Assembly: GCA_001664505.1 (NCBI GenBank)
Contig: CP011806.1
Coordinates: 2,317,661 to 2,361,147, forward strand
DNA length: 43,487 nt
Source: Acidobacteria bacterium Mor1
GTDB lineage: Bacteria; Acidobacteriota; Polarisedimenticolia; Polarisedimenticolales; Polarisedimenticolaceae
Reading direction: 5' to 3'
Position numbers and translations under genes: made by a program. Positions 1-43,487 of this stretch are shown in pieces (within the stretch, counting starts at the first letter, position 1; every line of letters starts with the position of its first letter). The notes below the pieces were generated by a model. It had not been told where the DNA came from. It saw only the letters and a program-made list of their open reading frames with translations, and did no database searches.

Positions 1-279
1 AACTACGGATTGATGCTGTCGGAGGTCAATCGCTGGAACGAGGCGGAACCGCACTTCCTGCGCGCCATCGAGGTCTGGAGCAAGTCCCTCGGCGAGGACC
101 ACACTTTGGTCGCGACCGCCTCGTACAACGTGGCCGGCCTCTACGTCCGCACCGGGCGCATCCCCCTGGCGATCGAGCACTGCACCCGTGCCCTCGAGAT
201 CCGCGAGGCACAACTCGGGGTGGACCATCCGCTGACCAAGGGCACCCGCCAGAGCCTGGAGTCGATCTCCGGCAAGTAG
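1..279 (+). CDS. TPR-repeat protein, C-terminal end (partial)
   Basis: The reading frame is open from the first base, so the start lies outside the window; 92 residues are visible. They form kinesin-light-chain-like tetratricopeptide repeats: 'WNEAEPHFLRAIEVWSKSLGED' followed by 'ASYNVAGLYVRTGRIPLAIEHCTRALEIREAQLGVDHP', with the typical LGxDHP ending of TPR_10/TPR_12 units. In acidobacteria such repeats commonly end large serine/threonine protein kinases or cytoplasmic scaffold proteins, but nothing of a kinase is visible here, so only a protein-protein interaction role is supported. It converges with the thioesterase gene, leaving about 20 bases between the stops. Confidence 0.85.
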   Translation, partial: NYGLMLSEVNRWNEAEPHFLRAIEVWSKSLGEDHTLVATASYNVAGLYVRTGRIPLAIEHCTRALEIREAQLGVDHPLTKGTRQSLESISGK

Positions 280-300
280 GACGCACCGCCGGGCGCCGAA

Positions 301-753
301 TCAGTCCTCGAAGCCCCGGTCGGTCAGCCGCATCATCGTCGCCAGCAGCGTCGCGATCAGCCGGGTCTCGCCCCCCTGGTGCGCGAGGACGTCGGAGCGG
401 CAGACCGTCAGGGTCTTCCCCGAGCGGATCACCTCTCCCCGGGCGACGAAGCGCTCACCGGCGGCCGGCGCCAGCAGGTTGACCTTGAACTCCACCGACA
501 TCACCGCCGAACCGGCGTCCATCAAGGTCCGCGCGGCGTAGCCGGCGGCGCTGTCGGCGATCGAGGTGATCACCCCGGCGTGGACGAAGCCGTGCTGCTG
601 CACGATCTCGTCGGAGAACGGCAACTCGATCTCGACCACCCCCGGCTCGATCCGCCCGAGGCGGGCGCCCATCAGCGCCATCGCCTTCTGGCGGTCGAAG
701 CTGGCGCGGATCTTCGGCTCGTAGTCGGCGTCGCGGACGACTCGGTCGCTCAC
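301..753 (-). CDS. PaaI-family hotdog-fold acyl-CoA thioesterase
   Basis: A 150-residue protein of the length usual for single hotdog-domain thioesterases, which hydrolyse acyl- or aryl-CoA esters. The diagnostic helix region reads 'QQHGFVHAGVITSIADSAAG' (about residues 45-64), matching the PaaI/YdiI group, where the HG-x-x-H-x-G-x-x-x-x-x-x-D/E stretch binds CoA and activates water. The frame is open further upstream, but GTG at 751-753 is preferred: a GAGGGAGAGA ribosome-binding sequence sits just before it, and translation upstream turns into arginine-rich nonsense overlapping the next gene. A TATACT -10 box lies about 54 bases upstream. Substrate cannot be told from sequence. Confidence 0.88.
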   Translation of the reverse strand: MSDRVVRDADYEPKIRASFDRQKAMALMGARLGRIEPGVVEIELPFSDEIVQQHGFVHAGVITSIADSAAGYAARTLMDAGSAVMSVEFKVNLLAPAAGERFVARGEVIRSGKTLTVCRSDVLAHQGGETRLIATLLATMMRLTDRGFED

Positions 754-806
754 GGTCTCTCCCTCGCACGGCCGCGAGCCTGACGGCGGCAACAGGCCGG
801 ACCGCC

Positions 807-812
807 AGTATA
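807..812 (-). promoter_or_regulatory. -10 element for the thioesterase gene
   Basis: Read on the minus strand this is TATACT, one mismatch from TATAAT. The predicted transcript start is near 800, giving a leader of roughly 45 bases that contains the purine-rich ribosome-binding site. The same hexamer recurs upstream of moaA and the acyl-CoA dehydrogenase gene. No convincing -35 box was found. Confidence 0.5.
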
Positions 813-860
813 GAGACCGCTCCTCCGGAGAAACCGCGGAGACCGGGTCGCCGCCGGAGC

Positions 861-1349
861 TCAGTCCCCGAGGACGGCGACCAGAGTCGAGCGATCCGCC
901 GCCGGGACGGAAGCCTCGGCCATGTCCCAGTCGGTCAGCACCCGGATCATCACCTCGCGGGAACGCCGGCTGAAATCGTGGACCTTGACCAGACCCGAGC
1001 CGGCCTCGGTGACTCCCTGCAGCTCGAGGGTCCTGGCCCCCTCCCTCCGGGCGAACACCAGCAGGGCGGTATCGGACTCGGCGCCGCTCTCGACCCGGTC
1101 GAGCCGGGCCCGGTAGCGGCCGACCGGCGCGCCATCCACCGAGATCACGTAGAGCCCGGTGGCCGGGTTGGCGTAGTCCACCATGCAGACCCGCAATTCC
1201 CCGGGAGCGTGGCCGGAGCCGTCCGGCAAGACGAAGGGAGCCTCGACCTGGGCACTGAAGCACCCGTCGAGGGCGGCTACCGCCGACCCGCTCACGGCGA
1301 GAACGACGACCGCAACGAACAACAACACAACGTCGAAACGCTTTGCCAT
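861..1349 (-). CDS. Exported hypothetical protein
   Basis: 162 residues starting with a clear Sec signal peptide: MAKRFD, a hydrophobic run VVLLFVAVVVLAV and an AVA|AL-type cleavage site near residue 26. The mature part has a 'LELQGVTEAGSGLVKVHDFSRRSREVMIRVL' stretch and reads as a small beta-rich domain; two cysteines (in 'DGCFSAQ' and 'RVCMVD') could form a disulfide outside the cytoplasm. The start is fixed by AAGGAGGT (1354-1361 on the opposite strand), five bases before the ATG. I do not recognise the family. It is divergent from the RHS gene across a base-atypical intergenic region. Confidence 0.72.
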   Translation of the reverse strand: MAKRFDVVLLFVAVVVLAVSGSAVAALDGCFSAQVEAPFVLPDGSGHAPGELRVCMVDYANPATGLYVISVDGAPVGRYRARLDRVESGAESDTALLVFARREGARTLELQGVTEAGSGLVKVHDFSRRSREVMIRVLTDWDMAEASVPAADRSTLVAVLGD

Positions 1350-1684
1350 TGGCTACCTCCTTGGAGTCAGCCCTCAAACCTCCGAAATGTTTCTCTACCC
1401 GTGCTTTGAAACGAGCCTAACCCCGGTTTCGGTTGCAGCCTTCCGACGAGCCATAAAAATTCTAAAAACATTATTCCGGCGGGATTATTGGATCGAGATC
1501 GTTCTTGACACGGTCCAAATGGGTCCGGATTTGTTCGCCTGTCCAATTACAAATTTGCAAACAAACATCCGTGCGGTAACAGAACCCAGAACGACTCATC
1601 TCATGTCTTGAAGGCGGTTAACAGACACATGCCTGCGGGGGAGGGTTCAACCGCGCGGGCCACTGCACGAGAACGAGGATGGTC
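1350..1684. other. AT-richer divergent intergenic region
   Basis: 335 bases between the divergent exported-protein and RHS genes, clearly richer in A+T than the surroundings (especially 1440-1570). It must hold promoters for both. On the minus strand TAGAAT (1459-1464) is a possible -10 box; on the plus strand a perfect TTGACA sits at 1505-1510, but the hexamer 17 bases further on (GATTTG) is poor. ATTATT is repeated directly at 1471 and 1484, flanking a GC-rich core. No convincing coding sequence or RNA gene is seen. Confidence 0.5.
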
Positions 1685-4600
1685 ATGCCGAGTGGTCGTA
1701 CTTCCCACGGGCGCAGCACTGTCGCGGCGCTGCTTTTCCTTCTCCTTCCGGGCCTGGCCCTGGCGCTACCCGGAGAGGTCCAGGACCTCAATTTCTCCGG
1801 CGCCGACAGCCTGGCCTGGACCGCCGCCTCCGGTGCAGCCGGGCACCACATCTACCGGGGCACCCTGAGCGGGTTGGCCGGCGGAGACGACGGGCAATGC
1901 CTGATCGGCTCGATCCCCGGCACCACGGCGACCGTCGCCGACGACCCAGCCCCCGGAACCGGCTTCTTCTACCTGGCCACCGGCTTCGACGCCGACGGCG
2001 AGGGAGCTACCGGGCCCGACAGCAACGCGGCGCCGCGTAATCCCACGGTCCCCTGTGTCCCCGCCCGGCGGCTGCTGGGCCTGACTGTCGACGGCGACCC
2101 GGGCGACGGCGTCAGCGACGGAGTCGAGCCGCTGCAGAACCCCAGCGTCTACGACCGCTCCAGCAAGCGTGAACGCGCCGGCGTGTTCCTCCACACCGGC
2201 GAGGTGTTCCTCCAGGCCACCGACCTGATGATCCCCGGCCGTGGTATCGACTGGGCCTTCCAGCGCACCTACCGCAGCCAGATCGGCTACGACGGCCCCC
2301 TGGGCAACAACTGGGACTTCCGGCTCGACAGCCGGCTGGTGCCGCTGGGTACCGACGTGCGCTACCACGACGGCACCGGACGGGACGAAATCTTCGGCCG
2401 CATCAGCGCCACCGACTTCACCTCCCCTGCCGGCCGCTACGACGTGCTGATCGAAAACCCCGACGGCTCGTTCAGCATGCGTCAGCCCGACGGCATGATC
2501 CTCGACTACCACGGTTTCGACGGCAGCAACCTGCAGGGCGTGCTCGAGTCGATCGTCGACGCCCGGGGCAACGTCATCGTGCTGCGCTACGACACCCAGG
2601 CGCTCTTGACCGAGGCGATCGACAGCCTCGGACGCTCGGTGGAGTACGACTACTACCCCGAGGGACGGCTACGGGTGGTCCGGGACCACACCGGCCGTGA
2701 GGTCGGCTTCACCTACGACCCCGAGGGCAACCTGCAGAGCGTGACGACGCCGACGGTGACCGGGACGCCCCAGGGGAACGACTTCCCCAGCGGCAAGCGG
2801 ACGACCTACACCTATTCCAGCGGCTTCGGCGACGAGTCGCTGAACCATGATCTGTTGACCGTCACGGCCCCCAACGAGCAGCCGGGCGGACCTGCTTTCT
2901 ACACCTTCACCTACAACACCGGTGGCGGCGATCCGCTGGATGTCGGCCGGGTGGAAACCTGGGTCGCGGGCGGCACCAACGGCAGCGGCGTCGCCGCAGG
3001 CGGCACCAACACCTTCTCCTACGCCTACCCGAACCCCGGCGGCAACCCGGCGGACCTGACCCTGCCCCGCCGCACCACCACCGTCAGCGACCGGGCGGGC
3101 AACGCCGGCGAGTACGTGCACAACGTCAACGGCCACTGCGTTACCGTGACCGACTTCACCAACCGCGGCGTGCGGCCTGGTGAAGGGGACTACGTCAGCA
3201 GCTACACCTACAACGCCGACGGCGAGCAGGTCGTCGCGGTCTTCCCCGAGGGGAACCGCATCGAGTACGCCTACGACTCGCCGGGCGCCGACCGCTTCCG
3301 CGAAGGCAACCTGCTGGAGATGCGCCGCATCGCCGACACCTCCGCCTCGGGCGGCCGGGGCGACGGCCGCGGCGGCGAACTGGAAGACCTGGTCTGGACC
3401 TACACCTACGAACCGGTATTCAACACCGCGAGTTCGCTCACCGAGCCCCGGGGCAACGACGCGACCTACGTGCCCCAGAACGGCGGCGCCCAGTCGGCGG
3501 CCCGCTACACCACCACCTGGACCTACGACTACCAGGAGGGAGACCGGGCGCTCAACGGAATCGCCGATCTGGCGACCCGCTGGGGCATCGACCTGACCGG
3601 CCTGACCGACCTGCTCGGAGACCTCAACGGAGACAGCCTGACCGATCAGGCGGTGGGCAACCGGGTGCGCCGCACCGACCCGCCGGTGCTCCTCGATCCG
3701 GCCTCGTTCCAGGCGGGGATCGAGGGGGACACGAGCCAGGATGTGGTCAGCCTGTTCCGCTACAACGGCTTCGGCCAGATGATCGGCCAGACCGACCCCG
3801 AAGGTAACGAAGACACCCTGATCTACCACCCCGAGAACGATCCCGACGGCGACGGCAACACCACGCCTGCTCCCGCCGACGGCCGTGTGCTCGACACGAG
3901 CGACGGCGGCTACCAGGCGGCGCATCTGTTCGACGTCGCCTCGGATCCGATTCGCAACAACGGCACCGACCCGGCGCCGGCGAATATCCGCCACGACTGG
4001 CTCTACGACTCGGTCGGCAATGTGGTGCGTCTGGTCGACGGCCGCGGCATCGCCACCGCCTTCGTCTGGAACGAACTGAACCAGGAGGTCGAGCGCCGCA
4101 CCGCCGCCGCCACCTCCGACGCGGCGGGCAGCATCGCCGACACCCCCACCGGACGGGGTGAGACCGGGCTGACCCCCTTCGCCTACATCACCCGTACTTC
4201 CTATGACGCCAACGACAACGTGGTGCGCATCGATATCGAGGACCGGGGAGGCGACCGGGATGTCGGCGGCTTCGCCGAGAGCGTCTACGAGTACGACATC
4301 CTCGATCAGGTGATCCGGGAAACCCGGGAGGTTTCGACCACCGAGGACATCGTCACCGAGTTCCGCTACGACGCCAACGAGAACATGGTGCGGACCGTCG
4401 CCCCCGAGGGGAACGAGACCACCACCGAGTACGACGAACGGGACCTGCTCTACAGCACCACCCGCGGCGCCTCAGGCCCCCGGGGCGGCACCCCGGCGGT
4501 AACCTTCCACTTCGTCGACGGCAACGAGAACGTCGTGCGCATCGACGATGCCCTGGGCAACCCCACCGACTACATCTTCGACGGCTACGACCGGCTGGTG

Positions 4601-7600
4601 ACCGAGATCGACCAGGTCGGCAACACCAAGGACTACCAGTACGATCCCGCCGGCAACAAGGTGCGTGAGGAGTTCCGTGGCCCGGTAGGCGGCCCGACGC
4701 CTGCGACTCGCAGCGGCGCGACCAACGTCGACCTGCACATCATCGATTTCGGCTACGACGAACTGAACCGGCTGTTCGGCCAGGCTCAGGAGCTGTTCCT
4801 GCCCGTCGGCGCGACCACCGTCAACCCGCCGATCCTGTTCGAAGGCCCGGCGGCCCCCGGTGACGGATTCATCAATACGATCTACGAATACGACCGGGCC
4901 TCGCGCAAGACGTTCAGCGTCGAGGACAGCGGCGCGGTCTACCGTTTCGAATACGACGGCGTCGACCGCCCCATCGTCAAGGTGCTGCCCGACGACAGCC
5001 CGACGATCCTGACCTACGACGCCAACAACAACCTGATCGAGACCGAGGAGGTCGAACTGGCCTCGAAGCCGGGACCGCCCGACGAGGTGTTCTTCACCAC
5101 CTACTTCTTCGACGCCCTGGACCGGCAGGTCCGCGCCGTCGACAACCAGGGACTGACCCACGAGCGGGAATACGACAGCCTGAGCGGCCTGCGCGCCGCC
5201 TCCGACGCCAACGGCCCCGCCGGCGGGACGATCAACCGCCGCTCGCCGGGGAACACCGGCATCGTGGTCCCGGTCAACGCCCCGGGTAACGTGACCCACT
5301 ACACCTACGACGGCCTCGACCGGCTGACCGTCACGTCGACGCTGCTGACCCCCAGCGGCCTGGGTGACGGCACCTTCAGCCCGGCGCTGGACCTGACCAA
5401 CCCGGCCAACCCCGACGGCGAACTGACGGTGATCGTCGACTGGGACGGCAACAGCCTGCGTCTGTCGGAAACCGACGACAAGGGGGATGTCACCACCTAC
5501 ACCTACGACAACCTCGACCGCAAGGTGCTGACGACCCACGATGACGGAACCACCCGGGCCTACGTCTACGACGCGGTGGACAACGTCATCGAGGAAACCG
5601 ACCCCAACGGCACCGTGGTGACCCAGGTCTTCGACGACGCCTGGCGCCTGACCGACCGCACCAACGTCCCCGCCACCGGGGTGGTCGGCACCTCGAGCCA
5701 GACCTACGAGTACGACGGCCTGAGCCGGCCGACTTTCGGCTTCGACGACAACACCACCGACAGCGACGACGACGTGACCATCACCCGGGTCTACGATTCG
5801 CTCTCCCGGATGATCGAGGAGACCCAGTCGATCTCCGACGGCTCCGCAGATCAGACCACCAGCTACGGCTACCAGGCCGAGGACCAGAAGGTGGAGATGA
5901 TCTACCCCGGCGGACGCCAGGTCTCCTACTTCTTCGACCCCGCCGGCCGCGTCGAGACCGTGGTCGACAGCTCCGGCAGCGAATCGGCGGACTACGAGTA
6001 CTTCGGCATGTCCCGGGTCCACACCCGGATCTACGCCAACGGCGTGCGGTCGACCCAGCTCGACGATCCGGGCACCGCCGATATCGGCTACGACGGCTCT
6101 CGCCGCACCGTGGTCTACCGGCACCTGGAAGCCGGCGGCGGCCTGCTGTCGGGCTTCGACGCGACCCACGATCGCAACGGCAACCGCACCTCGGTGATCC
6201 GGCTCCACGACCCGGCCGGTCCCGACAACGAGGGCCAGCTCCACACCTTCGACTCGGCCAACCGGCTGACCGGCTACCTCGAGGGCCCGCTGGACTTCGG
6301 CCGCAACCCGACGGGACCGCCGGTGGACGACCAGCAGTTCGTCTACGACGGCAACGACAACGTGGTCCAGATCGACCGCAACGGGCAGTCCTTCGGATCC
6401 AGCCCGAGCAACATGAACGAGTACGACGAGGTGCAGGCGGGCGGCGGCCGTGTCGATGACGGCGTGGCCGACGACTTCCTCGACGACCTGGCCACCGGCG
6501 CCGCCGACGGCCGCAACCTGACCCATGACCGCAACGGCAACCTGACCCATAACGGCGAGAAGTTCTTCGAGTACGACTTCCGCGACCGGCTGGTCAACAT
6601 TCTCGACGCCGGCATGAGCATCCAGACCGTCAACACCTACGATGCCTTCGACCGCCGGGTCGAGCGGGAGAACCCGGGCGGCGGCGGCCCCGAGCCGTAC
6701 ATCCGCATCCTGTGGGCCGATCCCGATCCGCTCAACGCCGCGGCCTACGAGATCGAGGAACAGGACGATCAGGGCAACACGATCCGCGAGGTGGTCTTCG
6801 GGCTCGATCCCGACGAGCGCCTGTGGCAGGTCAACATGTTCGGCGATCCCCAGTACTTCCTGGAAGACGACATCAACAACGTCGTCGCGCTGATCGACGC
6901 CCAGAACCCCCAGAACATCCTCGAGCGCTACACCTACGACGCCTTCGGCAAGCCCCAGATCGAGAACCAGAACAACCAGCCGGTGTTCGACGGCGGCGGC
7001 AACTACCTGCCGTTCAGCTCGTTCCAGAATGTCAACCTGTTCCAGGGTTGGCGCTACGAGCCGGAGTCGGGCAACCGCACCAGCAGCCTCAACAGCGACT
7101 GGGGCGGCATGTACTACCTGGACTCGGCGCTGTTCCTCGATCCGAACCTGGGGCGGATGATCACGCGGACCGCCAACTTCAACCCCTACGCCTTCGCCAT
7201 GAACAACCCGGTCAGCCTCGGCCTGTGGTTGATCGCCGATCCGGTGATGGAAACCGGGCTCGACGTGGCCGAGAGTCTCGGCGAGAAGGCGCTGGAGACC
7301 GCTTCCGGCCTGGAGAACATGGGCATCGACGGCGAGACGATCTCCGCGGGCAACGACGCCACCAGCGCCTTCGGCTGGGGGCTGACGGTCTTCGAACACG
7401 CCACCCAGGCGGGAGGCAAGGTCCTGTTCGAGACCGCCAAGCAGTCGGCCCGGGCGGACCTGGTGCGCCAGGGCCTGACCGCCGGCCAGGCGCTGCAGAA
7501 GGGCGCCCAGGCGGGCCAGACCACGACCAAGCTGATCCAGGGCGCCAACACCGCCCAGCGGATGTCCAACGTGGCCTCCAACGCCGGCACCGCCATGTGG

Positions 7601-7945
7601 GTCGCCGGCGCCACGGCGGAAATCGTCGACACCGGCCAGAAGCTGCAGAAAGAGGTCGACAACCTCGACCGGGAGCTGGAGAAGAGCGCCGCGATCAGCG
7701 ACAAGTTCTCCAAGCGCAACTACGAGAACTACAAGGAAGGCCGCATCGACAAGGAAACCTACAAGGCCAACCAGAAGCGGATCAACGATGCGAACCGCGA
7801 ACGGAACGAAGCCAAAGCACAATCGGCGCGCGCGAACGCGATCTACAACACGGTTGAGGGCGGCCTGAAGGCGCTGGAGAAGGCGACACCGGTGCCGGTG
7901 GTCAAGACGGTCAAGTCCATCTGCCGCTGGCTCGGCTGGATGTAG
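1685..7945 (+). CDS. Secreted RHS/YD-repeat protein
   Basis: About 2086 residues. A Sec signal peptide (cleavage near ALA|LPG, residue 27) is followed by a beta-sandwich domain (about 29-118, with SLAWTAASG and GFFYLATGFDADGEG), a DUF6531-like domain (about 170-215, 'TDLMIPGRGIDWAFQRTYRS'), then many YD repeats (for example VYEYD, FRYDAN, YIFDGYDRL, YTYDGLDRL) to about 1700. The RHS-associated core spans about 1740-1848 (RYTYDAFGK, MYYLDSALFLDPNLGRMI, NPYAFAMNNPV). Such repeats fold into a hollow beta-shell that encloses a C-terminal payload. The last 240 residues are Ala/Gly-rich, then charged and helical; I do not recognise a toxin. The usual DPxGL cleavage signature after the core is absent. 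ATG 1685 is preferred to ATG 1679 because the GAGGA site is too close to the latter. Confidence 0.92.
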   Translation: MPSGRTSHGRSTVAALLFLLLPGLALALPGEVQDLNFSGADSLAWTAASGAAGHHIYRGTLSGLAGGDDGQCLIGSIPGTTATVADDPAPGTGFFYLATGFDADGEGATGPDSNAAPRNPTVPCVPARRLLGLTVDGDPGDGVSDGVEPLQNPSVYDRSSKRERAGVFLHTGEVFLQATDLMIPGRGIDWAFQRTYRSQIGYDGPLGNNWDFRLDSRLVPLGTDVRYHDGTGRDEIFGRISATDFTSPAGRYDVLIENPDGSFSMRQPDGMILDYHGFDGSNLQGVLESIVDARGNVIVLRYDTQALLTEAIDSLGRSVEYDYYPEGRLRVVRDHTGREVGFTYDPEGNLQSVTTPTVTGTPQGNDFPSGKRTTYTYSSGFGDESLNHDLLTVTAPNEQPGGPAFYTFTYNTGGGDPLDVGRVETWVAGGTNGSGVAAGGTNTFSYAYPNPGGNPADLTLPRRTTTVSDRAGNAGEYVHNVNGHCVTVTDFTNRGVRPGEGDYVSSYTYNADGEQVVAVFPEGNRIEYAYDSPGADRFREGNLLEMRRIADTSASGGRGDGRGGELEDLVWTYTYEPVFNTASSLTEPRGNDATYVPQNGGAQSAARYTTTWTYDYQEGDRALNGIADLATRWGIDLTGLTDLLGDLNGDSLTDQAVGNRVRRTDPPVLLDPASFQAGIEGDTSQDVVSLFRYNGFGQMIGQTDPEGNEDTLIYHPENDPDGDGNTTPAPADGRVLDTSDGGYQAAHLFDVASDPIRNNGTDPAPANIRHDWLYDSVGNVVRLVDGRGIATAFVWNELNQEVERRTAAATSDAAGSIADTPTGRGETGLTPFAYITRTSYDANDNVVRIDIEDRGGDRDVGGFAESVYEYDILDQVIRETREVSTTEDIVTEFRYDANENMVRTVAPEGNETTTEYDERDLLYSTTRGASGPRGGTPAVTFHFVDGNENVVRIDDALGNPTDYIFDGYDRLVTEIDQVGNTKDYQYDPAGNKVREEFRGPVGGPTPATRSGATNVDLHIIDFGYDELNRLFGQAQELFLPVGATTVNPPILFEGPAAPGDGFINTIYEYDRASRKTFSVEDSGAVYRFEYDGVDRPIVKVLPDDSPTILTYDANNNLIETEEVELASKPGPPDEVFFTTYFFDALDRQVRAVDNQGLTHEREYDSLSGLRAASDANGPAGGTINRRSPGNTGIVVPVNAPGNVTHYTYDGLDRLTVTSTLLTPSGLGDGTFSPALDLTNPANPDGELTVIVDWDGNSLRLSETDDKGDVTTYTYDNLDRKVLTTHDDGTTRAYVYDAVDNVIEETDPNGTVVTQVFDDAWRLTDRTNVPATGVVGTSSQTYEYDGLSRPTFGFDDNTTDSDDDVTITRVYDSLSRMIEETQSISDGSADQTTSYGYQAEDQKVEMIYPGGRQVSYFFDPAGRVETVVDSSGSESADYEYFGMSRVHTRIYANGVRSTQLDDPGTADIGYDGSRRTVVYRHLEAGGGLLSGFDATHDRNGNRTSVIRLHDPAGPDNEGQLHTFDSANRLTGYLEGPLDFGRNPTGPPVDDQQFVYDGNDNVVQIDRNGQSFGSSPSNMNEYDEVQAGGGRVDDGVADDFLDDLATGAADGRNLTHDRNGNLTHNGEKFFEYDFRDRLVNILDAGMSIQTVNTYDAFDRRVERENPGGGGPEPYIRILWADPDPLNAAAYEIEEQDDQGNTIREVVFGLDPDERLWQVNMFGDPQYFLEDDINNVVALIDAQNPQNILERYTYDAFGKPQIENQNNQPVFDGGGNYLPFSSFQNVNLFQGWRYEPESGNRTSSLNSDWGGMYYLDSALFLDPNLGRMITRTANFNPYAFAMNNPVSLGLWLIADPVMETGLDVAESLGEKALETASGLENMGIDGETISAGNDATSAFGWGLTVFEHATQAGGKVLFETAKQSARADLVRQGLTAGQALQKGAQAGQTTTKLIQGANTAQRMSNVASNAGTAMWVAGATAEIVDTGQKLQKEVDNLDRELEKSAAISDKFSKRNYENYKEGRIDKETYKANQKRINDANRERNEAKAQSARANAIYNTVEGGLKALEKATPVPVVKTVKSICRWLGWM

Positions 7946-7979
7946 ATCAACAACTGATCGATGCCCTTGGGCATGGGAG

Positions 7980-8011
7980 GGGCGGCGTCACCGGGCGCCG
8001 CCCTTTCTTTT
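7980..8011 (+). terminator. Rho-independent terminator after the RHS gene
   Basis: GGGCGGCG (7980-7987) pairs perfectly with CGCCGCCC (7996-8003) around an eight-base loop, followed by the T-rich run TTTCTTTT (8004-8011). The T-run lies on the plus-strand side only, so it terminates the RHS transcript 34 bases after its stop and separates it from the convergent sigma-factor gene. No immunity gene could be co-transcribed downstream. Confidence 0.85.
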
Positions 8012-8030
8012 CGGGAAGAACCGCCGGGGC

Positions 8031-8747
8031 CTAGTCCCCGCGGAACACCGTCATCAGGTGGCGCACCTCGGCGTCGACCTGATCGTCCTGTTCCACGGTC
8101 AGCGAGACCTCGTCCCGCAGGATTCCGCCGAAGCGCTTGCGCATTCGGGAGACGCTCATCTTGACGGCGGATGCCGTGCTCTCCAGCTCGCCGGCGACCT
8201 CTTCGTACTCGCTCCCCTGCCCACCCGAGAGAAAGCGGGCAAGCAACCGGTAGTGATCCGGTTTGCCCGCCTGCTCCAGCTCCTCCCGCAGCCGGCGATG
8301 GGCCCGCTGGATGATCGCCCGGGCCCACTGGCGCTCGTACTCCCGGTCGGGGGTGCGTTCGTGGCGGGGCTCCAGCCGGAAACGGGCTTCGGCCTGCTCC
8401 GCATCGAGCGACAGCTGGGCCTGTCCCCCGCCCCGTTTGAGGGCTGCGGCATCCCGGCGGCGATTGGCCATGAAGTGCTTGATCGAACTGAGCAGGAAGG
8501 AACGGAAGCGGCCGGCCTCCTGGCGCACATTCTGCAAGTAGTCCGCCTCGAGCAGGCGCAGGAAATAGCCCTGGGTAATGTCCCGGGCCTCCTGGGCGTC
8601 GTGTCCGGAGCGCCGGACGAAGACGTAGAGCGGGTACCAGTAGGTCTCGCAGAGGCGGGCCAGGGCGTCCTCGGAGCCGGGAGCCTCCCGGGCTCGGGCC
8701 GCCAGGACCACGGTCCAGCGGGTCGTCGTGAACTGGGCGTCGGCCAT
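8031..8747 (-). CDS. ECF-type RNA polymerase sigma factor
   Basis: 238 residues with sigma region 2 ('YWYPLYVFVRRSGHDAQEAR' followed by DITQGYFLRLL, about 35-70), which contacts core RNA polymerase and the -10 box, and a C-terminal helix-turn-helix region 4 ('EVAGELESTASAVKMSVSRM', about 190-210) for the -35 box. The N-terminal 'TTRWTVVLAA' is typical of an ECF group expanded in Acidobacteria and Planctomycetes, where it often sits near Ser/Thr kinases; no anti-sigma factor or kinase is adjacent here. ATG at 8745-8747 is chosen, though a TTG 18 bases upstream is possible and neither has a clear ribosome-binding site. Confidence 0.9.
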   Translation of the reverse strand: MADAQFTTTRWTVVLAARAREAPGSEDALARLCETYWYPLYVFVRRSGHDAQEARDITQGYFLRLLEADYLQNVRQEAGRFRSFLLSSIKHFMANRRRDAAALKRGGGQAQLSLDAEQAEARFRLEPRHERTPDREYERQWARAIIQRAHRRLREELEQAGKPDHYRLLARFLSGGQGSEYEEVAGELESTASAVKMSVSRMRKRFGGILRDEVSLTVEQDDQVDAEVRHLMTVFRGD

Positions 8748-8843
8748 TACGGCGGCATCGTACAACTTCGCCGCAACACCGGCCCAATCGCGGGCACCGG
8801 GATCGTCAGCCAGGTGACGATTTCGTTCTCGGAGGTTGGCAGC

Positions 8844-9797
8844 ATGACAAAAGCACCGCTTCCCTCAAGTTCTCTCGTCCGGCGCCGAAGAATGGGACGT
8901 ACCCCGAGTGAGGAGATCTGGATACCCATGGAACCCGCGGTCACGCCTGAAGAAGATCTGTCCCCTCTCGACCTGCTTCGCGCCGAACTGGAGCAGCAGA
9001 TCAAGGATGGGACCCTGCAGTTGCCCCTGTTGCCCAACGTGGCTCAGGAAGTGCTGCAGCTCTGCTCCGACGACGACACCGACGCGTCGGACCTGTCCGA
9101 TCTGATCCACCGGGATCAGGCGCTGGCCAGCCACGTGCTGCGTATCGCCAACTCGCCGGCCTACATGGCCCGCACCGAGATCACCTCGCTGCGCCAGGCG
9201 GTGGCCCGGCTGGGCACGGCGGCGATCTCCGAGATCGCCCTGGCGATCTCGCTGCGCGGCGAGATCTTCGACGTTCCCGGGTACCAGAAGGACATCACCT
9301 ACATCTGGCGCCACTCGCTGGGAAGCGCCCTGTGGGGCAAGACCATCGGGCGAGAGCTGGACAAGGAAGCCGAGACCGCCTTCCTCTGCGGACTACTGCA
9401 CCACATCGGCAAGCCGATCGTGCTGCACTCGATGATCAAGCTGAGCCGCGCCAAGGAGATGGAGATCAAGGTCGCCGACATGCGGGCCATGATCGATTTC
9501 CACCACACCGGCGTGGGAATCCTGGTCGCCGACGCCTGGCGGCTGCCGCTGCCCGTCGCCGCCGCCATCGCGCACTACTACAGCTACGAGGATTGCGAGG
9601 AGTACGCGGACCTGGCGATGGTGACCCACTGCGCCGACCTGCTGGCGACCCATCTGCTGGACCCGGGCGTGATGCCCGAGGAGCGGGTGCGGGCCAGCCC
9701 GGTGATCACCGACCTGCACATCAGCGACGACCAGCTCGACGAGCTCTTCGCCCGCCGGGAGGAGATCAACGAGTGGGTCGAGTCGATGGTGATCTGA
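8844..9797 (+). CDS. HDOD-domain protein
   Basis: 317 residues. After a 50-residue basic/acidic N-terminus, an HDOD domain begins at about residue 60 (LPLLPNVAQEVLQLCSDD, then 'LSDLIHRDQALASHVLRIAN' and 'ITSLRQAVARLG'). HDOD domains are degenerate HD phosphohydrolase folds found in bacterial signalling, usually as output or scaffold domains. The family's GLLHDIGK motif reads GLLHHIGK here, so the metal-binding Asp of true HD enzymes is lost. Start ATG 8844 has GGAGG at 8831-8835 with an eight-base spacer; the frame open upstream is antisense to the sigma factor and not credible. Divergently arranged with the sigma-factor gene. Confidence 0.88.
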   Translation: MTKAPLPSSSLVRRRRMGRTPSEEIWIPMEPAVTPEEDLSPLDLLRAELEQQIKDGTLQLPLLPNVAQEVLQLCSDDDTDASDLSDLIHRDQALASHVLRIANSPAYMARTEITSLRQAVARLGTAAISEIALAISLRGEIFDVPGYQKDITYIWRHSLGSALWGKTIGRELDKEAETAFLCGLLHHIGKPIVLHSMIKLSRAKEMEIKVADMRAMIDFHHTGVGILVADAWRLPLPVAAAIAHYYSYEDCEEYADLAMVTHCADLLATHLLDPGVMPEERVRASPVITDLHISDDQLDELFARREEINEWVESMVI

Positions 9798-9862
9798 CCG
9801 CCTCGTAGCCCCGCACCGACCGGCCCGATTCGACCCGAAGGCGGAGTCTCGACAGATCGCGA

Positions 9863-9868
9863 TATGAT
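9863..9868 (+). promoter_or_regulatory. -10 element for the ABC-F gene
   Basis: TATGAT, one mismatch from consensus, with a predicted transcript start near 9875, about 27-42 bases before the two candidate GTG starts. No good -35 box is visible. The same hexamer occurs before the Lon-N and M1-like peptidase genes. Confidence 0.45.
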
Positions 9869-9901
9869 GACGCTCGCGCCTCTTCCGGCGCCCAGACTCG
9901 T

Positions 9902-11746
9902 GTGTCGGAAAGCGTCGTGCCATCCCCGAGCCTTCTCAGCTGCCAGCAGATCTCGAAGACCTTCGGGCTGACCGAGCTCTTTCGCGACCTGTCCTTCACC
10001 CTCCACGAGGAGGAGCGGGTCGGCCTCGTCGGCCCCAACGGCGTGGGCAAGTCGACTTTACTCAAGATCCTCGCCGGCCAGGAGGTTCCCGACGACGGTG
10101 AAGTCGTGCGGCGCAAGGGGCTGAAGCTGGCCTACGTGCCCCAGCGAGCGGAGTTCCCCGCCGGCCGGCGGGCGCTCCAGATCGTCGAGGAGGCGCTGGC
10201 CGTCGATCCCGAGCTGGATGAGACCGAGCGGACCACCCGGGCCCGCACGGCGCTGACCCGCACCGGCTTCCGCGATCCCGAGGTCTCCGTCGATACCCTG
10301 TCCGGCGGCTGGCGGGCCCGATTGGCTATCGCCCGGGCAGTGGCCAGCGCCCCCGACCTGCTGCTCCTGGATGAGCCGACCAACCACCTGGACCTGGAAT
10401 CGATCCTCTGGCTCGAGGACTGGCTGGGCCGGCAGGTCAGCTCGTACATGGTGATCAGTCACGATCGTTTCTTCCTGCAGAACGTGACCAATAGGATGAT
10501 CGAGGTCGACAAGGCCTACCCCGACGGGTTTCTGTCGGTCGCCGGCAGCTACGCCGATCTGCTCGAAGCCCGGGAGGCCACGCTGACCCGGCTCGCCGCC
10601 GAGGAAGAGTCCCTGGCCAACCATGTGCGGCGGGAGGTCGAATGGCTGCGACGGGGCCCCAAGGCGCGAACAACGAAGTCCAAGTCGCGGATCGACGCCG
10701 CGGAGCAGAGCATCGAAGCGCTGCGGGAGAGCCGGGAGCGCAGCCGGATCGAGCGGACGGCGGGTATCGAGTTGGCCTCGTCGGGGCGCAAGACCAAGCG
10801 CCTCTGGTGGTGCGACGGAGTCAGCAAGGGCTACGACGGCACGCCGGTGATTCGCGATCTCGAGCTGCTGCTGACGCCCGGACGTCGCGTGGGGGTGCTG
10901 GGCGCCAACGGTAGCGGCAAGACGACCTTGCTGAAGCTGATCGCCGGCGAGCTGGAGCCGGACAGCGGGCGCATCCGCACAGCGGACGACCTGCGGGTGG
11001 TGCACTTCGACCAGCATCGGGGCGGCTTCGATCCGGAGATCTCCCTGCGCCGCACCCTGGCCCCCGACGGCGACAGCGTGCTCCACCAGGGGCGCTCGCT
11101 GCACGTGGCCAGTTGGGCCAAGCGCTTCCTGTTCCGGCCGGACCAGCTGGAGCTACCGGTAGGAAGACTCTCGGGCGGCGAGCGGGCGCGGATCGCCCTG
11201 GCCAACACCATGCTCAAGCCCGCCGATCTGTTGATCCTCGACGAGCCGACCAACGATCTCGACATCCCGACCCTGGACGTGCTGGAGCAGTCGCTGCTGG
11301 AGTTCCCCGGCGCGCTTGTGCTGGTGACCCACGATCGCCACCTGATCGACCGGGTCTCGACGGAGTTGCTGGCCTTCGACGGCCACGGCGGCACCGAGAC
11401 CTACGCCGACTACGCCCAGTGGGAGAGCGCCTGGCGAGCGGCGCAGAAGGCCAAGAAGAAGGCCGAAGCGGCCAAACTCGCAGCCGCGAAACCGGCGGCG
11501 CCGCGGCCGGCAAAGAAGGCCAAGCTCTCGTACATGGAAAAGCGGGAGTTCGAGGCGATGGAGGCCAAGATCCTCGAAGCCGAGGAAGCGCTGGAGGCCG
11601 CCACCGCCGCCGCCGAGGACCCGGCGATCGCTGCGGACGCGACGGCGCTTCAGGCTAGAATCGAGGAGAGAGCGGCGGCCCAGGAAGCCGTCGACACCCT
11701 CTACGCCCGCTGGGCCGAGCTGGAAGCCAAGCAGAACGGCTCCTGA
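9902..11746 (+). CDS. uup: ABC-F ATPase, Uup-type
   Basis: About 614 residues with two ABC ATPase domains and no membrane segments. Domain 1: Walker A GPNGVGKST (44-52), signature LSGGWRARLAIA, Walker B LLLLDEPTNHLD. The linker (about 220-290) is charged and helical, as in the P-site tRNA interaction motif. Domain 2: GANGSGKTT, LSGGERARIALA, LLILDEPTNDLD. A basic Ala/Lys-rich tail is followed by a coiled-coil C-terminal domain beginning KLSYMEKREFEAMEAKI, which distinguishes Uup from EttA. ABC-F proteins act on ribosomes; Uup also influences precise excision and branched DNA in E. coli. GTG 9902 or GTG 9917 could start it; 9917 has GGAAAG five bases upstream. Confidence 0.9.
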   Translation: MSESVVPSPSLLSCQQISKTFGLTELFRDLSFTLHEEERVGLVGPNGVGKSTLLKILAGQEVPDDGEVVRRKGLKLAYVPQRAEFPAGRRALQIVEEALAVDPELDETERTTRARTALTRTGFRDPEVSVDTLSGGWRARLAIARAVASAPDLLLLDEPTNHLDLESILWLEDWLGRQVSSYMVISHDRFFLQNVTNRMIEVDKAYPDGFLSVAGSYADLLEAREATLTRLAAEEESLANHVRREVEWLRRGPKARTTKSKSRIDAAEQSIEALRESRERSRIERTAGIELASSGRKTKRLWWCDGVSKGYDGTPVIRDLELLLTPGRRVGVLGANGSGKTTLLKLIAGELEPDSGRIRTADDLRVVHFDQHRGGFDPEISLRRTLAPDGDSVLHQGRSLHVASWAKRFLFRPDQLELPVGRLSGGERARIALANTMLKPADLLILDEPTNDLDIPTLDVLEQSLLEFPGALVLVTHDRHLIDRVSTELLAFDGHGGTETYADYAQWESAWRAAQKAKKKAEAAKLAAAKPAAPRPAKKAKLSYMEKREFEAMEAKILEAEEALEAATAAAEDPAIAADATALQARIEERAAAQEAVDTLYARWAELEAKQNGS

Positions 11747-11777
11747 TCCTGGCCGGGCACAGCGCGACAAGGCCGGC

Positions 11778-12866
11778 ATGCAACAGGATCCCGACTACGA
11801 GAGCTACAGCCTGGACGAGCTCTACGACGCTCGAGACCACATCGATCCGGTACGTTTCCCCCTGCGGCTGAAACGGCTTGACGAGGAGATCGGCCGGCGC
11901 AAGGCGGCGATCGAGGCGAGGCGGCCGCCACGCGCGGTGCGCCGTCCCTATGCCGGAGCGCGGGTCGCGGCGTTCCTCTTCGACTACCTCGCGATCTCCA
12001 TCGGCTGGATGGCGGTAGACAACCTCATCACGACGCCGCTACCAGCTCTCCTCGTTGAAGGCTTCGCTCTCGTGGCATTCGTCGGCTACTTCGCAGTGAC
12101 CGAGGGCTTCCTCGACGCCAGCCCCGGCAAACGAATCTTTGGGTTGCGCCTTGATCATTCCCTCGATGGGCGCTGGACCGCCGCAGTGCTACGCGCCTCG
12201 ATCATCGCGTCGGTCGCTTGGATCGATTGGAGCCTGGCCTTCCGCCTGCCCGGCCTCGATCGCACTCCGATACTGCTTGTGCAATTGATCGAACAGCTTA
12301 CCTGGGGCGTGCTGGCCTACGCCGCCTTCCAACTGGTGCAGCTGGTTCCCGACGGCCGGCTGCTCCATGATCGACTGACCGCCACCAGAGTCATGCCGGC
12401 GGACCGCCCGCTCCCCGAACGTGCGCCCGCCGGTGCCACGTCACGAATCGCGGCGGTCGCGGCTTCGGTCAGCGTGGTCCTGCTCCCCACATTGCTGGGC
12501 CACAGTCTCGGCACCATGATGGGCGGCAACCTCACGGCCATGCTCAGCCGATCGGTCGCCGTCGAGCGGTCGTTCGGAGATTCCATGGAGACCATCCTCA
12601 CCGACACCCTGCAACTCCGCACCCGGGTCGAGGCCGAGCAGTTGTTCTCGCGCACATGGGTCGGGGGATCGAGTTCCTCGACCCTCGTAGCGCAAGTCAA
12701 GGTGTGGATCCCCTTTCGGGCCTGGAATGAAGACGTGCGGCGGGCCATCGACGAAGCCGTCCAGCAGCACATAACTGTCGACGACAGCTACGAAGGGGTC
12801 TCGATCATGGTGCACACCGGCCGTGGCCTGATGAGCCTCGGTGAGGCCACCTACCGAGAACGATGA
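11778..12866 (+). CDS. RDD-family membrane protein
   Basis: 362 residues. The cytoplasmic N-terminus begins 'YESYSLDELYDARDHIDP', a charged helical motif, followed by an RDD domain (about 55-205) whose first helix contains ARVAAFLFDYLAISIG with the conserved Arg and Asp, and a conserved SPGKRIFGLRL loop near 115-125. Two further hydrophobic stretches follow (about 217-245), then a soluble C-terminal domain of about 110 residues that I do not recognise. RDD proteins are proposed transporters or membrane scaffolds; no substrate can be named. It follows the ABC-F gene by 31 bases with an AAGG site before ATG, so they may be co-transcribed. Confidence 0.8.
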   Translation: MQQDPDYESYSLDELYDARDHIDPVRFPLRLKRLDEEIGRRKAAIEARRPPRAVRRPYAGARVAAFLFDYLAISIGWMAVDNLITTPLPALLVEGFALVAFVGYFAVTEGFLDASPGKRIFGLRLDHSLDGRWTAAVLRASIIASVAWIDWSLAFRLPGLDRTPILLVQLIEQLTWGVLAYAAFQLVQLVPDGRLLHDRLTATRVMPADRPLPERAPAGATSRIAAVAASVSVVLLPTLLGHSLGTMMGGNLTAMLSRSVAVERSFGDSMETILTDTLQLRTRVEAEQLFSRTWVGGSSSSTLVAQVKVWIPFRAWNEDVRRAIDEAVQQHITVDDSYEGVSIMVHTGRGLMSLGEATYRER

Positions 12867-12905
12867 TTCGTTGAGAATCGAACCACTTTCGAAACTCTGG
12901 TCAAC

Positions 12906-13253
12906 ATGATGAAAGAGGACTATTGCATTGGAAGCGTCAGCGAGGAGCACATCGGAACTGAAGAAGGATGCTTCGTTTCCGAAGACCGGCTTCAGGCATA
13001 TCGCGCGCTACTGAAAACTATCGACGTTTTCATCTATCGCGGCTACGACGATGATCGGAACTGCGAGATCTACTTCTCTCTCGTCGAAAGAGGCAACGTG
13101 ACCGCATATGATGCCAAGGGTGTCGCTTACTGCCCCGACGGTCCGGCAAACCTTCAGCCGGACTTGACGGAGGCTCTGGGTACTCTGCAAAAGGGACAGT
13201 ACGGATACCGTCCGATTGTCGACGATTGGTATCTGTACGCTATCTGGGGCTAG
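12906..13253 (+). CDS. Hypothetical 115-residue protein of atypical base composition
   Basis: 115 residues beginning MMKEDYCIGSVSEEHIG. The core 'VFIYRGYDDDRNCEIYFSLV', GVAYCPDGPANL and the ending YRPIVDDWYLYAIWG resemble, by memory, small proteobacterial lipoprotein-like hypothetical proteins that end in 'YxxIxxNWYLY', but this one has no signal peptide. Codons are much less GC-rich than neighbours (for example gaa, gat, tat, att, ttc mixed), and it lies in the same frame as the RDD gene, just 39 bases after its stop, so the spacer also reads open. It could be a truncated gene that lost its leader or a recent acquisition. No clear ribosome-binding site was found. Confidence 0.55.
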   Translation: MMKEDYCIGSVSEEHIGTEEGCFVSEDRLQAYRALLKTIDVFIYRGYDDDRNCEIYFSLVERGNVTAYDAKGVAYCPDGPANLQPDLTEALGTLQKGQYGYRPIVDDWYLYAIWG

Positions 13254-13280
13254 GTGGCGGCGCAAACCTCGCGCGAATCC

Positions 13281-14246
13281 CTAGCGCAGCAGTTTCTCGA
13301 TCGGGCTCGGATACCAGTCCCGCTTCTTGAAGGACATCTCGACCAGGCGTTCCCAGCGATGGTGGCCGAGGATCTCGACCATCGGCTCGGCGTTGCCGCT
13401 CAGATAGGTCCCGACCAGGCGATAGATCGCCTGTTCGCGACTGAGGCCGCCTCGATCAACGAGTGCGTCAAGGATCAGCTCGACCCGCACCCGGTCCTCG
13501 GCATAGACGTCGGCCCGCCGCAGCGCCTTCTTGCTCTCGAGGGCGTGCTTGTCGACAAGATGCCGGGCCAGGCATTCGGCGATGCCGAGCTGGAACGGCC
13601 GCCCCAGCCGCACCCCGTCCTCGCCGATCCGGCGATTCAGACGCAGGGTCTGGTGGACCAACGCCACGCTGACCGGCGCCTTGTCGTCGACGCCGACGAA
13701 ATAAGCGCCGGGGTAGTACTCGACCTCGAAGCCGTCAAACCACTTGCGGCGATGACGCGGATCGTTGAATACCTGCCGCGGCACGAGGACCACCTCGAGC
13801 GGTGTGTACTGCCAGCCTTCGGCGGCGAAGAGCTCGCCCAAAACGCCCTGCGCAATCTCGACACGAGCCGCGAAGGCGGCCTGGTCCTTGTCGCCGACGG
13901 GGAACTGCTCGCGCACCGACGCGGTCCACGCGTCGGTCAGCTCCCGCACCCGGTCCAGCACCATCCCGTAGACCTCGGGATCGCGACTGCGTAGCGCATC
14001 CGGTTCCCGCTTGCCGTAGATCTCGAACTGCCCCTGGCTCAGGCTGCGTTCCAGACTCTCGTGGTGATAGGCGCGCAGGCTGTAGATCGAGCGCGGCTCT
14101 TTGGGGCCGTCCCCCTTCGCTGCCCACGCGGGGGCCGCGGCCGCTGCGATCACCAGCAGAACAAACGCCGCCAGGGTGGGCGCCATCAAGGGTGGCGTCG
14201 GCAGGGCGGCCTTCGCGAACAACATGGAGATGCGCATCGAAATCAC
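13281..14246 (-). CDS. Exported protein of unknown function
   Basis: About 321 residues. GTG at 14244-14246 is preferred: GAGGAAA lies five bases upstream, whereas the ATG nine bases further in would have a 14-base spacer. A signal peptide (hydrophobic LAAFVLLVIAAAAAPAWA) is cut near AWA|AKG. The mature protein has a Ser/Arg-rich helical part ('SLRAYHHESLERSLSQGQFE'), then 'LEVVLVPRQVFNDPRHRRKW', 'YYPGAYFVGVDD' and 'LGIAECLARHLVDK'. The order of these segments recalls gluzincin-like metallopeptidase folds, but no HExxH motif is present, so any such relation would be to a degenerate, non-zinc form (inference). A divergent promoter pair links it with the enolase-like gene. Confidence 0.7.
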   Translation of the reverse strand: MISMRISMLFAKAALPTPPLMAPTLAAFVLLVIAAAAAPAWAAKGDGPKEPRSIYSLRAYHHESLERSLSQGQFEIYGKREPDALRSRDPEVYGMVLDRVRELTDAWTASVREQFPVGDKDQAAFAARVEIAQGVLGELFAAEGWQYTPLEVVLVPRQVFNDPRHRRKWFDGFEVEYYPGAYFVGVDDKAPVSVALVHQTLRLNRRIGEDGVRLGRPFQLGIAECLARHLVDKHALESKKALRRADVYAEDRVRVELILDALVDRGGLSREQAIYRLVGTYLSGNAEPMVEILGHHRWERLVEMSFKKRDWYPSPIEKLLR

Positions 14247-14265
14247 GGGTGTTTCCTCGGCATCG

Positions 14266-14271
14266 ACTATA
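14266..14271 (-). promoter_or_regulatory. -10 element for the exported-protein gene
   Basis: Minus-strand TATAGT, with a predicted transcript start near 14259, directly before the GAGGAAA ribosome-binding site. This supports the GTG start at 14246 and gives a leader of only about 13 bases. Confidence 0.5.
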
Positions 14272-14312
14272 ACCGGCCGGGCGGACTCCGGCGAGAAGCG
14301 GCGCGGCCGGGC

Positions 14313-14318
14313 TAGAAT
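14313..14318 (+). promoter_or_regulatory. -10 element placing transcription start at the ATG
   Basis: TAGAAT lies six bases before ATG 14325, so the predicted transcription start coincides with the A of the start codon. There is no ribosome-binding sequence, fitting a leaderless mRNA. Confidence 0.5.
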
Positions 14319-14324
14319 CGCCCC

Positions 14325-15353
14325 ATGCTCTATGAACGCCTTTGCGACCTGCCGCTGACCGTCGAGCGCTACGAGCTCGAACCGCTGCGGCTCGACACCC
14401 AGAACTTCGTGCGCCACAGCACCGTGGTCCACCTCCACGGTCCGGCGGGGACCGGGTCCGGCGAGGACATCACCTACTCCCCGGAGAGCCAGCTCGACTT
14501 CCAGCAGCAGGGCCGCACCCTGGCGCTGGCCGGCGACTGGACCGTCGAGAGCTTCTCTCGCCGGCTGGACGGCCTGGACCTGCGCACCCGCACCGACGAC
14601 GACCACGCCGCTCCGCTCCACCGGCGCTGGGCCTTCGAGAGCGCCGCGCTGGATCTGGCGCTGCGCCAGGCGGGCAAGAGCCTGGGTGAGGCGTTGGGGC
14701 GCACGCCGAAGCCGCTGACCTTCTCGGTCTCCCTGGGGCTCGGCCGGCTGGAGACCGTGCGCTCCCGCTACCCCGATGCCCGCTTCAAGGTCGACCTGGC
14801 CGAGAACTGGACCGAGGAGACCGTCGACATGCTGGCCGCCCTGGGCTGTGTCGACGTGGTCGATCTCAAGGGTCAGTACCGGGGCAGCTTCAAGGGCCCC
14901 GGCGCCGACCCCGACCAGTACCGCTGGATCGCCGAGAAGCTGCCCGAGGTCTGGCTGGAGGACCCCTGGCTGGACGATGCCACCCGGCCGGTGCTCGCCC
15001 CCCACAAGGAGCGCATCACCTGGGACGCAACCCTCCACGCCGTCGCCGACATCCTGCAGTGCGAGCACCCGCCCCGCTGCGTCAACATCAAGCCGTCGCG
15101 CTTCGGCTTCGTCTCGGAATTGATGCGGACCTACGAGTACTGCGAGGGCCGGGGCATCGAGATGTACGGGGGCGGCCAGTTCGAACTGGGGGTCGGCCGG
15201 GGGCAGATCCAGCTATTGGCCGCGCTGTTTCACCCGGAAACGCCCAACGACGTGGCGCCGTCGGCCTACAACGACGCGGACCTGCGGGATGACCTGCCGG
15301 TCAGCCCCCTGGCCGAGGTGGCCGCACCGGTTGGCTTCCGGGGTCAATCCTGA
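14325..15353 (+). CDS. Enolase-superfamily enzyme (mandelate racemase/muconate lactonizing-like)
   Basis: 342 residues. A capping alpha/beta domain (about 1-110) precedes the TIM-barrel. Barrel signatures are visible: FKVDLAENW (first metal-ligand strand), VWLEDPWLDD (the E-D-P strand carrying a metal ligand), ITWDATLH (third acidic strand) and NIKPSRFGF (a Lys-bearing strand). Members abstract a proton alpha to a carboxylate using Mg2+. Spacing is unusual and the N-terminal K-x-K motif of the MLE subgroup is not seen (FSVSLGLG at that place), so the substrate cannot be assigned. No ribosome-binding site precedes ATG 14325, fitting a leaderless transcript. Confidence 0.75.
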   Translation: MLYERLCDLPLTVERYELEPLRLDTQNFVRHSTVVHLHGPAGTGSGEDITYSPESQLDFQQQGRTLALAGDWTVESFSRRLDGLDLRTRTDDDHAAPLHRRWAFESAALDLALRQAGKSLGEALGRTPKPLTFSVSLGLGRLETVRSRYPDARFKVDLAENWTEETVDMLAALGCVDVVDLKGQYRGSFKGPGADPDQYRWIAEKLPEVWLEDPWLDDATRPVLAPHKERITWDATLHAVADILQCEHPPRCVNIKPSRFGFVSELMRTYEYCEGRGIEMYGGGQFELGVGRGQIQLLAALFHPETPNDVAPSAYNDADLRDDLPVSPLAEVAAPVGFRGQS

Positions 15354-15397
15354 CTAGATTTGGAGGCGAGTCCGCTGGCAAACCTGTTGAATTGGCG

Positions 15398-15403
15398 TAG
15401 GCT
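15398..15403 (+). promoter_or_regulatory. -10 element for the CcmH-like gene
   Basis: TAGGCT ends six bases before ATG 15410, with CTGGCA 17 bases upstream as a weak -35 box. The predicted transcript starts at the ATG, again leaderless, and excludes the in-frame GTG at 15404. Confidence 0.4.
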
Positions 15404-15409
15404 GTGGTC

Positions 15410-15901
15410 ATGAGATTCCCCCGCATCCGGTTCTGTGTCGCCTCGATCCTGCTGGCCGTCGCCGCGACAGGAGCGGTGGCTCAGACCACCGGCGAGGAAC
15501 TCGCCAACGAGGCCCGGGCCAACAAGCTCGAGGCCCGGATCATGGCTCCCTGCTGCAGCGCCAACCCGGTGGCCGACCACTACTCGCCGGCAGCCGACCA
15601 GGCCCGCCAGGACATCCGCACCATGATCGCCGAGGGCCGCACCGACCAGGAGATCCTCGACTGGTTCGTCGAGCGCCACGGTCCGCTGATCCTCTCGATG
15701 CCGCCGGCCCAGGGCTTCAACCTGTTCGCCTACCTCGGCGGTTTCGTGCTGCTGTTCGGCGGCGGACTGTCGCTGTTCTTCCTGGTGCGCTGGCTGCGCA
15801 CGCGAGCGCCTGCGGTAAGCGCGGCGGAAGCCGCTCCGGCCGTGGCGCTCAACCCGGAGGACGCGGCGCGGCTGGAAAAGGAACTGGCTCAGTTCGACTG
15901 A
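15410..15901 (+). CDS. CcmH/NrfF-like periplasmic thiol protein with a CC motif
   Basis: 163 residues: signal peptide (cut near AVA|QTT), a helical periplasmic domain and a membrane helix at about 105-126 (LFAYLGGFVLLFGGGLSLFFLV), then a short Ala-rich cytoplasmic tail ending LEKELAQFD. The helical domain contains 'DQARQDIRTMIAEGRTDQEI' and 'WFVERHGP', hallmarks of CcmH, which reduces apocytochrome c cysteines during haem attachment. The canonical RCxxC redox pair is replaced by APCCSANPVADHYSP with vicinal C48 and C49. No other cytochrome c maturation genes are nearby, so its role may be broader. Start ATG 15410 is chosen from the promoter position. Confidence 0.8.
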   Translation: MRFPRIRFCVASILLAVAATGAVAQTTGEELANEARANKLEARIMAPCCSANPVADHYSPAADQARQDIRTMIAEGRTDQEILDWFVERHGPLILSMPPAQGFNLFAYLGGFVLLFGGGLSLFFLVRWLRTRAPAVSAAEAAPAVALNPEDAARLEKELAQFD

Positions 15902-15916
15902 GAGCCCGCTGGCGCA

Positions 15917-16207
15917 TCAGCGCTTGGCGGGATCTTGCCCTCCCCAACGTTCGATACGCTTCCGCTGCTCCTCGAGATCGACCGGTTTGTGCACCACGAC
16001 GACACTCGCAGGATGCCGGGCAAGTGAGGCCGCGGGCCTTATCGGGCGCGGCGTGAATCCACCGCCGCAGTTGGGGCAGACGTTCTGCAGCAGGTCATCG
16101 ACGCAGCTCGCGCAGAAGGTGCATTCGAAGGAGCAGATCCGCGCCTCGGTGGATGCCGGCGGCAGCGGCTTCTGGCAGTTCTCGCAGGACGGACGAAGTT
16201 CGAGCAT
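15917..16207 (-). CDS. DUF1272-type zinc-ribbon protein
   Basis: 96 residues. The first 60 hold nine cysteines in the order expected for the DUF1272 family: SCENCQKPLPP, ICSFECTFCASCVDDLL, VCPNCGGGF, probably binding two zinc ions. A basic, proline-containing tail follows (RPIRPAASLARHPASVVV). The family is small, soluble and functionally uncharacterised. GAGGAGGGA seven bases before the ATG fixes the start. It converges with the CcmH-like gene, leaving 15 bases between stops. Confidence 0.88.
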   Translation of the reverse strand: MLELRPSCENCQKPLPPASTEARICSFECTFCASCVDDLLQNVCPNCGGGFTPRPIRPAASLARHPASVVVVHKPVDLEEQRKRIERWGGQDPAKR

Positions 16208-16288
16208 GGTTCCCTCCTCGAGTGAGGTTAGCCGACACCCTGCTGCATGGCCGGGCAGATCCTGACGAACATCCCCCTGAAACAGCCG

Positions 16289-16312
16289 CGGCCGCCTCGA
16301 AAGGCGGCCGCA
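16289..16312 (-). terminator. Hairpin after the Asp-box protein gene
   Basis: A perfect 9-bp GC stem (GCGGCCGCC with GGCGGCCGC) closes a six-base loop; GAAAC (16280-16284) and GTTTC (16315-16319) can extend it after a small internal bulge. It lies about 25 bases beyond the stop of the minus-strand Asp-box gene. The following T-stretch is weak (GGCTGTTTC), so termination efficiency is uncertain. Confidence 0.6.
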
Positions 16313-16338
16313 GGTTTCGAATCACGCTAGAGCCTGGA

Positions 16339-19300
16339 CTAGGGGCAGACGCTATCCAGGGCGCTACGGCCGTCGCCGTAGGAGCCGACGCCGCAGGACG
16401 CGGTGGCCCGCAGCAGGTAGTAGAAGCCCTCACCCTGCAGCGGATCGCCCAGAGTGGTCTCGTCGAAGCTGGTGCCGGTCTCGCCGGTGAACAGGCAGCT
16501 CGCCGTCGAGAAGCCGCTGGGGATCAGGTCCTGGGTACCGCCGGTTACGGCATCGAATCCGGTCGCCGCAGCCTGGGAGTCCCAGCTGATCTCCACACCA
16601 CCGGGGATCTTGGCCAGCATCACGCCGCTCACGTCGGCCGCGCCGTCGGTCACTCCCGGGTCGTTGTCGTCGCAATCGGTGCCCGCAGGAGAACCGTCGC
16701 GATCGAAGTCGCCGGTATCCCACGCGTTGAACACCACGTTCTCGGCGAAGGTCTCCCGCTCGGCGCCCCAGACGAAGTAAGCCTCGCCGGAGACGGCGAC
16801 CGGGTCGCTGCCGAACACGAAATAGCTGTTGGCGAAGCCGCCCTGGGGCAGGGTCTGCTCCATGCGGGTCACCGGACCGTAGCTCGCGCCGCCGTCGTCG
16901 GAGTGACGGGCGACCACCGCCGGCAGGCCGGCGCTCTCGTCGAGCCAGGAGACCCAGACGTTGGACGCACCGTCGGAGGCCAAACGCGGAAGCGAGGAGA
17001 ACGCTCCCGATTCCGGAGCCGCGGCGTCGAGCTGGGTCGGGTTGGTCGGGAAACTGGCGCCGCCGTCGGTGGAGCGGCTGGCGAAGATCTCGCCGCCGGC
17101 GAAGTCCTCGAAGGCGACGACGACGTTGCTGCCGCCGGCGAAGGTCACCAGGGGCAGCGCATGCTCGGCGCCACCGAGAGACCAGGTCAGCTGAACGTTG
17201 CCGGCCCAGCTGGTGCCGTTGAAGCGGTTGGACCACATCCGGGCCTGGGAACCGCGCAGGTCGGGCCAGACCACCACGGCGCTGTCGGTGCCGTCGCAGG
17301 CGATCGCCGTCGGATCGGAGCGGCCTGCGATGCCCTCGGGACGCAGCTGGGTGCGCGGCGCCCAGTTGGCGCCCTGGTCGGTGCTGACCATGCCCCAGGT
17401 GCTGGCCGCGGTCTGGGCCAGGTTGGTGCCCCACCAGGACATGATCACCTGGTTGCCGTTGGTGCAGAAGCGCGGGATGCGGTTGAAGCCGCTGGTGTTC
17501 TGGTCGATGTCGTCGATGTCGAAGTTGGCGCCGGCGTCGAAGGAGCGGGCGAACTGGACGTCGGTCTGGTTGGACCAGGCGACGTACACGGTGCCGCCGT
17601 TCTGGGCTTCCATATCCGGCGCAGGCCAGGAGAACTCGGTGAAGTAGGCCGGGATCTGGGCGATGTCGTCGTCGAGCAGGGTGTCGCTGGCGTTCCAGGT
17701 CGCGCCGAAGTCGGCGGAACGGTTGAAGCGCAGCTCGCGGCCGTTGCTCGGATGGTCGCTGGTGTAGACCACGTAGACGTTGCCGTCGGGGGTGGCCTCG
17801 ATCAACGGCGTGGCCTCGATACGGGAACCTGCGGCGGTGTCGCCGACCCGCACCGGAGTGCCGAAGGTGTAGCCGCCGTCGTCACTGCGGGAGACGTAGA
17901 TGTCGCTCTCGGGGCCGGTGCCGAAGGCACTGAAGGCCACGTACACGTTCCCGGCGCCGTCGGTCGCCACGGCGGGCTCGACCAGGGCGCGGGGGGTGGC
18001 GGTACCGGCGTCGCTGTCGATGCGGTAGTCGGTGCCGAAGCTGAGGCTCGCGGCGGTTCCGGCGTTGCCGAACCAGTTGACGCTGCGGCCGCTGCTGTCC
18101 CGGGATTCTTCCCACAGCACGAACACGTCGTCGCTGCCGCTGGCGGCGATTGCCGAGATCCAGCTCGTCTGGGAACCGGCCACGTCGGTGTCGGCCCGGT
18201 CCTCGGCGGCCCAGCTGGCGCCGTCGTTGGTCGAGACCCGGACGTAGACATCGGTATAGAAGTCGGCATAGCCGTCGTCGCGGGTGTCGGACCAGCCGAC
18301 GACCCAGTTGCCCGAAGCGGTGCGGGCGTAGGCGATGTTGCTGTAGGGGCGGCGGCCGTTGGCCTCACCGGCCACGTTGCTGCCCAGGGTCTGTCCCGCA
18401 TCCCAGGTCGACCCGTTGTTGGTCGAGCGGATCGAGCGGAACTCCCCGAGCTCGCTGACGTAGATCGCCAGCACCGTCGACGTCGCCGAATGGGTCGCGA
18501 CCAGGATCGGCACCTCGACGGTGGCGTTCAGCAGCGTGCGCTGCAGGGTCACCGGATAGGTCTGCCCCGCGTCGGTGGAACGGCCCACGTTGATGCTGTT
18601 GTTGCCGAAGCTGTCCCAGAAGCCGAGCAGCACGCTGCCGTCCGAGGCCATCGAGAGGGTCGGGTTGGCCGAGACGGCGTGGCCGCCGGGGACGGTGACC
18701 TGCACCTCGGAACTGAAGCTCGTGCCCAGGTTGGTCGAGCGAGTGGTGAAGACCGAGGCGCCGGCGCCGCGGTCCTGCAGGTAGGTCACGTAGATGTTGT
18801 CGTTGCTCGGGTCGATGGCGATGTCTTCGTCGAGAGACATGAAGGCGCCCTGGGCGGTGCCGGTGTCGAGCCGAACCGGGGTACTCCAGGTCAGGCCGCC
18901 GTCGTCGGTGACGGTGGCGTAGGGATCGCCACCCTCGGCGCCGGCGTAGACCACCGCGGAGACCAGGGCGGAACCGGCGGCGAGCTCGAGACCCCGCAGC
19001 CCATGACTGGCGTCGGCGGTATCGATCACGTTGACCGGAGCGGACCAGGTCTGGCACATGTCGGTGGAGCGGGCGACCGAGAGGCCGATGTCGCCACCGG
19101 AACGCACCACGGCCATCGCCACGTAGATGCTCTCGTCGGAAGCCTGGGCGGCGCTGTAATCCTTGACCGCGCCGGCACCCTGACCGCCCGCCACATCCAC
19201 TTCGGGGGAGAAGGTCAGTCCACCGTTGGACGAGCGCTGGGAGCGCAGGGTGAAGTCTTCCAGGCCCAGGGTGCAGACCGCGCCGGAGGACGAACCGAAA

Positions 19301-19485
19301 GCGGTACCCTGAGTGTCGAACGAAGACACGGACGGCAACAGGCCGTCGACGTCGATCTCGTTCGCGGGAATCGTGTCGGAGAAATTGGTGCCCTCGGTCT
19401 GGGCGAATGCCAGACCGGGCAGCGCTACCGTCAGGATCAAAACCGCCAGAGCCCTACGGGCCCAGGGGCCTCGAATCGTGGCCAT
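16339..19485 (-). CDS. Secreted Asp-box (BNR/sialidase-like) beta-propeller protein
   Basis: 1048 residues with a signal peptide (cut near AFA|QTE). I count thirteen Asp-box motifs of the form S-x-D/N-x-G-x-x-W/F/Y, for example VTDDGGLTWS, RSTNNGSTW, RSDDGGYTF and RSTDGGASF, spread over most of the length; these form the turns of six-bladed propellers in sialidases and related proteins, so two propellers are plausible. Near the C-terminus a MopE-like calcium loop, GDFDRDGSPAGTDCDDNDPG, precedes a beta-sandwich ending GEGFYYLLRATASCGVGSYG, similar to the domain at the start of the RHS protein. Sialidase catalytic Arg triad and Tyr were not identified, so enzymatic function is not claimed. GGAGGT five bases before ATG 19485 sets the start. 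Confidence 0.85.
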   Translation of the reverse strand: MATIRGPWARRALAVLILTVALPGLAFAQTEGTNFSDTIPANEIDVDGLLPSVSSFDTQGTAFGSSSGAVCTLGLEDFTLRSQRSSNGGLTFSPEVDVAGGQGAGAVKDYSAAQASDESIYVAMAVVRSGGDIGLSVARSTDMCQTWSAPVNVIDTADASHGLRGLELAAGSALVSAVVYAGAEGGDPYATVTDDGGLTWSTPVRLDTGTAQGAFMSLDEDIAIDPSNDNIYVTYLQDRGAGASVFTTRSTNLGTSFSSEVQVTVPGGHAVSANPTLSMASDGSVLLGFWDSFGNNSINVGRSTDAGQTYPVTLQRTLLNATVEVPILVATHSATSTVLAIYVSELGEFRSIRSTNNGSTWDAGQTLGSNVAGEANGRRPYSNIAYARTASGNWVVGWSDTRDDGYADFYTDVYVRVSTNDGASWAAEDRADTDVAGSQTSWISAIAASGSDDVFVLWEESRDSSGRSVNWFGNAGTAASLSFGTDYRIDSDAGTATPRALVEPAVATDGAGNVYVAFSAFGTGPESDIYVSRSDDGGYTFGTPVRVGDTAAGSRIEATPLIEATPDGNVYVVYTSDHPSNGRELRFNRSADFGATWNASDTLLDDDIAQIPAYFTEFSWPAPDMEAQNGGTVYVAWSNQTDVQFARSFDAGANFDIDDIDQNTSGFNRIPRFCTNGNQVIMSWWGTNLAQTAASTWGMVSTDQGANWAPRTQLRPEGIAGRSDPTAIACDGTDSAVVVWPDLRGSQARMWSNRFNGTSWAGNVQLTWSLGGAEHALPLVTFAGGSNVVVAFEDFAGGEIFASRSTDGGASFPTNPTQLDAAAPESGAFSSLPRLASDGASNVWVSWLDESAGLPAVVARHSDDGGASYGPVTRMEQTLPQGGFANSYFVFGSDPVAVSGEAYFVWGAERETFAENVVFNAWDTGDFDRDGSPAGTDCDDNDPGVTDGAADVSGVMLAKIPGGVEISWDSQAAATGFDAVTGGTQDLIPSGFSTASCLFTGETGTSFDETTLGDPLQGEGFYYLLRATASCGVGSYGDGRSALDSVCP

Positions 19486-19532
19486 CTGCCACCTCCGCAA
19501 AATAAGAACAGAGACCCCCCAGCCTCGAAATT

Positions 19533-19561
19533 GATGTACGGGGGACGGGGAACCGTGTCAA
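19533..19561 (-). promoter_or_regulatory. Sigma-70-like promoter of the Asp-box protein gene
   Basis: On the minus strand a perfect TTGACA (19556-19561) is followed after exactly 17 bases by TACATC (19533-19538), a weak -10 box. The predicted transcription start is near 19526, leaving a 40-base leader with the GGAGGT site. A weak -10 behind a perfect -35 fits an activated promoter. Confidence 0.55.
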
Positions 19562-19573
19562 CGAAATCTCTGA

Positions 19574-19589
19574 AGACGCATATGCGTCT
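19574..19589. promoter_or_regulatory. 16-bp perfect palindrome, candidate operator
   Basis: AGACGCATATGCGTCT is identical to its reverse complement. It begins 13 bases upstream of the -35 box of the Asp-box protein gene and centres about 55 bases before the predicted transcription start, a usual place for a dimeric activator. It is 85 bases beyond the stop of the symporter gene and not followed by a T-run, so a terminator role is unlikely. Confidence 0.55.
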
Positions 19590-19679
19590 GCGCGCCTCAC
19601 ACACAGGCAGACAGCCTGGCGGGCGAAAAGTCACATATCGAAGTCGTCAGGTACGTGCCGAGGCGGCCGGGTTTTCCGG

Positions 19680-21122
19680 TTATCCGAAGGCCCTTTCGAG
19701 GGTTTCCGGTTCAGTGGGCCGCGTTGCCAGCGAAACCACCAACGCTGCCGCTACACCGGCGATCAGCGCCCAGAAGACCGGCAAGAAGCCGCCGAGAGGA
19801 ATGGTACCGGCGAAGCCGAGAAAAAGCACACCGTTGCCCACCAGGAGCGAGGCGATCGCTCCGGCGGCGGTGAAGCGTTTCCACAGGACCCCGAGGAACA
19901 GGGTCGGCGTCAGGGCGACGAAGCCGGAGAAGGCCTTGCGGCCGATATCGAAGACCGAGCTGTCCCAGGTGAGCGAGAGCACGAAGACCCCGGCACCGAT
20001 GGCCAGACCGAACAGCCGCCCGGCCATGACCCCGGCGCTCTCGCTGCGTGCACCGAAGACCGGCCGCAGGGCGTCCCGCAGCAGCATCGAACTCAGGGTC
20101 AGGATCATGGCGTCGAGGCTGGACATCACCACCGCCAGCACCGCCACCAGACCAAGGCCGCCCAGGGCCGCAGGCATGTGCTTGTCGACCATCAGCTGCA
20201 GGATGCGGTCGGAGTCGTGGCTCGCCACGGTGAAGCCGGGGAACTCGACGGCACCCCAGATGCCGATCAGCACCGGCGGAAGCCACAGCGCCAGCAGCGC
20301 GATCGGGTACAGCCGGCAAACCCCCTTGATCGCCTGTTCGCTGCCGGCTGCCATCAGCCGCACGAACATGTGGGGGAACGCGATCACCGCCAGGGAGATC
20401 ACCAGCGACCAGGAGATCCACTTGCGCGGTTCGTAAAGCCCCTGCCGGGTGATCTCCAGCAGGCTCTCGTCGTGGGCCCGCACCGATTCCATCGCCGCCT
20501 TCAGTCCCCCCATGTCGTTGGAGATGAAGAAGAAGGCCATGATGAGAAAGCCGAGGAAGATCACCCCCTGGAGCACGTTGGTCCAGGCGGTGGCCTGCAT
20601 GCCGCCGAGGGTCACGTAGATAAGCGCCACGCCGACGATGGCCAACGCCGCCATCCAGACGGTGACCGCGCCGCCGGTCATCCCCTCGAGGGTGATCGCG
20701 GCTCCCTTCACCGCCAGCACCATGTAGGGAATCGTGTAGGCGGTGTAGAACAGGAACAGCAGGATACCCACGGCGTGAGAGCCGAAGCGGCGGCTGTAGA
20801 GTTCCGCCGGGGTCAGCGCCTTGAGCCGGCCGGCCATGCGCCGGGCCGGTATCCCCACGAGGAGAAACGTCAGCGGCGTGCAGAGCGCGACGATAGGCGC
20901 GTTGATGCTGAACATCCCGACGCCTTCGTGGTACGCCTTGCCCGGCGCCCCGATGAAGACGAAGGCGGTGGAGTTGGTGCCGAAGAGCGCCATGAACAGC
21001 ACCACCAGCCCCAGGCGCCGCCCGGCCAGGAAGTACTCCTCGGGAGATTTGCCGGCGGTGCGGGTGGCCCAGGCGCCGACGACCACCACCATCAGGATGT
21101 AGAAGACCACCGCGGCGATCAC
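19680..21122 (-). CDS. Sodium:solute symporter (SSS family)
   Basis: 480 residues with about thirteen hydrophobic helices. Family features include the first helix with FYILMVVVVGAWATRTAGKS, the SPEEYFLAGRRLG loop, and a later 'VAVLAVVMSSLDAMILTLSS' helix that corresponds to the Na2-site helix of LeuT-fold SSS transporters. It probably imports a carboxylate or similar small solute with Na+; the substrate is not evident. The GTG start overlaps the stop of the 68-residue membrane gene (GTGA), with GAGGA upstream, so translation is coupled. It is the last gene of a four-gene minus-strand operon. Confidence 0.92.
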   Translation of the reverse strand: MIAAVVFYILMVVVVGAWATRTAGKSPEEYFLAGRRLGLVVLFMALFGTNSTAFVFIGAPGKAYHEGVGMFSINAPIVALCTPLTFLLVGIPARRMAGRLKALTPAELYSRRFGSHAVGILLFLFYTAYTIPYMVLAVKGAAITLEGMTGGAVTVWMAALAIVGVALIYVTLGGMQATAWTNVLQGVIFLGFLIMAFFFISNDMGGLKAAMESVRAHDESLLEITRQGLYEPRKWISWSLVISLAVIAFPHMFVRLMAAGSEQAIKGVCRLYPIALLALWLPPVLIGIWGAVEFPGFTVASHDSDRILQLMVDKHMPAALGGLGLVAVLAVVMSSLDAMILTLSSMLLRDALRPVFGARSESAGVMAGRLFGLAIGAGVFVLSLTWDSSVFDIGRKAFSGFVALTPTLFLGVLWKRFTAAGAIASLLVGNGVLFLGFAGTIPLGGFLPVFWALIAGVAAALVVSLATRPTEPETLERAFG

Positions 21123-21325
21123 GGGCGCTCCTCGTTCCAGAACATCCGGCAGAGCACCATCAGGTAGATCCAGGCGAAGCCCATCCAGACGATGCGGTAG
21201 CCCATCTCATGGGGCAGCCAGCCGAACCAGAGGTCGGTGCGCTGGGTGCGCCAGAAATCCATGTGGAAGAAGATCAGGACCACGAAGGCCAGGCCCGCGA
21301 TCCACGCCATGGTCTTGCGATTCAT
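21119..21325 (-). CDS. Small two-helix membrane protein (DUF3311-like symporter partner)
   Basis: 68 residues with two membrane helices (WIAGLAFVVLIFFHMDFW and YRIVWMGFAWIYLMVLCRMFW). Proteins of this size with the arrangement 'hydrophobic helix, WFGWLPxEMGYRIxW, hydrophobic helix' are encoded directly upstream of SSS symporters in many genomes and are thought to be accessory subunits (the DUF3311 or YhdT-like pairing). Its start overlaps the peroxidase stop by ATGA and its stop overlaps the symporter start, so all three are translationally coupled. Confidence 0.8.
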   Translation of the reverse strand: MNRKTMAWIAGLAFVVLIFFHMDFWRTQRTDLWFGWLPHEMGYRIVWMGFAWIYLMVLCRMFWNEERP

Positions 21326-22476
21326 CCGCCGATCATCCCATCGGCGAAGGGATTTGCAAAGCGCGGATCGGTGGCGAGGTTGTCATCGGTCAGGCTCTCG
21401 AGGAAGGCCAGCAGGTCACGGCGCTGCCCCTCATCCAGCGAGAACCCCCGGATCTGCTCGCTGCGCCCCTCGCCCGGCACCCCGCCCGAGGCGTAGTGAT
21501 CCAGCACATCGTCCAGGGTCGCCAACCGCCCGTCGTGCATGTAGGGCCCGGTCAGGGCGATGTTGCGCAGAGTCGGCACCTTGAACCGGGCGGCCGCATC
21601 GGCCAACAGGCCGTTGTGCTCCAGTTGGGGCTCGGTGTCCGGCGACCGGGTGGAGCGCAGCGGACCGGCGAAGGCGATCCCGCCGTGACAGGTGCCGCAG
21701 GCCAACTCCACCGAGAAGAAGAGCTCCATTCCCCGCTCGGCCGCCGGCGACAGCGCCCCGGCCTCATCGGCGAACACACGGCGATCGTAGGGGCTCTCCG
21801 CCGAGATCAGGCTGCGTACGTAGGCAGCCAGGGCATCGATCACCTCGTCGACATCCGGCTCTGCCGCCCGGGCGCCCCGTTCGGCGAAGGCTGCGCGGAA
21901 CAGCGGCGGATAGCGGGGATCCGCTTTCAGCCGGTCGAGCATCTCCCGCTCGCGACCGGCCAGCCCCATCTCGATCGGATCCTCGTTGAACAGCGGAATC
22001 CGGATCTGGTCCTCGAGCTGCAGCAGCTCGTCGCCGACCCAGGTGTAGCTGGGGCTGTAGGCCACGTTGATCAGCGCCATCGAACTGCGGGGATGTTGCT
22101 GGCCGGTCGCCCCGACCGCCTGGGCATGGCCGTCGGTGAACGCCCGCTCGGGACGGTGGCAACCGGCACAGGAGAGGCTTCCGTCTCCGGAAACGGCTGG
22201 ATCGAAGAAGAGCCGACGGCCGAGTTCGACCTTGGCTTCGGACATCGGGTTGTGCCGGGGAACCAGCGGAGGGGCGAACCCCGGCGGCAGGTTCCAGGCG
22301 TAGCCGCCGTCGACCCGCGGCGTCAGGTCCGGCGCAGGGATCCGGTGGGCTTCGCTTGTGGGAGGCGGATCGCCGGCGGACGGGACCGTCTCCGGCGGAA
22401 CATGCCCGCATGCGGACGACAGCGCGATCAGCGCCGCCGCCGCAAGGGACAAGATCGTGTTCGTTCTAGCGGTCAC
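21322..22476 (-). CDS. Di-heme cytochrome c peroxidase/MauG-like protein
   Basis: About 384 residues. An N-terminal hydrophobic segment with a Cys at residue 23 (IALSSACGH) suggests a lipoprotein, although the lipobox is imperfect. Two c-type haem sites are present: CAGCH (103-107) and CGTCH (261-265). Between them are the family signatures 'PLFNEDPIEMG' and a Trp in the YTWVGDE stretch; near the end VPTLRNIALTGPYMHDGRLATLDDVLDHY is characteristic of CcpA/MauG proteins. These periplasmic enzymes reduce H2O2 or carry out oxidative protein modification. GTG 22476 overlaps the end of the TPR gene by 11 bases. Pairing with a symporter is unusual. Confidence 0.88.
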   Translation of the reverse strand: MTARTNTILSLAAAALIALSSACGHVPPETVPSAGDPPPTSEAHRIPAPDLTPRVDGGYAWNLPPGFAPPLVPRHNPMSEAKVELGRRLFFDPAVSGDGSLSCAGCHRPERAFTDGHAQAVGATGQQHPRSSMALINVAYSPSYTWVGDELLQLEDQIRIPLFNEDPIEMGLAGREREMLDRLKADPRYPPLFRAAFAERGARAAEPDVDEVIDALAAYVRSLISAESPYDRRVFADEAGALSPAAERGMELFFSVELACGTCHGGIAFAGPLRSTRSPDTEPQLEHNGLLADAAARFKVPTLRNIALTGPYMHDGRLATLDDVLDHYASGGVPGEGRSEQIRGFSLDEGQRRDLLAFLESLTDDNLATDPRFANPFADGMIGG

Positions 22477-23206
22477 CGCTGCCGGCTGCGTCACCGGCCA
22501 GACCGTTGCCTTCTGTGTGGCCTTCCAGGCCGTTACCGACTTCGTGGCCCTTGCTCGCCCAGCCGTTGCCACCGTCGTGGCCGCGGCCGGTCATGCCGGC
22601 GATCTTCGCCCGGTCGGCGATCCAACCCTCGACCTCCTTGACCTTGTCGGCCGGCACGTCGGGGCCGCTCTGCACCCAGGCGCGGAACGCGTCGAGCAAC
22701 ATCCCCGCCTTCTCGGCGTCGTTGCCGTAGAGCGCCATGTAGGCCTTCTTGGCCTCGTCGATCCGGTTGAGGCCCAGGTAGGCCTGGCCGCGGTACTCGA
22801 TGGCCTCGGGGTAGTCGGGCTCCAGCGCCAGAGCCGTGTCGTAGGCCTTGAGCGCGGCGGTGTAGTCACCGAGCTTGCGGTAGGCGTACCCCAGGCTGCT
22901 GTAGGCCTCGTGGAACCGGCGGTTGAGCTTGGTCGCGCTCAGCTGTTCCTCGACGGCCCGTTCGTAGAAGCCGCGGATCTTCTTCTCGAGCTTCTCGATC
23001 TTCTTCGGGTCGCTCTCGGCGGCGAGCTTCTCTTCGGCCTTCCAGGCCGCGTCCCGCAGCTGGATGCCCTGGTTGAAGTGTCGGGTCGCCTCCTGCTCGG
23101 GGGACGCCTCGACATCGGTGATCTTCTTGGAGTTGCCGGCGGCGAAGGCGCCGGCGGCGGCCAGCAGTCCGACCGCGATGGCGGTGGCACGCATGATCTG
23201 GCGCAT
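22466..23206 (-). CDS. Exported TPR protein with a GH-rich C-terminal tail
   Basis: 246 residues: signal peptide (cut near AFA|AGN), a charged helical part, then TPR repeats (about 95-165, including 'EAYSSLGYAYRKLGDYTAAL' and 'YPEAIEYRGQAYLGLNRIDE'). The last 40 residues carry three copies of GH-x-x-GNG: GHDGGNG, GHEVGNG and GHTEGNG, separated by four or two residues. Such tails are low-complexity and may bind metal or haem, but that is inference. GAGG nine bases before the ATG sets the start. It is the first gene of the operon with the di-heme peroxidase, small membrane protein and symporter, suggesting a periplasmic scaffold role for the peroxidase. Confidence 0.82.
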   Translation of the reverse strand: MRQIMRATAIAVGLLAAAGAFAAGNSKKITDVEASPEQEATRHFNQGIQLRDAAWKAEEKLAAESDPKKIEKLEKKIRGFYERAVEEQLSATKLNRRFHEAYSSLGYAYRKLGDYTAALKAYDTALALEPDYPEAIEYRGQAYLGLNRIDEAKKAYMALYGNDAEKAGMLLDAFRAWVQSGPDVPADKVKEVEGWIADRAKIAGMTGRGHDGGNGWASKGHEVGNGLEGHTEGNGLAGDAAGSGDR

Positions 23207-23246
23207 GGGTTCGCTCCTCTTCGAAACGGGCCTGATTGCCTCCATG

Positions 23247-23252
23247 ACTCTA
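23247..23252 (-). promoter_or_regulatory. Extended -10 of the TPR-peroxidase-symporter operon
   Basis: Minus-strand TGG-TAGAGT, an extended -10 element, with a predicted start near 23240. It is back to back with the Lon-N promoter in a 132-base divergent region. Confidence 0.4.
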
Positions 23253-23290
23253 CCAGCCGCCGCCGCCCCGGGCACATTGGCCCGGATTGG

Positions 23291-23296
23291 TATGAT
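23291..23296 (+). promoter_or_regulatory. Extended -10 of the Lon-N gene
   Basis: TGG-TATGAT (23288-23296) is an extended -10 element; predicted start near 23303, about 36 bases before the ATG. No -35 box is apparent, as is common for extended -10 promoters. Confidence 0.5.
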
Positions 23297-23338
23297 TCCC
23301 CTGCCGTTTTCCCCCGCCGCCAATCTCAGGGAGCGCCC

Positions 23339-24028
23339 ATGCAAGATGTCCGCTCGGTCTCGGCCAGCAACGAGGTGCCGGTCTTCCCGCTGCCCAACGT
23401 GGTGTTCTTCCCCCGTGTGGTCCTGCCGCTGCACGTGTTCGAGCCCCGCTACCGGGAGCTGGTCCAGGATGCCGTGGCCGGCGAGGGACTGATCGCCATC
23501 TCGCTGCTGGAAGAGGGCTTCGAGGAAAACTACGAGGGCAGCCCTCCGTTCCACCCGATCGGCACCGTCGGGCGCATCGAGGAACTGGATACCCTGGCCG
23601 ACGGCCGCATGCTGCTGCGCCTGATCGGCCTGCAGCGGGTCGAGTTGAACAAGGTGGTGCAGGAGCGACCCTACCGGCGGGTACAGATTCGCCCCCTGGG
23701 CGAGACCCCGGTGGACGAGGACGGCGACGACGCCCAGGCAGCCAAGCTGGAACTGCTGGCGTCCCAGAGCGCTCTACTGAGAGAGCTGCGCCGGGGCCCC
23801 GGGGAGAGCTTCGTAATGGACGACCGGGTCTCCTTCGAGGCCGCGGTCAACTCCGCCTGCGCCCATCTGCCGATCGAACCGGCGATCCGTCAGTCGCTGC
23901 TCGAGGAAGACAACCTGTGGGTGCGCCAGCAGCGGGCCAGCGTGCTGCTGGACGAATCGCTGCAGCGGGTGCTGGCGCTCAAGGCGATGCGTTCGGACCA
24001 CCCAGGCAGCAAGGCGGACCTCAACTGA
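23339..24028 (+). CDS. Lon N-terminal-domain protein (substrate-binding domain only)
   Basis: 229 residues covering only the LON substrate-binding domain: VPVFPLPNVVFFPRVVLPLHVFEPRYRELV at the start is the classic motif, followed by the beta-rich part ('HPIGTVGRIEELDTLADGRM', LIGLQRVEL) and a helical C-terminal part. The AAA+ and protease domains of Lon are absent, as in the widespread stand-alone family (YcaC-adjacent, cereblon-like) of unknown role. ATG 23339 follows a GGGAG sequence by about five bases. Converges with the acyl-CoA dehydrogenase gene, 30 bases between stops. Confidence 0.9.
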   Translation: MQDVRSVSASNEVPVFPLPNVVFFPRVVLPLHVFEPRYRELVQDAVAGEGLIAISLLEEGFEENYEGSPPFHPIGTVGRIEELDTLADGRMLLRLIGLQRVELNKVVQERPYRRVQIRPLGETPVDEDGDDAQAAKLELLASQSALLRELRRGPGESFVMDDRVSFEAAVNSACAHLPIEPAIRQSLLEEDNLWVRQQRASVLLDESLQRVLALKAMRSDHPGSKADLN

Positions 24029-24058
24029 ATCGCGCGGCGGTTCCAGGCACGCCCTGGG

Positions 24059-25204
24059 TCAGCCCTTCAGCAGGTCCCGGCCGATGATCAGCTTCATCAC
24101 CTCGTTGGAGCCGGCGTAGATCCGCTGCACCCGTGAATCCGCCCAGGCGCGGGCCACCGGGTACTCCCACATGTAGCCGTAGCCGCCGAAGAGCTGGACG
24201 CATTCGTCGCAAACCCGGTGGTAGACCTCGGTGGCCGACAGCTTGGCCTTGGCCGCCGTGGCCGCATCCAGCTTGCCCGCGACCAGAAGTTCCAGGCAGC
24301 GATCGAGGAAGGTCCGGGCCAGCGAAATGTCGGTATCCATCTCGGCCAGCTTGAACTGGGTGTTCTGAAACGCGGCGATGGTCTTGCCGAAGGCCTTGCG
24401 CTCCTGCACGTAGGCGACGGTCTGCTCCAGCACCGCCTCGGCTCCGGCCACGGCACCGAGCGCCACCGAAATCCGCTCCTGGGCCAGCTCCGACATCAGG
24501 TAACCGAACCCGGCGTTGAGTTGCCCCAACAGGTTGCGCTTCGGCACCCGCACGTCGACCAGGAACTGCTCGGAGGTGTCCTGGGCCTTCATCCCGACCT
24601 TCTTCAGGTTGGTGCCCTTGGTGAAACCGTCGGAGGCGGTCTCGACCAGGAAGACGCTGATGCCCTTGGCGCCTGCGGCCGGATCGGTCTTGGCAGCCAA
24701 CACCACCAGGTCCGAGAGCTGCCCATTGGTGATGAAGGTCTTGGAGCCGTTGAGCACGAAGTGGTCGCCATCCTCGACGGCGGTGGTGCTGATCCCTTGA
24801 AGGTCGGAGCCGGCGCCGGGCTCGGTCAAGCCGAGGGCGGTGATGATCTCGCCGCTGACGCAACCGGGCAGGTACTCCGCCTTGGCCTCATCGGTGCCGT
24901 AGCGGGTGATGTAGGGAGCCGCGATATCCGAATGGAGCGGCCAGCCGATTCCCGACAGCCCCAGCCGCCAGATCTCCTCGTTGACCACGGCGTTGGCCCG
25001 GAAGTCCAGTCCCAGCCCGCCCAGGTCCTCGGGCAGATCGGGACACAGCAGGCCCATCTCGCCGGCCTGGAGCCAGATCTTGCGGTCGACCTGGCCCTGC
25101 TCTTCCCAGCGGTCGTTGTGGGGCACCGCCTCCTCGAGCAGGAACTCGCGCACGCTGCGGCGCAGAATCTCGTGGTCTTCTTCGAAGACGGTCCTGGGAA
25201 TCAC
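24059..25204 (-). CDS. Acyl-CoA dehydrogenase, LCAD/isovaleryl-type active site
   Basis: 381 residues, the usual length. FAD- and substrate-binding signatures are present: LGLTEPGAGSDL (about 124-135), FVLNGSKTFITNG (149-161), 'VGMKAQDTSEQFLVDVRVPK', ERKAFGKTIAAFQ, LFGGYGYMWEYPVAR and RIYAGSNEVMK. The catalytic base of medium- and short-chain enzymes is the Glu in YEGT; here that position is Ala (YAGS). Instead E243 in LAQERI matches the base position known from long-chain and isovaleryl-CoA dehydrogenases. It thus likely oxidises long or branched acyl-CoAs, passing electrons to ETF. GTG start with GGAGGG four bases upstream. Confidence 0.92.
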   Translation of the reverse strand: MIPRTVFEEDHEILRRSVREFLLEEAVPHNDRWEEQGQVDRKIWLQAGEMGLLCPDLPEDLGGLGLDFRANAVVNEEIWRLGLSGIGWPLHSDIAAPYITRYGTDEAKAEYLPGCVSGEIITALGLTEPGAGSDLQGISTTAVEDGDHFVLNGSKTFITNGQLSDLVVLAAKTDPAAGAKGISVFLVETASDGFTKGTNLKKVGMKAQDTSEQFLVDVRVPKRNLLGQLNAGFGYLMSELAQERISVALGAVAGAEAVLEQTVAYVQERKAFGKTIAAFQNTQFKLAEMDTDISLARTFLDRCLELLVAGKLDAATAAKAKLSATEVYHRVCDECVQLFGGYGYMWEYPVARAWADSRVQRIYAGSNEVMKLIIGRDLLKG

Positions 25205-25241
25205 GGCACCCTCCGGCGTCAGGTTGAATCGGCGACCTCGG

Positions 25242-25247
25242 AGTATA
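25242..25247 (-). promoter_or_regulatory. -10 element of the acyl-CoA dehydrogenase gene
   Basis: Minus-strand TATACT with a predicted start near 25235, about 30 bases before the GTG. It gives this gene a promoter separate from moaA upstream. Confidence 0.5.
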
Positions 25248-25292
25248 GATGCCGGCGGCGTTTTCGGCCGCCTGTACGGGGGCAGTCGCCGA

Positions 25293-26282
25293 CTATCCGC
25301 CGATCTGGTGCATCGTGCGCGCCAGGGGCAGCGCCGCCTGCTTCTCCACGATCTCGAGGGCTCCGCCGCGGGTCTTGCGCGAGAGCGCCTCGACCACCTG
25401 CTCGCGCAGGCTCTCGTCCGAGGCCCCGGCGCGCATCGGCGTCTTGAGGTCGACCTCGTTGTTGTCGTAGATGCAGACCCGGAAGTGGCCGTCGCTGGTC
25501 AGCCGCAGACGAGAGCAGTTGCTGCAGAAAGGCGCGGTCACCGAGTTGATGAAGCCGACGGCACCGGCGCCGTCCGTGAACAGGTAGCGGGTTGCCGGAG
25601 CGTGGGGATCCCCCGCCGGGTCGGGCGTCAGCGGCCAACGGGCCTCGATGCGCTCCCGCACCTTGTCCCCGCTCAACACCCGGGCCGGGTCCCAGCTCCC
25701 GTTGCTCAGCGGCATGAACTCGATGAAGCGCACCTCGTAGCCTTCGCGGCGGCTGCGCTCGACGATCTCCTCGACCTCGTCGTCGTTGACTCCGGGCATC
25801 AGCACCGTGTTGATCTTGATCCGCTCGAATCCCGCGTCCCGGGCCGCGACGAGGCCGGCCAGCACCCGGTCGAGTTGATCCCGCCGGGTAAGCTCGGCGA
25901 AACGGTCGGCGCGGAAGGTGTCCAGGCTGACGTTGAGCCGCCGCAGCCCGGCCCGGCGCAGCGGCTCGGCCAGGCGATCGAGCAACACGCCGTTGGTCGT
26001 CAGCGAGAGATCCTCGACTCCGTCGATGGCGGCGAGCATGCCGACCAGGGACTCGATGCCCGAGCGCACCAGCGGTTCTCCGCCGGTAATGCGTACCTTG
26101 CGCACTCCGTCGGCAACCAGGAGCCGCACGAGGCGCTCGATCTCCTCGAACGAGAGGATCCGCTCCCGGGGGAACCACTCGGGCTCCTCCGGCATGCAGT
26201 AGGCGCAGCGGAGATTGCAACGGTCGGTGACCGAGACGCGCAGATCATCGTGCTGACGGCCGAATCCGTCGACCAGGGCCAT
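25293..26282 (-). CDS. moaA: GTP 3',8-cyclase MoaA
   Basis: 329 residues. The radical-SAM cluster motif CNLRCAYC gives C22, C26 and C29, preceded by LRVSVTDRC, typical for MoaA. VRITGGEPLVRSG is the SAM-binding GGEP region. The C-terminal second [4Fe-4S] cluster is formed by CSNCSRLRLTSDGHFRVC, and the protein ends in GG, the double glycine needed for the catalytic pocket. MoaA converts GTP to 3',8-cyclo-GTP, the first step of molybdopterin synthesis. No other moa genes are in view apart from a CinA-like MoCF-fold protein at 34745. GGAGG precedes the ATG. Confidence 0.95.
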   Translation of the reverse strand: MALVDGFGRQHDDLRVSVTDRCNLRCAYCMPEEPEWFPRERILSFEEIERLVRLLVADGVRKVRITGGEPLVRSGIESLVGMLAAIDGVEDLSLTTNGVLLDRLAEPLRRAGLRRLNVSLDTFRADRFAELTRRDQLDRVLAGLVAARDAGFERIKINTVLMPGVNDDEVEEIVERSRREGYEVRFIEFMPLSNGSWDPARVLSGDKVRERIEARWPLTPDPAGDPHAPATRYLFTDGAGAVGFINSVTAPFCSNCSRLRLTSDGHFRVCIYDNNEVDLKTPMRAGASDESLREQVVEALSRKTRGGALEIVEKQAALPLARTMHQIGG

Positions 26283-26311
26283 CGTCCCGATCCTCCGTGG
26301 AGATGTCGTTC

Positions 26312-26317
26312 AGTATA
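26312..26317 (-). promoter_or_regulatory. -10 element of moaA
   Basis: Minus-strand TATACT, predicted start near 26305, about 23 bases before the moaA ATG and just ahead of its CGGAGGAT ribosome-binding site. The intergenic region is shared divergently with the phosphatase-kinase operon. Confidence 0.5.
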
Positions 26318-26388
26318 GCGTTCGCGGGTGCCGGGCTCCGGAGGCCGCCGGCCGAAACCGGACCTTCCCGTGTGGAATAATGACGGGT

Positions 26389-26407
26389 CCGGCGCGCGTC
26401 GCGCCGG
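26389..26407 (+). other. Leader hairpin abutting the phosphatase ribosome-binding site
   Basis: CCGGCGCG (26389-26396) pairs perfectly with CGCGCCGG (26400-26407) around CGT. The GGAGG of the phosphatase gene begins at the next base (26408). There is no T-run, so this is a leader structure rather than a terminator. It may limit ribosome access to the operon. Confidence 0.45.
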
Positions 26408-26423
26408 GGAGGCCGAACGAACC

Positions 26424-27626
26424 ATGGGCGAGCCGGTAGCCGGTAGACCGGGCGGAGACGCCGGCGATGTCTCCCTGCCGAGCCTGCCCTACGTCCTCGG
26501 CTGGGCCATCGGCTGGGGAATCGTCGGCTGTCTGGTGGCCGCCGCGGTGGTCGTCGCCACCGGCGTCGATCTGGCCCCGGCCCTGCGCTCGAGCGTGCTG
26601 TTCGCCGAGGTGGTCGGCTTCAGCGTCCTGACCTCGACCCGCCTGATCTTTCCGCTGCTGGGGCGCTTCCCCACGATCCTGCGGCTGGTACTGCAGACGC
26701 TGACCCTGGCTGCCGGCGCCCTGTTCGGCTCCCTGGCGGTGATCGCCTTCCAGCCGCTGTTCATCCTGGCCCGGCTGCAGGTGGCGGTGCTGATCGTGGC
26801 GACCAACACCCTGGTCGCCATCGGCGCCGGCACGGCGCTCCACACCTACGACCGCATGCGGCGGCAGCTCGAAGAGAGCTACGCCACCCTGCGCCGCAAG
26901 GAAGCGCTGGAGCGGGAACTTTCCATCGCCCGGGACGTGCAGCAGGGTCTCCTGCCGGCAAACCCTCCCCCGTTCGAGGGGCTGGAGCTCCAGGGAATCT
27001 GCATCCCGGCCATCGGCGTCGGCGGCGACTACTTCGACTACCTGCCGCTGGATGACCAGACCCTGGGTCTGGTGGTTGCCGACGTCAGCGGCAAGGGGGT
27101 GCCCGCGTCGCTGTTGATGGCGAGCCTCCAGGCCTCGGTGCGCTCGCTGGCCATGCCCGGGGTAACCCCCGACGGGCTGGCCTCCCGGGTCAACAACATG
27201 CTGCACCTCTCGTCGTCGACCTCCCGCTACGCCACGATGTTCTTCGCCTGCTACGACCATTCCGAGCGGCGCCTGTGCTACGCCAACGCAGGCCACCTGC
27301 CGCCGGTGGTGATCGGCAAGAACGGCGTGCGCAAGTTGAGCGACCGCTCGTTCCCCATCGGCCTGTTCGGCGACGCGACCTACGAGACCAGCAGCCTGAC
27401 CCTGGAGCCCGGCGACCTGCTGGCGATGTTCACCGACGGCGTGCAGGAAGCACCGGGCGAGGACGACGAGGAGTACGGACTCGACCGGCTGATCGACTTC
27501 CTCGCCGCGCGCCGGGAACAGCCCCTGGATGATGTCGCCGCCCAGGTGCTGGAAGAGCTGCGCCAGTGGAGCGGGTCGCGGATCTCCCACGACGACGTGA
27601 CCCTGGTCCTGGCGAGGGCCCGATGA
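26424..27626 (+). CDS. Membrane-anchored PP2C-type (RsbU/SpoIIE) phosphatase
   Basis: 400 residues. Four membrane helices span about 20-140, joined by a coiled-coil (about 140-175, ending 'RELSIARDVQQGLLP', the typical RsbU linker motif) to a PP2C catalytic domain: IGVGGDYFDYL (Asp metal ligand), VVADVSGKGVPASLLMA, YANAGHLPP, and 'SHDDVTLVLAR' at the end. Such serine phosphatases dephosphorylate anti-anti-sigma or similar proteins in partner-switching. The membrane domain is homologous to that of the kinase encoded next. Stop overlaps the kinase start by ATGA. ATG 26424 is 11 bases after GGAGG. Confidence 0.9.
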   Translation: MGEPVAGRPGGDAGDVSLPSLPYVLGWAIGWGIVGCLVAAAVVVATGVDLAPALRSSVLFAEVVGFSVLTSTRLIFPLLGRFPTILRLVLQTLTLAAGALFGSLAVIAFQPLFILARLQVAVLIVATNTLVAIGAGTALHTYDRMRRQLEESYATLRRKEALERELSIARDVQQGLLPANPPPFEGLELQGICIPAIGVGGDYFDYLPLDDQTLGLVVADVSGKGVPASLLMASLQASVRSLAMPGVTPDGLASRVNNMLHLSSSTSRYATMFFACYDHSERRLCYANAGHLPPVVIGKNGVRKLSDRSFPIGLFGDATYETSSLTLEPGDLLAMFTDGVQEAPGEDDEEYGLDRLIDFLAARREQPLDDVAAQVLEELRQWSGSRISHDDVTLVLARAR

Positions 27627-28717
27627 GCGAACGCCTCGGCTTCCCGATCTGGCGCCAGATCCTGCTGTGGCTGGTGGGGAACACCGTGGCCGGCGCCCTG
27701 GTCGGCATCTCGGTGGCCTTCCTGCTGCGCGGCACCCTCGAGGGACCGGTGCTCTGGATCTCGATCCTGTTCGCCAACGTGGTCGGCATGACGGTGCTGC
27801 TGACCTCGATGCTGTTCCCGCGCATCCGCCAGCTCAGTCCGCTTACCGGCGGAGCGCTGCTGGTCCTGACCCTGGCCGCCGATGCCCTGCTCGGAACCGT
27901 CGCGGTGGTCCTGATGTTCCCGCTGTTCATCCTGCGGGACATCCGCCAGATGGCCGCCATCGGCGCGATCAACGTGCTGCTGGCGCTACTGGTCGGCACC
28001 GTGGTCTACGTCTACGAAGGGTTGCGGCTCCGCCTGGCGGCCAGTCTGGAAGAGGTCGAGAAGGTGCGGCTGGTCGAAGCCCGGCTAAGGGAGCAGGCGG
28101 CCGAGGCCAAGCTGGCGGCGCTTCAGGCCAGGATCAACCCGCACTTCTTCTTCAACACCCTGAACACCATCTCGTCGCTCCTGGAAGAGGATGTCGACGA
28201 GGCCGAAGAGGTGCTGCAGACCCTGGCCGACCTGTTTCGCTACACCTTCAAGGTCGCCGGCGCCGAACCGGTTCCCCTGCGCGAAGAGCTGGACTTCACC
28301 CGCAACTACCTGACCATCGAACAGGCTCGCTTCGGCGAGCGGCTGCGGGTCGACTGGCAGGTCGACGAGGCCGCAAGGGAGATCCCGGTCCCCGGCCTGA
28401 TCCTGCAGCCGCTGGTGGAGAACGCCATCGGCCACGGCATCGCCCCCCGGGAAGGTGGAGGGACCGTCACCATCCGGGCGCGGGTGCAGGCGGGGGTGCT
28501 CCGGGTCGAGGTGCGGGACGACGGCCCCGGAGTCAAATCCCGGGACCGGGTCTTCCGCGAAGGGCACGGCCTGCACAACGTCCGGGACCGGCTGCAGACT
28601 CGCTACGGCGAGGCCGGTTCGATCGAACTCCTGACCGGCATCGACGGTCCCGGCGCCACCGCGCGCGTCTCGATTCCCCACGCGGACGTTTCCGCTACCC
28701 CCGAGGAGGCCCGATGA
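27623..28717 (+). CDS. LytS-family sensor histidine kinase
   Basis: 364 residues: about four membrane helices (10-130), a coiled-coil, then a His_kinase domain with the phospho-acceptor H174 in INPHFFFNTLN, followed by an ATPase domain with PLVENAIGHGI (N-box), VRDDGPGV (G1) and GHGLHNVRDRL (G2). This is the class that partners LytTR regulators. The membrane block 82-141 aligns without gaps to residues 93-152 of the preceding phosphatase with 26 identities in 60 by my count, so both sense with the same fold. ATGA overlaps at both ends couple it to its neighbours. Confidence 0.92.
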   Translation: MSERLGFPIWRQILLWLVGNTVAGALVGISVAFLLRGTLEGPVLWISILFANVVGMTVLLTSMLFPRIRQLSPLTGGALLVLTLAADALLGTVAVVLMFPLFILRDIRQMAAIGAINVLLALLVGTVVYVYEGLRLRLAASLEEVEKVRLVEARLREQAAEAKLAALQARINPHFFFNTLNTISSLLEEDVDEAEEVLQTLADLFRYTFKVAGAEPVPLREELDFTRNYLTIEQARFGERLRVDWQVDEAAREIPVPGLILQPLVENAIGHGIAPREGGGTVTIRARVQAGVLRVEVRDDGPGVKSRDRVFREGHGLHNVRDRLQTRYGEAGSIELLTGIDGPGATARVSIPHADVSATPEEAR

Positions 28718-29511
28718 AAGTGCGCTGCGTGATCGTCGACGACGAACGGCTGGCTCGCGAACGGATCAAGCGCCTGCTGAAGAAGCATGACGACTTCGAA
28801 CTGATCGGCGAGGCGGAGAACGTCGCCGAGGCGGTCAAGCTGCTCGAATCGTCGCGACCCGACCTTTGCTTCCTGGACGTGCAGATGCCCGGCGGTGAAG
28901 GGTTCGACGTGCTGGAGCAACTCGACGATCTGCCTCACGTGATCTTCACCACCGCCTTCGACCAGTACGCGGTGCGCGCCTTCGAATACCGCTCCCTGGA
29001 CTACCTGCTCAAGCCTTTCAGCCGAAGCCGTTTCGCCGAGGCCCTGGAGCGGGCGCGAAAGACGCTGTCCGAATCGAAGCAGGAAAAGAGCAACGACCCC
29101 GCCGCAGCTGCGGGCCTGCTCGATGCGCTGGATCAGATCCGCAAGGATCTGACCCGGGAGGCCCGCAGCGACTCCGGGCCGCCGGTGCGGGTCACCGGCA
29201 AGCGAGGCAACAAGATCGTGCTGCTGGACCCGGACGAGGTGCTCTGGATCGAGGCCGAGGATGCCTTGATCTTCGCTCACACCGCCGAGGGGCGGTTCCT
29301 GGTCGAGAAAACCCTGGCGGAGCTCGAGACCGAACTGGGGGACCGCTTCTTCCGCAGCCACCGCTGCTACCTGGTCAACCTGGCGCGGATCGGCGAGATC
29401 CTGCCGGCCGAGGCGGGCACCTACCGCATCCTGCTGCGCACCGAGCATGGAGACGAGATCCCGCTCTCCCGGCGTCAGGCCCGCCGCCTGCGGGAGCTGT
29501 TCCCGTGGTAG
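28714..29511 (+). CDS. LytTR-family response regulator
   Basis: 265 residues. Receiver domain: acidic pocket D9-D10 (IVDDE), phospho-acceptor D55 in CFLDVQMPG, T79/T80 in VIFTTAFD and K100 in DYLLKPF. After a charged linker (about 112-155) a LytTR DNA-binding domain (about 160-263) contains 'VLWIEAEDALIFAHTAEGRF', FFRSHRCYLVNLARI and ends in PLSRRQARRLRELFPW. It is the cognate regulator of the LytS-type kinase, whose stop it overlaps (ATGA), with GAGGAGG upstream. LytTR sites are pairs of imperfect 9-bp repeats; I did not find an obvious pair in this window. Confidence 0.93.
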   Translation: MKVRCVIVDDERLARERIKRLLKKHDDFELIGEAENVAEAVKLLESSRPDLCFLDVQMPGGEGFDVLEQLDDLPHVIFTTAFDQYAVRAFEYRSLDYLLKPFSRSRFAEALERARKTLSESKQEKSNDPAAAAGLLDALDQIRKDLTREARSDSGPPVRVTGKRGNKIVLLDPDEVLWIEAEDALIFAHTAEGRFLVEKTLAELETELGDRFFRSHRCYLVNLARIGEILPAEAGTYRILLRTEHGDEIPLSRRQARRLRELFPW

Positions 29512-29638
29512 CGCGGCCGGCAGCGCCGAAACGGCTACCGGACAGCGGCCGCCCGGAACCGCTTGGGGTGCCGAACGGACCTCCCGGCTGGAAACCCGGC
29601 CAGGCCCGTCTCGGGGCGCCCAGAATAGAGGTGAGATG

Positions 29639-31054
29639 ATGCGTTTGATCCGGATCTGGAGCCTGATCAGCCTGCTCGTGGCGGCGCTGGGCCTCGCCCT
29701 GCCCGCCTGGAGCCAGGAGCAGGCGGCCGAGGGAGGCTCCCCTGCCGCGGAGTCTGCCGACTCCGCCGGCGCCCCCGCTGACGAAAGCTCCGGCGGCGAC
29801 GCCGAAAACGAGGCGGAGCAGACCGGCGAACAGGCCGAGGCCACCCTCGAAGACGACGGCGGATTCCTCGGCGGCGAGACCTTCCTCAAGGGCGAGTCGA
29901 TCCGGGTCGACGAGAACGAGACCCTGACCGGAGACCGCTACGGCCTGGCCATGCCCGAGGTCACCATCGACGGCCTGTACGACGGTGATCTGGCGGCTAT
30001 CTGGATCGAGAACCTGGACATCGAGGGAGAGGTCACCGGCGACGTCGTGGTCTGGGCCAACGCCATCGAGATCGACGGGGTGGTCCGCGACTCGGTGCGG
30101 GTCTTCGGCAACGCGGTCACGATCTCCGGCACCATCGAAGGGGACCTGATCGTCATCGGTACCCAGGTGCGTGTGGTCGACGGCGCCCACATCACCGGCA
30201 ACGCCTGGATCATGGGCGCCCGCAGCCGCTTCGGCGGCCGGATCGACGGCAACCTCTCGGCCAAGGGCGGGGAGCTCGAGATGAGCGGCTCGGTCGGCGG
30301 CCAGGCCCGGCTGACCTTCGACTCCATCGATTTCGAGGATGACTTCGAGGTCGGCGGCAACCTGCGCTACTCCTCCCGGCGGGAAGAGGATCCGGCGTCG
30401 GCCGGCACCATCGGCGGCCAGGTGCTCTATCAAGGGCAGAAGGCCGACGACGACGATGACGAGGAAGAGGCCTCCAGCAGCGGTCAGAAGATCTGGGAGC
30501 GCATCCTCGAGTGGAACTGGATGCTGCTCCGCTCGATCCTGCTGGGGCTCCTGATCCTGGCCCTGGCCCGGGGGGTGCTGCTCCGCGCCATCGACAGCAG
30601 CGCCGGCTCCCAGCTGCTCTTCGGCGGACTGGTCGGTTTCGGCAGTTCGATCGTCTGGCCGGTGGCGGTGGTCGCCGTGGCCCTGGTGATGATGGTCGTC
30701 CCGGCTGCTGTGTTCGACACCCTCGGCGGCAGCACGCTCTCGGCGGCGGTGCTCACCACCCTGGTGTTCACGGTGCTCGGCACCCTGCTGACCTGGCTGG
30801 CCCTCTATCTGGGCAAGATCCCGATCGCGCTGATGACCGGCCGGCGCTTGCTCAAGATGGCCGGCGCGAAGAAGGACTCCCCGGCCCTGGCGCTGGTGCT
30901 CGGGCTGTTCGTGCTGCACCTGCTGTTCGCCGTGCCCTTCATCGGAACCCTTTCCTGGTTCTTCGTCGCTTGGGCAGGACTGGGCACCGTGGTGCTGTGG
31001 GCCTTCCGCCGCAAGGCGGAAATCGAAGACGAGAACGCCGTCGTCGAACTCTAG
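29639..31054 (+). CDS. Secreted/membrane bactofilin-like (polymer-forming) protein
   Basis: About 471 residues: signal peptide (cut near AWS|QEQ), an acidic Ala/Ser/Glu-rich linker (about 25-80), then a right-handed beta-helix-like repeat region (about 90-220) with short turns (ENLDIEGEVTGDVVVWANAIEIDG, repeated V-G-D/N-x-V patterns) resembling bactofilin or polymer-forming cytoskeletal domains. An acidic DDDDDEEE stretch follows, then about seven hydrophobic segments between 290 and 460. A short charged tail ends VVEL. It is 127 bases after the LytTR gene and may be a target of the same system. GAGGTG lies at a better distance from ATG 29639 than from ATG 29636. Confidence 0.72.
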   Translation: MRLIRIWSLISLLVAALGLALPAWSQEQAAEGGSPAAESADSAGAPADESSGGDAENEAEQTGEQAEATLEDDGGFLGGETFLKGESIRVDENETLTGDRYGLAMPEVTIDGLYDGDLAAIWIENLDIEGEVTGDVVVWANAIEIDGVVRDSVRVFGNAVTISGTIEGDLIVIGTQVRVVDGAHITGNAWIMGARSRFGGRIDGNLSAKGGELEMSGSVGGQARLTFDSIDFEDDFEVGGNLRYSSRREEDPASAGTIGGQVLYQGQKADDDDDEEEASSSGQKIWERILEWNWMLLRSILLGLLILALARGVLLRAIDSSAGSQLLFGGLVGFGSSIVWPVAVVAVALVMMVVPAAVFDTLGGSTLSAAVLTTLVFTVLGTLLTWLALYLGKIPIALMTGRRLLKMAGAKKDSPALALVLGLFVLHLLFAVPFIGTLSWFFVAWAGLGTVVLWAFRRKAEIEDENAVVEL

Positions 31055-31087
31055 GCGGGAACCGGCCGGATCCCTCGCTCCTTCCTG

Positions 31088-31093
31088 TAGACT
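31088..31093 (+). promoter_or_regulatory. -10 element of the LOG-family gene
   Basis: TG-TAGACT, a -10 box preceded directly by TG; predicted start near 31100. A hairpin follows in the leader. Confidence 0.4.
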
Positions 31094-31110
31094 GTCGCGG
31101 TCCGTTTTCC

Positions 31111-31132
31111 GGTCCGGCGCCTACGCCGGACC
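31111..31132 (+). other. Leader hairpin of the LOG-family gene
   Basis: GGTCCGGCG (31111-31119) pairs perfectly with CGCCGGACC (31124-31132) around CCTA. It lies eight bases before the GGGAGAG ribosome-binding site and has no T-run, so it is a 5' leader structure; it could be a weak terminator of the upstream gene. Confidence 0.45.
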
Positions 31133-31156
31133 GATCACCTGGGAGAGATGGACCCG

Positions 31157-31951
<795 letters not shown>

Positions 31952-31971
31952 GCCGGGGCCCAGACACACGA

Positions 31972-32017
31972 ACGCACCGCCAACGGGGCGCTTCGGCGCC
32001 TCGTTTCTGCGGTGCGT
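31972..32017. terminator. Nested convergent hairpin with UUCG tetraloop
   Basis: Between converging genes. The inner stem AACGGGGCGC (31982-31991) pairs with GCGCCTCGTT (31996-32005, one G-T wobble) around TTCG, giving the very stable cUUCGg tetraloop on the plus strand. The outer arms ACGCACCGC (31972-31980) and GCGGTGCGT (32009-32017) pair perfectly. It lies 20 bases after the LOG stop and 28 bases after the peptide-gene stop, so it can end both transcripts. T-runs are short, so part of its role may be to protect RNA 3' ends. Confidence 0.7.
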
Positions 32018-32045
32018 GCCGTTCTACTGGACTGGACTAACGGAG

Positions 32046-32225
32046 CTAGCGGGAGCCGCGGCGGGAAGAACCGCCACCGAAACCGGCGCCACCGTACGGG
32101 TCCATCGAAGCACCAAGATCGGGTCCGCCGCTCGGGCCGGCCATGGCCGGTCCAATCGACTCGAGGATCTCGCGCCCTTCCAGGCTAACGATCGTAGGCT
32201 TCTCGTACGTCATCAGTTCGGACAT
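32046..32225 (-). CDS. 59-residue RiPP-precursor-like peptide
   Basis: A small peptide in two parts. The N-terminal half (MSELMTYEKPTIVSLEGREI then LESIGPAMAG) is leader-like: Y-x-x-P followed by a hydrophobic and acidic segment is the pattern that PqqD-type recognition domains bind in lasso and radical-SAM peptide precursors. The C-terminal half is Gly/Ser/Pro-rich with no Cys (PSGGPDLGASMDPYGGAGFG, then GGSSRRGSR), a plausible core. GAGG six bases before ATG 32225, a promoter upstream and a hairpin downstream show a complete unit of transcription. No maturase, protease or transporter of such pathways is in the window, so the assignment is tentative; it could be a short Gly-rich protein of another type. 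Confidence 0.62.
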   Translation of the reverse strand: MSELMTYEKPTIVSLEGREILESIGPAMAGPSGGPDLGASMDPYGGAGFGGGSSRRGSR

Positions 32226-32262
32226 CACTTTCCTCAGAACAGTAGGGGGCTGAATCGCAGTC

Positions 32263-32291
32263 AGATTACGCTGCGTGAACCGGCCCGTCAA
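32263..32291 (-). promoter_or_regulatory. Sigma-70-like promoter of the 59-residue peptide gene
   Basis: On the minus strand TTGACG (32286-32291, five of six) is separated by exactly 17 bases from TAATCT (32263-32268). Predicted start near 32256, leaving a leader of about 31 bases that includes the GAGG site. Region 32226-32535 is otherwise non-coding on both strands and richer in A+T (with a run of T near 32404-32412); the lytic transglycosylase promoter must also lie here but I could not place it. Confidence 0.6.
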
Positions 32292-32535
32292 GGCGGTATT
32301 TTGGCAGAACGACAACAAAATGCCGCATCGACGTATCACCTGATCCGGAAAACGCCGCCGCTGTAGCCATTTGGCATCCTGGACAGAATTACTCGGTTAT
32401 TTTACTTTTTTTCGCAAAGTCGGCCTTGTTCAGGCCTTCCGGGCTTTCATTCATTTGCGCCGGTGGAAAAAACGTCGGAGGATGGATGCAGGGATGCCGT
32501 GGCGGCGGACCGAGTCCGGAATCGGGGTGGAACAG

Positions 32536-34146
32536 ATGATTCGACGGTCCGTCGCGGTGGTGCTGCTATTGACCGCCTGGCTCGCTGCCGGCCAGGCCCT
32601 CGCCGAAGACGGACCCTTCCCCCGGGTCGAGGCCATCGAGGCCAACGTCGATTTCTGGGAAGACGTGTTCGGCACCTGGAGCATGGGCCAGGTGGTGGTC
32701 CATGACGTCCGCTACCCCGGCCTGCGCTACGAGGTCGCCACCCTCCCCGGCAAGGTCTCCGACCGCTACACCGATCGCCAGCGGGAGTTCATTGACTTTC
32801 TCAACGAGGCGTGGGAGAAGAAGCTGCGCCGCCTCGAGGACAAGGTCCGCCGTGGACGGCGCCTGAGCGCCGGCGACCGGGAACTGGTCCAGCGGATCCG
32901 GGCCCACGGAGGTGAGAACGGGCTGAAGGGCGCCCACGAACGGATCCGCAGTCAACGCGGTCTGCGGGAACGCTTCCGCCGGGGCCTCGAGATCAGCGGC
33001 CGCTACGACACCGCCCTGCGCAAGATCTTCCGCGACCGGGGCCTGCCCGAAGACCTGGCCTACCTGCCCCACGTCGAGTCCTCGTTCCAGGCCCGGGCAC
33101 GCTCCAGCGCCGGAGCGGTCGGTGTCTGGCAGTTCACCCGGGGCACCGGACGCCAGTACATGAGGATCAACAGCGCCATCGACGAACGGCTCGACCCGAT
33201 CGTCGCCGGCGAGGCGGCGGCCCGCTACCTGGGGAACGCCCACGACAAGCTGAACAACTGGGCGCTCGCCATCACCTCGTACAACCATGGCGTCGCCGGC
33301 ATGCAGCGGGCGGTGCGGGCCCACGGCCGGGACTTCGGCAAGATCTACAAGAACTACCGCTCCCGCACCTTCGGCTTCGCCTCGAGAAACTTCTACGCCG
33401 AGTTCCTGGCGGCCCGCCGCCTGGCCCGCGACCCCGACGAGAGGTTCCCGGGCCTGCGCCGTGAGGCGCCGATGAACCTGCGCCGGGTGCGACTGGAACA
33501 TCCGGTGAGTCCGGGCGGGCTGGCCCGGGGCTGGGGCGTTCCGCTGCGCGAACTCGCCGCGGTCAACCCCGCCTGGTCCTCCCGCGCCCTGGATCGCGGC
33601 CTGCCGATCCCGGCCGGAACCCGGGTCTGGATCCCGGCCTCCGCCGGCGACCGGGCGCTGACCATGCCCGCGGCGGAGACGGTCTACGTGGTCCGGCGCG
33701 GCGACACCCTGTCGGAGATCGCCGAACGCCACGGCATGAGCCTGAGCCAGCTACGCACCATCAACCGGGTGCGGGGCAACAAGATCCTCGTCGGCCAGAA
33801 ACTAAGGGTTCAGGGTGGTGGTGCCGCCGCCCCGCTGATTCACGTGGTGCGGCGGGGCGAAAACCTGACGCTGATCGCCAAACGCTACGGCCTGAGCCTG
33901 GGCGAACTGCGCCGGCTCAACGGGATCAAGGACCGGCGCGGCCGGATCCACCCCGGGCAGAAGCTCCAGGTGAGCGGCAGCCTTCCCGGGCGGATCGAGC
34001 ATCACGTGGTCAAGCGTGGCGAGAGCCTGATCAAGATCGCCTCGGCCTACGGGGTGCGCCTCGGCGACCTGCTGCGCCACAACAAGCTCTCCCGGCGCTC
34101 GGTGATCCACCCGGGCCAGAAGATCCGCATCCCGGCGAACCGCTAG
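32536..34146 (+). CDS. Membrane-bound lytic transglycosylase with LysM repeats (MltD-like)
   Basis: 536 residues. ATG 32536 gives a clean signal peptide (MIRRSVAVVLLLTAWLAAGQALA); the frame is open upstream but starts there would place basic residues before it. The transglycosylase domain (about 145-290) has the catalytic Glu in LPHVESSF, followed by SSAGAVGVWQFTRGTGRQY and NWALAITSYNHGVAGM, as in MltD family 1. A degenerate LysM at about 320-375 is followed by three clear LysM domains (VYVVRRGDTLSEIAERHG, IHVVRRGENLTLIAKRYG, HHVVKRGESLIKIASAYG). It cleaves peptidoglycan glycan strands non-hydrolytically in the periplasm. No lipobox is seen. Confidence 0.92.
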   Translation: MIRRSVAVVLLLTAWLAAGQALAEDGPFPRVEAIEANVDFWEDVFGTWSMGQVVVHDVRYPGLRYEVATLPGKVSDRYTDRQREFIDFLNEAWEKKLRRLEDKVRRGRRLSAGDRELVQRIRAHGGENGLKGAHERIRSQRGLRERFRRGLEISGRYDTALRKIFRDRGLPEDLAYLPHVESSFQARARSSAGAVGVWQFTRGTGRQYMRINSAIDERLDPIVAGEAAARYLGNAHDKLNNWALAITSYNHGVAGMQRAVRAHGRDFGKIYKNYRSRTFGFASRNFYAEFLAARRLARDPDERFPGLRREAPMNLRRVRLEHPVSPGGLARGWGVPLRELAAVNPAWSSRALDRGLPIPAGTRVWIPASAGDRALTMPAAETVYVVRRGDTLSEIAERHGMSLSQLRTINRVRGNKILVGQKLRVQGGGAAAPLIHVVRRGENLTLIAKRYGLSLGELRRLNGIKDRRGRIHPGQKLQVSGSLPGRIEHHVVKRGESLIKIASAYGVRLGDLLRHNKLSRRSVIHPGQKIRIPANR

Positions 34147-34222
34147 GCGCCCGGCCGGAAACCCACCGAAATGGGGCGGTATCCGGCCCTGTTTGCCCTA
34201 GCCGCGGCCGAAAACCGCGCAC

Positions 34223-34228
34223 TAGACT
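34223..34228 (+). promoter_or_regulatory. -10 element of the CBS-domain gene
   Basis: TAGACT with predicted start near 34235, about 44 bases before ATG 34279. A small hairpin (CGCGG and CCGCG around 34204-34219) lies just upstream and may end the preceding transcript, though without a T-run. Confidence 0.4.
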
Positions 34229-34278
34229 TCGGTCTTCTCCCACCGGAAACGCGCTGAACACGGGGAAAGGAGTCGCCG

Positions 34279-34728
34279 ATGACCGTCAAGGACCTGATGA
34301 AACCCCAGGTATTCACCGTCGCCCCCGAGGACATGATCGACCGGGTGTTCTTCCTGCTGCACTACGAGAAAATCCGCCATCTGCCGGTGGTCGAGAAGCG
34401 CAAGGTGGTGGGGATCGTCTCCGACCGCGACCTCTACAAGGCCCTGGGCCCTCGCAGCCGCAAGGGGGCGGTTTCTTCCGGCGCCGACGGCGAAACGACC
34501 CTGCACGTGCGGCCCAAGCGCGTTCGCCATATCATGCGCCGCGGAGTGTTGACCGTGGAGCCCGCCGAGGATGCGGGCAAGGCGGCGGCCCTCATGGCCA
34601 AACGCAAGATCGGCGCGTTGCCGGTGGTGCGCAATACGAAGCTGGTCGGCATCATCACCGCCACCGATATCCTGGTGGCGTTCTCGAAGATGCGTAGCGC
34701 TCTTCAGAAAGCGGAGCGCGCCGGCTGA
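34279..34728 (+). CDS. CBS-domain pair protein
   Basis: 149 residues made of two CBS domains: about 1-60 (MTVKDLMKPQVFTVAPEDMI, HLPVVEKRKVVGIVSDRDL) and 75-145 (VRHIMRRGVLTVEPAEDAGK, ALPVVRNTKLVGIITATDIL). Paired CBS domains bind adenine nucleotides and act as energy sensors; stand-alone ones usually regulate partners encoded elsewhere. AAAGGAG seven bases before the ATG gives a strong start. Followed after 16 bases by the CinA-like gene, so probably co-transcribed. Confidence 0.92.
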   Translation: MTVKDLMKPQVFTVAPEDMIDRVFFLLHYEKIRHLPVVEKRKVVGIVSDRDLYKALGPRSRKGAVSSGADGETTLHVRPKRVRHIMRRGVLTVEPAEDAGKAAALMAKRKIGALPVVRNTKLVGIITATDILVAFSKMRSALQKAERAG

Positions 34729-34744
34729 CCGGAGTGCTCGGGTG

Positions 34745-35632
34745 ATGGACAGGCAGAGTAAGCGGAACGCCGGCGACAATCGCGGCTGGAATCGTGACGG
34801 TGAGGCCGCTCCCCGGGTTCAACCCGACCGCAGTGGCCCCCTGCACGTCGAGATCGTCTCGGTGGGCCGTGAGTTGATCAAGGGCCGGGTACGGGACGCC
34901 AACGCCCCGTTCATCGCCGACTACTTCACCCAGCGGGGAGCGCTGGTCCATCGGATCACCCTGGTCGATGACGTCCAGCGCGCTATCGCCTCTTCGGTGC
35001 GCGAGGCGCTCTCCCGTCAGCCGAACCTGGTGGTCGTGATCGGAGGGCTCGGCCCCTCCGACGACGACCGCACCCTCGAAGGGGTATCCGACGCGGTCAA
35101 GCTGCCGCTCAAGGCCCACACCGTCGCCCGCCAGATGGTCGAGGACGCCTACCTGCGTCTGCGCAAGCGCAAGCAGGTCTGGCAAACCGGCCTGACCGCG
35201 GCGCGGGAAAAGATCTGCGCGCTCCCGGTCAACGCCGAGGCGATCGCCAACGAGATCGGCGTCGTCCCCGGCATGTTCCTGCGCATGAGCGGCGGAACCG
35301 GCGTGCTCTGCCTGCCCGGCTCCCCCGAAGAGATGCGTTCGGTGTTCGACAACGCCATCCCCGTGCTCAAGGAGTTGGCTCCCAAGGGGCACCTGGTGAT
35401 TCGCGAGGTCGAGGCGCCGACGGGAGATGAGTCGGCGATCCTGCCGATGATCGAGACCGCGGCCACGGAGCACCCCGGAGTCTGGATCAAGGCCCACGCG
35501 CCGGGCTTCGACCGCCGTGACGCCAAGGTATTGATTTCACTGGAGGCGTCGGCGCCGACCCGTCAGGAAGCGGAGTCGATGGTCGAGGCCGCCTTCCGGC
35601 GCCTGATGGCGCTGGCGGCCGGCGTTCGCTAG
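34745..35632 (+). CDS. CinA-like MoCF-fold protein without deamidase domain
   Basis: 295 residues. After a polar 30-residue N-terminus, a MoCF_biosynth (MogA-like) domain starts at HVEIVSVGRELIKGRVRDAN and contains VVIGGLGPSDDD, the nucleotide or pterin-binding loop, with Ser where CinA usually has Thr. The second part ('PVNAEAIANEIGVVPGMFLR', VLCLPGSPEEMRSVF) matches the CinA middle segment. The C-terminal nicotinamide mononucleotide deamidase domain of full CinA is missing. Stand-alone versions often act as ADP-ribose pyrophosphatases or have unknown roles. ATG 34745 has only a weak ribosome-binding site. Converges with the MetE-like genes. Confidence 0.85.
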   Translation: MDRQSKRNAGDNRGWNRDGEAAPRVQPDRSGPLHVEIVSVGRELIKGRVRDANAPFIADYFTQRGALVHRITLVDDVQRAIASSVREALSRQPNLVVVIGGLGPSDDDRTLEGVSDAVKLPLKAHTVARQMVEDAYLRLRKRKQVWQTGLTAAREKICALPVNAEAIANEIGVVPGMFLRMSGGTGVLCLPGSPEEMRSVFDNAIPVLKELAPKGHLVIREVEAPTGDESAILPMIETAATEHPGVWIKAHAPGFDRRDAKVLISLEASAPTRQEAESMVEAAFRRLMALAAGVR

Positions 35633-35641
35633 CGAGCCAGA

Positions 35642-36565
35642 CTAGCCCGCGGCCTGAATCAGCCGTTCGAGGCGCTTGCCCGCCTCGTCGCTCTCCAGGT
35701 ATTCGAACCCCGCACCGGTAGACAGGATCAGGCGTTCGTCACCGATCTGCTCGCGGAGTCGTGCAACCCGCTCGGCGATCGAATCCGCATCGCCATGTTC
35801 CCCGCCGACGCCGGCCAGGATGCGCAGGTCGCCCAACCCACCCAGGGGCGCCAGATCGAGACCCGGCTGTGAGACGTCAACGGCGACCCCCGTGACCGGC
35901 CAGTCCTTGACCGCCGACAGCACGGCTCCATCGAGAGCGCCCACTCCGAGCCAGAGTTCGCCGCCCCCCGCCGCAGCGGCAACGGTGTCCAGCGCGGCCC
36001 GGGCCAATCCGTGCTCGCCGGGGCGATGCCCCAACGCCAGTTCATCGAGCTGGAACGCCTTCACCCCTTCGGCGGCGAGGGCGGCTACCTCGGCCGCGAT
36101 CCGACCGGCCAGCGCCTCGCAACAGGCGGCGCGGCTCTGGTGGTGCTCGTCGAAGGAGACATCCATCCAGTAGTGGGCTCCGGGCAGAATCGCCCGCAGG
36201 ACCCCGGCACCGGCGGCGGCGGCCTGGGCGCGGAACGAGCCGAGCCAGGAACCGTCCGCCTCGGGCGCGGCCTGAATCAGCGCGCGTTCCTGCCAGCGAC
36301 CGGCCCACGGCCGGACCGGGCCGGTGGCCTCGACGCCGGAGGTCACCGGCACCGCCCAGCGGCAGAGCCACTCGGGTGCCGACGATCCGATAGTGACCGC
36401 ACCGACGCCGGCGGAGACCACCCGCTCGAAGGCGGCCCGGCTATCCGCCTGCTCGGCGGCGTGAAGTTCGGCGTCCTCGATCTCGTAGTCGGCGTGCTTC
36501 TGCCGTGCCTCGCGCAGCGGAGCGAAGGGAGGCAACGGCCCGAAGGTGGTGGTGGTCACTCCCAT
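35642..36565 (-). CDS. MetE-like (methionine-synthase fold) protein B, zinc ligands missing
   Basis: 307 residues with the TIM-barrel order of cobalamin-independent methionine synthases: MGVTTTTFGPLPPF, then 'LRAILPGAHYWMDVSFDEHH', 'GVKAFQLDELALGHRPG' (the DEPAL region) and 'RLILSTGAGFEYLESDEAGK' where MetE has NPDCGLK. MetE needs two Cys, one His and one Glu to bind the zinc that activates homocysteine thiol. Here the H-x-C strand reads GVGALDGA and the last Cys is Gly, so the site seems lost. It overlaps the stop of the next gene upstream by 10 bases and is surely co-translated with it. Function unknown. Confidence 0.75.
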   Translation of the reverse strand: MGVTTTTFGPLPPFAPLREARQKHADYEIEDAELHAAEQADSRAAFERVVSAGVGAVTIGSSAPEWLCRWAVPVTSGVEATGPVRPWAGRWQERALIQAAPEADGSWLGSFRAQAAAAGAGVLRAILPGAHYWMDVSFDEHHQSRAACCEALAGRIAAEVAALAAEGVKAFQLDELALGHRPGEHGLARAALDTVAAAAGGGELWLGVGALDGAVLSAVKDWPVTGVAVDVSQPGLDLAPLGGLGDLRILAGVGGEHGDADSIAERVARLREQIGDERLILSTGAGFEYLESDEAGKRLERLIQAAG

Positions 36566-37551
36566 TTCCAGTCTCCGCGCAGGCTCTCCACCAGATAGCG
36601 GGCCTGCATCAGCTTGTCGAAGGCCTGGTCCTTGGGCAGCAATTCCAGCCCGGCCTGGGGACCCACAAGCACGTCATGCTTCATCAGCTTTTCCCGGTGC
36701 GGCGCGAGCCGGGCGGCGACATCGGCCGCATCCTCGTGCACGGTGCGGGTTGCGTCGAACAAGCCGAGGGCCAGCCCCTTCGACTCGGGCGCCTTGTCCA
36801 GCAGCGCCTCGCCGGCCTCGCCCCCATCGTGAATCCAGTCGAGGCCCAGGTGGGTCCCGGGCAGCTCGCCGAGACGACCCGCCAGCGCCGACAGATCACC
36901 GAAGTAGGTCGAGAGGATCGTGGTGGCCTCGTCGCCGGCGGCGGCGAAGATCTTCGACGCGGTGCGGATGACCCGGTCGGCATCCTCGGCGTGACGGCAG
37001 AGGCAGGGCTCGTCGAGCTGGAACCAACGCACTCCCGCAGCGGCGAGTTCAGCGACTTCGGCGGCGAGCGCGTCGGCCACCGCATCGGCCAGGGCATCGA
37101 GATCGCCGTAGTGCCGGTCGTCGGCGAGGCGGGCGAAGGTCACCGCGCCGGGCAACACCACCTTGAGATGGGTCTGGGCCACATCCTCGGCCACCTTGTA
37201 GCCGTGGAGCAGGAATCCCCCGCTGCGCGCCACCGGGCCGGTGACCACCGGACGGCGGTCGAACAACCAGGTCTCGAACCAGCGCATCGGCCCGCCGTGT
37301 TCGACGCCGTTCAGATGTTCGCTGACGAAGGAGAGCGGTCCGTCCCAGCGCACCATCCCGTCGGTCACGACCTGGATAAAGGCGCGGCTCTGGTCGGCGA
37401 CGAGCACGGTGCCCATCTCGTCCTGCACCGCGGCCAGCGCCTCGGCGCTCGCCTTGCCCAGCAGGAAGTCGCGATGGGTGTCGCGCAGGCGCTCTTCGAG
37501 GGCGGTATCCCCTACTCGGGGGTAGCTGCTGTGGTTCTGAGCTCGGATCAC
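36556..37551 (-). CDS. MetE-like (methionine-synthase fold) protein A, altered metal site
   Basis: 331 residues. SSYPRVG at the start, 'VARSGGFLLHGYKVAEDVAQ', 'AAGVRWFQLDEPCLCRHAED', ILSTYFGDLSALA and LVGPQAGLELLPKDQAFDKL are recognisable counterparts of MetE motifs (GFPRIG, IQIDEPALRE, TTYFG of the N-terminal half, NPDCGLK/PSCSL). The final zinc-ligand Cys is Ala and the H-x-C pair reads S-x-Y, but a new CLCRH cluster (C183, C185, H187) has appeared next to DEP and could bind a metal. GTG at 37549-37551 is preferred to the upstream TTG because GGGA lies seven bases before it. Possibly acts with protein B as a heterodimer. Confidence 0.75.
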   Translation of the reverse strand: MIRAQNHSSYPRVGDTALEERLRDTHRDFLLGKASAEALAAVQDEMGTVLVADQSRAFIQVVTDGMVRWDGPLSFVSEHLNGVEHGGPMRWFETWLFDRRPVVTGPVARSGGFLLHGYKVAEDVAQTHLKVVLPGAVTFARLADDRHYGDLDALADAVADALAAEVAELAAAGVRWFQLDEPCLCRHAEDADRVIRTASKIFAAAGDEATTILSTYFGDLSALAGRLGELPGTHLGLDWIHDGGEAGEALLDKAPESKGLALGLFDATRTVHEDAADVAARLAPHREKLMKHDVLVGPQAGLELLPKDQAFDKLMQARYLVESLRGDWKWE

Positions 37552-37678
37552 GGTAGGTCCCAAAGGCCGGCCACGAGGTCAGAAAAGCGGTGGGCCGGGC
37601 ACGAATTGAGGACCATACGACGCGACCCGCCGGGTTTCAAGCGGAACCCGGCCGGCGCCATGGCCCGGCGGATTCCGG

Positions 37679-38218
37679 TCAGATGCTGGGGTACTGCTCT
37701 TCCCGCCAGCGCTCGCGAAGATCCTCGACCGCCTCCCGGTAGCGCACCCGCAACTCGCCGGGAACCATGTAGTTGGCGGCGTCGGCCACGACGGTGATGT
37801 AGGGGGCCAGGGTCGAGCCGGTCATCCAGTCGCGGGTGGTCGGCGAGTAGGCCACCGCCGGCAACACCAGAAGGGCCGAGATCAACGCGGCGGCCACGAG
37901 CCCCAGGGCAGCGCCGCCGAGCCGGTCGGCCCAGCCGAGCATGGCGATCTTGACCATCTTGCGCAGCAGCCGGGCGAGGAAGCCGCCGGCGAGCATCACC
38001 CCGACGAAGATCAGCAGGTAGGCGACCAGGCGTTGCCCGACGAAGGGCACCGACATCTCCGCCAGCTTGTCCGCCAGCGGTTGGTGGAAGCTGGCGGCCA
38101 GTGCGAAGGCGGCGACCAGAGCGGCGATGCCGATCAGGATCCGGATCAATCCCTTGAACATGCCGAAGACGACCAGCGCGCCCGCCAGAGCCAGCAAGAC
38201 CAGATCGAAATTGTTCAC
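37679..38218 (-). CDS. CvpA-family membrane protein
   Basis: 179 residues. Four hydrophobic helices with the CvpA arrangement: FDLVLLALAGALVVFGMFKGLIRILIGIAALVAAF with the conserved F/Y-KG-x-x-R motif after helix 1, then LVAYLLIFVGVMLAGGFLARLL and 'GWADRLGGAALGLVAAALIS', which matches the D-R-x-x-G-x-x-x-G motif. The family is linked to colicin V production and biofilm but its activity is unknown. A charged cytoplasmic tail follows (YREAVEDLRERWREEQYPSI). GTG start with AAGGGA upstream; 127 bases ahead of the MetE-like pair on the same strand. Confidence 0.85.
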   Translation of the reverse strand: MNNFDLVLLALAGALVVFGMFKGLIRILIGIAALVAAFALAASFHQPLADKLAEMSVPFVGQRLVAYLLIFVGVMLAGGFLARLLRKMVKIAMLGWADRLGGAALGLVAAALISALLVLPAVAYSPTTRDWMTGSTLAPYITVVADAANYMVPGELRVRYREAVEDLRERWREEQYPSI

Positions 38219-38252
38219 CGCAAACTCCCTTGGCTGTAGCCCGACACCATGG

Positions 38253-38258
38253 TATCAA
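38253..38258 (+). promoter_or_regulatory. Extended -10 of the ferredoxin reductase gene
   Basis: TGG-TATCAA, extended -10 type, predicted start near 38265, 28 bases before the ATG. It lies between the divergent CvpA and reductase genes. Confidence 0.4.
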
Positions 38259-38292
38259 GGCCCCTTCCCGCAACGCATCTTCGGAGGTCGGC

Positions 38293-39696
38293 ATGTCTCA
38301 GCCCGGTAGTCCCGAACGCCCGCTGCGCGTCGCCATCGTCGGCTCGGGCCCCACCGGGTTTTACGCCGCCCAGCACCTGTTCGACCAGGACGGGCTGACC
38401 GTCGAGGTCGACATGTTCGACCGGCTGCCGACTCCCTATGGACTGGTACGGCTGGGGGTCGCCCCCGACCACCAGAAGATCAAGAAGGTGATCGCGGTCT
38501 ACGCCCGCACCGCCGCCAACGAAAGATTCCGCTTCTTCGGCAACGTCGAGCTGGGACGGGATATCCAGGTCGAAGACCTGCGCCGGCACTACGACCAGGT
38601 CGTCTATTGCACCGGCTCCCCCAGCGACCGCCGGCTGGGCATCCCCGGCGAGGATCTCGACGGCAGCTACACCGCCACCGAGTTCGTCGCCTGGTACAAC
38701 GGGCATCCGGACTACGCCGACGCCGGCTTCGACCTCTCCCGGGAAGCCGCGGTGATCGTCGGCGTGGGCAACGTCGCCGTCGACGTCGCCCGGGTCCTCT
38801 GCCGCACCCATGAAGAGCTGGCCGCCACCGACATCGCCGACTACGCGCTGGAGGCGCTGCGCGAGAGCAAGGTTCGGCGGGTCTACGTGCTCGGCCGCCG
38901 GGGACCGGCCCAGGCCGCCTTCACCAACACCGAGATCAAGGAACTCGGCGAGTTGCCCCGGGCGGAGTGCTCGGTGCTCCCCGAGGAGATGCAGCTGGAC
39001 GAGCTGACCCGGGAAGCGCTGGAAGCCAACCCGGACAAGATGACGACCCGCAAGCTGGACATCCTGAACGGACTCGCGGGACGCAGCGAACCGGAGAAGG
39101 AATCGAAGCTGCAGATCCGCTTCCTGGTGTCGCCGGTGGAAATCGAAGGGAACGACGCCGGCCAGGTGAGCGCCGTGCGCATCGAACGCAACCGGCTCGA
39201 GGGCGCTTCCGGCGGGCGCACCCGTGCCGTCGGCACCGGCGAGTTCGAGACCCTCGAAGCCGGCCTCGTGTTCCGCTCCGTCGGCTATCGCGGCGTCGCG
39301 CTGCCCGGCGTGCCCTTCCGCGACGACTGGGCGATCATCCCCAACGACGCGGGACGGGTGCAGGAATCCACCGACGGCCCGCTGCGCCCCGGGGAGTACG
39401 TCGCCGGCTGGGCCAAGCGCGGCCCCAGCGGCGTGATCGGCACCAACAAGCCGGACGCCCTCGAGACGGTGCAGTGCATGGTCGAGGATGTCGCTGCCGG
39501 CAAGACGCTCTCTCCCGAATCCCCGACCGCCGAGGCCATCGACGGCCTGCTGGCGGAGCGGCAGCCGCGGGTGTTCCGCTTCGACGACTGGAAGCAGCTC
39601 GACGCCCTCGAAACCGCCGCCGGCGAGAAGTCCGCCCGGCCGCGGGTCAAGTTCACCGACATCGATGCCATGTGGAGCGCCCTCGACAAGGGCTGA
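38293..39696 (+). CDS. FprA-type ferredoxin/adrenodoxin-NADP+ reductase
   Basis: 467 residues. The N-terminal FAD motif VAIVGSGPTGFYAA (about 13-26), the family stretch 'PTPYGLVRLGVAPDHQKIKK', the NADP-binding motif VIVGVGNVAVDVARVL and the RxGPAQAAFT loop, plus GWAKRGPSGVIGTNK near 380 are all characteristic of the adrenodoxin reductase/FprA family. It moves electrons between NADPH and a ferredoxin through FAD. No ferredoxin gene is next to it, so the partner is encoded elsewhere. GGAGGT four bases before ATG 38293 fixes the start. Confidence 0.93.
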   Translation: MSQPGSPERPLRVAIVGSGPTGFYAAQHLFDQDGLTVEVDMFDRLPTPYGLVRLGVAPDHQKIKKVIAVYARTAANERFRFFGNVELGRDIQVEDLRRHYDQVVYCTGSPSDRRLGIPGEDLDGSYTATEFVAWYNGHPDYADAGFDLSREAAVIVGVGNVAVDVARVLCRTHEELAATDIADYALEALRESKVRRVYVLGRRGPAQAAFTNTEIKELGELPRAECSVLPEEMQLDELTREALEANPDKMTTRKLDILNGLAGRSEPEKESKLQIRFLVSPVEIEGNDAGQVSAVRIERNRLEGASGGRTRAVGTGEFETLEAGLVFRSVGYRGVALPGVPFRDDWAIIPNDAGRVQESTDGPLRPGEYVAGWAKRGPSGVIGTNKPDALETVQCMVEDVAAGKTLSPESPTAEAIDGLLAERQPRVFRFDDWKQLDALETAAGEKSARPRVKFTDIDAMWSALDKG

Positions 39697-39726
39697 CGCC
39701 CCCTCCGCCTCCCTCCAATCAGCGTG

Positions 39727-39732
39727 TATGAT
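39727..39732 (+). promoter_or_regulatory. -10 element of the M1-like peptidase gene
   Basis: TATGAT preceded directly by TG, predicted start near 39739, 50 bases before ATG 39789. No -35 box recognised. Confidence 0.45.
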
Positions 39733-39788
39733 CGGGGCAAGCCACGGCCTTGAACGGCCTGCTTTTGCGTCCGAAGAGGGGGATACTC

Positions 39789-41804
39789 ATGCTTGGCTGG
39801 ATTCGCGCGGCACTGGCCGCCATGGTGCTCGGTTTGACCACGCTTGCCCTGGCGGAGACCCCACCGCCGAGCGCTGCCACCTTGATCGATCGTTACGAGA
39901 ATCTCGAACTCGCCGGAAGCGGGCAGACCCGCGCAGTCAAGGATCTGGAGTTCGAGCTGGGGCGCATGCGCTTCCGGCTGGACGAGGGCACCGCCGCCCC
40001 CCTGCTCGCCGGCGAACAGGTGATCGGCTTCTACTTTCGCGGCAAGGGCCAGTACACCTACGTCTCCACCGAGGCGGCGGAACACCCCCCTCTGCGCTAC
40101 CTGACCCGAACCGTGAAGCTCAAACCGGAGTCCGGCGACGCGTCCCTGATGCTGCGGGACCGCTTCGACGAGATGGTCTTCGTCGGCGCCGGTATGGAAC
40201 TCCCCGACCTGGGCAACACCGAGGCGCCCTCGATCGCCTCCTACTATCCGAAGCATCGCGAGTATTTCGACAAGTCCTCCTGGACCCGGATCCCCGGCCT
40301 GCTGCAATGGCACCTGGACGCGCCGGACTCGATCTACGCCTTCGCGGAGATCGCCGGTGACAAGGAGCCGGTGCGCTACACCTACGACAACTACGACAAC
40401 CAATCCGAAACCCTGATACAGCTCGACCGTGCGGTGCGCTACGGCGGAGAGGGGCGCGTGTTCGGCCGGATGCTCTCGAGCCAACCGGTCGGCCGCAGCT
40501 ACCGGGACTTCGAGCAGCCGCTCTTCCTCTTGCGGCATGTCGAGCTGGACATGACGACCAGCGACCGCAACCGCCACGCCAAGCTCAACGTCAAGGAGAC
40601 GCTGGTCCCCCACGGCCGCGATCAACGGGTATTCAACCTGTCCTATCGCGACCGGGTGTTCGACCGCAAGGACCGCCCGCGGCCGATCACCGTCAAGGTC
40701 ACCGACAAGAACGGCAACCCGGTGACGATGCACCATCACTTCTCGTCACTGACGGTAGTCCTCGATCAGCCGGCACCGGCGGGGAGCAAGGTCGAGTTGA
40801 ACTTCGACATCGAGGGGGATTTCCTGATCCGCCCGGGTAGCGACAACTACATCAGCCTTTGGGGCTCGGAGGTCATTCCCCTGCCCTGGCTCAATGGCCG
40901 CTACTTCACCCTCCGCGCCAAGGTCGAGGTCGAGAAACCCTGGACCCCGTTGCTGCCTGGACAGACACTGCGCAACGAAGAGACCGAGGACACCCGGATC
41001 CTGGAGACCTGGCTGGATCGGCCGACTCAGTACCCCGTCGTGATGGCCGGCAAGTACCACATTCACGAAGAGACCTTCGACGACATGACCATCCGGGTGG
41101 CCTCCTACGCGATGAAGAACAAACAGTCCTTCCGCCGGCTCCCGACGTTGGCATACAAGATGATCAAGTTCTACGAGCCGTTCCTCGGGCCGTTCCCCTA
41201 CAACGAATACAACATCATCGAGATCAACAGCTACGGCTTCGGCATCGCCCCGCCGGCCACCATGTACATCACCCAGGAGGCCTTCGACGCCCGGCGCGAA
41301 GGAGGCCGCGGCTTCAACCACGTGTTCGCCCACGAGATCGCCCACCAGTACTGGGCCCACGTCGTCAAGTACGGTTCCTCTCATGAGCAGTGGCTCTCCG
41401 AGTCCTTCGCCGAGTACTCGTCGTCGTTCGTTGTACGCAAGCTGTTGGGAGACGCGGCGTACCGGCGCCAGGTCGGCGGCTGGAAGCGGGAGGCCAAGCT
41501 GGCCTGCGAGAGCGCATCGATCCCGATGGCCAACCGCCTGCCCCAGGTCGGAGCCCAGGGGTCGATCCATCGCACCGACCTGCTCTACGGCAAGGGCCCG
41601 TACCTCCTGTACGCAATCCACAAGGAACTCGGCGACGATGCCTTCGCCATGTTCCTGCGCAACATGCAGGATCGTCTCGCCTGGAAGTACGCGACCACCG
41701 GAAACGTCATCGATCTGCTGACGGCGGTCAGCGGCAACGACTACGCGCCATTTTTCGATCAGTATTTCTACGGAACCGAGCTACCCTCCCCTCCGGATCC
41801 GTAA
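39789..41804 (+). CDS. Exported M1-like gluzincin metallopeptidase
   Basis: 671 residues: signal peptide (cut near ALA|ETP), a long N-terminal beta region (about 25-440) and a thermolysin-like zinc domain. Zinc motif HEIAH (H515, E516, H519) is followed after exactly 18 residues by E538 in LSESFAEY, the HExxH-18-E spacing of M1 aminopeptidases. The GxMEN substrate-binding motif expected about 30 residues before is absent ('INSYGFGIAPPATMYITQEA' there), so it may not be an aminopeptidase in the strict sense. A later LLYGKGPYLLYAIHKELGD segment matches M1 proteins. GAGGGGG six bases before ATG 39789. An S9 peptidase gene follows. Confidence 0.88.
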   Translation: MLGWIRAALAAMVLGLTTLALAETPPPSAATLIDRYENLELAGSGQTRAVKDLEFELGRMRFRLDEGTAAPLLAGEQVIGFYFRGKGQYTYVSTEAAEHPPLRYLTRTVKLKPESGDASLMLRDRFDEMVFVGAGMELPDLGNTEAPSIASYYPKHREYFDKSSWTRIPGLLQWHLDAPDSIYAFAEIAGDKEPVRYTYDNYDNQSETLIQLDRAVRYGGEGRVFGRMLSSQPVGRSYRDFEQPLFLLRHVELDMTTSDRNRHAKLNVKETLVPHGRDQRVFNLSYRDRVFDRKDRPRPITVKVTDKNGNPVTMHHHFSSLTVVLDQPAPAGSKVELNFDIEGDFLIRPGSDNYISLWGSEVIPLPWLNGRYFTLRAKVEVEKPWTPLLPGQTLRNEETEDTRILETWLDRPTQYPVVMAGKYHIHEETFDDMTIRVASYAMKNKQSFRRLPTLAYKMIKFYEPFLGPFPYNEYNIIEINSYGFGIAPPATMYITQEAFDARREGGRGFNHVFAHEIAHQYWAHVVKYGSSHEQWLSESFAEYSSSFVVRKLLGDAAYRRQVGGWKREAKLACESASIPMANRLPQVGAQGSIHRTDLLYGKGPYLLYAIHKELGDDAFAMFLRNMQDRLAWKYATTGNVIDLLTAVSGNDYAPFFDQYFYGTELPSPPDP

Positions 41805-41848
41805 ACACCGAACATCGGCGCCCCCGGGGCAGCCGTCCGAGGACCGAC

Positions 41849-43487
41849 ATGAGCCTACCCCCTCTGCGAGTGCTGCTGCTCGCCGCGCTCCTTGTGTGCC
41901 CGGCCACGACGGCCGCCGCGTCTCAACCGGCCGGCGCCCTCCAGCCGATGGACGTGTTCCAACTCGAGTGGGCCTCGGACCCGCAGATCTCCCCCGACGG
42001 CAGGCATATCGTCTACGTGCGCAACTTCATGGACGTGATGCAGGACCGGACCCGCTCCAACCTGTGGATCGTCGATGTCGACGGCAAGCGGCATCGCCCG
42101 CTGACCACCGGCAGCCGCAACGACGGTTCCCCCCGCTGGTCCCCCGACGGCACGCGGCTGCTCTACACCTCGAGCGTCGACGGCTCGAGCCAGCTCTGGC
42201 TGCGCTGGATGGACGATGGCGACACCGCACGGCTGACCCAGCTGACCCAGAGCCCCGGTTCCCTGACCTGGTCCCCTGACGGCACGAAGATCGCGTTCAG
42301 CATGCGGGTCCCCTCGAAGCCCGAGAGCTTCGTCTCTCTTCCGGCCAAACCCGAGGGCGCCCGGTGGGCCGAACCCGCCCGGGTGATCCGCAGGGTGCAG
42401 TACCGGGCCGACGGCGCGCGAGGATTCGTCCGCGACGGCTTCACCCAGCTGTTTGTCCTCTCCGCCGACGGCGGCACTCCGCAGCAGGTGACCTCGGGAG
42501 ACTTCAATCACGGCTCCCGTCCCTCCTGGTCCCCTGACGGCAAGTCGCTGATCTTCGCGGCCAACCGGGAGGATGACTGGGAGTACGACCCGCGGGACAA
42601 CGAGATCTACGAACTGCCGATCAGCGGCGGTGAGATCCGCGAGCTGACCGACCGCCAGGGCCCCGACCATTCGCCGGCGGTCTCCCCCGACGGCAAGTGG
42701 GTCGCCTACCTGGGCTACGACGACCGCTACCAGGGCTACCAGGTGACCAAGCTGTACTTGATGAAGCGGGACGGCAGCGGCTCCCGGGTGCTGACCGGGG
42801 ACCTGGACCGCAGCGTCAACGCTCCCCGCTGGGCAGCCGACGGCAAGGGGCTGTATCTCCGCTACAGCGACCATGGGAACAGCCGGGTGGCCCGCGTCGA
42901 CCTGTCGGGCAAGGTCACCGACCTCGCCCGGGACCTGGGGGGCACGTCGCTGGGGCGGCCCTACGGCGGAGGTTCGTTCAGCGTCTCCGATGGAGGCGTG
43001 GTCGCCTACACCCACACTCGCCCCGACTACCCCGCCGATGTCGCCGTTGCCGGACCGGGTGGAGAGACCCGCCTGCTGACCCGGCTGAACGAAGACCTCT
43101 TCAGCCAACGCACCCTGGGTGAGGTCGAGGAGCTGCGGGTCAAGTCCTCTTTCGACGGCCGTGAGATTCAGGGTTGGATTGCCCGGCCGCCGCACTTCGA
43201 CGCCTCGAAGAAGTACCCGCTGATCCTCGAGATCCACGGCGGCCCCTTCGCCGACTACGGCGACCGCTTCGCCTCGGAGATCCAGCTCTTCGCCGCCGCC
43301 GGCTACGTGGTGCTCTACGTCAACCCGCGGGGCAGCACCAGCTATGGCGAGGAGTTCGGCAACCTGATCCACCATGCCTACCCGGGGAACGACTACGACG
43401 ATCTGATGTCCGCCGTCGACGGCGTGATCGCCAAGGGCTACGTCGACCCCGAGCGGCTGTTCGTCACCGGCGGCAGCGGCGGCGGCG
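41849..43487 (+). CDS. S9 prolyl-oligopeptidase-family peptidase (partial, 3' end beyond window)
   Basis: 546 residues visible with no stop. Signal peptide (cut near AAA|SQP), then a WD40-like/PD40 beta-propeller (about 35-420) with repeated S-P-D-G-x units: ISPDGRHIVYV, WSPDGTRLLYT, WSPDGTKIAFS, WSPDGKSLIFA and VSPDGKWVAYL. The alpha/beta-hydrolase domain starts about residue 430 (FDGREIQGWIARPP, LILEIHGGPFADYG, YVVLYVNPRGSTSYGEEF). The window ends within GGSGGG, containing the nucleophile Ser. This matches dipeptidyl or acylaminoacyl peptidases of S9 that cut short peptides, in the periplasm here. GAGGA six bases before ATG 41849; 44 bases after the M1-like gene, likely one operon. Confidence 0.92.
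   Translation, partial: MSLPPLRVLLLAALLVCPATTAAASQPAGALQPMDVFQLEWASDPQISPDGRHIVYVRNFMDVMQDRTRSNLWIVDVDGKRHRPLTTGSRNDGSPRWSPDGTRLLYTSSVDGSSQLWLRWMDDGDTARLTQLTQSPGSLTWSPDGTKIAFSMRVPSKPESFVSLPAKPEGARWAEPARVIRRVQYRADGARGFVRDGFTQLFVLSADGGTPQQVTSGDFNHGSRPSWSPDGKSLIFAANREDDWEYDPRDNEIYELPISGGEIRELTDRQGPDHSPAVSPDGKWVAYLGYDDRYQGYQVTKLYLMKRDGSGSRVLTGDLDRSVNAPRWAADGKGLYLRYSDHGNSRVARVDLSGKVTDLARDLGGTSLGRPYGGGSFSVSDGGVVAYTHTRPDYPADVAVAGPGGETRLLTRLNEDLFSQRTLGEVEELRVKSSFDGREIQGWIARPPHFDASKKYPLILEIHGGPFADYGDRFASEIQLFAAAGYVVLYVNPRGSTSYGEEFGNLIHHAYPGNDYDDLMSAVDGVIAKGYVDPERLFVTGGSGGG

Follow-up and report, generated by a model that had tools for sequence, protein, structure and literature searches.

The window examined here, the whole 43,487-nucleotide stretch of DNA that was analyzed, spans bases 2317661-2361147 of the single-contig genome G000. 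It contains a 59-residue minus-strand open reading frame at 32225..32046, which translates to MSELMTYEKPTIVSLEGREILESIGPAMAGPSGGPDLGASMDPYGGAGFGGGSSRRGSR; with its stop codon the gene occupies 32046..32225. A Shine-Dalgarno sequence, GAGGAA (32230-32235, minus strand), stands 4 nt 5' of the ATG, and both the frame and its ribosome-binding site are exactly those given in the initial annotation. A longer, GTG-started reading of 97 amino acids is not supported; the homologues begin at or near the ATG. The GC fractions at the three codon positions are 0.63, 0.60, and 0.73. Residues 1-27 (32145..32225, minus strand) form the leader, with the pattern Y7-x-x-P10-x-I12 followed by I/L-G25-P26-A27, as supported by a 25-sequence alignment and pN/pS values. 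Residues 28-59 (32049..32144, minus strand) form a variable C-terminal segment, the putative core, which is rich in Gly, Ser, Pro, and Arg and contains no Cys.

The gene had been described as a stand-alone transcription unit, and the elements cited for this are present but weaker than stated. A promoter-like TTGACG-17-TAATCT arrangement of putative function (-35 at 32286-32291 and -10 at 32263-32268, minus strand) ends 37 nt before the ATG; its -35 box agrees with the consensus at five of six positions and its -10 box at only three, so that the promoter is no more than suggestive. On the other side, a hairpin at 31958..32032 (minus strand) may be a shared terminator or end structure. The surrounding region (31955-32048) folds at -46.2 kcal/mol compared with -31.8 +/- 3.4 kcal/mol in shuffled sequences (z = -4.2). 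Because the hairpin lies between convergent genes and has no U-run, the label "terminator" is not supported.

Two plus-strand genes outside the proposed pathway flank the peptide gene. One encodes a LOG-family (lysine decarboxylase-like) protein (31148..31951), which is the same neighbor in G003, G004, and G006, and the other an MltD-type SLT/LysM protein (32371..34146), which is the same neighbor in G001, G003, G004, and G005. Across the family and order of the host, a shared housekeeping set of LOG-family, MoaA, LPG-synthase-like membrane protein, NhaD, ClC, FIST, MltD, and CinA genes is kept around the peptide in G001, G003, G004, G005, G006, and G009. The moaA gene at 25293, already regarded as housekeeping, belongs to this syntenic set, and, in agreement with the initial annotation, nothing in the window matures the peptide. 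No maturase was found at the conserved LOG-family/MltD locus across the order either. Since the same maturase-free synteny extends through family and order, the orphan position is old and does not reflect a recent break.

A peptide family with a conserved leader

Neither Pfam nor NCBIfam gave a significant match for the peptide or for any of ten relatives. When 60 related genomes were searched with the single sequence, other genera gave matches at E-values of 7.1e-7, 6.9e-6, and 1.3e-4; these were short open reading frames that are alike in their N-terminal halves and differ in their C-terminal halves. With a profile, the family was detected in 21 of the 41 genomes of the host's class (Acidobacteriota), and the E-values split cleanly into those below 2e-10 and those of at least 0.02. 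Most of these relatives are draft metagenome-assembled genomes, and among the compared class genomes all except G000 and G037 are fragmented. A second match within G000 (position 4420433, E = 5.5e-4) fell in a 308-residue frame without the motif and disappeared with a better profile. A separate related-locus search found no relative with the peptide alone and seven named Acidobacteria loci with the f5 alignment; L042 (G001:C23) was discarded as a false match.

An ungapped leader, YxxPx[IV]...LxxxGPAxA, is common to all homologues; the tail behind it is short and variable. The 25 aligned leaders keep a fixed spacing from Tyr to GPA, with P10 and G25 invariant and Y7, P26, and A27 conserved at 90% or more; YxxPx[V/L/I] is present in every member, allowing for one Trp in place of Tyr and one Met at the hydrophobic position. 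Tails range from 11 to 37 residues and have a mean pairwise identity of 27%, compared with 43% for the leader. A GPxGGPDL stretch is common to the window peptide and the G031:C191 peptide, and G003, G004, G009, and G031 each carry two to four divergent copies. No Ser or Thr after GPA is conserved among the members, and the peptides of G003:C7 and G011 have none there, so that one common phospho-acceptor is not evident.

Over the segment from Tyr to GPA, pN/pS in three congeneric pairs is 0.00/0.49 (G001/G005), 0.11/0.71, and 0.06/0.47. The leader is under purifying selection, including in relatives with the orphan arrangement; as G001 and G005 share that arrangement with the window, the orphan form itself is selected. 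Cross-genus matches, fixed leader spacing, and pN far below pS make this a real gene and more than a chance frame. The earlier proposal of a leader-core precursor is borne out in that the leader fits YxxPx[L/V/I], the motif that discrete PqqD-type proteins recognize, and the tail varies. The two sequence checks named in advance as able to refute it came out in its favor: the YxxP leader is conserved among homologues, and none of these is a piece of a longer protein.

Probable partner genes in other genomes and in the host

In ten genomes of family f5, a PqqD-domain open reading frame lies 112-267 nt from the peptide gene, and the pair adjoins TadA, DnaX, and Wza-type genes on those contigs that are long enough to show them; the f5 kinase is unlinked from the peptide and stands next to an RNase E/G gene (by inspection). 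Operons of peptide, PqqD, and HprK-like kinase occur at L037, L089, L087, and L090. In G031:C191 the peptide gene precedes an HprK-like kinase gene and then PqqD, with a nucleotidyltransferase-like protein alongside (by inspection); G024 has the arrangement peptide, PqqD, kinase. Outside the class, G055 and G129 carry a related peptide followed by a PqqD-radical SAM fusion, an HprK-like kinase, and a C25 peptidase. Gene calls in these comparisons came from a simple script, and some neighbors were named by inspection.

Several further loci bear on the range of such arrangements. Linear polyphosphorylated peptides (LPP; LppA/LppB/LppK/LppS/LppN) were described in Bacillota by Popov et al. 2026 (PMC13381572). 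An operon at L108 (G016:C28, 2171-8944), from which the G016 peptide is apart, encodes a PqqD protein, an HprK-like kinase, a C25 peptidase, and an SpI-like/NTP_transf_5 (PF14907) fusion protein, adding a C25 peptidase to the enzymes typical of LPP. At L147 (G009:C59, 5991-7142), a kinase sits at a polysaccharide locus with no PqqD adjacent; a genome-wide search of G009 found no PqqD match, although two peptides and the kinase are present. A divergent YxxP peptide without GPA, YQSPTVRTYTDDRLRRELDLGKAVQDLPPKNA, adjoins the kinase gene at L148 (G020:C177, 5574-5771). In another family of the phylum, L109 (G097:C245, about 628-1009) holds a variant peptide, YEPPQVTTYSEDQVLKELGDAKALTAFDPLSPNY, with GDA for GPA, beside a PqqD gene, which suggests a wider YxxP-LGxA superfamily. 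L165 (G011:C174, 4628-6790) groups a YxxP peptide (ERYEVPRLEQVAIDPATFAGAYGVELPLPGG...), a P-loop protein, an S26-like peptidase, and a PqqD protein near polysaccharide chain-length genes, possibly a second LPP-like cluster in Acidobacteriota. In about a dozen class genomes, matches to archaeal-type signal peptidase-like proteins (TIGR02228) occur a few kb from PqqD genes, suggesting that SpI-PqqD systems are common in the host's class.

G000 has three PqqD loci, L092, L093, and L094. The first is a polysaccharide-export locus in a DnaX/TadA neighborhood, with genes for a PqqD-type recognition protein (L092_9, G000:C1:4623905-4624105), an HprK-like P-loop kinase (L092_10, G000:C1:4624180-4625307), a sugar transferase, and Wza; its PqqD-kinase pair lies about 2.27 Mb from the peptide gene. 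L092 is the syntenic counterpart of the f5 TadA/DnaX/Wza locus that holds peptide and PqqD. The G031 operon also points to L092, because its kinase matches L092_10 at 37% over 377 residues (with only a short local match to L094_8) and its PqqD protein matches L092_9 at 50% over 76 residues. As G000 has two further PqqD proteins, in L093 and L094, the choice of partner rests on orthology and co-occurrence.

The remaining loci have features of their own. L093 (G000:C1:894000-912000, 2915-9075) contains a PqqD protein and a radical SAM/SPASM enzyme, then a 1482-residue C25 (PorU-like) peptidase; PqqD-radical SAM pairs of this type are conserved in many class genomes, and no precursor was identified beside L093. 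The HPr-rel-A system (TIGR04352 HprK_rel_A, TIGR04353 PqqD_rel_X) is a cassette of a PqqD protein and an HprK-like kinase. L094 (G000:C1:3013000-3031000, 8478-11165) carries it in full, with PqqD_rel_X at 66.6 bits, HprK_rel_A at 280 bits, and a nucleotidyltransferase-like protein. The cassette is preceded by a 123-residue protein with a twin-arginine-like stretch, which could be its substrate. For an SpI-like peptidase, G000 yields a single match, below cut-off (34.6 vs 51.85 bits) and beside secA, and no convincing leader peptidase.

Across the class, the kinase is found in 20 of 21 peptide-positive genomes and 2 of 20 peptide-negative ones (Fisher, 1.7e-8). Shuffles within families reached the observed association 52 times in 20000 (about 0.003), and within f3, f5, and f12 genomes vary jointly for the two genes. 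The one genome with peptide and no kinase match, G017, has a completeness of 80%, and both genes are present in its congener G020; in G008 and G029 the kinase is present and the peptide was not found. Adjacency and co-occurrence together link peptide, PqqD protein, and kinase.

The predicted chemistry of the L092 proteins is in keeping with this linkage. A profile of the kinase matches the HprK structure 1ko7 (2.8e-9), and its AlphaFold model (pLDDT 89.9) has HprK/P as top Foldseek match (1e-4); the TM-scores are low, since the match is confined to the P-loop core. Fifteen homologues all retain His92, the P-loop residues Gly115 and Lys116, and the pair Asp133 and Asp134, which line up with the corresponding HprK motifs. 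The PqqD profile matches lasso B1 proteins and LppB (9x8z, 5.1e-6). In LppB, N33 and D70 hold the leader Pro and Tyr (PMC13381572), and the residues aligned to them are invariant in eight PqqD proteins. These features would fit leader binding and phosphorylation, both predicted.

Proposed pathway and rival explanations

We propose that the gene product is a RiPP-type precursor whose leader, YxxPxI...LExIGPA, would be bound in trans by the discrete PqqD-type protein of L092. The neighboring HprK-like kinase, encoded in the exopolysaccharide synthesis and export locus, would then modify the bound precursor, most likely by phosphorylating a hydroxyl residue in the Ser-rich tail, and the modified precursor may be cleaved after the GPA region, exported, and used in a polysaccharide-linked role. 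The logic would be that of the Bacillota LPP, with an Acidobacteriota host and dispersed parts. We consider it probable that the window encodes a RiPP precursor of LPP-like type and that the PqqD/HprK-like kinase pair modifies it in trans, probably by phosphorylation. The suggestion in the initial annotation of an orphan precursor modified in trans is thus largely upheld: the gene is an orphan with probable partners at G000:C1:4.62 Mb, and the modification itself is what we infer.

A different enzyme could act on the same leader. The peptide might be a substrate of the PqqD and radical SAM/SPASM proteins of L093, 0.90 Mb along the chromosome, receiving a crosslink or other modification before the C25 peptidase acts. 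The G055 and G129 operons, where a family peptide directly precedes a PqqD-radical SAM fusion, speak for this, as do the PqqD-radical SAM-C25 locus of G000 and the leader-binding Asn and Asp that L093_7 retains (by inspection). The radical SAM enzyme, scored as a control at E below 1e-90, is however common without the peptide (10 of 20 genomes, vs 15 of 21 with it) and missing from several peptide-positive genomes, and across the 41 class genomes the co-occurrence test found no association with the peptide. It was never seen adjoining the peptide within the class, and the core of the window peptide lacks Cys; we regard this assignment as unlikely. We think it similarly improbable that the peptide is a small regulator or adaptor of the polysaccharide machinery, bound by PqqD and switched by the kinase with neither leader removal nor export. 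Vertical, nearly single-copy inheritance with synteny over an order would suit such a role, as would the position of kinase and PqqD in a polysaccharide locus and the lack of an identified dedicated peptidase or transporter for G000. Against it, a conserved leader joined to a freely varying tail of 11-37 residues is the pattern of a precursor, divergent copies coexist in G003, G004, G009, and G031, and the related G016 operon has SpI-like and nucleotidyltransferase domains, as LPP clusters do.

Two other readings are very improbable. The YxxPx[IV] motif and a PqqD/B1-like partner would also fit a lasso peptide precursor with unlinked cyclase and B2 protease, but PF13471 (the B2 transglutaminase-like protease) has no match in G000, and no peptide-positive genome has one above cut-off; it occurs in three genomes, none of which carries the peptide. 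The 25 members show neither a penultimate leader Thr nor a ring Asp/Glu at fixed position, and the lasso reading is largely refuted. No macrolactam cyclase (asparagine synthetase-like) was seen beside the PqqD loci. The short frame, weak -10 box, and low-complexity tail might instead indicate a chance frame or decayed remnant. For the family as a whole this is refuted: the leader is under purifying selection and its spacing is fixed, synteny is conserved, and 21 genomes have intact copies.

The preferred reading, a precursor modified in trans by the L092 pair, implies that a peptide pathway known from Bacillota appears, with dispersed genes, in a phylum new to it. The pairings differ by family: peptide with PqqD and kinase elsewhere, PqqD with kinase and peptide elsewhere, or all three together. 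A more speculative extension, which we offer tentatively and hold to be rather doubtful, is a stably inherited, scattered phosphopeptide pathway whose precursor, PqqD protein, and kinase are co-kept despite being paired differently in each family, and which would be a fixed component of exopolysaccharide synthesis or export and not a mobile secondary metabolite. RiPP mining tools seek precursors next to their enzymes, and for that reason would miss this family. The case shows in practice how synteny and co-occurrence can be used to match an orphan precursor with unlinked partners.

Comparison with known systems

PqqD-dependent radical SAM RiPP systems (GeoRSP, mycofactocin, and SCM types) share PqqD recognition with the proposed pathway, and G055 and G129 have a family peptide ahead of a fused PqqD-radical SAM gene; unlike in those systems, no radical SAM enzyme is tied to the peptide within the class by position or co-occurrence. 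L092 resembles HPr-rel-A in combining a PqqD protein with an HprK-like kinase, but its pair falls below both cut-offs (TIGR04352, 45.8 vs 200 bits; TIGR04353, 27.7 vs 35 bits) and has no adjacent nucleotidyltransferase; its kinase is only weakly like the named families. The true G000 member is L094 at 3.02 Mb, which alone reaches the cut-offs and is unlinked to the peptide. We found no literature on "HPr-rel-A", or on HprK, PqqD, and lasso together, in the open PMC library. The lasso peptides paeninodin and pseudomycoidin have a YxxP/WxxP leader, a B1 recognition protein, and an HprK-like kinase in common with the system considered here, and their tailoring kinase acts on a precursor Ser (PMC9266682). 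They differ in having a B2 protease and a lasso leader and ring signature.

The closest known kind is LPP. Shared features are a YxxPx[V/I] leader with a variable tail, a discrete PqqD-type recognition protein whose leader-binding groove has the conserved Asn and Asp and an HprK-like kinase (both unlinked from the peptide in G000), the absence of a lasso B2 protease from G000, and the location of kinase and PqqD inside a polysaccharide locus. The related G016 kinase operon additionally encodes the SpI-like peptidase/NTP_transf_5 fusion. The second half of the leader reads LxxxGPAxA here and HQxIxFETxxS in LPP; in the window's order the precursor gene lies apart from those for the recognition protein and the kinase, whereas LPP genes are clustered; and G000 has no clear SpI partner, whereas LPP clusters have an SpI peptidase and an NTP transferase. 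The Ser at core position 3, the LPP phosphorylation site, is not conserved here. As neither the LPP leader consensus nor this core Ser is found, we do not claim LPP membership. Nor does "new class", as first proposed, seem apt, since the parts match described LPP and paeninodin-type tailoring (PMC13381572), even though leader details and gene arrangement differ. LPP and paeninodins were said to be restricted to Bacillota, and their clusters also occur in capsule loci (PMC13381572). The present family, from an Acidobacteriota host, extends LPP-like HprK-kinase peptide pathways past Bacillota and independently repeats their association with polysaccharide loci, the meaning of which can now be tested in a second phylum.
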